From the NCBI RefSeq assembly GCF_013004105.1, contig NZ_CP053085.1, forward strand, positions 1,860,001-1,924,000: DNA of 64,000 nucleotides, given 5' to 3'. Origin of the DNA: Gemmatimonas groenlandica. Its GTDB lineage: Bacteria > Gemmatimonadota > Gemmatimonadetes > Gemmatimonadales > Gemmatimonadaceae. A model generated the notes under the pieces. It did not search any database and was not told the DNA's origin. It saw only the letters and a list, made by a program, of their open reading frames with translations. The translations under genes were made by a program, and so were the position numbers. Each line of letters begins with the position of its first letter. Position 1 is the first letter of the stretch. Positions 1 to 64,000 of this stretch are shown in pieces.

Positions 1-804
1 GCGAAGTGATCCCGCGCCATTGATGGCGCCCGCGATCACCTTCGCACCGTCGGCCTTCTCAACCGGCGCCGACTCGCCGGTGAGGAGCGCCTCATTGACG
101 GTGCTGCGACCCACTCGTACCACGCCGTCCGCCGGTACATTGGCACCCGGTCGCACGAGCACGACATCGCCGTTGCGCAGCGCCTCCACCGGCACGTCTT
201 CCAAACGTTCATCGGCGCCGGCGCCGAGCACGCGTACCGCGGTCGAGGGCAACAGTTTCGCGAGTTCGCCCAGTGCACCTTGCGCCTGCGAAATCGAGCG
301 CATCTCGAGCCAATGCCCCAGCAGCATGATCGTGACGAGTGTGGCCAGCTCCTCCCAGAGTGGCATTCCCGGGAAGCCGAGCGCGACCGCCGCACTGAAC
401 ACAAACGCCACCGTGATCGCCAATGCGATCAGCGTCATCATGCCCGGCAGTCGGCTCACGATTTCGCGCCGTGCCCCGCGGAGAAACGGTAAGCCGCCGT
501 ACGCAAAGACCGCCGTGCCGAAGAGTGCGGGAATCCACTGGGCGCCGGGGAATGCCGGCGCGGTGTAGTGCAGCGCCCGCTGCAGCATGTGGCCCCACAC
601 CAAGGTGGGCAGCGTGAGGACCAACGTGAGCCAGAACTTGCTCCTGAACATCTCGACCGAGTGCCCGGCATGCTTGTCGTGCGCGGCATGATCGGCGACG
701 GGCACACCCGCACCGGCCTGCATTCCCTTGGCCGTTTCACTCGCACTGCCGGCCACCGCGGCTGTCGGAGTTTGACCATGATGGCTCGCGTGCGGATCAG
801 TCAT
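1..804 (-). CDS. CopB-like heavy-metal P1B-type ATPase, N-terminal part (cut by window edge)
   Basis: This inner-membrane pump uses ATP to export copper or a related metal. The 268 visible codons start at ATG 804-802 and run off the left edge in frame. The N-terminus has many histidines (HASHH, DHAAHDKHAGH in the first 50 residues) and no CxxC metal-binding domain, which fits the CopB subclass. Hydrophobic helices follow from about residue 55. Next comes the conserved stretch HWLEMRSISQAQGALGELAKL, then the actuator domain with the TGES motif near residue 245. The phosphorylation and CPx/CPH motifs lie outside the window, so metal specificity cannot be read. It is divergent from the hydrolase at 1059. 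The metal-ATPase family is secure; the CopB subclass is inferred from the N-terminus. Confidence 0.87.
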   Translation of the reverse strand, partial: MTDPHASHHGQTPTAAVAGSASETAKGMQAGAGVPVADHAAHDKHAGHSVEMFRSKFWLTLVLTLPTLVWGHMLQRALHYTAPAFPGAQWIPALFGTAVFAYGGLPFLRGARREIVSRLPGMMTLIALAITVAFVFSAAVALGFPGMPLWEELATLVTIMLLGHWLEMRSISQAQGALGELAKLLPSTAVRVLGAGADERLEDVPVEALRNGDVVLVRPGANVPADGVVRVGRSTVNEALLTGESAPVEKADGAKVIAGAINGAGSLR

Positions 805-1058
805 AATGATGGCGTATCAGAAGTCGGGGAAGCGATGCGCGGCGAGAGCATTCTGAGGCCCGTGGTGCTTCACGCCCGGCGCTTGGCGTCATGAAGCGTC
901 GCGGCACAGTAGCTGCAAGCATTGCATCAAGCCTGCCAGACGAACGAAAGACCACACGTACTCAGAGGGAGCGAGCTCGTGCCGTGCTGCAGCAACGTGC
1001 AGAAATGTTCCGCGGGCAACCACACGCCGTGGCACTCGATCACGCCGACGCGACTGAA

Positions 1059-1970
1059 ATGAACATGCCAGACCGCTCGCGTCGCCGATGGATCAAACGC
1101 ACCGTACTCGGCGTGGGCATCGTATCGCTTGGAATCGCCGCGCTCGCGGTGGCGGATGCGGATCGCGCGGACAGCGGCACGCCGCTGTTCGTGCGACGTC
1201 TCGGTGAAGGCGGCCCACTGCTGGTGTTCCTGCCGGGCATAGGCGGGACCACCCGGTACTGGGAGCTGGTGGTGGCCCCACTTCAAGATCGGTTCCGTTT
1301 GGCGCTGGTCGACCTGCTCGGCTTTGGGCGCTCTCCGAAGCCGTGGACCACGTACTCGGTATCGCGACATCTCGCCGAACTCGAGCGAGTCATCGCCCCG
1401 TTGGCGACGAATGAACCCGTCGTGCTCGTCGGTCACTCACTCGGCGCGCGTTTAGGCCTCGCGTACGCCGCGCGCCACCCGGCCCAAGTGCGCGCACTCG
1501 TGCTGGTGAGCATGCCGTACTTTGCGGATGGTGACAACGGTGACAACGCCAAGCGCGTCGTAGGACGCCGCGACCACGGTTGGATCTGGACGCACATGGT
1601 GCCGTTCGCCTTGGCGTGCCTGCTTGGGCGCCGACTGCTTGGGTGGGCCGCACCGATGCTGGCCGGCGACCTGCCGCGAGAGGTCGCAGAGGACATGAAT
1701 CAGATGACCTGGCGCTCGTCCACGTCGACGATGTGGGAGGTCATCTATCGCTACGATCTCACGGCAGATGTGCTGCGATTGCCTCCCAGCCTAGCCGTGA
1801 CGTTTCTTCACGGCGACCAAGACGAGAGTGCACCACTGGAGGGCATTCGGGACGTCGCCCGCCTGCGTCCATCGGTCGCGGTGCACGTACGCGAGGGGGC
1901 CGACCATCGTCTCCCGCTGAAACACCGCGCGTGGGTACGCGAGCAGATCGTCGCGGCAATGGCTCGGTAG
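1059..1970 (+). CDS. alpha/beta-hydrolase fold protein with N-terminal membrane anchor or signal
   Basis: This is a serine hydrolase of unknown substrate. From ATG 1059 the protein is 303 residues. An upstream in-frame ATG at 891 would add 56 residues that look non-coding, and ATG 1065 is also possible. Residues 7-32 are a basic stretch (SRRRWIKR) plus a hydrophobic helix, so the enzyme is exported or membrane-anchored; the RR pair could be read by Tat. The oxyanion region FLPGIGGT (about 57-64), nucleophile motif GHSLG (Ser127), an acid in HGDQDES (Asp253 or Asp255) and His283 in GADHRLP give a complete triad. It stands alone, with a divergent metal ATPase to the left and a convergent receiver gene to the right. 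Confidence 0.82.
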   Translation: MNMPDRSRRRWIKRTVLGVGIVSLGIAALAVADADRADSGTPLFVRRLGEGGPLLVFLPGIGGTTRYWELVVAPLQDRFRLALVDLLGFGRSPKPWTTYSVSRHLAELERVIAPLATNEPVVLVGHSLGARLGLAYAARHPAQVRALVLVSMPYFADGDNGDNAKRVVGRRDHGWIWTHMVPFALACLLGRRLLGWAAPMLAGDLPREVAEDMNQMTWRSSTSTMWEVIYRYDLTADVLRLPPSLAVTFLHGDQDESAPLEGIRDVARLRPSVAVHVREGADHRLPLKHRAWVREQIVAAMAR

Positions 1971-2406
1971 TGTTCACCCCATGCACGCGAGGCACACGGA
2001 ACCTCACGATTGAGAGGCGTGCGGGCTCACGATGCGAACACCGCGCTCAGTCTCGTCTGCCAGCCCCTCCCCATGTCCACAAGTCCGTGCCAATCTACGA
2101 ATCGCGCGGAGCCCCATTTACCGAGCTTCTCGCCCGCCATGCTGCGAAAGTGGCGTCCCTCCGCGGTGGACCCGTTCACGGCGTGAACGCCCGTTGAGCG
2201 CGACATCAGCGACCGCCGCGACGCCCCTTGGTGTCGCTTGAGTTGGTCGGCAAGTACATCGCCGACGCGCGCGCCTTCAGAATCTCAGCGGTGTGCGCCG
2301 TGACTTTCGTGGAGATCGAAGCGGTTGCAGCCACTTCAGACTCGAGCATGCCGAGATGTGTTTCGCTGGACATCGTGTGTGCTCGCGTCCTTGGCCACGC
2401 GCACCA
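1971..2406. other. non-coding gap between convergent genes
   Basis: No reading frame here has protein-like composition, and I see no tRNA or strong terminator. The only clear element is an odd-centred dyad at 2174-2188 (GTTCAC, GGC, GTGAAC). It may be an operator relic or chance. Confidence 0.5.
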
Positions 2407-2805
2407 TCAGGAGCTCGAAGTCCTCAGGGGCGCGACGTGTCCAAGAAAACGCGCGAGAAGCCCAAGCAGGACTTCGTCAATCCAAGGCTTCTGAAGGTAG
2501 GCCTTCGCGCCCGCCGCCAGCGCCCGATCCTTGTGGGCGACCTGATCGCGCGCCGACACGACGATGACTGGGATATCCATGAGGTGGGTGTTGCTTCGGA
2601 ACCGTTCGAGCACCAAGTAGCCGTCGCCGGCCGGCAGACCAAGATCGAGAATGATGAGATCGGGCTTTTCGTGTCGCGCACTGCTGATGGCCGACATGCC
2701 GTCACCCGCGAAGCACGTCTCATAGCCATGCGCCTTCAGCAGCACGCGATAGCCTAGCCGGACGTCGGCATCATCTTCGATGATCAATACTTTGCTGTGG
2801 TGCAT
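2407..2805 (-). CDS. single-domain response regulator (CheY-like)
   Basis: This is a stand-alone receiver domain of 132 residues with no output domain. The acidic pocket EDDAD (10-14), phospho-acceptor Asp54 in LDLGLPAGDG, and Lys106 in QKPW are all present. I chose ATG 2805 because GAGGAG lies just upstream. An in-frame ATG at 2817 is possible, and the open frame continues further upstream without resembling protein. It is the last gene of the signalling cluster 2407-7039, 25 bases after the receiver-kinase gene. It probably receives phosphate from one of the two clustered kinases and acts by protein contact or as a phosphate sink. The family is certain; the partner is inferred. Confidence 0.9.
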   Translation of the reverse strand: MHHSKVLIIEDDADVRLGYRVLLKAHGYETCFAGDGMSAISSARHEKPDLIILDLGLPAGDGYLVLERFRSNTHLMDIPVIVVSARDQVAHKDRALAAGAKAYLQKPWIDEVLLGLLARFLGHVAPLRTSSS

Positions 2806-2830
2806 GGTGCTCCTCATCGTGATCGACTCG

Positions 2831-4153
2831 CTAGAGTGAAGACGCAAGCGCTGTATGAGCCGCCACCGGCGCGTCAACATGGGCCAGCGTGAACGTGGGT
2901 ACGGTGAACGTGAAGGTGGTGCCTGTGAGCGCGGTCTCATCTGACACTGCGATGGTTCCACCCTGGGCTTCGACGAGTTCCCGGCAGATATACAGGCCGA
3001 TGCCGAGTCCCTGGCGGCCACCTGTATCGACAGCAGCGCCTTGATAGAGTCGCTCGAACACCTTCGTGCGTCGCTCTGCCGAGATACCGCCGCCGGTATC
3101 GGATACATCGCACTCCAGCATCTGAGCCTCACGTACGCTGGCGCGAACGCGCACCGTGATCGACCCACTGAGCGGTGTGAACTTTACCGCATTATCCAGC
3201 AAGATGATCAGGATCTGCCGCAGACGCGTCGGATCGGCGAAGGCGGGAGGCAGATCATCCTCAATGACAACGCTGAGCGTGATCGCTCGTGCGCGAGCGC
3301 TTTCCCGAACGGTGTCGAGGGTATCGGCAACGACGGCTCGTAGCGCAATACACTCCCGCACGATCTGCAGCTTCCCGGACTCGAGACGCGTGACTTCAAG
3401 CAAATCGTCGATCATCGACTGAAGTTGTCCGATATTTCGCCAGACCACCAGCTGATACTCCCGCTGTTCGTCGGTGAGTGGACCAGCCACTCCGGACAGC
3501 AGGATCGAGGTAAACTGCTTGATGGCCGTGAGCGGTGAACGCAGTTCGTGCGACACGTGAGAGAGGAAGTCATCCTTGAACTTGAGCTGCTCGATGCGCA
3601 TCTGCTCCAGTGCGATCGATCGCTCGCTGAGCGCCGTGGCTTCCCGTTCAAGCGACTCGGTGCGTTCGGTGAGATGGGCGGTTCGGGAGCGCACCGTACC
3701 CGAAAGCACGTCGCCGTAACGAACGTCGTCGCCGGTTCGCAGTCGTGCCAGATTCCGCACTCGCATACACAGCTCGGCCCGGTCGACTGGCTTGGTGACG
3801 AAGTCTTCGACGCCCGACTGCAAGCCGCGAAGTCGCGCCTCGCGATCGTCGAGCGCCGTGACCATGATGATCGGGATGTGCTGAGTGGTCGGGTCAGCCT
3901 TGAGCCGCCGAGCGACCTCGTAGCCATCCATGCCGGGCATCATGACGTCCAACAACACCAGATCGGGCCGCTCCCGCGCCACCGAGGTCAACGCAGCTTC
4001 GCCGGTCGCAGCACTCGTGACGCAGAATCCTGTTGGGATCAACATCGCCTCCAACAGTCGACGATTCCGATAGTTGTCATCGACGATCAGAATGCGCGCA
4101 GCATACGCGGCGTGCTCTCCGCTCTTATTGACATACACTTTTGTGGTCGTCAT
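2831..4153 (-). CDS. receiver-histidine kinase (N-terminal REC fused to HisKA-HATPase)
   Basis: This 440-residue cytoplasmic kinase has no membrane segment. A receiver domain occupies about residues 20-135, with Asp69 in LLDVMMPGMDG and Lys121 in TKPV. A predicted coiled coil (about 158-192) links it to the HisKA domain with H-box SHELRSP (His202). The HATPase domain follows with N-box LLDNAVKFT, G1 DTGGGIS and G2 GLGIGLYI. Phosphorylation of the receiver probably controls the kinase, which places it as an intermediate in a phosphorelay. Its start overlaps the stop of the preceding receiver gene as ATGA (4150-4153), so the two are translationally coupled. The kinase is directly supported; its place in a relay is inferred. 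Confidence 0.92.
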   Translation of the reverse strand: MTTTKVYVNKSGEHAAYAARILIVDDNYRNRRLLEAMLIPTGFCVTSAATGEAALTSVARERPDLVLLDVMMPGMDGYEVARRLKADPTTQHIPIIMVTALDDREARLRGLQSGVEDFVTKPVDRAELCMRVRNLARLRTGDDVRYGDVLSGTVRSRTAHLTERTESLEREATALSERSIALEQMRIEQLKFKDDFLSHVSHELRSPLTAIKQFTSILLSGVAGPLTDEQREYQLVVWRNIGQLQSMIDDLLEVTRLESGKLQIVRECIALRAVVADTLDTVRESARARAITLSVVIEDDLPPAFADPTRLRQILIILLDNAVKFTPLSGSITVRVRASVREAQMLECDVSDTGGGISAERRTKVFERLYQGAAVDTGGRQGLGIGLYICRELVEAQGGTIAVSDETALTGTTFTFTVPTFTLAHVDAPVAAHTALASSL

Positions 4154-4530
4154 GTCGCGGTAACCCTGCGACCGATGTACGTCAGGACCGCAGCGAGCAA
4201 CGACAGATAGCGCATGGGCTTCGCGATATAGCCATCGCAGCCCGCCGCGAGAATGCGTGCTTCGTCGCCGGACATCGTGAGCGCCGTCAGTGCCACCACG
4301 GGAATCTCGCGCGTCGACGCATCGGCTTTCAGTAGTGAAGTCGCGTGAAGGCCATCCATTCCGGGTAAATGAATGTCCATCAGAATCAGATCCGGACGAT
4401 GGTCGTGCACTAACGAAATGCCGATTTCGGCGGTCGTGGCGCTGTTCACGGTGTGCCCCGCCGACTCGAGCACGAAGCAGGTCAGCGATGTGTTGGCCGC
4501 GTTGTCTTCGATCAGGAGGATGCGCGCCAT
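4150..4530 (-). CDS. single-domain response regulator (CheY/DivK-like)
   Basis: This 126-residue receiver domain has no output domain. The motifs are LLIEDN (5-10), phospho-acceptor Asp52 in LMDIHLPGMDG, a Thr in LTALT, and Lys104 in AKPM. ATG 4530 lies one base after the TGA of the hybrid kinase (TGA-C-ATG), so translation is coupled. The 32 codons open upstream are antisense-like and rejected. Its stop overlaps the start of the receiver-kinase. Its position between two kinases suggests that it shuttles phosphate between them. Confidence 0.9.
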   Translation of the reverse strand: MARILLIEDNAANTSLTCFVLESAGHTVNSATTAEIGISLVHDHRPDLILMDIHLPGMDGLHATSLLKADASTREIPVVALTALTMSGDEARILAAGCDGYIAKPMRYLSLLAAVLTYIGRRVTAT

Positions 4531-4531
4531 G

Positions 4532-7039
4532 TCAAACCACCACACGCCGGCCTGACAGCGCACGCCGGACTTCCCGTGAGAAGCACTCCGCGTCGAAGCT
4601 CCCCTTACCCATAATGGTCGATACATGGTCCTGAAGCTGACCGTAGTCCTCGGCCGTCAGATCCTTCGCCGTCACGACAACAATCGGAATGCAGGCTGTG
4701 TCCTCGCGCGCCTGTAGCGCATCAACGACATCAAAGCCGGTCACATCGGGCATCATCAGGTCGAGCAGGATCAGTTCTGGTACCTCGTCGCGCGCCAGAC
4801 GAATCGCCTCTGCGGCAGTTTGCGCGGTCAGTACCTCGGTGGCCATACCCTGGAGTCGCAGCGCCATCAGGTCGATTGCCTTCGGATCGTCGTCGACGAT
4901 CAGCACTTTCAATGACTGTTCACTGGTACGAGGAAAAAGCCCGAGTCCCACCAGCGACTCACAGAGCTCGCGCCTCGAGACCGGCTTTTGCATCATCGCC
5001 GCCGCGCCGAGTGCGAAGCCCTTGTTGTGATCGACGACCATGGAGATGATGACCACCGGCACGCGAGCAAGCATCGGCGTCTCTTTGATCTGCGCCAGAA
5101 ACTCCCAACCATCCATGTTCGGCAGCATGATATCGAGCGTGATCAACGCCAATGGCTGGCGCGCAGCGAGTACCAACGCGGCCTCGGCCGAGGAGGCATG
5201 GAGCACCTGGAATCCATCGGATTCGAGATGCAGCCGCAAAATGCCCGCCGACTTCGGGTCGTCCTCAACCACGAGCGCGACGGGCGTGACGTACGAGGGC
5301 TCGTCATTGCGACCGATCACCTGTGCCGTTGGTGCCGGTACCGCGTCGGACTCGCGACAGGGAATCCAGACGGTGAAACACGAGCCCTCACCAATCGCGC
5401 TCTCCACGGCAACCGCTCCGCCCTGCAACTCCACTAACGACTTCACCAAGGCAAGGCCGAGTCCCGTTCCTTCGAATTGTCGACCGAGTCCGGTATCAAC
5501 CTGCGTGAACGGTTCAAACAGTAAATCCAACGCCGCGGCGGAAATGCCGATCCCACTGTCCGTGACACTGATGCGCAGGTACGAGTCCGAGGGGTCCCCC
5601 GCGAGGGGCAGGTGACGTCCCTGCCATGCGCCCGAGAGCGTTCCCACGTGTGCTCGCGGCACGCGCTCGGCGCGAAGCACCACTTGACCGCCCTCCGGCG
5701 TGAATTTGACCGCGTTGGAAAGGAGGTTATAGATGACCTGCTTGAGCTTGCGGGTGTCGAGCTGGAGCGCGCCAAGCGACTCGCCCGTATCCACCATGGC
5801 CAAGCGAATGCGCCGGGACGCCGCCTTTTCGCGGATGATCGACAGGCTGTTCACGAGGAGAACACCGACCGGTACAGACTCGAGTTCCAGTGTCATCTTG
5901 CCCGCTTCGACCTTCGAGAGATCGAGGATGTCGTTGATCAGCTCAAGCAAGTGATTTCCGCTGCTGAAGATGTCACCGATGAATCCCCGCTGCTGGTCGG
6001 TGAGCTCTCCCATCAGTCCATCTTTCAGGACTTCGGAGAAGCCGATGATGGCATTGAGCGGTGTTCGCAGCTCGTGCGACATGTTGGCGAGAAACTCTGA
6101 CTTGAGTCGGCTCGCGTCTTCCAGCTGCGCGTTTTTCAGCTGAAGGGTTCGCTCGAACGTTTTGACCTCGGTCATGTCGCGAGCACAGGCGATGACGCCC
6201 TGCAGACGACGATCGCGATCATGAAACGTGGTGGCGTTGCATGCCAGCACGGTCAGCTTCCCGTCACGGGCGCGCGCGGTCAGCTCGTAGTTCGACACGT
6301 GCCCTTCCCGGAGCACGCGATGAATGGCAAGATCCGCGCGACTCGACTCCGTAAAGTACCGCCGGAAGGGTGTGCCTACGAGTTCGTCTCGCGTATACCC
6401 CGTGAGCGTCTCCGTCTGCTTGTTCACGTCGGTGATGAAGCCGTGCGTATCGGTCATCATCAGCGCGTCCAGGCTGGATTCGATCAACGAGCGCGTGTAG
6501 AAATGCTGATCGCGTAGTCGTTGGTCGAGCCGGAGCTGTTCTTCCTTGATTTGCGTCCGAGCGGTGTCGTCGGTGCCCACGAGTAGGTAGCCAATGATGC
6601 AGTTCTGCACATCGTGCAGCGCCGTCACGGAAAACACCACCGGGAAGCGACTTCCATCACATCGAATGCAGATGACCTCGACCACGTCCTCGTGCCCGCG
6701 CGACGCGTGACACACCAACACGCCGAAACCCGGGAGCACTGACACACCGAGTTCCATGCTACGCTCTGTGGCGAGCCACTGCAGTGCGGCGGCATCCATG
6801 AAATCCACCGGTGACCGCTGCTTCAGTACGGCGGTGGCGTCATAGCCCAACATGCGTTCGGCACCCACGCTGAAGATCTGGATGACCCCCGCGACATCGG
6901 TAGCGATGCTCGCGAAGTTCGCACTATTGAAGATCGCGCTCTGGAGCGCGGCAGTGCGGATCAGCGCTTCGGTCGTTCGGGTGTCGTGATCAGTCGCGGT
7001 GTCGGGGGGCGCGACGATTGGCGAGCGAGCGTGGTGCAT
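4532..7039 (-). CDS. hybrid sensor histidine kinase: PAS-PAS-HisKA-HATPase-REC-REC
   Basis: This is an 835-residue soluble sensor kinase; no transmembrane helix is visible. Two PAS domains (about 35-160 and 180-295) probably sense an intracellular signal or cofactor. HisKA has H-box MSHELRTP (His322). HATPase_c (about 425-560) has LLSNAVKFTPEGG, DSGIGIS and GTGLGLAL. Receiver 1 (about 587-700) has Asp636 in TLDIMLPNMDG and Lys685 in QKPV. Receiver 2 (about 711-830) has Asp760 in LLDLMMPDVTG, but GKG replaces the usual KP pair near Lys812. It is the first gene of a four-gene cluster of signalling proteins. No HPt or DNA-binding domain is encoded there, so the output is unknown. Confidence 0.93.
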   Translation of the reverse strand: MHHARSPIVAPPDTATDHDTRTTEALIRTAALQSAIFNSANFASIATDVAGVIQIFSVGAERMLGYDATAVLKQRSPVDFMDAAALQWLATERSMELGVSVLPGFGVLVCHASRGHEDVVEVICIRCDGSRFPVVFSVTALHDVQNCIIGYLLVGTDDTARTQIKEEQLRLDQRLRDQHFYTRSLIESSLDALMMTDTHGFITDVNKQTETLTGYTRDELVGTPFRRYFTESSRADLAIHRVLREGHVSNYELTARARDGKLTVLACNATTFHDRDRRLQGVIACARDMTEVKTFERTLQLKNAQLEDASRLKSEFLANMSHELRTPLNAIIGFSEVLKDGLMGELTDQQRGFIGDIFSSGNHLLELINDILDLSKVEAGKMTLELESVPVGVLLVNSLSIIREKAASRRIRLAMVDTGESLGALQLDTRKLKQVIYNLLSNAVKFTPEGGQVVLRAERVPRAHVGTLSGAWQGRHLPLAGDPSDSYLRISVTDSGIGISAAALDLLFEPFTQVDTGLGRQFEGTGLGLALVKSLVELQGGAVAVESAIGEGSCFTVWIPCRESDAVPAPTAQVIGRNDEPSYVTPVALVVEDDPKSAGILRLHLESDGFQVLHASSAEAALVLAARQPLALITLDIMLPNMDGWEFLAQIKETPMLARVPVVIISMVVDHNKGFALGAAAMMQKPVSRRELCESLVGLGLFPRTSEQSLKVLIVDDDPKAIDLMALRLQGMATEVLTAQTAAEAIRLARDEVPELILLDLMMPDVTGFDVVDALQAREDTACIPIVVVTAKDLTAEDYGQLQDHVSTIMGKGSFDAECFSREVRRALSGRRVVV

Positions 7040-7373
7040 ACGACCCCGGTCCAGTCGTGCCTGGCGCGCTGGCGCCGTGGCGCACAGCGGAAGACACGAT
7101 GGTCAGCTAGGGACGGACGGCCGGAACGCAATGTCAGCATCGACGCTGACCGACAGCGGAATGTGCTCCCGTACGGACACGAGCGGTTCGTGACACGTGT
7201 CACCATCACCACGACCGAGCGTCGAATGCGTCACATGAGAGGTAAAAGGGTCACAGGGTACCGGTGTCGGCGGGAGGGTGACGGACTTATGGTGCGCCTC
7301 GGGAGTCAAGTGCTCTGTCAGCATGTGCAACGACGGTGACCCCTCGAAAGAAGCAGAGCGGCACGAAACACAA
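7040..7373. other. intergenic region upstream of the hybrid kinase
   Basis: This is leader DNA between the kinase start (7039) and the tRNA terminator. No convincing gene is present. The main feature is a perfect 14-bp palindrome at 7190-7203, listed separately. I could not identify a promoter with confidence. Confidence 0.5.
7190..7203. promoter_or_regulatory. perfect 14-bp palindrome, candidate operator
   Basis: GTGACACGTGTCAC is an exact dyad about 150 bases upstream of the hybrid kinase start. Its size fits the site of a dimeric regulator. No regulator is named by the sequence, and function is inferred from symmetry and position only. Confidence 0.35.
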
Positions 7374-7404
7374 AAGCCGCCAACTCTCGACGAGTTGGCG
7401 GCTT
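7374..7404 (-). terminator. Rho-independent terminator of the tRNA-Met unit
   Basis: A perfect 13-bp stem (7374-7386 with 7392-7404) and 5-base loop are followed on the minus strand by TTTTGTGTTT. It begins 27 bases after the tRNA 3' end. Confidence 0.85.
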
Positions 7405-7431
7405 ACGTGTTCTCTACTTGGCCCATCACAG

Positions 7432-7505
7432 TAGCAGGAGAGAGACTCGAACTCTCGACCTCACGATTATGAGTCGTGCGCTCTAACCGGCTGAGCTACC
7501 CTGCC
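7432..7505 (-). tRNA. tRNA with CAU anticodon, probably elongator tRNA-Met
   Basis: The 74-nt gene folds as a complete cloverleaf. The acceptor is GGCAGGG with TCCTGCT, the D stem GCTC/GAGC, the anticodon stem CACGA/TCGTG around CTCATAA, and the T arm GAGAG-TTCGAGT-CTCTC. The discriminator base is A and CCA is not encoded. The CAU anticodon could also belong to tRNA-Ile2 modified by TilS. The overall sequence looks more like elongator Met, but I cannot exclude Ile2. Confidence 0.85.
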
Positions 7506-7573
7506 CCACTTCTCCAAATTTCTCACAATCCCCACTCGATCGCAAACCCAAAACTCGAGTGCCGGGACGCAAA

Positions 7574-7597
7574 CGGCCGGCCCTTGCGGACCGGCCG
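7574..7597 (-). terminator. hairpin between the two tRNA genes, possible terminator
   Basis: A GC-rich inverted repeat (CGGCCGG with CCGGCCG, partly extended into the loop) lies 8 bases after the initiator tRNA. Only a short T run follows on the minus strand, so it may act as a weak terminator or a processing signal. Confidence 0.45.
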
Positions 7598-7605
7598 AGT
7601 GCAGA

Positions 7606-7679
<74 letters not shown>

Positions 7680-7690
7680 TCAGAAGGAGT

Positions 7691-7718
7691 AACCTAGCGG
7701 CAGTGCAGCGAGAGTCAA
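7691..7718 (-). promoter_or_regulatory. sigma-70-type promoter for tRNA-fMet
   Basis: On the minus strand a -35 TTGACT (7718-7713) and a -10-like TAGGTT (7696-7691) are 16 bases apart. The mature tRNA 5' end begins 11 bases after the -10. The -35 is a strong match and the -10 is weak. Confidence 0.5.
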
Positions 7719-7724
7719 CCCCAA

Positions 7725-7741
7725 CCGCACGAATTGTGCGG
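7725..7741 (-). terminator. small hairpin after the ftsB-like gene
   Basis: A 6-bp stem CCGCAC/GTGCGG with a 5-base loop lies just beyond the stop of the ftsB-like gene. No T tract follows, so it is a weak terminator candidate only. Confidence 0.3.
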
Positions 7742-7769
7742 CGCCAACTGCGGCGAAATTACGGCGCAA

Positions 7770-8069
7770 TTACGGCGCGCGCGACGTGTCGGTGCGCATG
7801 CGGTACAGCAACTCTTTCTCGCCGCGCACCATGCCCCACTCTTCGCGCGCCATGCGCTCGAGTCGCACGGGATCGCTCGTCACCGCTTTCAACTCGGCGC
7901 GCATCGAGTCCACATCCTGCTCGAGCTCCTGGACGTTCTGCGCCAACGCGGCCTTCCGGTCACGCTGCGTGAGCACGTCAGAGGTGCCGTACTCACCGCC
8001 CTCGATCGCATACACGAGGACGGCAAGTGCACCAACGCCCCAGGCCACCCGCTTCATCAGGGGCGTCAT
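7770..8069 (-). CDS. septum formation initiator family protein (FtsB/DivIC-like)
   Basis: This 99-residue protein has one N-terminal membrane helix (about residues 5-22) and a coiled coil of about 30 residues (VLTQRDRKAALAQNVQELEQD and onward). A short C-terminal segment (DPVRLERMAREEWGMVRGEKE) matches the FtsB/DivIC signature in which a conserved arginine and a (M/L)ARE.(W/L)G motif follow the coil. Such proteins bridge FtsL and FtsQ in the divisome. The start is ATG 8069, with MKR at 8057 as an alternative. It lies 7 bases after eno, the gene order also seen in many Proteobacteria (eno-ftsB). Confidence 0.85.
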   Translation of the reverse strand: MTPLMKRVAWGVGALAVLVYAIEGGEYGTSDVLTQRDRKAALAQNVQELEQDVDSMRAELKAVTSDPVRLERMAREEWGMVRGEKELLYRMRTDTSRAP

Positions 8070-8076
8070 GGGTGAA

Positions 8077-10214
<2,138 letters not shown>

Positions 10215-10227
10215 TCCGGACCCGAAT

Positions 10228-11193
10228 TCAACGCGGAATTTCGACCGATGCGAAGTGGTCGAAACCCCCGGCCACCGGAGACGCGGTCGAGGTCGGCGAC
10301 GCGTCGGCGCCGTCGCGGACCACCCCGACCACGGTGAGCGGGCCGATGCTTATCGCCGCCCAGTCCATCGCCAGCTTTTTATATGCCTCTTCAGGAATAC
10401 AGGCGAGCAACTCGTATTCTTCCCCGCTCTGCATCGCCACCGCAGCTGCGATACCGGGCCCTGCTGGCACCCGCGACGCATCGAGATCGAGCCGCACGCC
10501 GCTGGCCGCCGCGACATGGCGCGCGTCGCCGGCCAGTCCGTCGCTGATATCGATCATGGCGGACGCGCCGGCCAGCGCCAACGCCTCGCCTTCGGCCCAG
10601 CGCGGCGCTGGAGCCGCGAAACGCCCCCGCGACCATGCCGTGGGGCTCTCGCCGGCGTCCCACGCCTGTATCGCCGCCCCTGGGCCTCCCAGCAGGCCAG
10701 TCACGACCACCAGATCACCGGCCCGGGCACCGCTGCGCGACACGGCCCGCTGCGCACACCCGACCACCGTCGTCGTAATCGAGAACACCGCGCCCTGACT
10801 CAGATTGCCCCCGACGATGCGCGCGCCGGCCTCGCGAATCACCGCGCCCATCCCGTCGGCCACCTCGCTGAGTTCCTCCCGCCACGCGTCGGGAATCACG
10901 AACGCAATCAGCACGTACTCGGCGCGAGCACCCATCGCGGCCAGGTCGCTCAACGCCGCCACCGCCGCGCGGACACCAACCTCGCGCGCGGAAATCCAGG
11001 CGCGACGGAAATGGACGTCCTCCACGCAGGCATCGACGCTGACCACGCGCGTGCCGTGTGGGCTCGGCGCCAACACGGCGGCGTCATCCCCGATATCCAC
11101 CGCCAGATCGCCCCAACGCGCCATCAGCGCGCGGATCGTGTCGAACTCGGCCCCTTCCCGCATGGCTTGATGCGGACGCGGTTCAAGACTCAC
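10228..11193 (-). CDS. thiL: thiamine-monophosphate kinase
   Basis: ThiL phosphorylates thiamine monophosphate to the active cofactor thiamine diphosphate. The 321-residue protein has the AIRS/PurM-like fold motifs. These include the metal-binding DIGDDAAV (about 33-40), SVDACVEDVHFR (about 52-63), LSDLAAMGA (about 81-89), a GGNLSQG loop, DISDGLAGD (about 215) and SGEEYELL (about 260). I chose GTG 11193 because GAGGA lies a few bases upstream; ATG 11163 is an alternative. Other thiamine genes are not nearby and no TPP riboswitch was recognised. Confidence 0.95.
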   Translation of the reverse strand: MSLEPRPHQAMREGAEFDTIRALMARWGDLAVDIGDDAAVLAPSPHGTRVVSVDACVEDVHFRRAWISAREVGVRAAVAALSDLAAMGARAEYVLIAFVIPDAWREELSEVADGMGAVIREAGARIVGGNLSQGAVFSITTTVVGCAQRAVSRSGARAGDLVVVTGLLGGPGAAIQAWDAGESPTAWSRGRFAAPAPRWAEGEALALAGASAMIDISDGLAGDARHVAAASGVRLDLDASRVPAGPGIAAAVAMQSGEEYELLACIPEEAYKKLAMDWAAISIGPLTVVGVVRDGADASPTSTASPVAGGFDHFASVEIPR

Positions 11194-11212
11194 GCCGTCC
11201 TCGTGAACGCGC

Positions 11213-12907
11213 TCATGGCAAGCCGCCGTCTCCGCGACGACGCAGTCGAATCAATCCCTGCGGCGTGCCGAACCACATGTAGTCGCGATTCGCCGCGAGG
11301 TCGAGCACGGGCCCCGGCAGATCGCCCGGCACACGCAGTACGCGCGTGGCGCCATCACGGCGCGACACGATCACCACGCCGTCGGTCCCGGCCAGCCACA
11401 TGGTGCGCTCGTCGATCGCGACCTTGGTCACGCGCCCCACCTGTCGCACATCGAGCAGGTCCACGCGCACCGGCTCGACGCCACCGCGGGGCGCGAGACG
11501 CAACACGGCATCGTCGGTGGCCGCCAGCAGCACCGTATCGCTCCACGCCAATGCGCGAACGGGGCGACGTAACGCCGGGTCGCTGCCCAGTGGACGTGAG
11601 ACCACGCCGCCGACACTCCCATTTGGCGAGGCGATTGCCATCACGCCCGCTTCGGTGCCGATCCACAGGGTATCGCCGGTGAATTGCAGCGCGTGCACCG
11701 GCATGTTGTCGAGGAGCCGCACGCCGACCCCACGCGTGCGCACATTGCGCGTGTCACTGCTGTCGCTCACATACACCAGACCGCGCGCCGTTCCGGCCCA
11801 GACGCCGTCGTCGCGCGTGGCCACCGAAAGCACCCGTTCGTCGGGGAGACCATCGAGCACCCCCCATACCTGCATCGCCTGCGCGCCGTCGAGGCGCACG
11901 CGCACGAGGCCACGATCGGTACCGAGCCAGGCGCGAGAGGCGCGCGTGATCAGCGAAAGACCGCGTACGCCGACCAGTGGCACCGAGATGGTGCCGTCGA
12001 TCCAGCGGAAGCGCTGCAGATCGCTGCCCACGAACGACAGGCCGCCGCGATCGATCGACTGTCCGAGTCCAGCCGCCCACACGCCATCGGCCGCCAGCGC
12101 GAGCGCGCCGACTCCGGGCTCGATGAGACCATACGGAAGCGGCGTCGATTGCATGAACGTCGGATCGAGACGGAACAGTCCATCACCGGCCGTGCCGAGC
12201 CACACTTCACTCGCACGTTCGGGCGACGCCGCACCGCTGATGATCTGCACGTTGCGCAGTGGGCGATCGCTCTGCTGCGTGCGCAACAACAACGAGGGCT
12301 GCGTGCGCAAGGTCGGAAACTGCGTGTACAGATCGTTCAGCGAACGCGGCAGAATCAGTGCGCTCGCCAGGGGCGGCCGCCCCATCGGCGTGGCAATGCC
12401 CACGCGCGAGATGCGTGTCCACTCGCCACCCGCTCGCACGATCGCGTCACCGGTCGCCGCCCGATCGAACGCGATGAGATCAGGCACGCCGGTCACGATC
12501 GTGCGCTGCAGCTGTTCGGTGAGCGGGCGATACATGATCACGCCGCCGGGCACGCCCAGCCACAACGCATCTTCCACCGGGTCGCCGGCGAGCACGGTGA
12601 TCTGTTGATCGGAGAGCCCGTCGTCGCGTGTCAGCGGCGGCAGCCAGCTGTTCATCGTACGATCGTAGATCGCAATACCGCTGCTGCCCGCGGCGAACAC
12701 ATAGCGGCGCGATACGGCCACCGCCTGCACGTTGCTGAAGCTGCCGATGCGCTGCCGTTCGTCGCGCCGACCGAAGCCACCGAGGGGCCCGGATGAACTA
12801 TTGCCCGTGCCGCTACCGGCCCCGCTCACCGCGCACGACGACGACGTCATCACACCGACCGACAGCGCCGCGAGGGTCGCGGTCCGACGAAGAGAGCGCA
12901 CAGTCAC
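11213..12907 (-). CDS. secreted/lipoprotein beta-propeller with WLGT-type repeats
   Basis: This 564-residue exported protein has an N-terminal signal (about 1-25) that ends in SSSC, an imperfect lipobox, so it is probably a lipoprotein. The body holds about eight repeats of the pattern (L/V/M)W(L/A/I/F)GT..G(L/V) at 45-60-residue spacing. Examples are ALWLGVPGG, VWLGTAGDG, AWLGTDRG, VWAGTARG, LWIGTEAG and MWFGTPQG. This pattern matches the two-component-regulator propeller (Reg_prop) type blades. Here they are not attached to a kinase. Its ATG overlaps the stop of nnr (ATGA, 12904-12907), so it is coupled to a metabolite-repair gene. Function unknown; a binding scaffold is likely. Confidence 0.75.
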   Translation of the reverse strand: MTVRSLRRTATLAALSVGVMTSSSCAVSGAGSGTGNSSSGPLGGFGRRDERQRIGSFSNVQAVAVSRRYVFAAGSSGIAIYDRTMNSWLPPLTRDDGLSDQQITVLAGDPVEDALWLGVPGGVIMYRPLTEQLQRTIVTGVPDLIAFDRAATGDAIVRAGGEWTRISRVGIATPMGRPPLASALILPRSLNDLYTQFPTLRTQPSLLLRTQQSDRPLRNVQIISGAASPERASEVWLGTAGDGLFRLDPTFMQSTPLPYGLIEPGVGALALAADGVWAAGLGQSIDRGGLSFVGSDLQRFRWIDGTISVPLVGVRGLSLITRASRAWLGTDRGLVRVRLDGAQAMQVWGVLDGLPDERVLSVATRDDGVWAGTARGLVYVSDSSDTRNVRTRGVGVRLLDNMPVHALQFTGDTLWIGTEAGVMAIASPNGSVGGVVSRPLGSDPALRRPVRALAWSDTVLLAATDDAVLRLAPRGGVEPVRVDLLDVRQVGRVTKVAIDERTMWLAGTDGVVIVSRRDGATRVLRVPGDLPGPVLDLAANRDYMWFGTPQGLIRLRRRGDGGLP

Positions 12908-14517
12908 GCGGGCGAAGGAAGATCAGCGAGCACACCGGGAGGAAAACTGACGGGATGCTCGAGCAGGCGCCACGCCGACGGCAACGCATCAAAGACGGCC
13001 TCGAGTGTGCCGCCGCGAACACCGCCGAGCTGCTTCGTCGCGAGTTCCGCCGCGCGCCCGTGCACGGTGGCGGCGCACACGGCGGCCTCGAGCGGCGCCA
13101 GCCCCTGCCCGAAAAGGGCGACGATCAATCCGCTCAGCATGTCGCCGCTGCCTCCGGTGGCCAGCAGCGGTGTGCCATGCGGCACCACGGTGATCGGTCC
13201 ACCGTCGGGCGTGGCGACGATCGTGGGCGTGCCTTTCAGCAGCATCGTCACGCCGCCACGCGTGGCGAACTGCCGCAGGGCATCCACGCGCGCATCCCAC
13301 GCCGCCGGCACCGCCGTGCCGAGCAGGCGCGCGAACTCGCCCTCATGGGGCGTACACACCACCGCGCGCGAATGGCGCGTCCAGTGACGCAACAGGGCGG
13401 CGGACTCGGTGCCGAGTGTATTCGCGACTTCGGCGATGAGCCAGAGCGCATCGGCATCGAGCACCAGCGGGCGATCGCGATGTTCGTTGACGACGCGCTC
13501 GAGCAGCTGCGATGAACGCGTACCACGACCGAGTCCGGGTCCAATCGCGAGTGCGTCGCAACGATGCAGTGTCGTGTGATCGTCGCGCGCGCCCGTGTTG
13601 GCAGCCGACTCGCGTACGGGCCACCGCTCGGCCAGCGCCTGCGGCACCGTGAGTTGTACGGCGGCCACACTCGGCCCATCAACGATCGCGTGCGCCAGAC
13701 CAGCGCCGGCGGCCAGCGCGGCGCGCGCCGCCAGGATGACCGCTCCGGCCATGCCTTCGTGCCCGCCCACGATTGCGATGCGTCCACGACGGCCTTTATG
13801 CGCATTCCACGCGATTGGCGGAAGCCACCGCGCCAAGTCTTGGCCGTTCGGCAAATGCCACGCTCCATCGGCCCGATCGGGGTCGCCACCGAACTCCGCC
13901 CCGAGGCCGATATCGAGCAACACGATGCGACCGGCGTGGCCACGCGAGACCAGGAGCCCGCGCTTGATCGTACCAAAGCACAACGTCGTATGCGCGGCGG
14001 GACTGCCCTCGGCGACATCGCCGGTGGTGGCATCAAGACCGCTCGGCACGTCGAGCGCGATCACCGTGGCGCCGCCATCTCGCGCGAGTGCGACGCGCGT
14101 GCACGCCGCCAACACGGGATCGCGAAGCTCGCCTTTGTGTCCAGTGCCGAGCAGGCCGTCCACCACCAGGCGCTCATGGCCCGTGGGCACACCGTGCACG
14201 AGCGCCGGTGACGCGAGGTGCATCGCCCGTATCGCATCGGGCGTACGTGGTGGTGCGGCGGCGTGCACACGCACCGCCACGCCGGCCCGCGCGAGCTGCG
14301 CGGCGACAATGTAGGCATCACCACCATTATTGCCGCTGCCCGCGAAGAGTGCCACGCCGTGAGCGAGCCGCCCGGCGTGATCGCGCAGAAGCGCAGCGGC
14401 GGCCGTGGTACCCGCTTGCAGCATCAGGTCGAACGACCCGGTGCCCGCAGCGATCGCCGCATGATCGCGCGCCGCGGCCTCGGCGGCGGTGGTGACGCGT
14501 AGGGCGCTTACCGGCAT
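12904..14517 (-). CDS. nnr: bifunctional NAD(P)H-hydrate repair enzyme (epimerase + dehydratase)
   Basis: This enzyme repairs hydrated NADH and NADPH. The N-terminal YjeF_N epimerase half (about 1-215) interconverts R and S hydrates and has GSGNNGGD (about 60) and GTGHKGE (about 124). The C-terminal YjeF_C half (about 235-520) is the ADP- or ATP-dependent S-hydrate dehydratase. It has HKGRRGRIAIVGG, GPGLGRG, CTPHEGEFARLLG, KGTPTIV and ATGGSGDMLSG. The 537-residue length fits the fused form common in bacteria. It lies 24 bases after the Minf_1886 gene and overlaps the next gene by four bases. Confidence 0.95.
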   Translation of the reverse strand: MPVSALRVTTAAEAAARDHAAIAAGTGSFDLMLQAGTTAAAALLRDHAGRLAHGVALFAGSGNNGGDAYIVAAQLARAGVAVRVHAAAPPRTPDAIRAMHLASPALVHGVPTGHERLVVDGLLGTGHKGELRDPVLAACTRVALARDGGATVIALDVPSGLDATTGDVAEGSPAAHTTLCFGTIKRGLLVSRGHAGRIVLLDIGLGAEFGGDPDRADGAWHLPNGQDLARWLPPIAWNAHKGRRGRIAIVGGHEGMAGAVILAARAALAAGAGLAHAIVDGPSVAAVQLTVPQALAERWPVRESAANTGARDDHTTLHRCDALAIGPGLGRGTRSSQLLERVVNEHRDRPLVLDADALWLIAEVANTLGTESAALLRHWTRHSRAVVCTPHEGEFARLLGTAVPAAWDARVDALRQFATRGGVTMLLKGTPTIVATPDGGPITVVPHGTPLLATGGSGDMLSGLIVALFGQGLAPLEAAVCAATVHGRAAELATKQLGGVRGGTLEAVFDALPSAWRLLEHPVSFPPGVLADLPSPA

Positions 14518-14541
14518 GTCATGCGGTGCGCGCGCCGTCGG

Positions 14542-14925
14542 TCAGACGTGCGCGGTGCTCCACGGATACTCGCGGCCGAACGCATCCTCGAAGCTGAACA
14601 CCCCGAAGAAATCATCGCGCGAGTCCTGCGGCTGGCTAATGAGCAAGCCCATGTCGACGAGCGTGAACACGATATCGCCGATGTCGCTCGTGGCCTTGAG
14701 CCCCCAGTGCTCGAGCACGAGTCCGGCCATGACGCCGAAGCGCTGCAGTGCCAGTTCACGACACGAGTGCGCGAGCTCGGGACCCGTGATGTGGCGACGT
14801 TCCGTGAGACGCGTCTGGCAATGCTCGAGTGACGCGAGCACGAACAGGTATGCGCGTTCGTCGAACCGCTGCTCACGCAGACGGATCTGATCCATGATGC
14901 CTTCACGGAACGCCAACTCGGTCAC
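14542..14925 (-). CDS. Minf_1886 family conserved hypothetical protein
   Basis: This small soluble protein of 127 residues has no known activity. The conserved core FDERAYLFVLASLEHCQ, ELALQRFGVMAGLVLEHWG and SDIGDIVFTLVDMGLLISQ is the Minf_1886 signature, found in Planctomycetes, Verrucomicrobia and Gemmatimonadota. I chose GTG 14925 because AGGAG lies 8 bases upstream and the resulting N-terminus fits the family. ATG 14895 would cut off conserved residues. It precedes nnr with a 24-base gap and follows the glyA terminator hairpin. Confidence 0.82.
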   Translation of the reverse strand: MTELAFREGIMDQIRLREQRFDERAYLFVLASLEHCQTRLTERRHITGPELAHSCRELALQRFGVMAGLVLEHWGLKATSDIGDIVFTLVDMGLLISQPQDSRDDFFGVFSFEDAFGREYPWSTAHV

Positions 14926-15023
14926 TGCGACTGCTCCTGATCGTGTCTGTGTCGTCTGTCTGCTCTGGACGCTTGGCCAGCGCGCGGTGCAACGGATGCG
15001 CGCGCCGATCGGCCGAAATGCAG

Positions 15024-15055
15024 CGGGCCTCCAGTGAAAGAATACTGGAGGCCCG
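15024..15055 (-). terminator. hairpin downstream of glyA
   Basis: A perfect 12-bp stem (15024-15035 with 15044-15055) and an 8-base loop lie 44 bases after the glyA stop. Only a weak T run follows on the minus strand. It probably ends the rpiB-glyA transcript. Confidence 0.65.
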
Positions 15056-15099
15056 GGCACCACCTGACAACTCCTTGCGAAGCGCGCGGAGACTGGTCC

Positions 15100-16398
15100 T
15101 TAAACTCGCGCCACCGACCGGTACAGCGGATAGCTGTCGGCCAGCGCCTTCACGTCGGCCTTCACTGCCGCGATCGTGGCGCCATCTTCGGGCGCCGACA
15201 GCACGCGGTCGATGAGCGCCGCGATCTGGCGCATGGCGTCCGGTCCCATGCCGCGCGTGGTCACCGCCGGCGTGCCGATGCGGATACCGCTCGTGACGAA
15301 CGGCGACTGCGTTTCCTTGGGCACGGTGTTCTTGTTTACCGTGATCCCTGCCTCATCGAGCACCTTTTCCGCGACCTTGCCGGTCAGTCCCTTGCTGCGC
15401 AGATCGACCAGCATGAGGTGATTGTCGGTGCCGCCGGACACAATGTGATATCCGTACTCCATCAGCGCCTTCGCCAGCACCTGCGCGTTTTCCACAACCT
15501 GACCACAGTACGCCGTGAACGACGGCTGCAGCGCCTCGTGGAACGCAACCGCCTTGCCGGCGATCACGTGCTCGAGCGGTCCGCCCTGCATACCGGGGAA
15601 CATCGCCTTGTCGATCGCCTTCGCGTGCTCCGCCTTGCACAGAATGATGCCGCCGCGCGGACCGCGCAGCGTCTTATGCGTCGTGCTGGTGACTACATCG
15701 GCGAACGGCACCGGCGACGGGTACACGCCGGTGGCGGCGAGCCCGGCGAAGTGCGCCATGTCCACCATGAAGATGGCGCCGACTTCCTTCGCGACATCAG
15801 CGAACGCCTGCCAGTCGATCGTACGCGAGTACGCGCTGTAGCCGGCGATGATCATCTTCGGCTTATGCTCGCGCGCCTGCGCCCGCATCTGCTCGTAATC
15901 GATGATGCCGTCTTCGGTCACGCCATACGACACCGCCTTGTACAGCAAGCCCGAGAAGTTCACCGGCGAGCCGTGCGTGAGGTGTCCGCCCTGCGACAGA
16001 TCCATGCCGAGGAACGTGTCGCCCGGCTTTAGAAACGCGAGGAACACCGCGGCGTTGGCCGACGCACCGCTGTGCGGCTGTACGTTGGCGTGATCGGCAC
16101 CGAACAGCTGCTTGAGGCGGTCGATCGCCAACTGCTCGATCTTGTCCACCACTTCACAACCGCCGTAGTAACGCTTGCCCGGGAGTCCTTCAGCGTACTT
16201 GTTGGTGAGCGTCGAGCCCACCGCCTCCATCACCGCCGGCGACACGAAGTTCTCGCTGGCGATCAGCTCGAGGCCGTCGCTCTGTCGCTGCGTTTCCTCG
16301 TCGATCAGATGTGCGATTTCGGGATCCGCTTGCAACAGGGCATCCCCCGGCGGCAAGCGATCCCACTGTGACCAGTTTGCGCTGGCTCCACCACTCAT
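15100..16398 (-). CDS. glyA: serine hydroxymethyltransferase
   Basis: GlyA is a PLP enzyme that converts serine and tetrahydrofolate to glycine and methylene-tetrahydrofolate, the main one-carbon source for purine and thymidylate synthesis. The 432-residue length is typical. Motifs include [12 protein letters not shown] (about 45-56), [11 protein letters not shown] (about 105-115) and the PLP lysine Lys242 in [14 protein letters not shown]. Its start overlaps the rpiB stop by four bases (ATGA), so the two are coupled. A terminator hairpin follows. Confidence 0.97.
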
Positions 16399-16883
16399 GT
16401 CGTGCTCCCCGAGGCGTCAGCCTCACTCTCATCACGTTCGATCTTGGCCACGCGCCCCTGATGGCGACCGCCTTCGAACGGGGTCGTCAGCCAGGCCTGC
16501 AGAATTGCGAGGGCATCTTCGTCGGAGACAAAGCGCGCCGGCAACACCAGCACGTTCGCATCGTTGTGTTTACGAGCGAGCGCCGCCACGTCAGGGTTCC
16601 ACGCCACGGCAGCACGAACGCCCGGATAGCGGTTGGCCACATACGACATCCCCAGTCCGGTCCCGCACAGTAGCACGCCGCGGGCAGCTTGCCCCTCGGA
16701 TACCTCCTGCGCCAGGGGATGGGCATAGTCGGGATAGTCGGTGCTCGCGGTGCTATGCGTGCCGATGTCTTCCACCTCGTATCCCATCTCGGCGAGCGCC
16801 AAGCGCAGGCGCTCCTTCAACTCGAAGCCCGCGTGGTCGGACGCGATGGGGATACGCTCCCCCGGCTTTGCCACATCCACCAT
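16395..16883 (-). CDS. rpiB: ribose-5-phosphate isomerase B
   Basis: RpiB interconverts ribose 5-phosphate and ribulose 5-phosphate. This 162-residue protein belongs to the LacA/RpiB fold. It has [10 protein letters not shown] (about 15-24), DYPDYAH (about 48-54), and the catalytic cysteine with the anion hole in [15 protein letters not shown] (about 71-85). [13 protein letters not shown] is also conserved. The last 15 residues are an acidic tail beyond the usual fold. It is 22 bases after the amino-acid dehydrogenase gene and overlaps glyA, a neighbour pair also seen in other bacteria. Confidence 0.95.
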
Positions 16884-16905
16884 GGTCAGTTGCTCCGTTG
16901 ACTGC

Positions 16906-17982
16906 TCAGGATTCCTTGTTGGGATACTGCGGCCACGTCTTGATCATACCGCGAACGGCCTGGATGCGCTGCTCCGCCACGCGATCGGCGGCTTTGTACG
17001 TCGGAATGCCCGTATCCTTGGCCAGACGGAACACGCTCAGCACGGTCTGGTAGATCTCGTCCGCCTTGCGCAGCGACCGTTCCCGGCTCCAGCCGGTGAG
17101 CTCGCTGTACACGTTGATCACACCGCCGGCGTTCGCGACGTAGTCGGGCGCGTACAGAATGCCGCGGGCTTCCAGCGCGTCGCCATGACGGTCTTCGAGC
17201 AGCTGGTTGTTGGCCGCACCGGCCACGATCTCGACGTTGAGCTGCGGGATGGTGTCGTCGTTGATCACGCCGCCGAGCGCGCAGGGCGTGAAGATGTCCG
17301 CCTTCGCGCGGTAGATCTCGTCGAGTGCCACGGCGGTGGCGCTCATTTCGTCGACCACACGCTTGATGCGACCGGCATCGATGTCGGTGACGATGAGCTT
17401 CGCGCCCGCGGCGTGCAGCTCCTTGGCGAGATAGTAGCCCACGTGGCCAAGGCCCTGAATCGCGATCGTACGACCTTCGAGGCTGTCGCTGCCCCACTTC
17501 TGGCACGCCGACGCCTGAATGGCGCGGAACACGCCATGCGCCGTCACGCTCGACGGGTCGCCCGACTTGGAGCCGATACCCGTGACGTGCTTCGTCTCCA
17601 TGTGCACGAAGTCCATATCTTCGACCGTCGTGCCGACGTCTTCCGCCGTGACGTAGCGGCCGCCGAGCGAGTCCACGAAGCGGCCATGCGCGCGGAACAG
17701 CATTTCGCGATTGGTCGTCTTGTTGTCCCCGATAATGACCGACTTGCCGCCGCCAAGGTTGAGGCCGGCCACCGCGTTCTTGTACGTCATGCCGCGCGAC
17801 AAGCGCAGCGCATCGACGATCGCCGCCTCTTCCGACGCGTAGTTCCAGAAGCGGCAGCCACCGAGCGCGGGCCCGAGCGTGGTGTCATGAATCGCGATGA
17901 TGCCGCGATAGCCGGATGCCTTGTCATGGCAGAAGACCACCTGCTCATGACCCATCTCGGCGATCGTTTCGAAGTAATGCAT
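16906..17982 (-). CDS. Glu/Leu/Phe/Val dehydrogenase, leucine dehydrogenase type
   Basis: This enzyme reversibly deaminates a branched-chain amino acid to its 2-oxo acid with NAD. The 358-residue length matches leucine dehydrogenase rather than the longer glutamate enzymes. Substrate-binding and catalytic lysines lie in GMTYKNAVAGLNLGGGKSV (Lys68, Lys80). ETKHVTGI and the Rossmann motif QGLGHVGYYLA (about 175-185) follow, then the C-terminal NxxxN region GAANNQLL and ANAGGVINVYSE. It sits directly after acyl-CoA dehydrogenase, consistent with branched-chain amino-acid breakdown. Preference among Leu, Val and Phe cannot be read. Confidence 0.9.
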   Translation of the reverse strand: MHYFETIAEMGHEQVVFCHDKASGYRGIIAIHDTTLGPALGGCRFWNYASEEAAIVDALRLSRGMTYKNAVAGLNLGGGKSVIIGDNKTTNREMLFRAHGRFVDSLGGRYVTAEDVGTTVEDMDFVHMETKHVTGIGSKSGDPSSVTAHGVFRAIQASACQKWGSDSLEGRTIAIQGLGHVGYYLAKELHAAGAKLIVTDIDAGRIKRVVDEMSATAVALDEIYRAKADIFTPCALGGVINDDTIPQLNVEIVAGAANNQLLEDRHGDALEARGILYAPDYVANAGGVINVYSELTGWSRERSLRKADEIYQTVLSVFRLAKDTGIPTYKAADRVAEQRIQAVRGMIKTWPQYPNKES

Positions 17983-17999
17983 ATGAGGGAACCGGAAGA

Positions 18000-19184
18000 T
18001 CAGTCTGGAAGAGATCCGTCGTTCGCGGCCGCTGCGGCCAGGGTTTCGCGAGCGATCACGATGCGCTGAATCTCGGACGTGCCTTCGTAGATTTCAGTCA
18101 CTTTCGCGTCGCGGAAGAAGCGTTCGACGGGATAGTCGGTCACGTAGCCGTAGCCGCCGAACACCTGCACGGCCTGCGTCGTGACCCACATGGCCGTCTC
18201 GGTTGCAAAGAGCTTGGCCATGCTGCTGAAGCGCGTGATTTTCTCCCCGCGCTGTTTGGCCGCCGCGGCCGCATGCAACAGCGTGCGGGCGGCGGTGATA
18301 CGCGTCGCCATGTCGGCGAGCTTGAACTGAATCGCCTGGAAGTCGGCGATGGGTTTGTTGAACTGTCTGCGCTCACCGGCGTAGCGCACGGCGGCTTCGA
18401 GGGCCGCGCGCGCAATGCCGATGGCCTGTGCGGCAATCCCGAGTCGCCCGTGATCGAGCGACCCGAGCGCGTACACGAAACCCTGCCCTTCCTCACCCAG
18501 CAGCCGGTCACCCGGCACGCGGCAGCCGTCAAGATTGATCTGCAGCGTCGGCGACGCGCGCAGCCCCATCTTGTTTTCTTTCTTGGCCAGATGAAAGCCG
18601 GGCAGATCGGGCGTGAGAATGAACGTCGAGATGCCCTTGCTGCCCTTGCGGGCATCGGGCGAGTCGGTGCGCGCCATACAGAGGATCACGCCCGCTTCAC
18701 TGCCGTGCGACACCCACGCCTTCGTGCCGCTCAACAGCCAGTCGTCGCCATCACGCACGGCCTGACAGCGCAACGCGGCGGCATCGGAGCCGGCCTCCGG
18801 CTCCGACAGCGCGAAGGCGCCGAGCAGTTCTCCGCGCGCCATCGGCGGCAGGAAGCGCTGCTGCTGCGCCTCCGTGCCGAAGTTCAGGATCATCTGCGTG
18901 GGCAGCGAGTTGTGCACGCTCAGCAACACGGCCGCCGAGGCGTCAGCGACCGCGATTTCTTCGAGCGCGAGCAGATAGCTCTGCGCGTCGAGATCGAGTC
19001 CGTCGAAGCGTTCCGGCGTGAGCATGCCGAAGAATCCCAGCTCGGCCATCTGCGTGACCATCACGCGGTCGAAACGCGACTCCTGGTCGCGCTCACCGGC
19101 GAGGGCGACGAGTTCGCGCTGCGCATACGCACGCGCGAGCGACTGGATTTCGCGCTGCGTTTCGTTGAGATCGAGAAGTGACAT
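18000..19184 (-). CDS. acyl-CoA dehydrogenase (short/branched-chain type)
   Basis: This FAD enzyme introduces the 2,3-double bond into acyl-CoA. The 394-residue protein has ALSEPEAGSD (about 125), SGTKAWVSHG (about 152), FGGYGYVTDYP (about 340), and the catalytic base Glu367 in EIYEGTSEIQR, the position used by short- and medium-chain enzymes. It lies 7 bases after the 3-hydroxyacyl-CoA dehydrogenase and 18 bases before leucine dehydrogenase. This fits a role in 2-oxo acid or short-chain fatty-acyl oxidation. Substrate length is inferred only from family type. Confidence 0.93.
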   Translation of the reverse strand: MSLLDLNETQREIQSLARAYAQRELVALAGERDQESRFDRVMVTQMAELGFFGMLTPERFDGLDLDAQSYLLALEEIAVADASAAVLLSVHNSLPTQMILNFGTEAQQQRFLPPMARGELLGAFALSEPEAGSDAAALRCQAVRDGDDWLLSGTKAWVSHGSEAGVILCMARTDSPDARKGSKGISTFILTPDLPGFHLAKKENKMGLRASPTLQINLDGCRVPGDRLLGEEGQGFVYALGSLDHGRLGIAAQAIGIARAALEAAVRYAGERRQFNKPIADFQAIQFKLADMATRITAARTLLHAAAAAKQRGEKITRFSSMAKLFATETAMWVTTQAVQVFGGYGYVTDYPVERFFRDAKVTEIYEGTSEIQRIVIARETLAAAAANDGSLPD

Positions 19185-19190
19185 GGCGGG

Positions 19191-20069
<879 letters not shown>

Positions 20070-20089
20070 ATCGATTCGACTCCGAAAAG

Positions 20090-20956
20090 TTAGGTCTCTG
20101 CGCGTGACTCGCGGCGTCGAAGTCCGACGGCCAGCGAGCCACCCAACACCAACATCGCCACGAGCCCGCCCTCGGGGCCCCACGCTCCACCGGAAATCCA
20201 CTCCGACCCGCTCGGTACCGCCCGGTAGCCCGGTGTCGCGAAGGGCAATCCGCTGACCGGCACGTGCAACACCGCGGCCATCACCCAATTCCAGGCGAGA
20301 TGCGCCGTCCACGCGGCCGGCAAACTCTCGGTGCGCTCCCGCACGAGGCAGAGGCACAGTCCGGCCAGCATGACCACCACGGTGGTGCGCACGTTCGCAC
20401 CGGGATTCATCAGGTGCACCGCCCCGAACGCCACACTCGAACTCAACCGGGCCACCCACAGGCCCGCAGCCTCTTCGGCGACGGCGTAGAGGTAGCCACG
20501 AAACACCAGCTCTTCCCACAGCGCCGCCGGCCCAAGTAGCAACAGCAGCCGCAGCGCCGTTCCTCCCCAGCTGTCCTGCACGACCATGGCGCCATCGATG
20601 CTCGCCGTGGGCGTCGACTCCATCCGTAGTGCGCCGACCGCCCACAAGACGCCCGCCGTGCCAAGAATTGCCACGGTGCCCAACAGCACACCGATCGCCA
20701 TCCGCTTTCCTTGCCACGCCCCTTCACCAAGCGCCATTACCGACCACGGCACGTCGTCCACGAAACGCAACGCCACGTAACATGCCGCCGCGACGCCGAT
20801 CAGCATCGTGAACGGATACATCGGCACGGTTTCGCCGACACGCCGTGAGAGAAGACCGAACAGCGGTCCGAGTACCGACTCGGCGATCCCCTGGGCGAGA
20901 ATCCAGGCGACGCCGAAGCTCAGGAGCCGCCAGGGAACCCGCAGGGCTTTGTTCAC
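20090..20956 (-). CDS. CPBP family intramembrane metalloprotease (Abi/Rce1-like)
   Basis: This polytopic membrane protein of 288 residues has about seven hydrophobic segments. The three CPBP motifs are present: EELVFRG (EExxxR, about 155), FGAVHLMN (FxxxH, about 183) and HLAWNWV (HxxxN, about 224). Bacterial members are linked to peptide maturation or self-immunity, but most are uncharacterised. I chose GTG 20956, ten bases after the thiolase TGA; earlier ATGs fall in sequence antisense-like to thiolase. Its place inside a beta-oxidation block is unexplained and may reflect only shared transcription. Confidence 0.8.
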
Positions 20957-20966
20957 GACGCGCCGA

Positions 20967-22175
20967 TCAGTCGACGCGCTCCACGGACAACGCCACCGCG
21001 TCTCCACCACCGAGGCAGAGCGTGGCGATACCCGTCTTCTTGCCACGATCGGCCAACGCATGCAGCAGCGTGACGAGTACGCGCGTGCCGCTGGCGCCGA
21101 TCGGATGACCGAGCGCGATCGCGCCGCCGTTCACGTTCACACGGGCGTCGTCCCAGGACAGTCCGAGACCGTCGGCCAGCGCCTGCGAGGCGAAGGCTTC
21201 GTTGGCTTCGATGAGGTCGTAGTCGGCGATGGTGGTGCCCGACTTCGCCATCAGATTCTTCACCGCCGTGATGGGCGCGAAGAACAGATCCTGCGGCTCG
21301 CCGGCTCCCGTGGCATACGCCGTGATGCGGGCCAGAATCGTGAGGCCATGTTCGCGTGCGTACGCTTCCGACGTGACGACCACCGCCGCCGCGCCATCGT
21401 TCAGCGACGAGGCATTGCCAGCCGTGACGGTGAGATTGCTGTTGTCCCCCTTGCTCGGGAACGCCGGACGCAAGCCGGACAGTGACGCTTCCGTGGTGTC
21501 GGCGCGGGGGCCTTCGTCCACCGAGATGATCGTCGGTCCCTTCCGCCCCAGGATTTCCACCGGCACGATCTCGGCGGTGAACTTGCCCGCCTGCTGCGCG
21601 GCGACCGCCTTCGCATGCGAACCGGCGGCAAAGGCGTCTTGCTGCGCCCGCGTGACACCGGCCTTCGTAGCCGTGTACTCGGCATGCACGCCCATGTGCA
21701 CGTTGCAGGTCGGGCACCACAGGCCGTCCTTGATCATGCCGTCGACCATGGTCTGGTCGCCCAGCTTCACGCCGCCTCGCATGCCGAACACGTAGTGCGG
21801 CGCGTTGCTCATGCTTTCCTGGCCGCCGGCCACGATCACCTGCGCGTCACCCGCCTTGATAGCCTGCGCGGCGAGCATGACGGCCTTGAGACCGGAGCCG
21901 CACACCTTGTTGATGGTGAGGGCGGATGCCGTCGCGGGCACGCCCGCCTTGAGCATGGCCTGACGTCCAGGCGCCTGACCCGTGCCGCCTTGCAGCACGT
22001 GGCCCATGATCACTTCCTGGACCGCGTCGGGGGCGACGCCACTGCGCTGGAGTGCAGCACGGATCGCGATGGCGCCAAGTTCCGGCGCAGAAAGGGGCGA
22101 GAGGCCCCCGAGATACCGCCCGATCGGTGTGCGCGCGGCACCCACGATGACAGGCTGGCGAGTTAGGTCGCTCAT
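20967..22175 (-). CDS. acetyl-CoA C-acetyltransferase (thiolase)
   Basis: This thiolase cleaves acetoacetyl-CoA or 3-oxoacyl-CoA, or condenses two acetyl-CoA. The protein is 402 residues from ATG 22175; an in-frame TTG at 22184 is less likely. All catalytic residues are present: Cys92 in NKVCGSG, His in ALGHPIGASG (about 357) and Cys in TLCLGGGD (about 387). NEAFASQ is also conserved. It opens the block with CPBP, 3-hydroxyacyl-CoA dehydrogenase and acyl-CoA dehydrogenase. No Shine-Dalgarno is visible. Confidence 0.95.
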   Translation of the reverse strand: MSDLTRQPVIVGAARTPIGRYLGGLSPLSAPELGAIAIRAALQRSGVAPDAVQEVIMGHVLQGGTGQAPGRQAMLKAGVPATASALTINKVCGSGLKAVMLAAQAIKAGDAQVIVAGGQESMSNAPHYVFGMRGGVKLGDQTMVDGMIKDGLWCPTCNVHMGVHAEYTATKAGVTRAQQDAFAAGSHAKAVAAQQAGKFTAEIVPVEILGRKGPTIISVDEGPRADTTEASLSGLRPAFPSKGDNSNLTVTAGNASSLNDGAAAVVVTSEAYAREHGLTILARITAYATGAGEPQDLFFAPITAVKNLMAKSGTTIADYDLIEANEAFASQALADGLGLSWDDARVNVNGGAIALGHPIGASGTRVLVTLLHALADRGKKTGIATLCLGGGDAVALSVERVD

Positions 22176-22238
22176 GTATGACAAGGAGTGGCAGGAACCT
22201 GCAGGTACAGCCTCTGAAAATAACCGATCTCACAGCAC

Positions 22239-22283
22239 AATCGGCGAAATCCGCAGCCGCGTGGCCGCTGGATTTCGCCGATT
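22239..22283 (-). terminator. hairpin between the creatininase-like gene and thiolase
   Basis: A perfect 14-bp stem (22239-22252 with 22270-22283) and 17-base loop lie just after the stop of the creatininase-like gene and before thiolase. There is no strong T tract on the minus strand. It probably separates the two transcripts. Confidence 0.6.
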
Positions 22284-22298
22284 CCGTTTCGTCCCACT

Positions 22299-23144
22299 CT
22301 AGCGGCCGGTCATCCCTCTGATCTGCTTCACGGCATAGTCGACCTTCATTTCAAACAGCTTCTTGCCCAGCTCCTTACTGGCTTTCCGGGCGTCGCCGGT
22401 GATGCCGTTGTTCTTCCGGGGCGGCGCATTGGGGTCGGGAGCGGCGCCACGCGGGCCCGTCGGCACCGGATCGCCCACCGCGTTCGGGAGCTGGTCGAGT
22501 CGGACCCAGGTGCCGTCGCCGAGGTACAACATGGTCGACGTGTCGGGGATGCCGGCGTGCGAGCTGGACGGGAAGCCGTTGGCCTTCAGATACGCGTCGA
22601 AGTCAGCGTTGGCCGTGGAGTACACGGCGTCGCAGTAGAGCACCTTGATGCCCTGTGCTGCGTACTTCTCGCTCAACGACTTGGCCACCTCGGCATAGAC
22701 GTTCGGCTGGCCACCACCGTGATCGCCCATCAGCACGACGGTCTTGAAGCCGGTCGCGATCGACTGTTCGCTGATGCGCTCGAGAATGCCCTTCAGTAGC
22801 TCGGGGGTGAGGCCGATGGTGCCCGGGAGCGTCGCACTGGCGTTGTTCGGCGTGTACGGCAGCACCGGCATGGCGATGGCATCACCGAGCTTCTCGGCGA
22901 TCGTGCGCACCACGACGCGTCCCATGAGATTGTGGCCGCCGTTCACATTCTGCGGCCCACGCTGCTCGGTGCCGCCGGTGTAGAACAGCGCCGTCGTCTT
23001 GCCGGCGGCGAGTGCGTCCTTCACCTCGGGCCACGTCATCATCTCGAATTCGACGAGTGGCTTCTTCGGCTGCGCCTGAGCGGCAGCGGCGGGCGTGATC
23101 AAAGCGGCAGCGAACAGCGCAGCCAGAGTGAGGCGACTGGTCAT
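22299..23144 (-). CDS. secreted creatininase-family protein with altered metal ligands
   Basis: The 281-residue protein has a clear signal peptide (about 1-24, ending AAAQAQ) and one creatininase-fold domain. The family motif E-Q-H-G-P-H reads EQRGPQ at 60-65, so the metal-ligand histidine is Arg62. The usual aspartate about nine residues later aligns with His71. The downstream GHGG motif is kept as GDHGGG with His142. Classical members are cytosolic metal-dependent amidohydrolases, so an exported form with changed ligands may have a different metal site or no catalysis. A hairpin follows. The fold assignment is good; the function is unknown. Confidence 0.78.
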   Translation of the reverse strand: MTSRLTLAALFAAALITPAAAAQAQPKKPLVEFEMMTWPEVKDALAAGKTTALFYTGGTEQRGPQNVNGGHNLMGRVVVRTIAEKLGDAIAMPVLPYTPNNASATLPGTIGLTPELLKGILERISEQSIATGFKTVVLMGDHGGGQPNVYAEVAKSLSEKYAAQGIKVLYCDAVYSTANADFDAYLKANGFPSSSHAGIPDTSTMLYLGDGTWVRLDQLPNAVGDPVPTGPRGAAPDPNAPPRKNNGITGDARKASKELGKKLFEMKVDYAVKQIRGMTGR

Positions 23145-23345
23145 GGTGGCGATTTGCGGAGGGGAGTGTGGCGGGGGACTACCAGTATCCTACGCCGGCG
23201 ACGTCGGGATTGCTGGCCGCGCTGCAGCGTTCTGACGAATCGGCACTAGATTCACTTGGGCTGAGGCGCGCACGATCCGAGCACGAATGCCATCCGGTGC
23301 GAGCGGCGGACCTCGGGGAATTCGTACCAATCACGCGAACTGAAA

Positions 23346-23840
23346 ATGTCTTTACACGAACGCGGAATCGGCGAGCGGTCCAGCCAGCTCGGACGGGCAA
23401 CAGCCTCAGGCCGCAGCTTTCGCTCGGTACTTGATGGATGGGTGGTGGCGCTCGTGCTCGTTCCCACGGGCTTTGCGCTCCTGATGGTCCTGCTGGAGGC
23501 CGGCCTCACGTCGCGACGCGCGCTGGTGGCGGCGGCCCTCGTGCTTGGTGGTGGCGTGCTCCTCCCCGCAGTGCTGTACGCGGTCACTTTGTACCAGTTC
23601 ACCGACACAGCGCTGCTGGTTCGTGTGGGACCGTTCACGACCCGCGTTCCGTACGCGACCATCCGGAGTATCGAACCGTCGAGGGATATGTCATCTGCTC
23701 CGGCATTTTCTCTCGACCGTTTGCGGGTTGAGTACGGTGACGGCCAGCACGTGCTGATCTCCCCAATGCAAAGGGAATCGTTTGTCGAGTTGCTCGCGAC
23801 GCATCGACGCGCGGTCGCGGCGCTTCCCCGATCGACGTAG
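23346..23840 (+). CDS. membrane protein with bacterial PH-like (YyaB/bPH_4) domain
   Basis: The 164-residue protein has two adjacent membrane helices (about 30-50 and 58-80). A short cytoplasmic domain follows: LYQFTDTALLVRVGPFTTRVPYATIRSIEPS, then SLDRLRVEYGDGQHVLISP. The spacing of L.(V/I)R.GPF...(I/V)PY..I..I.PS and SL.RL.V.Y.....V.ISP matches the DUF1200/bPH_4 family (YyaB-like). Its role is unknown. It stands alone, divergent from the creatininase-like gene. The start is ATG 23346, preceded by CTGAAA. Confidence 0.75.
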   Translation: MSLHERGIGERSSQLGRATASGRSFRSVLDGWVVALVLVPTGFALLMVLLEAGLTSRRALVAAALVLGGGVLLPAVLYAVTLYQFTDTALLVRVGPFTTRVPYATIRSIEPSRDMSSAPAFSLDRLRVEYGDGQHVLISPMQRESFVELLATHRRAVAALPRST

Positions 23841-24236
23841 CCGGAGTCACGGCAGCATATCGCGTGTGCGCACGGAGCCGATCGCCAGTAAATGTGCAGG
23901 CAGATCGGCGTTGTCAGTGCGGTGACGTCGCGCCCTCGCGGGAACCGTCGGACGCGCGGAAGCAACAGCCCCCGCGCCGTTTCCCCGCCGCGAGTACGAG
24001 GCACGACACAGATCTCTCGCGCGCGCCACCGCGGCGACGGCACCCGCTCCCGTGTCAGCCGGTCGGGACGGGTGGTCCCTGCAGCCGCCTCTGCGAAGGA
24101 GGGGCCGGCGCCGGTAGCGCAGCGCACGGCGCGCGGCCATCCCGCCGCAGAAAGCGGCGAAAGGGATCCACCCGGCACGACCGAGCGCCACCCCAACGCT
24201 GTTTCCAATCCACGCGCCAGGAACAACAGCGAGCGA
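23841..24236. other. gap between convergent genes with no convincing gene
   Basis: GC-rich DNA between the PH-domain gene and the PAS-GGDEF gene. Open frames exist on both strands, including 23847-24191 minus. Their products are arginine- and alanine-rich with no domain motif, so I do not call one. No strong terminator hairpin was found. Confidence 0.45.
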
Positions 24237-25484
24237 TCAGTCGTCGTAGCCGACCACGAGGTTCATGCCGGCTTGCTGGGCGCGCTGTACCGCCGTGCCC
24301 GTCGCCGTGAGCAAGCCGTCCACGCTGATTACGGAATCCGTCACCTCGGCCACACCGACCGACAGCGTGCAGCGCACGCCCTGTACGTCGCCGCTGAACA
24401 CATGACGCTGCATGCGCTCGCGGATACGTTCGGCCAGCACCAACCCACCGGAGAGTTCCGTACTCGGCAGCAGCACCGCGAACGCTTCGCCGCCCACCCG
24501 GCCGACGACGTCGGTGGTACGCGACTCCTGACGGCAGACCCACGCGATCGCCCGCAACCACTCGTTGCCGAACCCCTCGCCGTGCTGCTCGTTGATCTCG
24601 CGGAAGTTGTCCGGATCGACCAGCAGCATCGTGAGCGGCTGCCCGTAGCGGCGCGCGCGCGCCACTTCCGACGAGGCCACGTCGAAGAACGCGCGACGGG
24701 CCGACACGCCGGTGAGATAGTCGGTGGTGCTCGAGGCGTCGTCGCGCAGACTCTCCTCGAGACGGCGACGCTCCGACACGTCGTGCGTGACGACTGAAAA
24801 TCCGTTCGCGGTGCCGTCGGTGGCGCGAAGTGCCGTGACGACCGTACTGGCCCAGAACAGCGAGCCGTCCTGTCGCTGACGGTGCCCTTCTTCCTCACAC
24901 CAGCCGTTGCGGGCAGCCAACGCCAGCGTGTCCTGCACGTACGCATCGCCACCGCTGTCCGGCGGGAGCAGCAATGTCAGGGATTGCCCCACCACGGCGG
25001 CGGCGGGAAACTGATGCACGCGCTCCGCCGCCTCACTCCACGAGTCGACGGTGCCTTCGGCATCGACGGTAAAAATCGCGTAGTCACGTACCGCGCCTTC
25101 CACCGCACGCAGCCGCTGGTCGGCGCGCGACAGATGTCCGCGGGCCGCCGCCAAGGCGCCGGCATCGTTCACGACCGCCACGATACGACCCGGCGCCACC
25201 TTCACCAGCGATAAATGCACACCGCGCTGCTCGCCGGGGGCGAGCAGTTCGAGCGCATCGACAATCACGCCACGCGGCGAGTCAAACCCACGCACGCGCG
25301 CAGCCAGGTCGGGAGCCACCGCCCCCAAGGCCACGAACAGGTCATCGAGCGAACCCGCGCGGGTGAACGGCGTGAGCAGCGTGCGCGCCGCCAGGTTGGC
25401 GACTTCGACCCGCCCCTCTTCGTCCACCTCCACGAGGCCGACAGGCGCCAGCACGAACAGGTCGAGCAGCGCCTCCGGGGTCAC
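24237..25484 (-). CDS. PAS-PAS-GGDEF protein with degenerate active site
   Basis: The protein has 415 residues and no membrane segment. Two PAS-like modules (about 5-110 and 125-240) precede a GGDEF fold (about 250-415). The catalytic GGDEF motif is GGEAF (331-335). The metal-site region DPDNFREINE has E in place of the second Asp, and the G-D of the substrate loop is G-N (306-307). In contrast, the product-binding I-site RxxD is intact as RTTD (322-325). It is probably not a cyclase, but could bind cyclic-di-GMP and signal by contact. GTG 25484 overlaps the thrS stop as GTGA, so it is coupled to thrS. Confidence 0.85.
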   Translation of the reverse strand: MTPEALLDLFVLAPVGLVEVDEEGRVEVANLAARTLLTPFTRAGSLDDLFVALGAVAPDLAARVRGFDSPRGVIVDALELLAPGEQRGVHLSLVKVAPGRIVAVVNDAGALAAARGHLSRADQRLRAVEGAVRDYAIFTVDAEGTVDSWSEAAERVHQFPAAAVVGQSLTLLLPPDSGGDAYVQDTLALAARNGWCEEEGHRQRQDGSLFWASTVVTALRATDGTANGFSVVTHDVSERRRLEESLRDDASSTTDYLTGVSARRAFFDVASSEVARARRYGQPLTMLLVDPDNFREINEQHGEGFGNEWLRAIAWVCRQESRTTDVVGRVGGEAFAVLLPSTELSGGLVLAERIRERMQRHVFSGDVQGVRCTLSVGVAEVTDSVISVDGLLTATGTAVQRAQQAGMNLVVGYDD

Positions 25485-27514
25485 GTGGTCGCCCCCGGCT
25501 GTTCCGTCGCGGTCGCTGCGGCATCGGATGCGGCAGCCACGACGTCGGCCGGCATGGCCAGCGTTCGATCGGCAATTTCGTGCAGCACACGCGCGATGAA
25601 CGCGTCGGACGACATGATATCCTGCTTCTTGCCAGCCCCCCGCGACCGCAGCGCGACCGTGTTTTCGTCGGCCTCGCGACGACCGATCACGCACATGTAC
25701 GGCACCTTCTGCACTTCGCCTTCACGCACGCGGTAGTTCAGGGTTTCGTTGCGCGCGTCGAGTGTGGCGCGAATACCGGCGGCCTTCATGCGGGCTACCA
25801 GCGCTTCGGCATGCTCGTTGTAATCGATCGCGATCGGAATCACTCGCACCTGCTCCGGTGACAGCCACACCGGGAACACGCCGGCGAAGTGCTCGATCAG
25901 AATCGCGATGAAGCGCTCGAACGATCCGCTCACGGCGCGGTGGATCACCACCGGTCGATGCGGCGCGTTGTCGTCACCCGTGTAAGTGAGGTCGAAGCGC
26001 TCCGGTGCGTTGTAGTCGAGCTGGATGGTACCGAGCTGCCACGCGCGACCGATGCTGTCCATGACGTCGAAGTCGATCTTCGGACCATAGAACGCACCAT
26101 CGCCTTCCTTCATCTCGTACGGACGGCCCGTGCTGTCGAGCGCGGCCCGCAGTGCGGCCTCGGCCCGATCCCACAGTTCGTCGGAGCCGATCCGCTGCTC
26201 CGGACGTGTGGCGAACTTGAGCTTCGCCGTGAGACCGAACGTGTCGTAATAGCCGAGGATGAAATCCATGAGGAACTTCACTTCGTCGGCGATCTGATCT
26301 TCACGCAGGTACACGTGACAATCGTCCTGCGCGAACTGGCGCACGCGCGTGAGCCCGGAGAGCGCGCCCGAGAGCTCATTGCGGTGCAATACGTCGAACG
26401 TGACGTAGCGCATGGGCAGATCACGATACGAATGCTTGCTCGACGCGAAGTACAAATGGTGCGACGGGCAGTTCATCGGCTTGAGCGACATGTCGTGCTC
26501 GCCGGTCTCACTGTCGAGCACGAGGAACATGTTTTCCTTGTACTTGCCCCAGTGGCCGGACTGCTCCCACAGCGCCTTGTTGTACAGCAGCGGCGTCTTG
26601 ATTTCCTTGAACGCTTCCTGCTGACGCTCGCGTACGAACGCTTCGAGCGTGTTGTACAACGTGGTGCCCTTGGGCGTCCAGAACACGGCGCCGGGCGCGA
26701 CGGGGAACAGCTGGAACAGATCGAGCGCCTTACCCAGCACCCGATGGTCGCGCTTCTTGGCTTCCTCGAGATTGTGCAGGTGCTGCTCGAGTTCGTCCTT
26801 CTTGAAGAAGGCCGTGGCATAAATGCGCTGCAGCATTTGGCGCTTCACATCGCCGCGCCAGTAGGCGCCGGCCGTCGTGAGCAGCTTGAAATGCTTCAGA
26901 TACGACGTATCCGGCACATGCGGGCCGCGGCACAGGTCGATGAACGGGCCGTCGGTGTACGTGGAGATGACTTCGTCGCTGCCCTCGAAATCGTCGAGGC
27001 GCTCGAGCTTGAGCGGATCGTCGGCGAAGCGCACGCGCGCCTCGGCCAACGACACTTCTTCGCGCACGAACGGATACTTCTCGGCCACGACCTTTTTCAT
27101 CTCGGCTTCGAACGCGGCCAGATCTTCGGGCGTGAACGGCTTCTCGACTTCGAAGTCGTAGTAGAAGCCATCATCGATCGCCGGACCGAACCCGATCTTG
27201 GCATCGGGACGCAGTCGGCGCACCGCCGTGGCCAGGATATGGGCGCCGGAGTGCCGCAGCACCTGGACGGCCCGCGGGTCCTTTTCCGTGATGACCACGA
27301 AGGAACCCGATGCGCGCAACGGGGTCATGAGGTCCAACACCTCTCCATCCACCGCGACCGCCAGCGACGCCTGCAGCAGGCGTGCCCCGATCGAGCCCAC
27401 CACATCGCGCGCCAGCGTCCCGGGCGGGACCTCGCGTGTGGAGCCATCGGGAAGTGTCAGGACGATGTGCGCGTGGGCAGCAGCGTCAGCAGGAGATTGC
27501 GAACCGGCAGTCAT
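25481..27514 (-). CDS. thrS: threonyl-tRNA synthetase
   Basis: ThrS charges tRNA-Thr. The 677-residue protein has the full set of domains. These are TGS (about 15-75), the editing domain with SGAHILATAVRRL (HxxxH-type site, about 88-100), the class II catalytic core with KPMNCPSHH (zinc Cys, about 350), QFAQDDCHVYL and VVIHRAVSGSFERF, and a C-terminal anticodon domain. I chose ATG 27514; upstream codons to 27577 are unlikely. No T-box or other leader structure was recognised. The downstream PAS-GGDEF gene overlaps its stop. Confidence 0.96.
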   Translation of the reverse strand: MTAGSQSPADAAAHAHIVLTLPDGSTREVPPGTLARDVVGSIGARLLQASLAVAVDGEVLDLMTPLRASGSFVVITEKDPRAVQVLRHSGAHILATAVRRLRPDAKIGFGPAIDDGFYYDFEVEKPFTPEDLAAFEAEMKKVVAEKYPFVREEVSLAEARVRFADDPLKLERLDDFEGSDEVISTYTDGPFIDLCRGPHVPDTSYLKHFKLLTTAGAYWRGDVKRQMLQRIYATAFFKKDELEQHLHNLEEAKKRDHRVLGKALDLFQLFPVAPGAVFWTPKGTTLYNTLEAFVRERQQEAFKEIKTPLLYNKALWEQSGHWGKYKENMFLVLDSETGEHDMSLKPMNCPSHHLYFASSKHSYRDLPMRYVTFDVLHRNELSGALSGLTRVRQFAQDDCHVYLREDQIADEVKFLMDFILGYYDTFGLTAKLKFATRPEQRIGSDELWDRAEAALRAALDSTGRPYEMKEGDGAFYGPKIDFDVMDSIGRAWQLGTIQLDYNAPERFDLTYTGDDNAPHRPVVIHRAVSGSFERFIAILIEHFAGVFPVWLSPEQVRVIPIAIDYNEHAEALVARMKAAGIRATLDARNETLNYRVREGEVQKVPYMCVIGRREADENTVALRSRGAGKKQDIMSSDAFIARVLHEIADRTLAMPADVVAAASDAAATATEQPGATT

Positions 27515-27651
27515 CAGGAGCGGGCAGAAAGGTGAACGCCCTCGCTGAGCGAGGACGGTCAAGTTATCCTTGCACAAGGAGTCACGCCAAGATCAAACGC
27601 GATCCTCTTCTCGATCGCGGTGAACTGGCGTCGGGTCACGGAGGTGGCACC

Positions 27652-28375
27652 ATGGCACAATCCCGATTCAGGAAGCGTCCGACGCGGACCTCGTCGGTAC
27701 TGTTGGTGGCGCTCGGCGCGGTTGCCGGCGTCGCGCTGGGCATGCTGGTCGCCGATCGCGTCGGCGGCGTGGACGGACTGCTGCTGCCGCGGCGGTCGAG
27801 GCAGCCGCCGGCAGCCCGGGCCCGAGGGCTGGCGCGGCGACGAACGCCGCACCGACTCGTTCGATGAGCTCGCCGACGATGACTCGGAGCTGTCCGGCGA
27901 GTCGATCGCCCACATGCACGTCCGGCGTCGCGGGGATTCACCGGCGCCCCGCCCCGAGGCGATGCCCGACCGCCTGTCCACTCGCGAGCGCCTGCGAGAC
28001 CGCATGCGCGACCGCCGCACACGCTCCATCGAGCCTCAGACCGAGCCTCAGGCCGCCGTTGCTCCGATGGCCGACGTGGTCGTGACCCCCATGGGTCCAT
28101 CGGTGCCGACCCACGAGGAGCTGGAGGCCCGGGTGCTCGAGGCATTCCGGCACGATCCGGTGCTCGAGGCGCGCGCCATCGATATCGGCGCCGTGGGCGC
28201 GGGCACCATCGAACTGACCGGGTGGGTCGAAAGCACCGCAGAGATCGCGCACGCGCTCACGCTGGCCCGCGGAGTTCCCGACGTCACTGCGGTGGTCGAT
28301 CATCTGGCCGTACACGGGCCGGGATCGATCCAGAGCCACCGGACGGCGCAGTACGAAACGCCGCGCGGACGGTGA
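27652..28375 (+). CDS. BON-domain membrane protein interrupted by an apparent +1 frameshift
   Basis: The gene reads in two frames. From ATG 27652 the first frame gives a basic N-terminus and one hydrophobic helix (SVLLVALGAVAGVALGMLVA), then DRVGGVDGLLLPRR, and ends at 27867. The rest of the protein lies in the next frame, from about 27790-27840 to 28375. It has an acidic linker (FDELADDDSELSGE) and a BON domain (ARVLEAFRHDPVLEARAIDIG ... TIELTGWV ... AHALTLARGVPDVTAVVDHLAV). The switch falls within GC-rich runs near CCCGGGCCCGAGGG (about 27815). A sequencing error, a real mutation or programmed shifting could each explain it. BON domains bind membranes or phospholipid. Confidence 0.7.
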
Positions 28376-28420
28376 GTCCGGCGTAGGCCGGCAGGCTGCC
28401 TTTCGGTGTTATCTTGGGCC

Positions 28421-31183
28421 ATGACTGCGCCCGATACGAATCCGCTGCCGACGACCTACGACGCCGCCGCCACTGAGTCCACCTGGTACGCCCGGTGGAC
28501 CGAGCACGGTGTGTTCACTGCCGATGCCGAACGCGCCGCCACGCGCGAGCCGTTCGTGATCGTCATCCCGCCGCCCAATGTGACGGCGGTGCTGCACATG
28601 GGGCATGGCCTCAACAACACCGTGCAGGACGTGCTCATTCGCTGGCGCCGCATGGCCGGCGATGAAGCGCTCTGGCTCCCCGGCACCGACCACGCGGGCA
28701 TCGCCACGCAGAACGTGGTGGAGAAGCAGCTCGCGGCGCAGGGACAGACGCGCTTTGACGTGGGCCGCGGGCCCTTCGTCGACAAAGTCGCCGAGTTCGT
28801 GGAACACACCGGCGGCGAGATCCTGAATCAGCTGAAGGCGATCGGATCGAGCGCCGACTGGTCGCGCACGGCCTACACGTTCTCCCCCGCCCTCTCGAAG
28901 TCGGTGCGTGAGGCGTTCGTGCGCCTGCACGAAGACGGCCTGGTGTACAAGGGCCATCGCGTGATCCACTGGTGCCCGCGCTGCGGCACCTCGCTGTCGG
29001 ATGAAGAGGCGGAGTTCACCGACACGACGGGCAAGCTGTATCACCTCAGGTACACGCTCGCCGACGACCCGACGCAATCGATTACCGTGGCGACCACGCG
29101 CCCGGAAACGATGCTCGGCGACGTGGCCGTGGCCGTCAATCCCGAGGACGAACGTTATCTCGCGATGATCGGCAAGGACGTCGTGCTGCCGATCAACGGC
29201 GTGCGCGTTCCGATCATCGCCGACAGCTACACCGACGCCGCGTTCGGCACCGGTGCCGTGAAGATCACGCCCGCGCACGATGCGAACGACTTCGAGGTGG
29301 GCAAGCGCCACGGACTGGCGATGCCGGTCATCATCGATGCCGAGGGCATCGTGCGTGAAGTCGACGACGCGGCCGGACGTGTGCCTGCCGCGTTGGCGGG
29401 GCTTGATCGCGCAGAGGCGCGCACGGCCATCGTGAAGATGCTAGAGGCCGAAGGCGCGTTGGTGAAGGTCGAGCCGCACGCGCATGCCGTGCGTCATTGC
29501 TACCGCTGCGACACGGTGGTGGAGCCGCGCCTGTCCGATCAGTGGTTCGTGCGCATGCGTCCGCTCGCCGACAAGGCGCTCGACGTGCTGCGCGGTGGCC
29601 AGCTGCGCATTCTGCCGGATCGCTGGGAAGCGGTGTACGTGAACTGGCTGGAAGGCATTCGCGATTGGAATATCTCGCGTCAGATCTGGTGGGGACATCG
29701 CGTGCCTGTGTGGTACTGCGACAATCCCACCTGCGCGCAGGAGCCGATCGTGTCACGCACCGATGTCACGGCGTGTCCGTCGTGCCACGGCACGGTGCGT
29801 CAGGACGAGGACGTGCTCGACACTTGGTTCTCGTCGTGGCTGTGGCCCTTCTCGACGCTCGGCTGGCCCGATGAAACGCCGGACCTCAAGGCGTTCTACC
29901 CGGGCGACGTGCTGGTGACGGCGCCGGAGATTCTGTTCTTCTGGGTGTCGCGGATGGTGATGTCGGGGTGCTGGTTCCTCGATCAGACGCCGTTCCACAC
30001 CGTGTATCTGCATGGTACGGTGCGCGACATGCAGCACAAGAAGATGTCGAAGTCGCTGGGCAACGGCATCGATCCGCTCGACGTGGTGAAGCTGTACGGC
30101 GCCGATGCGTTGCGGTGGACGATGACGGCCGGCCTCGGGCTCGGCGTCGACGTCATGCTCGATCCGAACGATCTCGAGAAGTCGTTCGCGCCAGGGCGCA
30201 ACTTCTGCACGAAGCTCTGGAACATCGGACGCTTCCTGCTCTCACGCGTGGGCACCGAGCCGCTGCAGTCGCTGTCGTCGATCGCGCCCGAGCGACTCAC
30301 TGCGGCCGACCAGTGGATCCTCGATCGTCTCGATCAGGCCATTCTCGACTGCGACGCCGCCCTGGGTCCGCCACGTCCGGCCAACGGACACACCTGGACG
30401 GAGGCTGAGCGCGGTCGCGGTCTGCGCTTGTCGGAGTACGCCGAGGCGGCGCGCCGATTCGTGTGGAACGAGCTGGCCGACTGGTATCTCGAGGCGCTCA
30501 AGCCGCGCCTGTACGCCACGGAGGGTGAGGATCGCGAAGTGGCGCGCACCGTGCTGGCGCATGCCTTCGACGGCGCCCTGCGGCTGCTTCAGCCGGTGGT
30601 GCCGTTCATTACCGAAGCGCTGTGGCAGCAGCTGCCGAACACGCCCGAAGGTGCGTTCCTCGCCCAGGCGGCGTGGCCGGTTTCGCGTCGGGCCGATGGC
30701 GCGGCCTCGGTCGGCGCTCAAGCGTTCGAGTACACCCGCGATGCGGTGCAGGCGATCCGCAGCGTGCGTTCGGAGTACAACGTGAATCCGGGCGCGTGGG
30801 TGGAGGCGATGCTGGTAGCTCCGGCAGGGATCGCGGAGCTGCTCGATGCGCAGCGCGACACGATTGGCTCGCTGGCGCGCGCGCGCGTGGCGATGGCATC
30901 GGAGAACCCCGGGGGCGCGTCGGCGCAGCTGTTGCTGCGTGACGGCGTGGAACTGGTCGTGCCGTTGGCCGGCATGGTGGATCTCGAGAAGGAGAAGCAG
31001 CGCTTGCAGGGAGAACTCACGCAACTCGAAACGCAGTTGAACGCGCTGGACGGTCGTCTGGCCAACGAGAAATTCGTGGCCAAGGCGCCGCCGGCGTTGG
31101 TGGAGGCGGAACGTGCCAAAGCCGAGGAGTGGCGGGCCCGCTGTGAGCTGATGCGCACCAAGCTCGGTACCTTCGGCGCGTGA
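28421..31183 (+). CDS. valS: valyl-tRNA synthetase
   Basis: ValS charges tRNA-Val and edits misactivated Thr. The 920-residue class I enzyme has the HIGH variant HMGH in PPPNVTAVLHMGHGL (about 50-64), zinc-binding cysteines (CPRCG and CPSCH type), the editing domain with TTRPETMLGD, and KMSKS in KKMSKSLGNG (about 540). The last 70 residues form the coiled-coil tRNA-binding arm (LEKEKQRLQGELTQLETQLNA). ATG 28421 follows the AT-rich TTATCTT by only a few bases, and no Shine-Dalgarno is seen. It begins a run of plus-strand genes to 35920. Confidence 0.97.
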   Translation: MTAPDTNPLPTTYDAAATESTWYARWTEHGVFTADAERAATREPFVIVIPPPNVTAVLHMGHGLNNTVQDVLIRWRRMAGDEALWLPGTDHAGIATQNVVEKQLAAQGQTRFDVGRGPFVDKVAEFVEHTGGEILNQLKAIGSSADWSRTAYTFSPALSKSVREAFVRLHEDGLVYKGHRVIHWCPRCGTSLSDEEAEFTDTTGKLYHLRYTLADDPTQSITVATTRPETMLGDVAVAVNPEDERYLAMIGKDVVLPINGVRVPIIADSYTDAAFGTGAVKITPAHDANDFEVGKRHGLAMPVIIDAEGIVREVDDAAGRVPAALAGLDRAEARTAIVKMLEAEGALVKVEPHAHAVRHCYRCDTVVEPRLSDQWFVRMRPLADKALDVLRGGQLRILPDRWEAVYVNWLEGIRDWNISRQIWWGHRVPVWYCDNPTCAQEPIVSRTDVTACPSCHGTVRQDEDVLDTWFSSWLWPFSTLGWPDETPDLKAFYPGDVLVTAPEILFFWVSRMVMSGCWFLDQTPFHTVYLHGTVRDMQHKKMSKSLGNGIDPLDVVKLYGADALRWTMTAGLGLGVDVMLDPNDLEKSFAPGRNFCTKLWNIGRFLLSRVGTEPLQSLSSIAPERLTAADQWILDRLDQAILDCDAALGPPRPANGHTWTEAERGRGLRLSEYAEAARRFVWNELADWYLEALKPRLYATEGEDREVARTVLAHAFDGALRLLQPVVPFITEALWQQLPNTPEGAFLAQAAWPVSRRADGAASVGAQAFEYTRDAVQAIRSVRSEYNVNPGAWVEAMLVAPAGIAELLDAQRDTIGSLARARVAMASENPGGASAQLLLRDGVELVVPLAGMVDLEKEKQRLQGELTQLETQLNALDGRLANEKFVAKAPPALVEAERAKAEEWRARCELMRTKLGTFGA

Positions 31184-32505
31184 AGACCGCGATGAAGGCC
31201 GTTGCGCTGCGGGCGGCCGCCCTGCTGCTGCTCACCGGTTGCGCCAATCAGACGGCGCCACCGGGGGGCCCTCCTGATTTGGCGCCGCCACTGGTACTGA
31301 AAGTGACGCCGCAGGACAACGCGGTCGGCGCCAAACCGAAGGCCGTCGTGCTGCAGTTCGATGAAGTGATCAGCGAAACGCCCAAAGGCGCGAAGGACAT
31401 CGCCGATCTGGTGTTCATCAGTCCCAAGAGCGGCGTGCCCAAGGTGGACTGGGGACGTTCGAAGATCGAGATTCGCCCATCGAACGGCTGGAAGCCGAAC
31501 ACCGTCTACTCGGTGGTGATCAAACGCGGCCTGCAGGACCTGCGCAGCAACGGCATCGACAGCACCATTCGATTGGTGTTCAGTACCGGCGGACCGATTC
31601 CGACCACGCGCATTACCGGCGTGGCCTTCGATTGGGCGGCCGGCAACGGACTCTCGGGTGCGTTGGTCGAAGCCATCGCGCCCGACAGCACCACGTATCA
31701 GGTAGTCGCCGATTCCACGGGCCGGTACGTACTGCAGTATCTGCCACCCGGCCCGTACCTGTTGCGCGCGTATGGTGATCGGAACACCAATCGCAGTCTC
31801 GATCCCATCGAAGTGTGGGACTCGGTGAGCGTGACGCTCACGCAGTCGGCCGACATCGAGTTCTATGGCTTCGCCCACGACACCGTCGGCTTGCGCGTGT
31901 CGGAAGTGACGCCGCTCGACAGTGCCGTGCTGAAGGTGGTGTTCGACAAACCGTATGCACCCGGGCGGCTGTTCGGCCCCGAGGATGTACTGATCAGGCG
32001 CAACGATTCAACGATCGTGCGCGTGAAAGCCGTGCAGACGATTCCCGAGCGCAATCTGGCCGACTCACTGCGCGCGAAAGTGCGCGCCGACTCGGTGGCG
32101 CGCGTGGCGGCGTTGCGCGATTCCACGCCGGCGTTGCGCGCCCGTACCGATTCCTTGGCACGCGTCAAGCGCGCCGATAGCCTGGCCGCCGTGGCACGCA
32201 CCGAGCGCGAGGCACGGGCCCGAGCGGCGGCGCGCCGAGGCCGCCCCGGTGCCCCGATCGACACGACGCCGCCGCCGAAGCTTCGTCGCCCGCTGCTGTA
32301 CAAGGAGATTTACGTGACGCTCGACACGGTGCTCGAGCCGCAGAAGCAGTTCCGGCTCACCGTGAGCAACCTGCGCAGCCTCTCCGGCACGGTCCGCTCA
32401 CCGGCGCGCACGTTCACCACGCCGCGCGCCCCGAAGCCCGACAGCACGAGCGACGCCGCGAAGCGCGACAGCACGAAACGCGACACCACAGCGGTCAAAC
32501 GGTGA
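31180..32505 (+). CDS. Ig-like (SbsA/Big_5) domain lipoprotein
   Basis: The 441-residue lipoprotein has lipobox LLLTGC within the first 25 residues. An N-terminal Big_5-type Ig-like domain follows (PLVLKVTPQDNAVGAKPKAVVL ... FDEVI). A carboxypeptidase-regulatory-like beta domain comes next (ITGVAFDWAAGNGLSGALVEA ... GRYVLQYLPPGPYLLRAY). A charged helical insert rich in DS.AR repeats spans about 290-360. GTG 31180 overlaps the valS stop as GTGA, with ATG 31192 as an alternative. The Bacteroidetes/Gemmatimonadota family is common but uncharacterised; an outer-surface structural role is inferred. Confidence 0.78.
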   Translation: MKTAMKAVALRAAALLLLTGCANQTAPPGGPPDLAPPLVLKVTPQDNAVGAKPKAVVLQFDEVISETPKGAKDIADLVFISPKSGVPKVDWGRSKIEIRPSNGWKPNTVYSVVIKRGLQDLRSNGIDSTIRLVFSTGGPIPTTRITGVAFDWAAGNGLSGALVEAIAPDSTTYQVVADSTGRYVLQYLPPGPYLLRAYGDRNTNRSLDPIEVWDSVSVTLTQSADIEFYGFAHDTVGLRVSEVTPLDSAVLKVVFDKPYAPGRLFGPEDVLIRRNDSTIVRVKAVQTIPERNLADSLRAKVRADSVARVAALRDSTPALRARTDSLARVKRADSLAAVARTEREARARAAARRGRPGAPIDTTPPPKLRRPLLYKEIYVTLDTVLEPQKQFRLTVSNLRSLSGTVRSPARTFTTPRAPKPDSTSDAAKRDSTKRDTTAVKR

Positions 32506-33122
32506 CCGCGTCGCCCAGTGAGCACGCACCGGTTCCCGCGCTGTTCATCGACCGCGACGGGACGCTGATCGCCGATGCGCACTACCTCGCCGATGCCAAT
32601 CGCGTGCAGCTGATTCCCGGCGCGGCGGCGGCCGTCGCCAAAGCGAATGCGGCACAGGTACCGGTGGTCGTCGTCACGAATCAGTCGGGCATCGCTCGCG
32701 GACTGATCACGACGTTTCAGTATGAGGCGGTCCGTGATCGAACGAATGCCTTGCTGAGCGCCGATGGCGCGGCGGTACTGGCCACCTACCACTGTCCGCA
32801 CTGGGGACATCCCAAGGAGCCGTGCGAGTGCCGCAAGCCGGGCCTCGGCATGTATCGCGAAGCGGCCGCAGCCTATGCGCTCGACCTGGCGCACAGTGCG
32901 TATATCGGCGACCGGTGGCGCGACGTACAGCCGGCGCTGGCCACCGGCGGCATCGGCATCCTGGTACCCGGCATCGAGACGCCCTCGGCCGATGTAGAAG
33001 AAGCGCGGTCGGCCCTCTCCGCCCGCATCTTCATGGCGGACAACATTCTGGAGGCGGTGTCGATTGCGTTGGCGATGATCGGCGCCCGGCCGCCCCTGCA
33101 GTCACCATCGGACGCGCAGTAG
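32502..33122 (+). CDS. gmhB: HAD-IIIA phosphatase, GmhB-like (heptose-bisphosphate phosphatase)
   Basis: GmhB removes the 7-phosphate from D-glycero-manno-heptose 1,7-bisphosphate for LPS-core or S-layer sugar synthesis. The 206-residue protein has HAD motif I FIDRDGTLI (about 15-23), VVTNQSGIARG (motif II, about 57), the GmhB zinc loop with CPHWGHPKEPCECRKP (about 87-102), and motif IV YIGDRWRD (about 125). The start is GTG 32502, overlapping the lipoprotein stop by four bases. Related histidinol-phosphate phosphatases share these motifs, so substrate is inferred. Confidence 0.85.
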   Translation: MTASPSEHAPVPALFIDRDGTLIADAHYLADANRVQLIPGAAAAVAKANAAQVPVVVVTNQSGIARGLITTFQYEAVRDRTNALLSADGAAVLATYHCPHWGHPKEPCECRKPGLGMYREAAAAYALDLAHSAYIGDRWRDVQPALATGGIGILVPGIETPSADVEEARSALSARIFMADNILEAVSIALAMIGARPPLQSPSDAQ

Positions 33123-33132
33123 TTTGGGCGCC

Positions 33133-33858
33133 ATGACATCACAAGCGCGTATCTCCGTGCTCGCGTCTGGCGGCGGATCCAACCTGCAGGCGCTCATCGA
33201 CCACTTTGCGGGTCCCGCCGCCAACGCGGGCGTGCTCACCTTCGTGGCCTCTGAACGCGAGTCGGCGGGTGCGCTTGATCGCGCCCGCTCCGCCAGGATT
33301 GCCACGGGCGTGGTCGACGAGCCGAACGATAGCGATGCCATCCTCTCGCTGCTCGATGCCGCCAAGACCGATGTGCTCGTGCTGGCGGGCTATCTGAAGT
33401 TGGTGCCCGCGGAAGTCGTGCGCGCCTTCCGCGGACGCATCCTGAACGTGCACCCGGCGCTCCTGCCCTCGTTCGGCGGGCCCGGCATGTACGGGATGCG
33501 CATTCACCAGGCCGTGCTCGATCACGGTGCCACGCTTACCGGTGTCACCGTGCACTTCGTCGATGAGCACTTCGATCGAGGACCGATCATCGCGCAGTGG
33601 CCGGTGCCGGTGCTTCCCGGCGACGACGCGACGGTGTTGGCGGCGCGTGTGCTGCGCACCGAGCATCGCCTGCTCCCCCTGTGCGTCGCGGCCGTAGCAT
33701 CGGGTGCGATCGTGCTCGGTGAAGACGGCCGCGTGCACGGACATCTCGACATCCCCGTGTCGGTGCATGCCCCTGAATGGCGTTTTGGGCTGGCCGAGGA
33801 CGCCGCCGGTCCGTCGCTGGCATTTGCGTCTGATGTGGCGCGACTTTTTCCGCGCTGA
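33133..33858 (+). CDS. purN: phosphoribosylglycinamide formyltransferase
   Basis: PurN transfers a formyl group from 10-formyl-tetrahydrofolate to GAR in purine synthesis. It has 241 residues: ISVLASGGGSNLQALID (about 7-23), the catalytic Asn and His in ILNVHPALLPSF (about 100-111), and Asp in GVTVHFVDEHFDRGPIIAQ (about 138-156). ATG 33133 is preferred over TTG 33124. The C-terminus runs about 40 residues beyond the catalytic domain (EWRFGLAEDAAGPS), as in many longer PurN proteins. It is followed by purH, the later step of the same pathway. Confidence 0.94.
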   Translation: MTSQARISVLASGGGSNLQALIDHFAGPAANAGVLTFVASERESAGALDRARSARIATGVVDEPNDSDAILSLLDAAKTDVLVLAGYLKLVPAEVVRAFRGRILNVHPALLPSFGGPGMYGMRIHQAVLDHGATLTGVTVHFVDEHFDRGPIIAQWPVPVLPGDDATVLAARVLRTEHRLLPLCVAAVASGAIVLGEDGRVHGHLDIPVSVHAPEWRFGLAEDAAGPSLAFASDVARLFPR

Positions 33859-33899
33859 ATTGCTTCCGCTGTTCTTCTCCCTCTTCTGATCCCGTCTCC

Positions 33900-35429
33900 A
33901 TGCGCGCGCTGCTTTCCGTTTCCGACAAGTCTGGTCTCGTGCCCTTCGCCACCGGTCTCGCCCAGAAGGGCTACGAACTGGTCTCCACCGGCGGCACGGC
34001 CAAGGTTTTGCGCGACGCCGGCCTCGCCGTGAAGGACGTCAGCGAGATCACGGGCTTTCCGGAAATGCTGGACGGGCGTGTGAAGACGCTGCACCCGGTG
34101 ATTCACGGCGGTTTGCTGGCGCGACGCGACGTGGCGGAGCACATGGAGGCGATCAAGGCACACGACATCGGCACCATCGACCTGGTCGTCGTGAACCTGT
34201 ATCCGTTTCGCGAAACGGCGGCCAAGCCGAAGGTGCACCCGGAAGAGGTGATCGAGAACATCGACATCGGTGGACCGTCGATGCTGCGCTCGGCCGCGAA
34301 GAACTTCGCGTCGGTGTGGGTGATCGTCGACCCGACCGACTATGCGCATGTGCTGGCGATCGTGCAGTCTGATGGTGACGACCTCGCGTTCCGCACGCTG
34401 TTGGCGGAGAAGGTGTATGCGCACACGAGCAGCTACGATTCGGCGATCGCGCAGTGGTTCGCGCAGCAGCGTAACGAGCCGTTCCCCGATCGCTTTCCCA
34501 TCGCCTTCGAGAAACAGCAGGCGTTGCGCTACGGCGAGAACCCGCAGCAGCGCGCGGCCTTCTACGTGGAGAAGCCGGGTGCCGGACTCGGTGCGTTAGT
34601 GCAGAAGGGCGGCAAGGAACTCTCGTTCAACAACCTGCTCGACCTTGAAGGTGCACTGCTCGCCATCGAGCCGTTCGCCGATCAGCCGGCATGCGCCATC
34701 ATCAAGCACACCACGCCCTGTGGCGTGGCAACCGGCATCGACGCCCTCTCGGCGTACAAGAAGGCGCTGGCGTGTGATCCCGTGTCGGCCTTCGGCAGTG
34801 TAATCGCGTTCACCGTGCCGGTCGATGTGGCGGCGGCGGAAGCGATCTCCAGCTTGTTCGTCGAGTGTATCGTGGCGCCGTCCTTCTCCGATGCGGCCGT
34901 CGAGATTCTCGGGCGCAAGAAGAACCTGCGGGTGCTCGAAGGCCGCGCGAACTGGCCGAAGGGCGGCATGGACTACAAGCGCGTGCGCGGCGGCCTGTTG
35001 GTGCAGGATCGCGCGCCGGCGCCGATGGCGCCGGCTACGTGGAACGTGGTGACCAAGCGTCAGCCGACCACGGACGAGATGGTGGACCTCCACTTCGCCT
35101 GGAAGTCGGTGGCGAGTGTGAAGTCGAATGCGATCGTGCTCGTGCACGACGGCGCCACGATCGGTATTGGTGCCGGCCAGATGTCGCGCGTGGACGCCAG
35201 CTTTCTTGCGGTGCACAAGGCGACGAGTGTGGGCCATGTCACCGAGGGGGCGGCCCTGGGCTCCGACGCCTTCTTCCCGTTTCGCGACGGGATCGATCAA
35301 GCGGCGGCGGCTGGTGTAAAGGCTATCGTGCAGCCCGGTGGATCCGTGCGCGACGCGGAAGTCATCGCGGCCGCCGATGAGCATGGCATCGCGATGGTGT
35401 TCACTGGCGAGCGCCTGTTCCGCCACTAG
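33900..35429 (+). CDS. purH: bifunctional AICAR formyltransferase / IMP cyclohydrolase
   Basis: PurH performs the last two steps to IMP. The N-terminal IMP cyclohydrolase (MGS-like) domain has [41 protein letters not shown] and [17 protein letters not shown]. The C-terminal formyltransferase has [13 protein letters not shown] (about 212), the Lys-His pair in [11 protein letters not shown] (about 270), and [12 protein letters not shown]. The 509-residue length is typical. It lies 41 bases after purN with a pyrimidine-rich spacer and no Shine-Dalgarno. Confidence 0.97.
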
Positions 35430-35464
35430 GCGAACTGCTTTTCCCCTTGGTCGGAGAGTCCGTG

Positions 35465-35920
35465 ATGTCTCGACGTGTGACCGTGCTGTGTGCCGCCGCT
35501 TTCGGCGCGATCGTAGCTGCAACTGTTGGCGTGGCCCCACTCGCGGCGCAGAGCAAGTCGGCGAAGACAATCGCCGCGCCATCCCCCGTGCTGGTTGGTG
35601 GATGGAGCGGCACGGCCACGGTTCCACTGCCGGACAGCGTGATTGTGGTGCCGGTGCTCTACACCTTTACACAGAGCGGCACCACGATCTCCGGTCAGGC
35701 GATGGTGCCCGGTCAAGGTACGGGGCCGATCTCCAACGTCGTCGTGACCGGCAAGCAGGTGCGCTTTCGCGTGACGGCGCCCGAAGGAAAGCTGCTCGAA
35801 CACGACGGCACGTTCGGCGCTGACGGCAGCATCGAGGGCATGGTGAACATGGACAAGCAGCCCATCGCCAAGTTCAAGATCTCGCCGAGAAAGGACTCGA
35901 AGTCGACCCCGAAGAAGTAG
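35465..35920 (+). CDS. small exported hypothetical protein
   Basis: This 151-residue protein has a signal peptide (about 1-27, ending PLAAQS). A compact beta-rich domain follows (WSGTATVPLPDSVIVVPVLY and VLYTFTQSGTTISGQAMVPGQG and FRVTAPEGKLLEHDGTFG). It ends in a lysine/serine tail (SPRKDSKSTPKK). The repeated G.W.G...(F/V)..SG..(V/I)(S/T)G pattern resembles a small lipocalin-like or extracellular beta-barrel domain; function is unknown. ATG 35465 follows GGAGAG. Its last 47 bases overlap the convergent PqiA-like gene. Confidence 0.72.
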   Translation: MSRRVTVLCAAAFGAIVAATVGVAPLAAQSKSAKTIAAPSPVLVGGWSGTATVPLPDSVIVVPVLYTFTQSGTTISGQAMVPGQGTGPISNVVVTGKQVRFRVTAPEGKLLEHDGTFGADGSIEGMVNMDKQPIAKFKISPRKDSKSTPKK

Positions 35921-36419
35921 CGGCCACCGGCACGGGTGGCTCAATCTTGAGCGCCTGGAACGCCGCGTTCGACAGCAGGCAGTACGCGGCGAAGCAGTAG
36001 AAGCCGGTGCCGGCCACCGCCGAGAGATTGGCGGTGCCCTTCCCGACCAGCAGCGCGATGAGCATGCCGACGGCGAACACGTCGGCCATCGACCACTTGC
36101 TCATCGCCTGTACCACGCCGTACAGCCGATACGACGTCGCGCTGCCGCGCAGCGCGAAGATCGGGACCAACAGCGCCGCCTTGATCAGCGGCACCAGCAC
36201 GCTGAAGAGCACGATCAGGCCGGCTACGAAATTGTTGCCGGTGTTGTGCAGGCTCTGAATGGCGCTGATCACACTGCGCGTCTCGTTGGACAGTTCGCGC
36301 GTGTTGCCGAACAGCTCCATGGTGGCGCGAATGGTGAGCACCGGCTGCACGAGTCCCGGCCACAGCAGCACCAGCGACACGAGCGCCAGCGCGATCGCAA
36401 GTTTGTTTCGTGGAGTCAT
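35874..36419 (-). CDS. PqiA-family integral membrane protein
   Basis: This 181-residue protein has four hydrophobic segments, the last two linked by the family signature AMSKWSMADVFAVGML (about 105-120), which matches PqiA/YebS domains. Those proteins are thought to support MCE-type lipid transport, although no mce gene is nearby. The C-terminal 25 residues are a polar tail whose codons overlap the end of the convergent exported-protein gene by 47 bases. It lies 9 bases after the aminotransferase gene, so the two are probably cotranscribed. Confidence 0.8.
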   Translation of the reverse strand: MTPRNKLAIALALVSLVLLWPGLVQPVLTIRATMELFGNTRELSNETRSVISAIQSLHNTGNNFVAGLIVLFSVLVPLIKAALLVPIFALRGSATSYRLYGVVQAMSKWSMADVFAVGMLIALLVGKGTANLSAVAGTGFYCFAAYCLLSNAAFQALKIEPPVPVAATSSGSTSSPFSARS

Positions 36420-36428
36420 GAGAATGTG

Positions 36429-37691
36429 CTAGGCGGCGAGCTGGGTGATCGCACGAACGAACGCATCCAGTTCAGCGGTCGTCGTGAAGAGCTGCGGCGT
36501 GACACGCACGCCGGTCACACCGGCGGTGTCGATCGCCACGGTGAAGATCTTAAAGCGGTCCATCAGCGCGGTGGCGAGATCGCCCGGCTTCATGCCGTCG
36601 ATCCCTACGTTCGCAATGGCGCCCGTGCGCGCCGGATCACTCGGAGTGAACAGCCGCACGCGCGGCACACCACGTACCTTCGTCGTCCAGTACTGCTGCA
36701 GCCAGCGCAAGCGGGCTTCCTTGCGCTGAATGCCGATCTCCTCGTGAAAGGTGATCGCGTCTTCGATGGCGAGATCGGTGTGCACCGGATGCGTGCCGGT
36801 GTGATTGAGCTTGGCGATGCTGTTGGTGGGCTGTCCCTCGTCACCGTAGATCGGCCACAGCTTCTCGATGGCATCGCGACGCACATACAGCAGGCCGGCC
36901 CCGAGCGGCGTGCCAAGCCATTTGTGCAGACTGGCGCCGTAGAAGTCGCAGCCGAGGTCGGGCATGCGGAAGTCGAGTTGTGCGAAGGCATGGGCGCCGT
37001 CCACCATGACGGGCACGCCGCGCGCGTGCGCCATGTCGCAGATCTTCTTCACCGGCAGCACGTGGCCCGTGATATTGATCATGTGACAGACCATCAGCAG
37101 ACGGGTGCGGGGCGTGATGGCGTTGGCGTACACCTGCACGATCTCGTCATCGCTACGCGGGTCGAGCGGAACGGTGACCTTGCGATTCACGATGCCCCAT
37201 CGGCGGCCCATGAGCGCGAACTGATCGAGCATGGCACCGTAATCGTGCACCGCCATCACCGCTTCGTCGCCGGCCTTCCAGTCGAAACCCGAGATCACCG
37301 TGTCGAGGGACTCGGTCGTGTTACGGGTGATGATCAGCTCTTCGGGCGAACATCCGGCCAATGTCGCGAGGCGGGCCTGCACACGCGCCTTGTTGGTGCC
37401 CTGCACCGTGCGCATGTAGCGCGAGCTCTGGGCGTTCACGGCCCGCACATGGCCGATGAACCGCTCCAGGACCGGCTGCGACTGCATGGAGTAGTAGCCG
37501 TGCTCGAGGTGGATGTAGTCGGCGGGGACCAGATACTTGGCGCGGAGCACGTCCCAGAAATCGGCTCGGCTAGCCAGCTCATCTACTGGCAGGCGCGAAA
37601 AGGCTTTCAGTTGGGCCGGACTGAACAGAAGGCCCAGAGAGGCGCCTCCCAGCGCGCCGCCCACGGTACGGAGAAATTCGCGCTTGTCCAT
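36429..37691 (-). CDS. Tat-exported class V aminotransferase (isopenicillin N epimerase-like)
   Basis: This 420-residue PLP enzyme has an N-terminal Tat-like signal (KREFLRTVGGALGGASLGLLF), with one Arg of the pair replaced by Lys-Arg. The aminotransferase V fold shows TRNTTESLDTVISGFDW (about 120), DGAHAFAQLDF (about 230) and the PLP lysine in SLHKWLGTPLGAGLLYV (about 253). Exported PLP enzymes are uncommon, because the cofactor must be inserted before Tat transport. The substrate is unknown; desulfurase, epimerase and kynureninase activities occur in related families. It is divergent from the DUF2723 gene. Confidence 0.85.
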   Translation of the reverse strand: MDKREFLRTVGGALGGASLGLLFSPAQLKAFSRLPVDELASRADFWDVLRAKYLVPADYIHLEHGYYSMQSQPVLERFIGHVRAVNAQSSRYMRTVQGTNKARVQARLATLAGCSPEELIITRNTTESLDTVISGFDWKAGDEAVMAVHDYGAMLDQFALMGRRWGIVNRKVTVPLDPRSDDEIVQVYANAITPRTRLLMVCHMINITGHVLPVKKICDMAHARGVPVMVDGAHAFAQLDFRMPDLGCDFYGASLHKWLGTPLGAGLLYVRRDAIEKLWPIYGDEGQPTNSIAKLNHTGTHPVHTDLAIEDAITFHEEIGIQRKEARLRWLQQYWTTKVRGVPRVRLFTPSDPARTGAIANVGIDGMKPGDLATALMDRFKIFTVAIDTAGVTGVRVTPQLFTTTAELDAFVRAITQLAA

Positions 37692-37822
37692 GCGTCGGGG
37701 GAGATGAGGGGCCCGGACGCGGCGGGAAGCAGTTGTGCCCCCCGTCGCTGCCTGCGAACTTACCTGATTGTGTCAGCTCCGGCCGCCCCCGGTCCGGAGC
37801 CGCCTCACCTTCCGTCCAGTCC

Positions 37823-40168
37823 ATGACCGTCGCAGCCACCGCTTCCGCGACTGCCGCTTCCCGGCCAGCCGCCGCCATGAGTGCCGGCGCGGCCGAGCTT
37901 GATTACCGCCCGTCGTACTTGGCCGCCGGAATTGCCGGCCTTGTCGTGTTCCTCCTGTACCTCGTCACGCTGGCCCCGACGACGTCCATGTGGGACACCA
38001 GCGAGTATATCGCGGCCGCGTACGTCCTTGGTATTCCGCACCCGCCGGGCAATCCGTTCTTCGTCCTCATCGGGCGTGTGTTCGCGATCCTGCCGATCGC
38101 GCCCACCGTCGCGATGCGCATCAACGTGCTGGCGGCGCTCTCGAGTGCGGTGTCGGCCGGACTGTGGTTCCTCATTACCGAACGCGTGCTCGTGCAGTGG
38201 ATGCCGCGGCGCTGGCAGCGCATCGCGGGTGGTGCGCTCGCCGCACTCATCGGCGCCACCGCGTTCACGGTGTGGAATCAGTCGGTCGTCAACGAAAAGG
38301 TGTATACCGTCTCGCTGGTGGGCCTGGCGATCATCTGCTGGCTGACCGTGCGCTGGTGTGATGATCCGGAAGGCCCCGTGGCCGACCGTCTCCTGGTGCT
38401 CGTCGCCTACCTGCTCGGACTCGGCTACGCCAACCACATGGCAGGCATGCTGGCCGCGCCTGCCGTCGGACTCGCCGTCCTGATCCGTCGGCCGTCGTCG
38501 ATTCTGCGCTGGAAGTTGCTGGTGGCCTGCGGCGCCGCGCTGGTGTTCGGCATGACACCGTTCGCTACGCAGCCGATTCGCGCCGCGCACTTTCCCGCGA
38601 TCAACGAAGGCGAACCGACGGGCTGCGTGACTGAGCTCAAGATGGATTGTACCTTCTCGGCGCTCACGTACGATCGCTTCATGTACAACTTCAATCGTGG
38701 TCAGTACGGCAAGCCGGAGCTCGGTGAGCGCCAGGCGCCGTTGACCGCGCAGATTGGCATGTACTGGCTGTACTTCAAGTGGCAGTGGTTGCGCGACGCC
38801 TATCAGGAGAACCCGGGGCTGCAGAATGGCCTTGCGGTGTTCTATTTCATTTTGTGTATCCTCGGTGGCTGGATGCACTTCAAGAAGGATCGACGCAGCT
38901 TCTGGTTCTTCGGTCCACTCATCGGCACGATGACGTTCGGACTGATCTTCTACCTGAATTTCAAGTACGGCCACAGTCAGGCACTGGAGCTCGGCGAATC
39001 CGTGCCACGTGAGGTACGCGATCGAGACTACTTCTACCTGTGGAGTTTCTCGGCGCTCAGCGTGTGGGCCGCGCTGGGACTCATCTACCTGTGGGAAACG
39101 GTCGCGAGCCTCTTTGGCGCCGATGAAGTGAAGCTCGGTCGCGAGACGGTCGTGGAGCCGCGCACCCGCAGCTTCCTGCTGGCGTCACCGTTGCTGGCCG
39201 TCGCGTTCATCCCGCTGGTCGGTAACTGGCAGCAGGCGTCGCGGAACAACCAGACCGATACCACTGATTTCGCGCGCGACTTGCTCAACTCGGTCGAGCC
39301 GTACGGCATCCTGATCACCGTCGGCGACAACGACACCTTCCCGCTGTGGTACGCGCAGGAAGTCGAAGGCATCCGCAAGGATGTCATCGTGGCCAATACG
39401 TCGCTGCTCAACACCGACTGGTATACGCGTCAGCTGATCCGTCGCCCGGTGTACGAGTACGACGCCGCCAAGGGTCCCGAGATCTACCGCAGCCAGCAGT
39501 GGAAGAAGCCGGTTGGTCCGCCGGTGAAGATGACGTTCGACGAAGCCGACGCCTTGCCGCTCGCCATTCAAACGCCGCCGAACGCCGCGTTCCAGAAGGG
39601 CGACATCATTGCCGCGCCGCGCTCGCCGCAGCTCATGCGCGCGGATCAGCTGGTGTATTTCATGATCCGCGACACGTATCCCGACCGGCCGATCTACTTC
39701 AGCCGCACCGCCGGCGGATACCCGTACGAACTGGGCCTCGAGCGCTACGTGCTCACGCAGGGCATGGCCAAGAAGCTCGTGAGCCAGCAGATCATTCCGG
39801 GGCGCGACACCGTGCTCATTCAGGGTGAAGGCATGGTCGACGTGAAGCGCTCGTACGACCTGTGGACGAAAGTGTTCACGGCCACGAAGTCGCTGGCCGC
39901 CCGCAAGGGCTGGGTAGACGATGCGTCGGTCGGCATTCCGGATCTGTACGTGATCAGCGGCGTCACGCTGGCCGAAGCGCTGGCGCAGACCGGTCAGGTG
40001 GCCCGCTCCGACTCGGTGTATCAGCAGTCGAAGGGCATCGCGACGGCCATGCGCCGCGCGCAGGTGTTCGGCTTCGATCGTCAGCCGGCGTTGCCGGTGA
40101 TGCCGGGCGCCGACGTGGGTCCGCAGCAGCAGTTGCTGGTGCCGCAGACCAAGCCCGACTCCAAGTAA
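37823..40168 (+). CDS. DUF2723 family membrane glycosyltransferase-like protein
   Basis: This 781-residue polytopic membrane protein is related to the TMEM260/DUF2723 family, predicted O-mannosyltransferases of the GT-C fold. About eleven hydrophobic segments fill the first 480 residues. The first periplasmic loop holds the family motif MWDTSEYIAAAYVLGIPHPPG (about 57-77), with the acidic DTSE expected to bind the lipid-linked sugar. A soluble C-terminal domain of about 280 residues follows (VGDNDTFPLWYAQEVEGIRKD and DTYPDRPIYFSRTAGG). ATG 37823 was chosen, with upstream codons to 37733 unlikely. A terminator hairpin follows. Sugar donor and target proteins are unknown. Confidence 0.88.
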   Translation: MTVAATASATAASRPAAAMSAGAAELDYRPSYLAAGIAGLVVFLLYLVTLAPTTSMWDTSEYIAAAYVLGIPHPPGNPFFVLIGRVFAILPIAPTVAMRINVLAALSSAVSAGLWFLITERVLVQWMPRRWQRIAGGALAALIGATAFTVWNQSVVNEKVYTVSLVGLAIICWLTVRWCDDPEGPVADRLLVLVAYLLGLGYANHMAGMLAAPAVGLAVLIRRPSSILRWKLLVACGAALVFGMTPFATQPIRAAHFPAINEGEPTGCVTELKMDCTFSALTYDRFMYNFNRGQYGKPELGERQAPLTAQIGMYWLYFKWQWLRDAYQENPGLQNGLAVFYFILCILGGWMHFKKDRRSFWFFGPLIGTMTFGLIFYLNFKYGHSQALELGESVPREVRDRDYFYLWSFSALSVWAALGLIYLWETVASLFGADEVKLGRETVVEPRTRSFLLASPLLAVAFIPLVGNWQQASRNNQTDTTDFARDLLNSVEPYGILITVGDNDTFPLWYAQEVEGIRKDVIVANTSLLNTDWYTRQLIRRPVYEYDAAKGPEIYRSQQWKKPVGPPVKMTFDEADALPLAIQTPPNAAFQKGDIIAAPRSPQLMRADQLVYFMIRDTYPDRPIYFSRTAGGYPYELGLERYVLTQGMAKKLVSQQIIPGRDTVLIQGEGMVDVKRSYDLWTKVFTATKSLAARKGWVDDASVGIPDLYVISGVTLAEALAQTGQVARSDSVYQQSKGIATAMRRAQVFGFDRQPALPVMPGADVGPQQQLLVPQTKPDSK

Positions 40169-40190
40169 GCCACATTGCTCTGTCGAAGGC

Positions 40191-40217
40191 CGGGGATCAA
40201 CGACATGTTGATCCCCG
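40191..40217 (+). terminator. hairpin after the DUF2723 gene
   Basis: An 11-bp perfect stem (40191-40201 with 40207-40217) and a 5-base loop lie 22 bases after the stop codon, followed by TCTCGTTT. It is probably an intrinsic terminator, with the next gene only 29 bases further on. Confidence 0.65.
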
Positions 40218-40245
40218 TCTCGTTTCCCACCTCAGGAGTCTGCCC

Positions 40246-41511
40246 GTGCGTCGCTCCCGTTTTGTGTCTGGCTTGTCCGTGGGCCTCTCGATGGCAGCGG
40301 CCGCTGCGTTGTCCGCGATGCCCACGTGGGTCGCCGCGCAGCAGCCGCCGGCCACGCAGCCGCCGCGTCCGCCCGCCGGCTTTCGCGGCGGCACGCAGAT
40401 CAAGCCCGGCGAAGACTGCCCCGCCGGCATGACGGAAATCCGTCCGAACAACTGCCTCGCGCCGGCGTCACCGCCGCCGACCATTGTGGACTATCGCCCC
40501 AAGTCCACGTTGATCGTGCCGGCGGCCGGCATGAAGTGGAAGGCCAAGTATCCGGTCGTCGATTTCCATGGCCATCCGTCGGGACTGCTCGGCAACGCCG
40601 ACGGCATCGCACGTCTCGGGGCCTCCATGGACTCGGTGAACGTGCGGCTCATGATCGCCGCCGACAACGTGAGCGGTGACCGGCTCACGCGCACGATGGA
40701 GCTGGTGAACGGGTCGCCGACCATGAAGGACCGCGTGCGGTTGCTGACCGGCGTCAACCTGAACGGCGTCGGCCCGGGCTGGGCGGCCAAGGCCGTGGCG
40801 CAGCTCGAAGCCGACGTGAAAGGCGGCGCAGTCGGTATCGGCGAAATCGGCAAGGGCTTCGGCTTGAGCACGAAGAAGGCCGACGGCACGCGCTTGCGGC
40901 TCAACGACCCCGATCTCGATCCGATCTGGGAAGCGGCCGCGCGTCTCAAGTTGCCGGTGTTCATTCACACCGCCGACCCACAGGAGTTCTTCCGCGAGGT
41001 CGACAACACCAACGAACGGTGGCTCGAGCTCACGCTCTTCCCGGAGCGGCTGTATCCGCAGGACAAGTATCCGAGCTTCAACCAGCTCATGGCCGAGCGC
41101 GACAGTCTGTTCCTGCGCCACCCGAAGACGACGTTCGTGGCCGCGCACCTGGGCTGGCACGCCAACGATCTCGGTCGATTGGGACGCATGTTCGACAAGA
41201 TGCCGAACGTGCTCGCCGAAGTGGGCGCGGTGTTGTACGACATCGGCCGTCAGCCGCGTAGCGCGCATGACTTCTTCATCAAGTATCAGGACCGCCTGCT
41301 CTTCGGCAAAGACTCGTTTCAGCCCGAAGAGTATCCGTACTACTGGCGCGTGTTCGAAACGCGTGACGACTACTTCGACTACTACCGCGACTATCACGCC
41401 TTCTGGAAGCTGTACGGCATCGACTTGCCGGACGTCGTACTGAAGAAGGTGTACTACCAGAACGCCCTGCGCATTATGCCGGCCATTCAGATTCCGGGCT
41501 GGCCGAAGTAA
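40246..41511 (+). CDS. exported amidohydrolase (amidohydrolase_2 family)
   Basis: This 421-residue protein starts at GTG 40246, with AGGAG seven bases upstream. A signal peptide ends near TWVAAQ (about residue 30). The metal-dependent TIM barrel has DFHGHPSG (about 105, the HxH-type site), GVGEIGKGFGLS, FIHTADPQEFF (about 245), FVAAHLGWHANDLGR (about 297) and LLFGKDSF. These are hallmarks of the amidohydrolase_2/TIM-barrel family. A proline-rich segment (QQPPATQPPRPP) follows the signal. It is exported, so the substrate is likely extracellular or periplasmic; the reaction is unknown. Start and family are well supported. Confidence 0.85.
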   Translation: MRRSRFVSGLSVGLSMAAAAALSAMPTWVAAQQPPATQPPRPPAGFRGGTQIKPGEDCPAGMTEIRPNNCLAPASPPPTIVDYRPKSTLIVPAAGMKWKAKYPVVDFHGHPSGLLGNADGIARLGASMDSVNVRLMIAADNVSGDRLTRTMELVNGSPTMKDRVRLLTGVNLNGVGPGWAAKAVAQLEADVKGGAVGIGEIGKGFGLSTKKADGTRLRLNDPDLDPIWEAAARLKLPVFIHTADPQEFFREVDNTNERWLELTLFPERLYPQDKYPSFNQLMAERDSLFLRHPKTTFVAAHLGWHANDLGRLGRMFDKMPNVLAEVGAVLYDIGRQPRSAHDFFIKYQDRLLFGKDSFQPEEYPYYWRVFETRDDYFDYYRDYHAFWKLYGIDLPDVVLKKVYYQNALRIMPAIQIPGWPK

Positions 41512-41545
41512 GAGGTGTGTTTCGGCCTAGTTCCGGAAAAAGATC

Positions 41546-41625
41546 ACGCAGAGTCGCAGAGAGCGCAGAGGCGCAGAGAACAAAATTGTCTTCTCTGCGC
41601 CTCTGCGCTCTCTGCGACTCTGCGT
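41546..41625. terminator. perfect 35-bp inverted repeat at a convergent junction
   Basis: The arms 41546-41580 and 41591-41625 are perfect reverse complements with a 10-base loop. They consist of near-repeats of GCAGAG. A T run follows on the plus strand (GTTTTC), and the same symmetry serves the minus strand, so it probably terminates both convergent genes. Such CGCAGAG-type elements also occur as dispersed intergenic repeats in other genomes, so it may be a mobile or structural repeat. Confidence 0.75.
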
Positions 41626-41632
41626 TTTCGGT

Positions 41633-42646
41633 TCAATGACCCTGCCCCAACACCGACGCCGCGATCGCATCGAGTCCGCCGCGCATCGGATCGCACACCG
41701 GTACGCCTAACTCCGTCGAGACACACTCGGCGTACGTACGCCACTCCTCATCAGACAGCGTCGAGGAATTTATGCTCACCCCCGCCAGTCGCACGTTGCG
41801 GTTGGTGACACGAGCGGCGGTGAGATACTGCGCCACTGCGTCGGCCAGCGGCGGGATGGGATGATTTGGGCGGTACTCGATGGTGAGCCGCGAGGGGTCG
41901 TGGCAGAGTACGATGCAGTCGGGCTGCGAACCGTGCAGCAGCCCCAGCGTAACGCCCGCGTATGCCGGATGAAACAACGAACCCTGCCCTTCGATCACAT
42001 CCCAGTGATCGGGCGCGTTGTCGGGCGACAACAGCTCGGCCGCGCCGGCAATGAAGTCGGCCACCACCGCGTCGATCGCGATGCCTTGTCCGGCGATCAT
42101 GATGCCCGTTTGTCCGGTGGCGCGGAACGTGGCCTTGGCCCCGCGTGCGCGCAGCGCGTTGGTGAGCGACAGCGCCGTGTACTTCTTGCCCAGCGCGCAG
42201 TCGGTGCCCACGGTGGCCACGCGCATACCCGTGCGCTTGTTCCCCGTGCCGGCGGGAAAGGTGGCATCGCTATGGCGCACATCCATGAGGCGCACGCCGT
42301 GCCGCTGTGCGGCGGCAAGGAGACTCGGAAACGACGTCAGTCGCGTGTGCATCCCGCTCACGATGTCGAGGCCGCTGGCGATCGCTGCGTCCAAGTCGGG
42401 GAGCCAACTGTCGGGCACGCGTCCGCCCACCGAGGCGATGCCGATCACCAGACTGCCGGCGCCGCGCGCGGCGGCATCGGCGGGCGACAATCTGGGGAGC
42501 CCCACGCTGACCGTCGCCTGCGGCAGGCTCCACTCGCCGATCACGTCATCGGGGCACCAGTCGCGCAGCCCGCAGGCGGTCTTGGCGTCGGTGGGGTGCG
42601 TAGAGTCGCCGAGGTACAGGAGGTACGGTTTGCGGAGTTCGGGCAT
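41633..42646 (-). CDS. DUF1611 family protein, DgcN-like (D-glutamate N-acetyltransferase)
   Basis: The 337-residue protein matches DUF1611, the family of DgcN, an N-acetyltransferase in a D-glutamate breakdown route. A degenerate P-loop appears as VATVGTDCALGKKYTAL (about 143-159), with Lys-Tyr where GK(S/T) is usual. Other conserved blocks are YLGDSTHPTDAKTACGLRDW near the N-terminus, GMHTRL, ATGQTGIMIAG, and EGQGSLFHPAYAGVTLGLLHG. I chose ATG 42646; the 24 upstream codons look non-coding. The usual partner DgcA (dipeptide epimerase) is not in this window. Confidence 0.85.
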   Translation of the reverse strand: MPELRKPYLLYLGDSTHPTDAKTACGLRDWCPDDVIGEWSLPQATVSVGLPRLSPADAAARGAGSLVIGIASVGGRVPDSWLPDLDAAIASGLDIVSGMHTRLTSFPSLLAAAQRHGVRLMDVRHSDATFPAGTGNKRTGMRVATVGTDCALGKKYTALSLTNALRARGAKATFRATGQTGIMIAGQGIAIDAVVADFIAGAAELLSPDNAPDHWDVIEGQGSLFHPAYAGVTLGLLHGSQPDCIVLCHDPSRLTIEYRPNHPIPPLADAVAQYLTAARVTNRNVRLAGVSINSSTLSDEEWRTYAECVSTELGVPVCDPMRGGLDAIAASVLGQGH

Positions 42647-42704
42647 GGCGTGCACTCGCGGGCGGTGGAGTGGAATCGCTAGTCGTGCGTGCGCATGATC
42701 GACG

Positions 42705-43325
42705 CTACGAAGGAACACGCGCGATCAGCACGAAAAGTCCCCAGAAGCGGTCGATCTTTTCGCGCGCGACGTTGATGCGCTCAAAGTTGGCACCAGCCAC
42801 AAGGCGTTGCACAGCGGCCGAAGTGAACGTCTGCGTATGGGCGCGGTCGAAGACGCGCAGGGCGACGTCGAGCGCGCGCATGGTGAGAAAGTCTGCGCAC
42901 CAATCGACGATGACCAGGCGGCCGCCGGGGGCGAGTACGCGATGCATTTCGCGCAGGGCGCGCGGTGCGTCCTCCATGTAGTGCAAGGCGCTGGTGCTCA
43001 CGACCGACTGTACGCTCGCATCGGCCAGCGGCAGCGCTTCGCCCGTGCTCTCAACCAGCAGCACCGCGGGAGCAAGTCGGGCGCGGGCGCGGAGCAGCAT
43101 GCCGACCGTAGCGTCCACCCCGATCAGCCGGGCTGACGGCGCGCGGCGGTGGAGCTGTTCCAGCAGCGCGCCGGTGCCGCAACCCACGTCGAGCAGCCAC
43201 TCGTTCGGCGTGAGTTCGAGCCGGGAAGCCGCCAGCGCCGTGGAGGCGGCCACGTATCCCTTCCACCGCTGGTCGTAGTGCCCTGCCAGCGCGTCATACT
43301 CCCGTTGGACGGCGCGGAGGCTCAT
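42705..43325 (-). CDS. class I SAM-dependent methyltransferase
   Basis: The 206-residue protein has the Methyltransf_11-type core: motif I LLDVGCGTGALLEQL (about 44-58), acidic end of strand 2 in LIGVDATVGML (about 69), and VVSTSALHYMEDAPRALREMHRVLAPGGRLVIVDW (about 110-143). The fold is a Rossmann-type SAM binder; no motif defines the acceptor, which could be a small molecule or lipid. The C-terminal helix region (LVAGANFERINVAREK) resembles quinone or lipid methyltransferases. It lies upstream of the DUF1611 gene on the same strand, with 58 bases between them. Confidence 0.83.
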   Translation of the reverse strand: MSLRAVQREYDALAGHYDQRWKGYVAASTALAASRLELTPNEWLLDVGCGTGALLEQLHRRAPSARLIGVDATVGMLLRARARLAPAVLLVESTGEALPLADASVQSVVSTSALHYMEDAPRALREMHRVLAPGGRLVIVDWCADFLTMRALDVALRVFDRAHTQTFTSAAVQRLVAGANFERINVAREKIDRFWGLFVLIARVPS

Positions 43326-43464
43326 GGGCGGCCTGCGTGGCTCAGCACGGCGCCTAGGGGCAAGCGGCGCGGCGAATACATCGAGGAGCCGTTGGGGGTT
43401 GCCCGCGCGGGGCTCTCGCCATTTTCTTCACTGAGGTCAGCGGCAGAGATGTCGCGCAAGAGAA

Positions 43465-43551
43465 GGCGTGGTGGCCGAGTGGTTTAAGGCAGCGGTCTTG
43501 AAAACCGCCGAACCTGAAAGGGTTCCGTGAGTTCGAATCTCACCTACGCCG
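43465..43551 (+). tRNA. tRNA-Ser (UGA anticodon)
   Basis: The 87-nt type II tRNA has acceptor GGCGTGG/CTACGCC, a long variable arm, anticodon stem GCGGT/ACCGC around CTTGAAA (anticodon TGA), and T arm GTGAG-TTCGAAT-CTCAC. The discriminator base is G, as expected for serine. CCA is not encoded. Confidence 0.95.
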
Positions 43552-43563
43552 TGTGTACAACGA

Positions 43564-43601
43564 AAGACGCCCGCGATCGGCATACCGATCGCGGGCGTCT
43601 T
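43564..43601. terminator. terminator hairpin between tRNA-Ser and the BIG2 gene
   Basis: A perfect 17-bp stem (43564-43580 with 43585-43601) and a 4-base loop are followed by TCTGTTTCG. It lies 13 bases after the tRNA and also faces the convergent BIG2 gene, so it can serve both. Confidence 0.8.
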
Positions 43602-43617
43602 CTGTTTCGAACAACGC

Positions 43618-44799
43618 TTACGGCGTAACGACCGCGCGCAGCGTGACCGCCGAGTACGCGGTGTATCCGACCACACGCACGCGCCACGTACCGGAGACGA
43701 CGTTGGTCGTGATCGTGCACGTCTCATTGGGACCTGCCGTCTCCGCGATGCAAGCGGCCGTCGTGGTACCCGGGCGATACACCTCGACATCCGGGTCCTG
43801 GCTGCCGGCACCAGTCGTCGTGACCGTGATGCCCGTCGCACCCGCCGGAACGTCGATGAGGAACACGTAGGCCGAGTTGAGCGGGCCGGCGATGACTTGC
43901 GCGACGTTGTTGAGCAGAGGGTTGAACGTCAAGCTTCCCGTCTTTCCTTCGCTTGTTGCACTCACGGTGAACGTACCGGGCGTCAGCGCGGTCACGAGAC
44001 CGGTCGCGGACACGGATCCGGTTGCGGCCGCGGTCGAGGCCCAAACGATCGGACGATTCGACAATACGTTGTTGTTCGCATCGCGTAGTGTTGCCGTCAG
44101 CTGCTGCGTTCCGCCGGTCGCGAGTACCTGTGTCGTCGGAGACAGCGTGACCGTGTTCACGGGAGCCAGCGCTTCAACGGTCACGTTCACGGTGGCAGTC
44201 CGTCCTTCGCTGGTCGCGGTGATCACCGTGGTACCCGGTGCCACACCCGCAACCACACCATCGGCGTTGACGGTCGCGACCGTAGCCGCCGACGAAGACC
44301 ACGTCACCGAGCGCGCAACCAAGACATTGCCCGATCCATCGAGCGTCCGGAACGACAGCGAAAACTGCTCGCCGACAGCAACCGGCCGAGTGAGGCTCAC
44401 GATGGAAACCGTGGCGACCGCGGGCACCCCCTGCAGCGACGCAATGCCCGTCACGCCATTGATAGTGGCCTGAATGGCCGTGCTGCCCGCCGTGAGCATG
44501 GTCACGAGGCCGGTCGATGACACGGTGGCGATCGTCGGCTCGACCGACGTCCAGGTGACCGCACCCGCCGAGACCGTAGCACCCGTCTTGTCGAGCAAAG
44601 TGGCCGCAAGCTGCTGCGTCTGGCCGACGCGAAGACTCGAGACGCGCGGCGTGACCGAGACCGTGTTGGTGTTGATGACCGGCGCGGTGACGGCATCGTC
44701 ATCGTCGTTACACGCGGTCATGCCGCCCACGAGGAGCGTGGCACCGAGAAGCAGGCGGGTCGCGACAATCCCGCGACGAAGGGAGCGAAGCTGAAGCAT
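43618..44799 (-). CDS. lipoprotein with three BIG2 Ig-like domains
   Basis: The 393-residue lipoprotein has a signal ending MTAC (lipobox). Acidic DDDD follows the cysteine, and then three tandem BIG2 repeats (about 45-125, 130-210, 215-295). Each contains a W.S......(V/A)(T/S)V...G.V....G...(I/V).A pattern: AVTWTSVEPTIATVSSTG, SVTWSSSAATVATVNADG and PIVWASTAAATGSVSATG. A C-terminal pre-peptidase-like beta domain (about 305-390) has a Cys pair. BIG2 proteins mediate surface adhesion or scaffolding; function here is unknown. The gene shares a terminator hairpin with the convergent tRNA-Ser. Confidence 0.85.
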   Translation of the reverse strand: MLQLRSLRRGIVATRLLLGATLLVGGMTACNDDDDAVTAPVINTNTVSVTPRVSSLRVGQTQQLAATLLDKTGATVSAGAVTWTSVEPTIATVSSTGLVTMLTAGSTAIQATINGVTGIASLQGVPAVATVSIVSLTRPVAVGEQFSLSFRTLDGSGNVLVARSVTWSSSAATVATVNADGVVAGVAPGTTVITATSEGRTATVNVTVEALAPVNTVTLSPTTQVLATGGTQQLTATLRDANNNVLSNRPIVWASTAAATGSVSATGLVTALTPGTFTVSATSEGKTGSLTFNPLLNNVAQVIAGPLNSAYVFLIDVPAGATGITVTTTGAGSQDPDVEVYRPGTTTAACIAETAGPNETCTITTNVVSGTWRVRVVGYTAYSAVTLRAVVTP

Positions 44800-44933
44800 C
44801 GTCAGAAGGCTGGAGGGGCACGGCGCGGGATCGACACGATCCCGGTGATCTGGAACACCCTAAGAAGAGAATCAGCGATCCCCGAGTTTCGCTAGGGATT
44901 TCGTGTGATGATTGCGAGCATAGCTTCCTTCCT

Positions 44934-46046
44934 ATGGCAAATTCCTCGAGTCGTCCCCGTCGTTCGTCCCGGCCGTACCGCGTCCTGATGGGTTCGCTAG
45001 TCTGTCTCACTGGCACCGTGGCGCTCGCGCGTGGAGCGTGGGCGCAGGCGCTCACGTTGGCCCCTGCCGTGCGGATCACCGAGCAAACCAGCGGCACCGC
45101 GAAGCTGCTGCAAGCGGTGCACGCGGTCTCAGAGCGCGTCGTGTGGGCGTCGGGTCACGGCGGCGTGGTGCTCCGCTCGATCGACGGCGGTGACAGCTGG
45201 GAAGCGCGCCCCACCGCCAGTGGCGACTCGCTCGAGTTTCGCGATGTGCACGCCATCGACGCCGACACGGCCTGGATCATGTCGGCCGGCAGCGGCGCCA
45301 AGTCGCGGATCTACCGCACCACCAACGGCGGCGCCTCGTGGACGCTGCAGTTCATGAATCCCGACACGGCGGCATTCTACGATTGCCTCTCGTTCGGCAG
45401 TGGACGCGGTCGCACCGGCGTCGCCTTCAGCGACGCGTCAGCCGGACGCACCAATATTCTGCACACCGACAACGACGGCGCGTCGTGGAAGCTGCTGGCC
45501 CAGTCCGCCGTGCCAGCCCCATTGCCCGGCGAAGGCGCCTTCGCGGCCAGTGGTTTGTGTGTGGTGCACGGCGACGCGCGCACGGTGTTCATTGCCACCG
45601 GGTCTCCCGGAGCGCGGCTGATGCGCAGTCGTGACGGCGGTAGTACGTGGGACGTGGAGAACACGCCGTTCACGCGCGGCACGGTGGCAGGTCTCACCGG
45701 GATGGCGTTCAAGGACGGGCAGCAGGGCATGGTCGTGGCCGCCGACATCAACCGGCTCCGAACCGACTCATCGACCGCCGTGGTCGGCATCACCACCGAC
45801 GCCGGACGCACCTGGGAGCTGCGCACGCGTCCGCCCCTCCCTGGCGCGCTGGTGGGTGTGGCGTGGGTGCCGGGCGCGGGAAGCGAGACGGCCGTGGTGA
45901 CGAGCTATGGCGGTGCGTTCATCACGAGCGACGGCGCGCGCACGTGGCGCACTCTTACCAATGCGCTCACGACCGGCGTCAGTGCCGTGGGTTCGCGGGC
46001 GTGGGTCGTGGGCGGCGGCGGCAAGATCACGCGACTCGACTGGTAG
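44934..46046 (+). CDS. exported BNR/YCF48-type beta-propeller protein
   Basis: The 370-residue protein has a signal peptide (about 1-40, ending AWAQ) and about six Asp-box blades. Examples are LRSIDGGDSW, RTTNGGASW, HTDNDGASW, RSRDGGSTW, TTDAGRTW and TSDGARTW. This repeat set matches the YCF48/photosystem-II assembly factor (Ycf48) and BNR families. Outside photosynthesis, such exported forms are widespread and of unknown function. It is 57 bases upstream of the M28 peptidase gene, on the same strand, so the two may be cotranscribed. The fold is secure; the role is not. Confidence 0.82.
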   Translation: MANSSSRPRRSSRPYRVLMGSLVCLTGTVALARGAWAQALTLAPAVRITEQTSGTAKLLQAVHAVSERVVWASGHGGVVLRSIDGGDSWEARPTASGDSLEFRDVHAIDADTAWIMSAGSGAKSRIYRTTNGGASWTLQFMNPDTAAFYDCLSFGSGRGRTGVAFSDASAGRTNILHTDNDGASWKLLAQSAVPAPLPGEGAFAASGLCVVHGDARTVFIATGSPGARLMRSRDGGSTWDVENTPFTRGTVAGLTGMAFKDGQQGMVVAADINRLRTDSSTAVVGITTDAGRTWELRTRPPLPGALVGVAWVPGAGSETAVVTSYGGAFITSDGARTWRTLTNALTTGVSAVGSRAWVVGGGGKITRLDW

Positions 46047-46103
46047 CAGGACGCGGCGGGGCGTGTGCTGGACGACGTAATCAGCGCACGCCATGATTGA
46101 GGG

Positions 46104-47834
46104 ATGCACACTACTCTTTCTTCACGGCGTGGCGCTATCGCGCTGACGCTGTCCATCACCGCGTCGTTCTCCGCGTGCGCTGGCGACAAGGCCCCCGAGT
46201 CGGCCAGCGCCACCAGCGCCGACTCCACCATCTCTCCCGCCCTCGCCGCCATCACCGCCGATGGTCTGATGGCCCACACCAAGGCCCTCAGCGACGACTC
46301 GCTCGAAGGCCGCGCGCCGGCCACGCCGGGCGAAGACAAGACCGTCGCCTACCTCCAGTCGCAGTTCGCCGCGATGGGGCTCAAGGGCGGCATGCCCGAT
46401 GGCTCGTTCGTGCAGAAGGCCACCTTCGCCGGCATCACCGGCAAGCCCGAAGCGTCGTTCCGCATTGGCTCTCGCGTCATGCCGCTGTCGTTCCCCGCTG
46501 ATTACATCGCGCGCACGCGCCACGAAGTGCCGGTGATCGATGTGGACGCCGAGATGGTGTTCGTGGGCTACGGCGTCGATGCGCCGGAGTACGGATGGAA
46601 CGACTACAAGAACGTGGATGTGAAGGGCAAAGTGCTCGTCATGCTGGTGAACGATCCCGCCGTAGCCGATCCGAACGACAGCACGAAACTCGACAGCACG
46701 ATGTTCAAGGGGAAAGCGATGACGTACTACGGTCGATGGACCTACAAGTACGAGATCGCCACCGCGAAGGGCGCCGCCGGTGCGCTCATCATTCACGAGA
46801 CGGGGCCCGCCGGCTACCCGTTCGAAGTGCTCAGTGGCAGCGCCGCGCTCGAACAGTTCGACATCGCCACGGCAGACGGCAACAAGAGTCGCACCCAGGT
46901 GGAAGGCTGGATCACGCAGCCCAAGGCCGAAGAACTGCTAAAGGCCGTCGGCAAGGATTTCGCCGCACTGAAAGCCGCCGCGCGCCGCAAGGACTTCACG
47001 CCGGTGTCACTGGGTGCGAGCGCGAAGATCCACATCAGCAACAGCACGCGTCGCGTGGAATCCCGCAACGTCGTGGCCAAGCTCGAAGGCAGTGACGCCG
47101 CGCGCAAGAACGAGTACGTGATCTATAGCGCGCACTGGGATCATCTCGGTCGCGACACCAGCATCAAGGGCGACCAGATCTTCAACGGCGCGCTCGACAA
47201 CGCGAGTGGTACCGCGCAACTGCTGCAGATCGCGAAGGGCTTCAATGCCCTGCCCACGAAGCCCGAGCGCTCGATTATGTTCGTCGCGCTCACCGGCGAG
47301 GAGAAAGGTCTCATCGGTGCGAAGTACTTCGCCGCGAATCCGCCGGTGCCGTTGGCCAACGTGCTCGCCAACATCAACATGGACGGCTTCAGCCAGTGGG
47401 GTCGCACGAAAGACGTGACCGTAATCGGCCTCGGCAACAGCACACTCGATGACGTGCTGGCTGATGTGATTCGCCCCGCCGGTCGCGTGCTCGCGGGTGA
47501 TCCGGAGCCGGAGAAAGGGTTCTTCTATCGTTCCGACCACTTCGAGTTCGCCAAGCAGGGCGTGCCGGCGCTCTACACCGAAGCCGGTGTGCAATTCGTG
47601 GGCAAGGACTCCACGTACGGCATGAAGAAGCGCGAGGAGTACACGTCGCGCGACTATCACCAGCCCAGTGATGAAGTGAAGCCCGACTGGGATCTGAGCG
47701 GTGCGGTGGAAGACACGCAGGTGCTGCTGCAGGTCGGCTTCCGCGTGGCCAACGGCACCGCATGGCCCACCTGGAAGCCTGGCACCGAGTTCAAGGCGAA
47801 GCGTGACTCGGTGCTCAAGGCCGCCGGCAAGTAG
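46104..47834 (+). CDS. exported M28-family metallopeptidase with PA domain
   Basis: This 576-residue zinc exopeptidase has a lipoprotein-like signal (SITASFSAC). It has an N-terminal region, a PA domain insert (about 130-260, [17 protein letters not shown]), and the M28 catalytic domain. The metal and catalytic residues are visible: His and Asp in SAHWDHLG (about 350), Asp in [14 protein letters not shown], Glu in [15 protein letters not shown] (catalytic), Asp in NINMDGFSQ, and His in RDYHQPSDE. Members cleave N-terminal amino acids or related amides, and this one probably degrades extracellular peptides. It is convergent with dps six bases beyond its stop. Confidence 0.9.
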
Positions 47835-47840
47835 GGCGAA

Positions 47841-48353
47841 TTACTTGGGCTCTGGTTCGAGGTGTGACTCCACGAACCAGAGCTGCTTGTCGGTCTCACT
47901 GGTAATGCGCGTGAGCAGATCGGCGGTGATGGCATCGTCGGCATCCGACGCCTCCTCGATATTCGCGCGTGCCGCGTTGGCGCACGACGCCAGCGCCTCG
48001 GCTACCACGTGCACCCACTCGTCGGCGTGGTCGACCATCAGCGGCGCCTTGGACAGCCGGCTCCGTTCGGCGATCACCGGCAATGTGCCCTCCGCCGGTA
48101 CGCCAAGCTGACCGGCGCGCTCGGCCAATTCGTCAGACCATCCGACCGCGAGGCCGGCCGTGGCGTCGAACAGCTCGTGCAGCTGCTGGAAGCGGGCGCC
48201 GCGAACATTCCAGTGCGCCTGCTTGGCCTGCCGCTCGAGATCGAGGTAGTCGGCGAGGCGCTCGTTCAGGATCATCCCCATGGCCGCGCGGGTCTCGGCG
48301 GGCAGGTCGATGCGCGTGTGAAAGTGGGTGCTAAGATCGGTCTTGTTTGACAT
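47841..48353 (-). CDS. dps: Dps family DNA-protection / ferritin-like protein
   Basis: This 170-residue protein forms a dodecameric ferritin-like shell that oxidises and stores iron. The ferroxidase motif is KQAHWNVRGARFQQLHELFD (about 44-63), followed by WSDELAERAGQLG (about 72-84). The N-terminus is short and only mildly basic, so DNA binding is uncertain. It lies between the M28 gene and tRNA-Ser(GCU) and is monocistronic by layout. It is expected to be induced by oxidative stress or starvation, but no operator was recognised. Confidence 0.93.
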   Translation of the reverse strand: MSNKTDLSTHFHTRIDLPAETRAAMGMILNERLADYLDLERQAKQAHWNVRGARFQQLHELFDATAGLAVGWSDELAERAGQLGVPAEGTLPVIAERSRLSKAPLMVDHADEWVHVVAEALASCANAARANIEEASDADDAITADLLTRITSETDKQLWFVESHLEPEPK

Positions 48354-48509
48354 TCTGAACTCCCGAATAGTCTGGAAACCAGCGGAAAACGGACGGCGTA
48401 ACTCGGTAGTGCAAGGGGCGCGCCGACGCGTTCCTCAGCAATGTCCGCAGAATTTGCCGATTCCGCGACCGGTTGACCCCGGGGCGTCTCCGGGTGAGAT
48501 TGCTGGTCT

Positions 48510-48529
48510 GAAGTACAACGAAGTACAAC
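48510..48529. repeat. two tandem copies of a 10-base unit
   Basis: GAAGTACAAC occurs twice back to back about 40 bases upstream of tRNA-Ser(GCU). It may be chance or a regulatory repeat; no further copies were seen. Confidence 0.4.
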
Positions 48530-48569
48530 TGGCCTGCACCGCTGCCTCTGGGCACCGTCGGCAAGCTTG

Positions 48570-48659
48570 GGAGGGGTGGCCGAGAGGCTGAAGGCACCGG
48601 TTTGCTAAACCGGCATAGGGGGTCAACCTCTATCGCGGGTTCGAATCCCGCCCTCTCCG
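48570..48659 (+). tRNA. tRNA-Ser (GCU anticodon)
   Basis: The 90-nt type II tRNA has acceptor GGAGGGG/CCTCTCC, anticodon stem CCGGT/ACCGG around TTGCTAA (anticodon GCT), a long variable arm, and T arm GCGGG-TTCGAAT-CCCGC. The discriminator base is G. CCA is not encoded. Confidence 0.95.
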
Positions 48660-48661
48660 CT

Positions 48662-48704
48662 GCGCGGGTCCGCTGCACTGTCGGCGGGCCCGCGCTGTTT
48701 TTTT
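48662..48704 (+). terminator. Rho-independent terminator of tRNA-Ser(GCU)
   Basis: A 12-bp GC-rich stem (48662-48673 with 48684-48695, one T-G pair) is followed by TGTTTTTTT. It lies directly after the tRNA. Confidence 0.88.
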
Positions 48705-48747
48705 ATCCAGTCCTGTAGCGTTCCCGATTCTTCGGTCTGCCGCATAT

Positions 48748-50214
48748 ATGTCGTCGTCAGAGTCTCCCGTGAAGCGCCCCCGTGTGCGCTTCGCCCCGTC
48801 ACCGACCGGCTTTCTCCATGTCGGCGGCGCGCGTACCGCCCTGTTCAACTGGCTGTACGCCAAGAAGTTCGACGGCGACTTCCTTCTCCGCATCGAAGAT
48901 ACCGATCGCGCCCGCAGCACCGACGAAAGCACCCGCGCCATCTTCGAAGGGCTTGAGTGGCTCGGCCTCACGTGGGACGAAGAGGTCGTGTACCAGGGCG
49001 CCAACGTAGAGCGACACTATGCCGACGCGCACCGGTTGCTCGACAGCGGCGCGGCGTACCGCGATTTCACGCCGCCGTCGGAGACGGAGCGGCTGCGCAA
49101 CGAGGCCGAGGCCCGCGGCGAGTCGTACCGCTTCGATCGTGACACCGCGATGCTGAGCGAGGCGGAGATCGCCGACAAGCTCGCGCGCCACGAGCCTTAT
49201 GCGATCCGCTTCAAGGTGCCCGATGGCTACACAGAGTGGCCCGATCTGGTGCATGAGCGCATCGCGTTCCCGAACAAGGACATCGAGGATTTCATCATCC
49301 TCCGCTCTGACGGCACGCCGGTGTACAACATGGCCGTCGTGAGTGACGACATTGCGATGGGCATCACGCTGGTCATGCGCGGTGACGATCACATCTCGAA
49401 CACGCCGAAGCAGATCCTGTTGTATCGCGCGCTTGGCGCGGACGTGCCACAGTTCGGGCACGTGCCGATGATTCACGGCGCCGACGGCAAGAAGCTGTCG
49501 AAGCGTCACGGCGCGACGGCGGTGGGCGACTATCAGCACCTGGGCTTCTTGCCGCAGGCGATGCTCAACTTCCTCGCGCTGCTGGGTTGGTCGCCGGGTG
49601 ACGACATCGAAGTGATGCAGCTGCCGGAGCTGATCGAGCGATTCAACGTGCATGGTCTGCACGCGAAGGCCGCGATCTTCGACACGAAGAAGCTGGAGTG
49701 GATGAACGGCCAGCATTTGGCATTGATTCCGATCGCCGAGCTGGCGCAGGTGGTGGCGCCGTTGTTCGAGAAGGCGGGGCTGGCCACGGTGGCCGATCTC
49801 GAATCACGCCCTGAGTGGTTTCACGGCGTACTGGAGTTGCTGCGCGTGCGGGCGCGTCTCACCGACGAGATCGTGCAGTTGGCCACCACGTTCTTCGGCG
49901 AGACGGTGGAGTACGAAGCCGAGGCCATCGGCAAGCAGTGGCGCGACGCGGCGGTGACCGGCGAGATCCTGCAGGCCACGTACGATCGGTTGGCTACGCT
50001 CGAGTCGTGGGAGCCGGCGGCGATGGAAGAGGCGCTGCGCAAGCTGGCCGAAGAGAAGGGTATTTCCGGCGGCAAGATCTTTCAGCCGCTGCGCGTGGCG
50101 CTCACCGGAAAAACAGTGAGCCCGGGTATTTTCGAGGTGCTGCTGTACGTGGGTCGCGAGCATTCGCTGGCGCGCGTGGCGGCGGCGGTGTCATTTTTGA
50201 AGCAGGACGCGTAG
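48748..50214 (+). CDS. gltX: glutamyl-tRNA synthetase
   Basis: GltX charges tRNA-Glu. The 488-residue class I enzyme has the HIGH region in RFAPSPTGFLHVGGARTALFN (about 14-34), FLLRIEDTDRARST, the KMSKS variant KKLSKRHG (about 250), and a C-terminal anticodon-binding helical domain. No GoaX or zinc finger insertion is seen. It follows the tRNA-Ser terminator closely and has no recognisable Shine-Dalgarno. Whether it is discriminating or also charges tRNA-Gln (with GatCAB) cannot be told here. Confidence 0.96.
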   Translation: MSSSESPVKRPRVRFAPSPTGFLHVGGARTALFNWLYAKKFDGDFLLRIEDTDRARSTDESTRAIFEGLEWLGLTWDEEVVYQGANVERHYADAHRLLDSGAAYRDFTPPSETERLRNEAEARGESYRFDRDTAMLSEAEIADKLARHEPYAIRFKVPDGYTEWPDLVHERIAFPNKDIEDFIILRSDGTPVYNMAVVSDDIAMGITLVMRGDDHISNTPKQILLYRALGADVPQFGHVPMIHGADGKKLSKRHGATAVGDYQHLGFLPQAMLNFLALLGWSPGDDIEVMQLPELIERFNVHGLHAKAAIFDTKKLEWMNGQHLALIPIAELAQVVAPLFEKAGLATVADLESRPEWFHGVLELLRVRARLTDEIVQLATTFFGETVEYEAEAIGKQWRDAAVTGEILQATYDRLATLESWEPAAMEEALRKLAEEKGISGGKIFQPLRVALTGKTVSPGIFEVLLYVGREHSLARVAAAVSFLKQDA

Positions 50215-50242
50215 GCGCTCCCGCTCGCGACGCCGCAAAGCC

Positions 50243-51283
50243 CTACCGGTCGCCGCCGCTCTTCACGGGCGCGGCCACCGTGGCACTCGGTGCCTTGAGT
50301 CGATCGCGACGTTCCTTCTCGCGACGATCGCGCAGTTCATTCACGATCTTGCGGAAGTCGGCTTCACCCATGCCGCGCTCGGACATGCGCATGATGTCGG
50401 TGCGCGACGTGGCGAGGCGACGCTCGGACTCCATCTGCGACATGTTGCCGCTCATGCGGCCTGCGGTGCCGGCATTGAGCGGCAGCAGCGCTAGGAGGGC
50501 GTTGGGGATCATCACCTTGCCCAACCGAATGCCTTGGCTATCCCAGCCCCACTTTTCGCCGTTCTTGCCGGTCTTGGTCCAGTCGCCGGGCTTCCGTCCC
50601 GTGCGACCCTGTGCGCGATTGAGTGAATCGAGCGAGTCGGCCGCCTGGGTGAGGATGAAGCCCATGATGCTGTCGAGGTTGTCGGCGCGATCGCCGCCAC
50701 CGCCACCGCCGGCGTTGCCGACCACGACGGGATCACGCCACACGCGCCCGTCGAAATAGCCGGGGCGCACACCGCGCACGTTGGGGTCACCGGCACCAAT
50801 GCCGCTGCCGTCGCCCTGCCCCACGGCCGCACCGCTCCCGGTGTCGCGCGGCGCCGATGGGGCCGACACCACTTCGGGGCCCGACGTGACCGGCATGGTC
50901 ACCGCGGGTCGCGTGGTGGTCGTGGTCTGCGGCGTCGGCTTCTTCACCTGCGCCACCGGCTTCGGCTGCTCACGCGGCGCGACGTACGTGAGCCGCTCTT
51001 CGATGGGCGGCTCGCCGCTACCGAAGCGCAGCCACGACGGGATGCCGTGCCCGAACGTGAGCACCTGCACCAGCACCACGCCGACGAGCAGGTGGATGCC
51101 GACCGCGATGAGTACGGCGCGTGACGCGCGCTGCTTCTCGCGAACCGACCCACCCGACCGCGCCCGGGCGCTGAGCGCGCCACGTGTGCGGCTGCCATTC
51201 GGCGCGGACGATTCCCCCGCCGGCGGAACCGGCGGCGTGTCACCAGAGGGCTGGCGACTGCGGGGAGGGGGAATCGGTGACAT
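50243..51283 (-). CDS. single-pass membrane protein with proline-rich, TonB-like layout
   Basis: The 346-residue protein has a proline/serine-rich cytoplasmic N-terminus, one membrane helix (about 58-77, AVLIAVGIHLLVGVVLVQVL), and a basic-proline stretch typical of TonB-type linkers (REQPKPVAQVKKPTPQTTTTTRPA). A glycine-rich region follows, then a soluble charged C-terminal domain (DFRKIVNELRDRREKERRDRLK). No TonB C-terminal beta domain is recognisable, so TonB function is not shown. It lies 27 bases after the fumarylacetoacetate hydrolase-family gene on the same strand. Function unknown. Confidence 0.6.
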   Translation of the reverse strand: MSPIPPPRSRQPSGDTPPVPPAGESSAPNGSRTRGALSARARSGGSVREKQRASRAVLIAVGIHLLVGVVLVQVLTFGHGIPSWLRFGSGEPPIEERLTYVAPREQPKPVAQVKKPTPQTTTTTRPAVTMPVTSGPEVVSAPSAPRDTGSGAAVGQGDGSGIGAGDPNVRGVRPGYFDGRVWRDPVVVGNAGGGGGGDRADNLDSIMGFILTQAADSLDSLNRAQGRTGRKPGDWTKTGKNGEKWGWDSQGIRLGKVMIPNALLALLPLNAGTAGRMSGNMSQMESERRLATSRTDIMRMSERGMGEADFRKIVNELRDRREKERRDRLKAPSATVAAPVKSGGDR

Positions 51284-51310
51284 ATCTAAAAAGATACCCT
51301 GAATTTCGGC

Positions 51311-51925
51311 TCAGGTGCCCGCGACCACGGGATTCGACACGATACTGAGCCCCAGCAGCTCCACTTCGACCACATCGCCCGGATGCAGGGCTTTCGTCCC
51401 TGCTGGGGTGCCGGTTGCCACAATGTCGCCCGGCTCGAGCGTCATGAACTGCGAGATGAACGACAGCAACATCGGGATCGGGAACACCATGTCGGCCGCC
51501 GTGGCCCGCTGGCATTCCACGCCATTCACGCGGGTGACCAGCGTGATCCCCGACAGATCGGCCGGCGCGGCGCCTTCCGGACCGATCGGGCAGAACGTGT
51601 CCATCCCCTTCGCCCGCGACCACTGACTGTCGCTGCGCTGCAAATCACGCGCGGTCACGTCGTTCAGCGCCACGATCCCAGCAATGCCGGCGATGGCTTC
51701 TTCTTCGGTGGCCTTGGTGAGCCGCTTGCCGATCACGAGCGCGATCTCACCTTCGAACTCGATGTGGGTGGAGATGGGATGCAGCACGATCGCATCGCCT
51801 TCGCGGATGATCGACGAGGGCGGCTTGAGGAAGAACATCGGCTCTTTCGGCACATCGTTGCCCATTTCCTGGGCGTGCGCGACGTAATTGCGGCCAACGC
51901 AAACGATCTTTGACGGAGTATGCAT
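51311..51925 (-). CDS. fumarylacetoacetate hydrolase-family protein
   Basis: The 204-residue protein belongs to the FAH fold family, which includes FAH, 2-oxopent-4-enoate hydratase and acylpyruvase. It has KIVCVGRNYVAHAQEMGN (about 6-23), FEGEIALVIGKR (about 57-68, metal-ligand Glu-x-Glu), VTARDLQ, and GDIVATGTPAGT (about 174-185). The length and the motif KPPSSIIREGD suggest acylpyruvase/FAHD1-like rather than true fumarylacetoacetase. I chose ATG 51925. Probable substrates are oxaloacetate or acylpyruvates; this is family inference. Confidence 0.87.
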   Translation of the reverse strand: MHTPSKIVCVGRNYVAHAQEMGNDVPKEPMFFLKPPSSIIREGDAIVLHPISTHIEFEGEIALVIGKRLTKATEEEAIAGIAGIVALNDVTARDLQRSDSQWSRAKGMDTFCPIGPEGAAPADLSGITLVTRVNGVECQRATAADMVFPIPMLLSFISQFMTLEPGDIVATGTPAGTKALHPGDVVEVELLGLSIVSNPVVAGT

Positions 51926-52098
51926 GTGAGCTCGCGGGTGCTGAGTCGGAGTAGCGGTGAATGCGCGTGCCAAAAGCTATCCAACTTTCCGGGATTTCGT
52001 GCGGGCTAATCTCAGGCGCCACGTGAACAGCCAACTGCTTCACCGCGAATTTGCGCCGACGCGACACGGATGGGCGCCACGAAGGCTTGCCGTTTTCC

Positions 52099-54681
52099 TT
52101 ATTCAGATAGCTGCTGTTCATCCGTGCGGTGTTCGCGTGAATAGAACCGAGACACTTCATCGCGCACCGTACCCCACGGTCCCGTCACTCTTTTTGCGGG
52201 CGGCAGCGCGTTCAGCAAATCGCGTCCGTAGCGCTTGGTGACCACGCGTGGGTCACTGATGACGACCACACCGGAGTCGGTGGCGGTCCGGATGAGCCTT
52301 CCGAAGCCCTGCTTGAGACGCAGCGACGCGTGCGGCAACATGAACTCCACGAACGCATTGCCGCCGCGCGCTTCGATCGCTTCGCACTGCGCCGCCACCA
52401 TGGGCTCGGTGGGCACGCGGAAGGGCAGCTTCGCGATCAGCAAGCCACGGAGCGCGTTGCCCGGCACGTCCACCCCTTCCCAGAACGTCGCGGTACCCAG
52501 GAGCACGGCGCGGCCAGAGTCGCGGAAGCGCTGCAGCAACACATCGCGAGGCTCCTCACCGTGCACCAAGAGTGGCGTCGGTCCATCCATCCCCATCTCG
52601 CGCAGCTGCTGCGCCATCTCGCGCACGTCGCGATGACTGGTGAACAGCCCGAATAGTCCGCCGTCACTCGCGATGATCAGGTCGCGCATCTGCTGCACGA
52701 CCGCCGCGAAGTGTTCACGCGGATGTTCGTTCGGCGCCGGCAAATCCGTGGGCACCACCAGCAGCGCCTGCCGCGGATAGTTGAACGGAGACTCGAAAAT
52801 CGCCGTGCGCTTGGTGAACTTGCCTTCGTCGAGCCCCAGCCGCTGTTCGAGAAAGCCGAAGCCACCGTCGGTGGCCAACGTGGCACTCGTGATCACCGTG
52901 GTCTCCACGCGACCAAACAGGTCGTCGCGCAGCACCGGCGCCAGGTCGAGCGGCACGCAATGCACCGCCACGTTGCGCTCGGTGGCGGTCGGCTTCCCCT
53001 GAAATTCCATCCAGCGCACCACCGGATCCTTGTCCTTGGGCGGCTGCAGCCCGCGCGACAATGAATCACCGGCGCCCGCCAACCGACGCGTCACGGCGCG
53101 CACTTCGTTCAGCAGCGGCGCCATCTCTTCGCTGCGCTTCTGATCACTTTCCAATCGCTCGGTCACCAACCGCAGCCCGTCGCTGAGCGACGCGATCTCG
53201 ATGAGCAGTTCGGCCAGCGTGTCTTCGATGCCGTTCAACCACAACGGATGCTGCTGAAATTCATCAGTCAGCCGCAGAATCGGCGCCCCGGTGCCTTCGA
53301 GCACCGCCGACAGCAGCTCGAACAGCAGCTGCGTACGATCACGCGCCGTAGCCGCACTCGACACCATGCGCTCACGCACCAAATCGAGACTGGCCACGCT
53401 GTGTAGATCGCTGAAGCCGCCCAGCCGGGCCGCGAGTGCGGGCAACAATCCCTTGCCACGGCGCTCGAGTCGGTTGAACAACCGCGCGAGTGCGCGGCGC
53501 GTGATCGAGCTGCCAAGGTGCGACGCGGCCGCATCTTCGAGATGGTGGCCTTCGTCGATCACCAGGCGTTTGTACGCCGGCAGCACGGCCGAGTCTTCCC
53601 AGTTCTGCGCCTGCCGTCGCACGGCAACGTCCGACAACAGCAGGTGGTGATTCACCACCACCACATCAGCCGCCGCCGCTTCCTTGCGCGCCTTGAACAG
53701 AAAGCACTTGTCGTAGAACGAGCACTTCATACGCCCGCACAAATCAGGCTCGGCCGCGACCTCATCCCACACATCCGGGCGCGGCGGCGTGGGCAGATCG
53801 GCCAGTGTGCCGTCCTGCGTTTTCTCGGCCCATTCGGCGATCTGCTCTACATCGCCGGCGCCGCCGTCGTCGAACAGCGCCGCCCCTGCCCCGCGCGCCT
53901 GCTCGAGGCGCATGAGACAGAGATAGTTGCGCCATCCCTTCAACAACGCGAAGCGCACCTTCTGGTCGGTGAGCGCGCGCTGCAGGAAGGGCAAGTCCTT
54001 CGCGACCAACTGCTCCTGCAGCGTGATCGTATTGGTCGAGACGATCGTGCGTTCACCGTTGGCTGCGGCCCATCGCAACGCGGGCACGAGATAGCCCAAC
54101 GACTTGCCCACGCCGGTACCGGCTTCGAGCAGCGCCACGCCACCGCGATTGAACGTCTCGGTGACCGCGGCCGCCATTGCCCGCTGACTGGGCCGGTCTT
54201 CGTAGTCGCGCGAGCCGCTCACGCGCTGCATGGTCTGCGCGATCAGGCCGTAGGGCCCGAGCGTGACATCCACGTCGTCGAGCGACACCGGCAACTTCTG
54301 TTTGCTGCGCGGCACTTCGGCCACCACGTACACGCGGGTGGCCTCGTTGTCCACGATCGCGAAGCCCACACCGTTGCCGTGAATGCGCGCCGCCACTTCC
54401 AGATCGGCGTCACTGGGCTCGAGCAATCCCGACGGATGGTTGTGCAACATCAACTCGCCGCGCTCAGCCACTCCAGGCAGCGCCAGCACACTGCGCACGT
54501 CGCCGCGGAACACCACGCGCGCCGTCGTGATCAGGTTCTCGTCGTCGACGGTGCACACAAAGCACACTTCATTGCCGCCGGCGAGTTTGATCGCCACCCG
54601 CACGGCGGAGGCGGCCTTCGGTGACAGGCGCGTTTCACCCACCGTCTTCGCGCCCGCCTTCACCACACGCTTGCCCGTCAC
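52099..54681 (-). CDS. JAMM (RadC-like) domain fused to DinG-type DNA helicase
   Basis: The 860-residue protein joins two DNA-related modules. Residues 10-125 are a RadC-like MPN/JAMM domain with an intact metal motif: HNHPSGLLEPSDAD (His80, His82, Ser90, Asp93). Residues 140-860 are a DinG/XPD-like superfamily 2 helicase. It has Walker A EAGTGVGKS (186-194), iron-sulfur cysteines Cys255, 315, 320 and 326, DEGHH (376-380), and later motifs including VITSATL, LLGTATFWEGVDVPG and LKQGFGRLIR. DinG unwinds R-loops and other stalled structures. The start is GTG 54681, overlapping the stop of the next gene upstream (GTGA). The JAMM fusion is unusual. Confidence 0.9.
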   Translation of the reverse strand: MTGKRVVKAGAKTVGETRLSPKAASAVRVAIKLAGGNEVCFVCTVDDENLITTARVVFRGDVRSVLALPGVAERGELMLHNHPSGLLEPSDADLEVAARIHGNGVGFAIVDNEATRVYVVAEVPRSKQKLPVSLDDVDVTLGPYGLIAQTMQRVSGSRDYEDRPSQRAMAAAVTETFNRGGVALLEAGTGVGKSLGYLVPALRWAAANGERTIVSTNTITLQEQLVAKDLPFLQRALTDQKVRFALLKGWRNYLCLMRLEQARGAGAALFDDGGAGDVEQIAEWAEKTQDGTLADLPTPPRPDVWDEVAAEPDLCGRMKCSFYDKCFLFKARKEAAAADVVVVNHHLLLSDVAVRRQAQNWEDSAVLPAYKRLVIDEGHHLEDAAASHLGSSITRRALARLFNRLERRGKGLLPALAARLGGFSDLHSVASLDLVRERMVSSAATARDRTQLLFELLSAVLEGTGAPILRLTDEFQQHPLWLNGIEDTLAELLIEIASLSDGLRLVTERLESDQKRSEEMAPLLNEVRAVTRRLAGAGDSLSRGLQPPKDKDPVVRWMEFQGKPTATERNVAVHCVPLDLAPVLRDDLFGRVETTVITSATLATDGGFGFLEQRLGLDEGKFTKRTAIFESPFNYPRQALLVVPTDLPAPNEHPREHFAAVVQQMRDLIIASDGGLFGLFTSHRDVREMAQQLREMGMDGPTPLLVHGEEPRDVLLQRFRDSGRAVLLGTATFWEGVDVPGNALRGLLIAKLPFRVPTEPMVAAQCEAIEARGGNAFVEFMLPHASLRLKQGFGRLIRTATDSGVVVISDPRVVTKRYGRDLLNALPPAKRVTGPWGTVRDEVSRFYSREHRTDEQQLSE

Positions 54682-55973
54682 GTCTTGCGCGGCTTCTTCT
54701 TCGCAGCGGGGAACAGGACGTTGTTCAGGATGAGCCGGTAGCCGGGCGAGTTCGGGTGCAGCGACAGATCAGTGGGCGCACTGCCGATGGCGTGCTGCGC
54801 GTCTTCGGGGTCGTGACCGCCGAGGAAGGTCCACGAACCCTTACCCGCGTCACCGTGCAGATACTTGCTCCACGGCGCACCATCTTCGCTGGCGAGCACG
54901 GTCACGCCGGGCTTCACGATCGCGCGATTGAAGCTCGTGGTCACGCCGTAGAAATCGGGCACCACGGTGCGATGATTCTGCACCAGCATCGTGGCGACGG
55001 GATCGAGCTTGGCGGAGAAGTCGAACAGCGTGAACGTGCCGAGCGGCTGACGACGGGCCGGCACGTTCACCTGATGGCCGTCGATGTCGCTGAGCGCGTT
55101 GATGTACGGCGACGGTTCGACATGCGCCCCCGTAAAGGCCAGCGCCCGCGTCCAGTCCATGCGCGCGTCGGCATCGGGCGCCGGCGGGGTGCCGTCGGAG
55201 AATGGGCCGGCGATGTCGACCGTGAACGCTGCGATCGCGAGGTCGAGCGACTCCGTGGCACCGCACATGGCGAACAGGAATCCACCACGTTCCACGAAGC
55301 CACGGATGTTGTCGGCCACTGCCTTCTTGAGCGCTGGCACGTCGGCCTTGCCGAACCGCTTGGCCATGGCAATGTCGCGCTCACGCTGCGCGACAAACCA
55401 CGGTGCATCGCGGTACGCGAGATACAACTTGTTGAACTGGCCCGTGAAATCTTCGTGGTGCAAATGCACCCAGTCGTACTTCGACAGATCACCCTGCATT
55501 ACAGCATCGTCCCACACCGACGTGAACTCGATGCCGGCATACGTGAGCGCGAGCGTCACCGCATCGTCCCAGGGTGGCTGATCGACCGGGCGGTAAATCG
55601 CGATCTTGGGGGCGCGCTCCAGCACGACGGCGTCCATGTTGCCGCCGGCGACTTCGGCGCGCACTGCGGCCACTGCGGCATCGGTCATCAACTCGATGCT
55701 CACGCCATCGAGCGCGGCCCGACGACGCAGATCGGGCGCGTCGGGCAGCAGGAACGAGCCGCCGCGATAGTTCAGCAGCCACTCGGCCTTCTGCCCGTTC
55801 TTGAGCGCGAGATACGTGACGCCATACGCCTTCAGGTGATTGCGCTGACTGTCGTCCATCGGCAGCAACATCGACTGGGCCGACAGCGAGCGCGCCATGG
55901 TGAGTGACACCATGGTCACGAGCAGGGCCGCGATCACGCGGCTCCAGAGGGTGCAACGAACGAACGAGCGCAT
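54678..55973 (-). CDS. exported conserved protein, usually mislabelled asparagine synthetase B
   Basis: The protein has 431 residues from ATG 55973; a TTG at 56000 would add nine. It has a signal peptide (ending SLSAQS) and no glutaminase or synthetase motif of true AsnB. Conserved blocks include MDDSQRNHLKAYGVTYLAL, AEWLLNYRGGSFLLPD, LHHEDFTGQFNKLYLAYRD, GGFLFAMCGATESLDLAIAAF, WTFLGGHDPEDAQH and PNSPGYRLILNNVLFPAAKKK. I recall near-identical blocks in many Bacteroidetes and Gemmatimonadota proteins. The fold may be a glutamine-amidotransferase-like or ThuA-like one, but this is inference. It is coupled to both neighbours in the block 52099-63425. Function unknown. Confidence 0.8.
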   Translation of the reverse strand: MRSFVRCTLWSRVIAALLVTMVSLTMARSLSAQSMLLPMDDSQRNHLKAYGVTYLALKNGQKAEWLLNYRGGSFLLPDAPDLRRRAALDGVSIELMTDAAVAAVRAEVAGGNMDAVVLERAPKIAIYRPVDQPPWDDAVTLALTYAGIEFTSVWDDAVMQGDLSKYDWVHLHHEDFTGQFNKLYLAYRDAPWFVAQRERDIAMAKRFGKADVPALKKAVADNIRGFVERGGFLFAMCGATESLDLAIAAFTVDIAGPFSDGTPPAPDADARMDWTRALAFTGAHVEPSPYINALSDIDGHQVNVPARRQPLGTFTLFDFSAKLDPVATMLVQNHRTVVPDFYGVTTSFNRAIVKPGVTVLASEDGAPWSKYLHGDAGKGSWTFLGGHDPEDAQHAIGSAPTDLSLHPNSPGYRLILNNVLFPAAKKKPRKT

Positions 55974-55996
55974 AGGAGAAATGTACCCGCGAACGC

Positions 55997-57778
55997 TCAA
56001 TGAGTCACAGGCGGTACCTGCCCTTTCATCCGTTCGAGTTCACGACGCGCCTGTGGGGCCAGCGCGCTGGTGGGATAGTCCACGAGCAGTGTTTCGAAGC
56101 GGGTGGTGGCGCCGACCTTGTCGCCGGCCGCGAGCAGTGCGCGTGCCGACGCCAGCAGCGCCTCCGCCGCCTCGGGGCTCTTGGGCCACGTGGCGATGAT
56201 GCGATCCCACAGCGTCATTGCGCCGGCCTTGGGTGAGAGCCGCGCCGCCATGGACAGCAGCGCCGGTGCCGCTGGCCCAACCGAGTCGGACAGCGCGATG
56301 AAGCGCGCCGCCGCGCCGGCGGAATCGCGTCGGGCCAGCGCGAGAAACGCCGCGCCGAGTCCCGGTAATTGATCGACCCGCGTGCGGGCCAGAATGCCCA
56401 ACGCGTCCACCAACTCACCGCGCTGCGTTGCCGCTCGCACCAGTCGCTTGCGAGCAGTGGCGAGGTCACCGTCGTAAAGCGCCAGCCAGCCGGCCGTTTC
56501 GTCGTCGTCTTCGAGGTCGGTACCCTTCACCGTCTCTTTCGCGCGCGCTAAGTCGCCGGCTCGCAGATACGCACCCACCAACGGACGGGCCATCGCCGAC
56601 CGGGCGGTTTCATCGAGCAGCTTACCCGACGCCTCGATGCGCTGTTGCGCTTCGGCGGCACGACCAAGTTCGCCGAGGGCCGCGATCTCGATCGGCAGCA
56701 GCGCGCGGGCACGCACGACGTCGGTGCCCGGTGATTTTCGCGACGTGAGTTGCAATGCCCCCGCAGCGTCTCCCGCATTGAGCGCCGCCTGCGCGGCACG
56801 CTGTTGCGCCTCGAGGTCACCACGCTTCTCGAACACCGCTGTCCACGCGTCACGCGCGACCAGCCACGACTGCGCCAGCTCGGCGCGCTCTCCGAACGCG
56901 CGCCACGCCGCCGACGTGGAGTCATCGGCTTTCACCGATGCCAGCGCGAACCACGCACGGCGGGGCTCGCCCCACGCCAACTCGAGCGCCGAGAGCAATC
57001 GACGCGGCGCCAAGAGCGCCGGGTCGGCCAACAGCACGGTGCGGATGGAGTCGCGCGTCGGCGCCGGTGCGCGATTCAGTGCGAACATTGCGGCCGTTTC
57101 GAGATACGGCTCGTCGCGCAGGGCGTCGCGGAACGCCACGGCGGCGGCGTTCCAGCGCCCGAGGGCGACATGCAGCTGCGCCACTTCACCGGAGAGGGCA
57201 CCGCCAGAACCCAGCAAGCGACCGGCCTCGCCAAGCACCGAGTCGGCCGCCTGCGCTCGTCCCTGTTGCAGCAGCAGCCGCGCGTATTCGCGGAACGGCG
57301 CGCCGTCGTTGCCGGCCGCGCGACGCCAGGACGTGAACGCGATGCGTGCTTCGTCGTCGCGCCCGATGCTGACCAACGCGCGCAACTGAATGCTGCGCGC
57401 CACCGGATCGGTGGGACGCAGCTGCACCACGCGCTGCGCGACGGGGATAATGGAATCGCGCATGCCCAACTCGGCCCACACACGCTCGAGCCCGAGCAAC
57501 GACAACGCCACCTTGTCGCCGTCGGAGTTGCCAGGAATGAGCGCACGCTGCAACACCTCGCGATAGGCGAGGGCCGCTTTCTTCATGTCGCCCTTGTCTT
57601 CGGCATCGAGCGCAGTACCCAACGCGTCGGCCGAGTCCACGCGCGTGGCAGGCGGCCGTGCACCGCCCTGCGATCCGCTTTGCGCCTGTGCGGTCGTTGA
57701 TGCGATCGACAGTGCGCCGATCGACAGCGCGAAGATGACGCGAGGCAACTTGAGCACCTTACGGCGGCGTCGTGCCAT
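55997..57778 (-). CDS. exported TPR-repeat protein
   Basis: The 593-residue protein has a basic n-region (MARRRRK) and signal peptide (ending AQAQ, about 32), then helical repeats of TPR type. A clear first unit is ALGTALDAEDKGDMKKAALAY, and a last unit is AEALLASARALLAAGDKVGAT followed by DYPTSALAPQARRELERMKG, reminiscent of YbgF/BamD-type TPRs. It is alanine-rich and probably assembles a periplasmic complex. ATG 57778 lies 20 bases inside the end of the DUF4175 gene, and GTG 57757 is an alternative. Its stop overlaps a possible TTG start of the next gene (TTGA). Partner unknown; the neighbours suggest the DUF4175 protein. Confidence 0.75.
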   Translation of the reverse strand: MARRRRKVLKLPRVIFALSIGALSIASTTAQAQSGSQGGARPPATRVDSADALGTALDAEDKGDMKKAALAYREVLQRALIPGNSDGDKVALSLLGLERVWAELGMRDSIIPVAQRVVQLRPTDPVARSIQLRALVSIGRDDEARIAFTSWRRAAGNDGAPFREYARLLLQQGRAQAADSVLGEAGRLLGSGGALSGEVAQLHVALGRWNAAAVAFRDALRDEPYLETAAMFALNRAPAPTRDSIRTVLLADPALLAPRRLLSALELAWGEPRRAWFALASVKADDSTSAAWRAFGERAELAQSWLVARDAWTAVFEKRGDLEAQQRAAQAALNAGDAAGALQLTSRKSPGTDVVRARALLPIEIAALGELGRAAEAQQRIEASGKLLDETARSAMARPLVGAYLRAGDLARAKETVKGTDLEDDDETAGWLALYDGDLATARKRLVRAATQRGELVDALGILARTRVDQLPGLGAAFLALARRDSAGAAARFIALSDSVGPAAPALLSMAARLSPKAGAMTLWDRIIATWPKSPEAAEALLASARALLAAGDKVGATTRFETLLVDYPTSALAPQARRELERMKGQVPPVTH

Positions 57779-60700
57779 TGAGCTTGCGGAAGTACTCGAT
57801 CACGATGCGACGCTCGTCGGGACCCAGACCACGCAGTTCGTTCCACGTGGGCGGCGCAAACTTGTTGGCCGCCTTGCCCGACTGCGATCCATCGATGCGA
57901 CCCGAGGCGCCGTTGCCGTTGGCCGCCTTCGCTTCACGCGGACCCTGATCGTCGCGCTCGTCCTGCTCGAGGAAGCGACCGGCATCGAGCAGACGGCGGT
58001 ACAACTGCGCCTGACGGGCGGCCACCGCGGGGTCGATGCCGTTGCGTTCGATCTGCTGCGACAACGTTTGCGCTTCCTTCGCCAACGCATCCATGCGACC
58101 AGTCTGGTCGGCATCCGACACGTCGTTCAACGAACGCGCCACATCACGCTGCTGTTTGGCCAATACGCGCGACTGCTGCCGCGCCGCGTCACCCTTCGCG
58201 CCGCCGGGGAGCATGTTCAGCCCCTGCATCTGTCCGTTGAGCTGCCCTTGCTGCTGCGCGAGCTGCTTGAGCTGCTCCATCATTTCGGTAAAGCCCGACG
58301 CCGACTGCGCGCCGTTCATCTTCTCCCGATCGCGCACCAGCGACGACAGCGCCTGATTGAGCGCTTCGCTGGCGTCCTTCATCGCGTTCTGCGCCTGCTC
58401 GCTGCCGCCGGGCTGTCCCGACTGCTGCATCTGCTGCGTGGCCTGCTCGACCCGGCGCTGCGCTTCGCCCATCGCCTTCTGCGAACGCTGCGACAACAAC
58501 GACGAGCTGCGCCCGGCCTTCTCGAGTCGCTCGGCCGCCTGCTGCACACCCTGCTGCAGCGCGCTCTGCTCGCCTTGCATGCCCTGCGCACCCTGCTGAC
58601 GGGCCTTCTGTTCGAGCTCCGACTGCTGACGCGCCAGCTGCATCGTTTCGTTGATCGACTGATCGAGCTCGCTGGACAGCTCGGTCTTCCACGCATCGAC
58701 CTGCGCATCACGCGCGGCCGACAGCTGCTGCGCGGCCTTATCCATCGCGTCAGCGGCCTTGCGGGCCTGGTCACCGTGGCTGCCCTGCTGGCCCGCTTGC
58801 GGCTGGCCGCCCTGCTGTTGGCCGCCTTGCTGCTGACCACCCGGTTGCTGGCCTTGCTGGCCCGCCTGCGGTTTGCCGCCTTGCTGACTTTGCCCCTGCT
58901 GGCCGGGCTTCGGAGTTCCCTGCTGCCCCTGCTGACCATTGGGCTGAGCGCCCGACTTCTCGGCGCCCGGCTTGGGCTCGCCACCGGGCTGCTTCTGGCC
59001 GGGGGCACCCTCTTGACCGGGTTCCTTGCCCGCCGCGTTCGGATCCTTCTCGCCCTGCTTCTCGCCGGGCTTGGCCTCGCCCTGTTCACCGGCCTTCTCG
59101 CCGGCCTGCTTCTGGCCATTCTGCTGCTGCGCCTGCGCCGCCTTTTGCATGGCATCGGCCGCCTGATTCACCAGCGGCTGCGCGGCACGCGTCTTTGAAG
59201 CACCGGGCTTGGCACCTGCTTCTTCGAGACGCTTGGCCAGCGCCTGCACTTCACGCTCCAATTCACGCGCGCGATCGGCCAGCTCCTTCGGACTCGAGGC
59301 GGCGCTCTCCTGACGACCTTCGCTCTGGCGGCTCTCCCCCTGACGCCCATCCATGCGGTCGGCCGCTTGCTTCTGTTCCTTGGCGAGATCCTTGGCGTCG
59401 TCGCGCAGCGTCTGCATCGCGCCTTCGAGCGCGGCGCGCTTCAGCATTTCGGCGCTCTTCTCCAGCTGCTCGCGCATCTGCTTCTGCTGCTCGCCGAGCT
59501 GCTGCATAGATTTCTGCGCTTCGGTGCCGCTGAGTCGATCGGAATTCTTATTGAGTTCCTCGAGCTGCTTCTGCATCTCGGGGGTCATCGCGTCGCGCAA
59601 CATCTTCTGGATGTCTTTCATGCGCGACGCCAGCGCGGTGTCGAGCGCGTTCGCGTTCTTCAAGCGCGACTCGAGCTCCTTCGCGTTCTGTCGCAGCGAA
59701 TCCACCTTGGCGCCCAGCTGCTGCTGATCGCGCGCCAATTGCTTCGCCTTCTCGGCGGCCGAGAAGCTCATCGACTGACTCTTGCCGCCTTCGCTCTTCG
59801 CCGTGCCGTTGGCCTTCGCTTCTTCAGAAGTACCACCACCCTTGAGATCGCGATTGCGCGCGGCGTTGTCGGTGTTCTGCTGCAGCCGCTTCTCCTGCTG
59901 CGCCAACCGCTGCGCCTGCGCAGCCAGCGAATCGGCCAGCGCGCGAGCCATCGCGCGCTGCTCCGTTAAACTCGGCACGCGCAGCAACACTTCCGCGCTC
60001 ACGGTGGTCTGCCGCCATGGCGAATCGTCGGTGGCAATCGCAGTCACATGCAGGCGATCGCCGGGTTCGAGTTTGCGACCATCGAGCGTGATCGACGCGC
60101 CGCCTTCAAACAGCGGTGACGCCGGCGACGCGACATCGATGCGCTCGCGCGTGACGGCACCGCTGGCGCCGGCGCTCTCGCGCCACACCTGCAGCGACAC
60201 ATTGCTCACACCGTGATCGTCGCTGGCGTCGACGTACACCGGCACGATACCGGTAGGACCGATGGCGGTATCCGAGCCCGGCGACACGATGGCAACTTCC
60301 GGTCGTTTGTCCGGCACCACGGTAAAGGCCAAGGCATCGGGCAGTTCAGGCGGTAGCGTTGCCGCGTCGGCGCTCGGCGTGGCCGACGCGATCCAGCTCC
60401 AGCTGCCGTCGTGGTCGAGCGGAATGATCGCCGACACCGCCGCGCCGTTCACCGACGCCGGGAAACGCACGGTGTCGCGACCATCGGTGAGCATGGCGTC
60501 GCGCGCACCACCACGCAGCATCGCGGTGACGCGCACGTGCGTGCCACGCGGCACACGCAGCGGCGGCACGGGCTCCATCGATTCGTCGGTACGGCCCAGG
60601 TACGCCGGGTAGTCGGCAAATAAGGCCACGTCGCCGATCCAGCCGCGGTCGGCCACGGTGATGAGGCCATTCAATTCGGGAGCACGTCCGTCGTTCACGC

Positions 60701-61484
60701 GAATCGCAATCGGCGCCGACACGGCACCGAGCGCCAGCGTGGCCAGTCCATCGGCGCGTACACTGAGCGTCGTGTCGCGCCATGCCTCACCCTCGGCGCG
60801 ACGCGAGATCGTGACGCTGTTGCGGCCGTCGGCGCGCACGCGAAGCGACACCGGCATCCCGCGCGGTACGAGCGTGGGGAGTTTGTCGAAGCCGAGTGCC
60901 GGCAGCAGCGTACCGCGCCACGCGCGTACGGGGTGCACCGTGGCGGCGAAGCCATCAGGTGCTTCGCGCGCCGACCACGAGAGCGCGCCGACGGTGATGG
61001 CGGCCAACACACCGGCCACCGTCACGCCACGACCGAGTCGCTGCGCCACCTGCGGCGCCAGCGCGCCCGGCGCCAAGCGCCGCGCGACATCCTGCGAAGC
61101 GCGCGCACCGAGCGCGCCGGTTCCTGCTACTTCGAGCGCACCGCGCAATGACCCCGAGCGCAGCGACTGCTCGCGTTCAATTGCGGCGGCAAGTGACGTC
61201 AGCGACAGCACATCGGCGTTGCGCTTGCGCAGCAACCACACGAGTCCAGCGGCGGCGGCCAACGCAGCCACCCACATCGCGATCGGTACCGCGCGCGGCA
61301 ACGTCATCCAACGTCCGTCGGCCATCAGCCACGCACTCGCAACCAGCGCAAGCGCGATCACGCCAATCACCGCCAGCACCACGGCCGCCATGGAGCGGGC
61401 GCGCAGCGTGGACTGCTCACGCGCGAGACGCGCGTCGAGACTTTCCGATGAAGGCGCGGCGGTGCGGAGTGCGGGAGCGGTCAC
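57759..61484 (-). CDS. giant DUF4175-family membrane protein with Gln-rich region
   Basis: This 1241-residue protein begins with three hydrophobic segments (about 30-52, 65-84 and 150-170). Beta-rich domains follow (about 200-500, with PEVAIVSPGSDTAIGPTGIVPVYV resembling an Ig-like domain). The rest is a long helical, charged region (about 510-1150) with coiled-coil heptads (QQEKRLQQNTDNAARNRDL). Within it lies a low-complexity part rich in Gln, Gly, Pro and Lys (coding about 58780-59120). The C-terminus PPTWNELRGLGPDERRIVIEYF is conserved in DUF4175 proteins. It neighbours the DUF4159 gene, as in gliding or Bat-like clusters of Bacteroidetes. Function is unknown; a stress-related membrane scaffold is plausible. 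Confidence 0.8.
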   Translation of the reverse strand: MTAPALRTAAPSSESLDARLAREQSTLRARSMAAVVLAVIGVIALALVASAWLMADGRWMTLPRAVPIAMWVAALAAAAGLVWLLRKRNADVLSLTSLAAAIEREQSLRSGSLRGALEVAGTGALGARASQDVARRLAPGALAPQVAQRLGRGVTVAGVLAAITVGALSWSAREAPDGFAATVHPVRAWRGTLLPALGFDKLPTLVPRGMPVSLRVRADGRNSVTISRRAEGEAWRDTTLSVRADGLATLALGAVSAPIAIRVNDGRAPELNGLITVADRGWIGDVALFADYPAYLGRTDESMEPVPPLRVPRGTHVRVTAMLRGGARDAMLTDGRDTVRFPASVNGAAVSAIIPLDHDGSWSWIASATPSADAATLPPELPDALAFTVVPDKRPEVAIVSPGSDTAIGPTGIVPVYVDASDDHGVSNVSLQVWRESAGASGAVTRERIDVASPASPLFEGGASITLDGRKLEPGDRLHVTAIATDDSPWRQTTVSAEVLLRVPSLTEQRAMARALADSLAAQAQRLAQQEKRLQQNTDNAARNRDLKGGGTSEEAKANGTAKSEGGKSQSMSFSAAEKAKQLARDQQQLGAKVDSLRQNAKELESRLKNANALDTALASRMKDIQKMLRDAMTPEMQKQLEELNKNSDRLSGTEAQKSMQQLGEQQKQMREQLEKSAEMLKRAALEGAMQTLRDDAKDLAKEQKQAADRMDGRQGESRQSEGRQESAASSPKELADRARELEREVQALAKRLEEAGAKPGASKTRAAQPLVNQAADAMQKAAQAQQQNGQKQAGEKAGEQGEAKPGEKQGEKDPNAAGKEPGQEGAPGQKQPGGEPKPGAEKSGAQPNGQQGQQGTPKPGQQGQSQQGGKPQAGQQGQQPGGQQQGGQQQGGQPQAGQQGSHGDQARKAADAMDKAAQQLSAARDAQVDAWKTELSSELDQSINETMQLARQQSELEQKARQQGAQGMQGEQSALQQGVQQAAERLEKAGRSSSLLSQRSQKAMGEAQRRVEQATQQMQQSGQPGGSEQAQNAMKDASEALNQALSSLVRDREKMNGAQSASGFTEMMEQLKQLAQQQGQLNGQMQGLNMLPGGAKGDAARQQSRVLAKQQRDVARSLNDVSDADQTGRMDALAKEAQTLSQQIERNGIDPAVAARQAQLYRRLLDAGRFLEQDERDDQGPREAKAANGNGASGRIDGSQSGKAANKFAPPTWNELRGLGPDERRIVIEYFRKLNGTTPP

Positions 61485-62185
61485 GGTGTCACCCGGCTCG
61501 TGACCGCGTAGGTAAACAGATTCACGCCCATGCGGATGGCCTGTTCGTGGAGCAGCGGCGGGTCAGGATACGTGCCCACGTCTTCCCATCCGTTGCCGAG
61601 GTCGGCGGAGTAGGTGTAGTACACGGCGAGTCGGTTGCCGATGAAGATGCCCATGCCCTTCGCCGGCTTGCCATCGTGCTCATGCACTTTTGGCGGCCCA
61701 TTCTCGAAGTCGTACACGAGATGGTAGATCGGATGGCTGTGCGGCACATCGACCAACGGACGATCGGGAAACACCCGCTTGATCTCGCGACGGAAGCTGT
61801 CGTCGAGCCCATAGTTGTCGTCGACGTGCAGAAAGCCGCCGCGGGTGAGATACTCGCGCAGACGCTTCACCTCGATCTCGCTGAGCTTCATCTCGCCGTG
61901 CCCCGTGATGTGCAGGAACGGAAAGTCGAAGAGCGACGAATCGGTGAACGTGACCTTGGCTTCGGCCCGCTCGATGGGCAGCGCCGTGCGCTCGGCGATC
62001 GCGCGAATCAGATTCGGCAAGCTGGACGGATTGGCGTACCAATCTCCACCGCCTTCGTACTGCACGCGGGCAATCGCCAGGCGACCCGGGCCGCGCCGCG
62101 CCGCGAATGGCGTGAACGCCAGCGACGCGCCGACCACAGCGGCGAGCAGAGCGAAGCGGAGGGAACGACGGGCCGGAAGCCGCAT
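61481..62185 (-). CDS. DUF4159 domain exported protein
   Basis: This 234-residue protein has a signal peptide (about 1-30) and one DUF4159 domain, recognised by RVQYEGGGDWYANPSSLPNL, FLHITGHGEMKLSEIEVKRLREYLTRGGFLHVDDNYG, DVPHSHPIYHLVYDFENGPP and IGNRLAVYYTYSADLGNGWED. These motifs resemble an inactive glutamine-amidotransferase fold. DUF4159 is typically next to DUF58, MoxR and DUF4175 genes, and here it precedes the DUF4175 gene with an ATGA overlap. Its ATG overlaps the rsmI stop by one base (TGATG). Function unknown. Confidence 0.85.
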   Translation of the reverse strand: MRLPARRSLRFALLAAVVGASLAFTPFAARRGPGRLAIARVQYEGGGDWYANPSSLPNLIRAIAERTALPIERAEAKVTFTDSSLFDFPFLHITGHGEMKLSEIEVKRLREYLTRGGFLHVDDNYGLDDSFRREIKRVFPDRPLVDVPHSHPIYHLVYDFENGPPKVHEHDGKPAKGMGIFIGNRLAVYYTYSADLGNGWEDVGTYPDPPLLHEQAIRMGVNLFTYAVTSRVTP

Positions 62186-63093
62186 CAGGTGTCGTGGGCG
62201 AGTCGGTAGGCGAGATTGCGGCTGGCACCATGCTCGTCCATGAGCCGCTGGACGATTTCACGAGGACGGAACCCTTCCTCGCGCAGGGCCACTGCCACCG
62301 CCTGGAGGCCGTCTTCACTCGGGGCGACGACCGACGCGCCACCCAGAATGATCACGATTTCCCCGCGCGGTGGCGTGCCTTCGTAATACGCGGCCACCTC
62401 CTCGAGCGTTCCGCGTTTAACCTCTTCAAAATGCTTCGTCAGCTCGCGGGCCACAGCCACCGGGCGGGTTGTGCCGGCAATGGCGGCCAGATCACGCAGC
62501 GTGTCGACCAGACGGTTTGGTGATTCGTACAACACGACGGCGTGCTGCAAGCGGGCCGCGAGGGCCAACTGTTCCTCGCGCTCCTTCCCCTTCCGTGCAG
62601 GAAATCCCAGCATGGTGAACGGGTGCGGCACCATGCCCGACGCTACGAGGGCGGCCAGCACGGCCGACGCACCGGGGATCGGGACCACGCGCACACCGGC
62701 GGTTGCAGCGGCCTCAGCCAGACGGGCGCCGGGATCGGACACCAGCGGCGTGCCGGCGTCGCTGATGAGGGCGATGGCTTCGCCTTCCTTCAGCCGCGCG
62801 ACCAGACGTGGAATGACGCTGGCTTCGTTGTGCTCGTGCACGGCAATCGTCGGCGTACCGATGCCGTAGCGGCTGAGCAGCGTGCGCGCGTGCCGGGTGT
62901 CCTCACAGCAGATCACCGCGCATTCCTTGAGCACCGCGAGGGCGCGCAAGGAGATGTCTCCCAGATTTCCGATCGGCGTACTGACGATGTGTAACGCCCC
63001 GGGGATGGCCGCGTGCGGCCAGAGCGTCGCCGCCCGGTCGGCGAGATCGGAGGCGATAACCTCCGATTCGGCCGAACCGGGCGCGTCGCCCAC
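62185..63093 (-). CDS. rsmI: 16S rRNA (cytidine1402-2'-O)-methyltransferase
   Basis: RsmI 2'-O-methylates C1402 of 16S rRNA with SAM. The 302-residue tetrapyrrole-methylase-fold protein has LHIVSTPIGNLGDISLRAL (about 20-38), CEDTRHARTLLSRY (about 47-60), EHNEASVIPRL, SDAGTPLVSDPGARL (about 90), PIPGASAVLAAL and ELTKHFEEVKRGTLEE. The start is GTG 63093, six bases after the thioredoxin stop; earlier codons belong to thioredoxin's region. It is coupled to trxA and to the DUF4159 gene. Confidence 0.93.
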   Translation of the reverse strand: MGDAPGSAESEVIASDLADRAATLWPHAAIPGALHIVSTPIGNLGDISLRALAVLKECAVICCEDTRHARTLLSRYGIGTPTIAVHEHNEASVIPRLVARLKEGEAIALISDAGTPLVSDPGARLAEAAATAGVRVVPIPGASAVLAALVASGMVPHPFTMLGFPARKGKEREEQLALAARLQHAVVLYESPNRLVDTLRDLAAIAGTTRPVAVARELTKHFEEVKRGTLEEVAAYYEGTPPRGEIVIILGGASVVAPSEDGLQAVAVALREEGFRPREIVQRLMDEHGASRNLAYRLAHDT

Positions 63094-63098
63094 GTCGG

Positions 63099-63425
63099 TC
63101 AGGCGTGCTCCTTGAACTTCGCTTCGAGCGCGGGGCGCGGCACCGCGCCGACCACCTGATCCACCAGCTTGCCGTCCTTGAAAAACAGGATCGTCGGAAT
63201 CGAGCGCACGTTGAAGCGCGCGGCAGTCCGCTGATTGTTGTCGACATCGAGCTTGGCCACCTTCGCCTTGCCCGCGTACTCGGTGGCCAGCGCTTCCACG
63301 ATTGGTGCAATCATGCGGCACGGCGCGCACCATGTCGCCCAGAAATCCACGACCGCGAGCCCTTCGTACTGCTCGATCTCGGCCGCAAACGTATCGTCCT
63401 TCACTTCAACTGCGTTCGCCATCAT
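63099..63425 (-). CDS. trxA: thioredoxin
   Basis: Thioredoxin is the cytosolic dithiol reductant. This 108-residue protein has the redox site WCAPC (Cys33, Cys36) rather than WCGPC. It also has the buried Asp (VVDFWATW), the cis-Pro in SIPTILFFKDG, and the C-terminal helix. The Gly-to-Ala change in the active site is seen in some phyla and should shift the redox potential slightly. It starts the block to 52099. ATG at 63425 and 63422 are both possible. It is divergent from the epimerase gene. Confidence 0.95.
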   Translation of the reverse strand: MMANAVEVKDDTFAAEIEQYEGLAVVDFWATWCAPCRMIAPIVEALATEYAGKAKVAKLDVDNNQRTAARFNVRSIPTILFFKDGKLVDQVVGAVPRPALEAKFKEHA

Positions 63426-63527
63426 GTGCTCCGTTGGCGCGGCTTCCGGCCTTTACCGGTTGCTCTCGCGCCCGTCTGCAGGATTAGAATTCGGAATTCG
63501 TTCACGCCGCCAAAAACATCGCCGACC

Positions 63528-63938
63528 ATGACCGACTCCGTACGCCGCGGCACGCGCATCGCCCACATCGGGATCGCTGTGCGTGCCCTCGACGAGCTGC
63601 TTCCCTTCTACCGTGATGTCCTCGGCATGCCCGAGGTCCCACTGGACGATGCCGACGGTGCCACCATTGCTGGGCTGGCGGCCGGCGAATCGCTGGTGGA
63701 GCTCCTCGAAGCGAAGTCCGACGACTCCCCCATCGGCAGGTATGTCACCAAGCGGGGTCCCGGTATTCACCACGTCTGTTTCGCGGTGGACGACCTCGAC
63801 GGCACCTTACAGCGCTGCCGTGACGCCGGCCTCCGACTTATCGATGAAACACCACGCCTGGGAGCGGAGGGGAAGCGGATTGCGTTTCTCCATCCAAGTG
63901 CCACGGGCGGGGTGCTCGTCGAACTATCCGAATACTAG
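63528..63938 (+). CDS. mce: methylmalonyl-CoA epimerase
   Basis: This enzyme interconverts the 2R and 2S epimers of methylmalonyl-CoA, linking propionyl-CoA oxidation to the TCA cycle. The 136-residue VOC-fold protein has paired metal ligands in IAHIGIAVRAL (His13), ESLVELLEAKSDDSPIGRYVTKRGPGIHHVCFAVDDL (Glu and His) and a C-terminal VLVELSEY (Glu). ATG 63528 was chosen. Related VOC enzymes share the fold, but the motif GRYVTKRGPGIHH is typical of this epimerase. Branched-chain acyl-CoA and amino-acid genes at 16906-22175 could feed the same route. Confidence 0.92.
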   Translation: MTDSVRRGTRIAHIGIAVRALDELLPFYRDVLGMPEVPLDDADGATIAGLAAGESLVELLEAKSDDSPIGRYVTKRGPGIHHVCFAVDDLDGTLQRCRDAGLRLIDETPRLGAEGKRIAFLHPSATGGVLVELSEY

Positions 63939-64000
63939 TCTGGGTGTCCAGCGTCACCAGTCCAGCTCGCTGCGGTTCAGCGGCAAAAGTCTTTCAGAGG

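Follow-up and report, generated by a model that had tools for sequence, protein, structure and literature searches.

A RadC-like DinG of Gemmatimonas groenlandica: a JAMM domain fused to a DinG/YoaA-type helicase, kept in most Gemmatimonadota loci and absent or decayed in several lineages

Within a window of 64,000 nucleotides of Gemmatimonas groenlandica (NZ_CP053085.1), positions 54681 to 52099 of the minus strand form one uninterrupted open reading frame of 860 codons, with a GTG start at 54681 and a stop at 52099, and the opposite plus strand is interrupted by stops. The gene (52099..54681) was delimited by the reading frame, Pfam and the AlphaFold2 model, and a 4-base overlap joins it to the stop of the upstream gene; all features given below lie on the same minus strand. 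The 860-aa product starts with a RadC-type JAB/JAMM domain (aa 17-123; 54313..54633) supported by Pfam, NCBIfam and fold. Motif and alignment place the JAMM signature E ... H-x-H ... S-x-x-D in this JAB fold, with the glutamate E38 at 54568..54570 and H80, H82, S90 and D93 in the core HNHPSGLLEPSDAD (aa 80-93; 54403..54444). A DinG/YoaA-type SF2 helicase core follows (aa 157-848; 52138..54213), assigned by Pfam, NCBIfam and structure match. Helicase motifs I, Ia, II, III and VI were found, namely with Walker A (motif I) AGTGVGKS at aa 187-194 (54100..54123), Walker B (motif II) DEGH at aa 376-379 (53545..53556), TSATL at 598 and motif VI QGFGRLIR at aa 791-798 within the Helicase_C_2 domain (aa 667-828; 52198..52683). 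Four iron-sulfur cysteines, C255, C315, C320 and C326 (53704..53919), were identified by motif and alignment, and C255 is replaced by Ser in 13 of the 57 aligned relatives. The AlphaFold2 model has a C-terminal helix (aa 836-850; 52132..52176) placed like the alpha-7 helix of YoaA as described in PMC11981726. The preliminary description had reported a RadC-like JAMM domain fused to a DinG helicase, an intact JAMM motif and a full set of helicase motifs and iron-sulfur cysteines; the single reading frame, the Pfam domains and the joint model bear this out, its residue numbering is correct, and E38, which it omitted, is also present.

The Pfam RadC model (PF04002) matched aa 36-101 with 27.1 bits against a cut-off of 22.1. 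Helicase_C_2 scored 148.8 bits, above its cut-off, as did DEAD, and DEAD_2 was slightly below its own. The best NCBIfam helicase match was YoaA (NF053712; 560.2 bits, below the cut-off of 680), followed by E. coli-type DinG (NF008729; 426.4 bits, below the cut-off of 598). The stand-alone RadC family TIGR00608 gave 22.6 bits against a cut-off of 133.85, and the domain has fewer than 20 residues ahead of it and no N-terminal HhH region. AlphaFold2 modelled the full chain with a mean pLDDT of 91.4 and a pTM of 0.88 from a 57-sequence alignment, and the JAB domain alone reached 88.7. The whole model matched E. coli DinG, S. aureus DinG, CasDinG and XPD. In Foldseek, the front domain matched RadC from Chlorobium tepidum (2QLC) first, then Rpn11, CSN5, AF2198 and PfJAMM1, and structural re-alignment gave Z scores of about 9-11 to the JAMM peptidases Rpn11, CSN5, PfJAMM1 and BubCD. 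A sequence profile of the front domain found only 2QLC in the PDB, through HNHPSG..PS..D.

This architecture has been described before. A 2025 review (Cheng 2025, PMC11981726) names 'RadC-like DinG' as a subgroup, with Desulfuromonas soudanensis as an example, and it describes E, H, H and D as a putative catalytic centre, a resemblance to YoaA and the lack of HolC, and states that experimental work on the subgroup does not exist. RadC-DinG/RAD3-like helicase fusions, in which the domain sits where others carry nucleases, led to the proposal that RadC-type JAB is a nucleic-acid processor or nuclease (PMC5512222, citing Iyer 2011). The protein studied here shares the N-terminal RadC-like domain with E, H, H and D, the complete DinG/YoaA core, the four iron-sulfur cysteines, the C-terminal helix and the lack of HolC in the organism, and it has no distinguishing feature and is an ordinary member. 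The 860-aa protein almost certainly belongs to this subgroup, and the novelty of the fusion implied by the preliminary description is not supported. The main text of the review does not name Gemmatimonadota, and its Table S1 may already include Gemmatimonadales. As far as checked, the texts of PMC11981726 and PMC5512222 do not contain the spread across the phylum, the repeated domain loss and the decay of the metal site that are reported below, and these are new. The same holds, as far as checked, for the finding that JAB domain and helicase are conserved to a similar degree.

The protein resembles E. coli YoaA, which works with HolC, in domain order and C-terminal helix, but it scores below the YoaA cut-off, carries the additional JAMM domain and belongs to a phylum without HolC. 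E. coli DinG (6FWR) is the closest solved structure for the helicase part and has the same iron-sulfur XPD-family fold, although identity over the structural alignment is 26% and E. coli DinG has no JAMM domain. ExoDinG and EndoDinG (S. aureus DinG 8ZEF/9II8 and others) likewise have a hydrolase-type domain N-terminal to the same helicase, but there it is a DnaQ-type or endonuclease domain and here a JAMM domain. The fold of that N-terminal part differs from the JAMM fold. Stand-alone RadC (2QLC and the copy in the same genome) has in common with the fused domain the JAB fold and the HNHPSG....S..D motif, whereas the fused domain leaves no room for the N-terminal HhH region. The canonical RadC of G. 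groenlandica, encoded separately (G000:C1:1106828-1107187), reads HNHPSGDPTPS and ends in DHIIVG; the fused domain has Leu for Pro and lacks DHIIVG.

In G. groenlandica the RadC-like DinG is the only Helicase_C_2 (Rad3/DinG-type helicase) protein, and a search of 150 genomes for Helicase_C_2 found a single such gene in almost every genome that had any. A match was present in 167 of 200 sampled Gemmatimonadota genomes. Several well-assembled lineages of the phylum (f7/g60, g7 and f10) had no Helicase_C_2 match, almost none, or only sub-threshold ones. A same-genus genome has a second, more distant DinG-like stretch (G008:C6:3306-4802; 35-44% identity), possibly a contaminant or an acquired copy. 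DNA records were also scanned for an HNHP-G motif and a Walker A at a fixed distance. At least 119 contigs matched, a lower bound from a sample biased by codon choice, as the CAT codon in the pattern excludes most Gemmatimonadota. By their titles, the matches listed came from Spirochaetota (Treponema, Brachyspira and many others), Desulfuromonadales, Geobacteraceae, Halanaerobiales, Fusobacteriota, KSB1, Dadabacteria, Planctomycetota, Sumerlaeota and a few Gemmatimonadota. The pattern imposes H, N, H, P and G and leaves E38, S90 and D93 unconstrained; E..HNHP..S..D was complete in 115 of the 119 contigs among the matches listed, and the other 4 were truncated or not readable in one frame. A deep-branching RadC-like DinG (L171, CAMCWU010000059.1) lies on a contig, probably misbinned, of a metagenome bin labelled Klebsiella pneumoniae.

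Retention of the signature in so many phyla therefore marks a bacterial family of wide distribution, as opposed to a peculiarity of a single assembly. The architecture search across genomes proposed as a check in the preliminary description thus found the fusion across Gemmatimonadota and in other phyla, which also rejects the idea that it is peculiar to the G. groenlandica genome. The reading that two genes were joined by an annotation or assembly error, raised there as a gene-boundary error unique to one assembly, has practically no credibility: nearly all related genomes carry the fusion in a single frame, which speaks against both chance and a faulty assembly. Dozens of independent genomes share this frame, and in them the distance from the JAMM motif to Walker A hardly varies (about 100-106 residues); the joint AlphaFold2 model of both domains is of high confidence. 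A mobile-element or phage origin was also rejected. Phage records held no match to the N-terminal domain, and among plasmid records a single place covered 80% or more of the N-terminal query, in a Fusobacterium record of 2.1 Mb that resembles a chromosome. The gene is chromosomal and vertically inherited.

The upstream neighbour encodes a 440-aa protein with no family above cut-off in Pfam or NCBIfam (54678..56000), and the downstream neighbour belongs to the FAA-hydrolase family by Pfam (51311..51973). Both are conserved neighbours in Gemmatimonadota with no evident functional link. The order 440-aa protein, RadC-like DinG and FAA-hydrolase recurs across the phylum, often with glutamyl-tRNA synthetase further on, and a TPR protein and a long coiled protein are more distant conserved neighbours. 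The 440-aa protein shows 56-74% identity beside the RadC-like DinG across Gemmatimonadota. A functional gene neighbourhood was considered and rejected, as these conserved neighbours give no pointer to a repair, defence or ubiquitin-like system. HolC was found in none of 61 Gemmatimonadota genomes, including that of G. groenlandica, with positive controls in E. coli and Caulobacter. The YoaA-HolC arrangement therefore does not apply.

The JAB and helicase parts appear to have been inherited together. Over 57 proteins the pairwise distances of the two parts correlated with r = 0.68, a value that none of 2000 permutations reached, and sequences were on average 40% identical to one another in the JAB part and 37% in the helicase (mean pairwise identity). 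This correlation, with similar conservation, fits one old, co-inherited fusion. In a helicase tree built by a quick method from 86 rows with a small outgroup of 7 helicases, the RadC-like DinGs fell on one side of a branch with a modest support of 83, and all Gemmatimonadota formed one clade with a support of 100. The fusion is real, old and common to many bacterial phyla, and our data fit a single origin, to which the tree gives modest support.

Loss of the JAMM motif in relatives, which the preliminary description had named as a result that would speak against it, is not the rule, since the large majority keep the motif, but several lineages show decay or deletion of the domain. Of 81 Gemmatimonadota loci, 69 have an intact JAMM motif; odd cases were deliberately included in this sample, and loss is therefore over-represented. 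Genera g24, g26 and g5 and locus L053 lack the domain, and they fall at three places within the clade of carriers. At least 4 changes between presence and absence map onto the helicase tree, one of them being the split from the outgroup. Gain and loss are not separable by the tree alone. Since the rows without the domain are nested among carriers, the simpler reading is loss, with about three deletions in Gemmatimonadota. In g24 and g5 (L046, L047, L048, L051 and L052) the loss of the JAMM domain coincides with absence of the upstream 440-aa gene from its usual place, as if one rearrangement had taken away both. In g26 (L049, L050 and L080) the domain is absent and the upstream gene is retained. 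Replacement in trans by a free-standing relative of the fused domain was rejected, as the 9 genomes without the domain that were searched hold canonical RadC copies only.

In other cases the metal site is decayed and the fold is kept. These are L054/L055 and L079 in Gemmatimonadota and, outside the phylum, Fusobacterium vincentii L086, unlike other Fusobacteriota, which retain the site. This amounts to about three such decays across the family. In L086 the JAB domain is of normal length and RTTKP stands in place of HNHPS. The record (NZ_CP084075.1) is titled as F. vincentii plasmid pSB055A, and is 2.1 Mb long and chromosome-like. A domain that is conserved yet repeatedly deleted or decayed, with no substitute gene, suggests to us strong selection on a metal site whose function is nonetheless accessory to the helicase. 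The same cases might point to a mainly structural or regulatory domain, a metal-bound docking or DNA-binding module that would gate or target the helicase with catalysis secondary. The fold outlasts the metal site in L086, L054, L055 and L079, these cases resemble the pseudo-exonuclease domain of pExoDinG (PMC11981726), and other lineages delete the entire domain and retain the helicase. However, the five metal-site residues are nearly invariant in many phyla, a pattern difficult to account for unless the site is catalytic or must bind metal, and we regard a mainly structural role as doubtful.

The reading that we prefer, with a probability of roughly 45%, is a RadC-like DinG in which the helicase positions a metal-dependent, DNA-processing JAMM domain. 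DinG/YoaA helicases translocate 5'-3' on single-stranded DNA, with forks, R-loops and damaged 3' ends as their sites of action. Unwinding of R-loops or forks by the present protein, as the preliminary description suggested, would follow from this kinship only. At stalled or damaged forks the helicase would load onto single-stranded DNA and unwind the downstream duplex 5'-3'. The JAMM domain, held next to the motor, may be a metal-dependent hydrolase acting on the strand that unwinding exposes or displaces. Its activity would be accessory, and lineages could drop the domain and keep the helicase for this reason. A nucleic-acid-processing role for the domain, taken by itself, is tentative and falls somewhat short of an even chance. 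We infer hydrolysis of unwound DNA by analogy, because nucleases occupy the same position in ExoDinG and EndoDinG. We know of no RadC-type domain for which nuclease activity has been demonstrated, and the literature searched yielded no paper on experimental RadC activity. Processing of the exposed or displaced strand is the role proposed for two domains that sit N-terminally where the JAMM domain sits here, the DnaQ exonuclease in ExoDinG and the endonuclease in EndoDinG (PMC11981726). Several observations count against a nuclease. In the same review, DALI with the RadC-like domain matched metalloproteases and no nucleases, and E. coli radC mutants are reported to have normal DNA-damage sensitivity (PMC11981726). 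The structural neighbours found here are likewise JAMM peptidases (Rpn11, CSN5 and PfJAMM1). The conserved neighbours are not DNA-repair genes, and the domain is dispensable in several lineages.

These fold neighbours, at Z of about 9-11 with BubCD among them, lend some weight to the main alternative, in which the JAMM domain would be a peptidase. The motor might meet and unfold protein roadblocks or DNA-protein crosslinks and the metalloprotease might cleave them, as FANCJ and SPRTN do in animals. FANCJ is an XPD-family iron-sulfur helicase too. It unfolds the protein adduct and so enables cleavage by SPRTN (PMC12279946), and the JAB domains characterised to date are peptidases (PMC5512222). 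Against this, a fold match does not demonstrate function, Aravind and colleagues consider that RadC-type JAB domains probably lack the groove for the ubiquitin tail (PMC5512222), and neither a ubiquitin-like gene nor an E1/E2 enzyme was recognised next to the RadC-like DinG. We consider a peptidase rather unlikely, a little less so than a mainly structural domain. The metalloprotease-like or nucleic-acid sensing module of the preliminary description is one of several possible roles for the domain.

A more specific form of the peptidase alternative, a one-polypeptide repair machine for DNA-protein crosslinks or protein roadblocks in which an XPD-family motor would unfold and a JAMM metalloprotease would cut, modelled on the FANCJ-SPRTN analogy, is improbable. 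If true, it would be a self-contained counterpart of that animal pair in phyla where the RadC-like DinG is the main or only DinG. To our knowledge, RadC is among the most widely spread bacterial proteins without a known biochemical activity, and E. coli data have uncoupled it from repair. Whether DNA processing, as we prefer, or peptide cleavage is the activity, a RadC-type metal site on a helicase whose substrates can be made in the tube would allow a direct assay of the role of the site. Variants with an intact, a decayed and a deleted domain are at hand within one phylum as natural controls.
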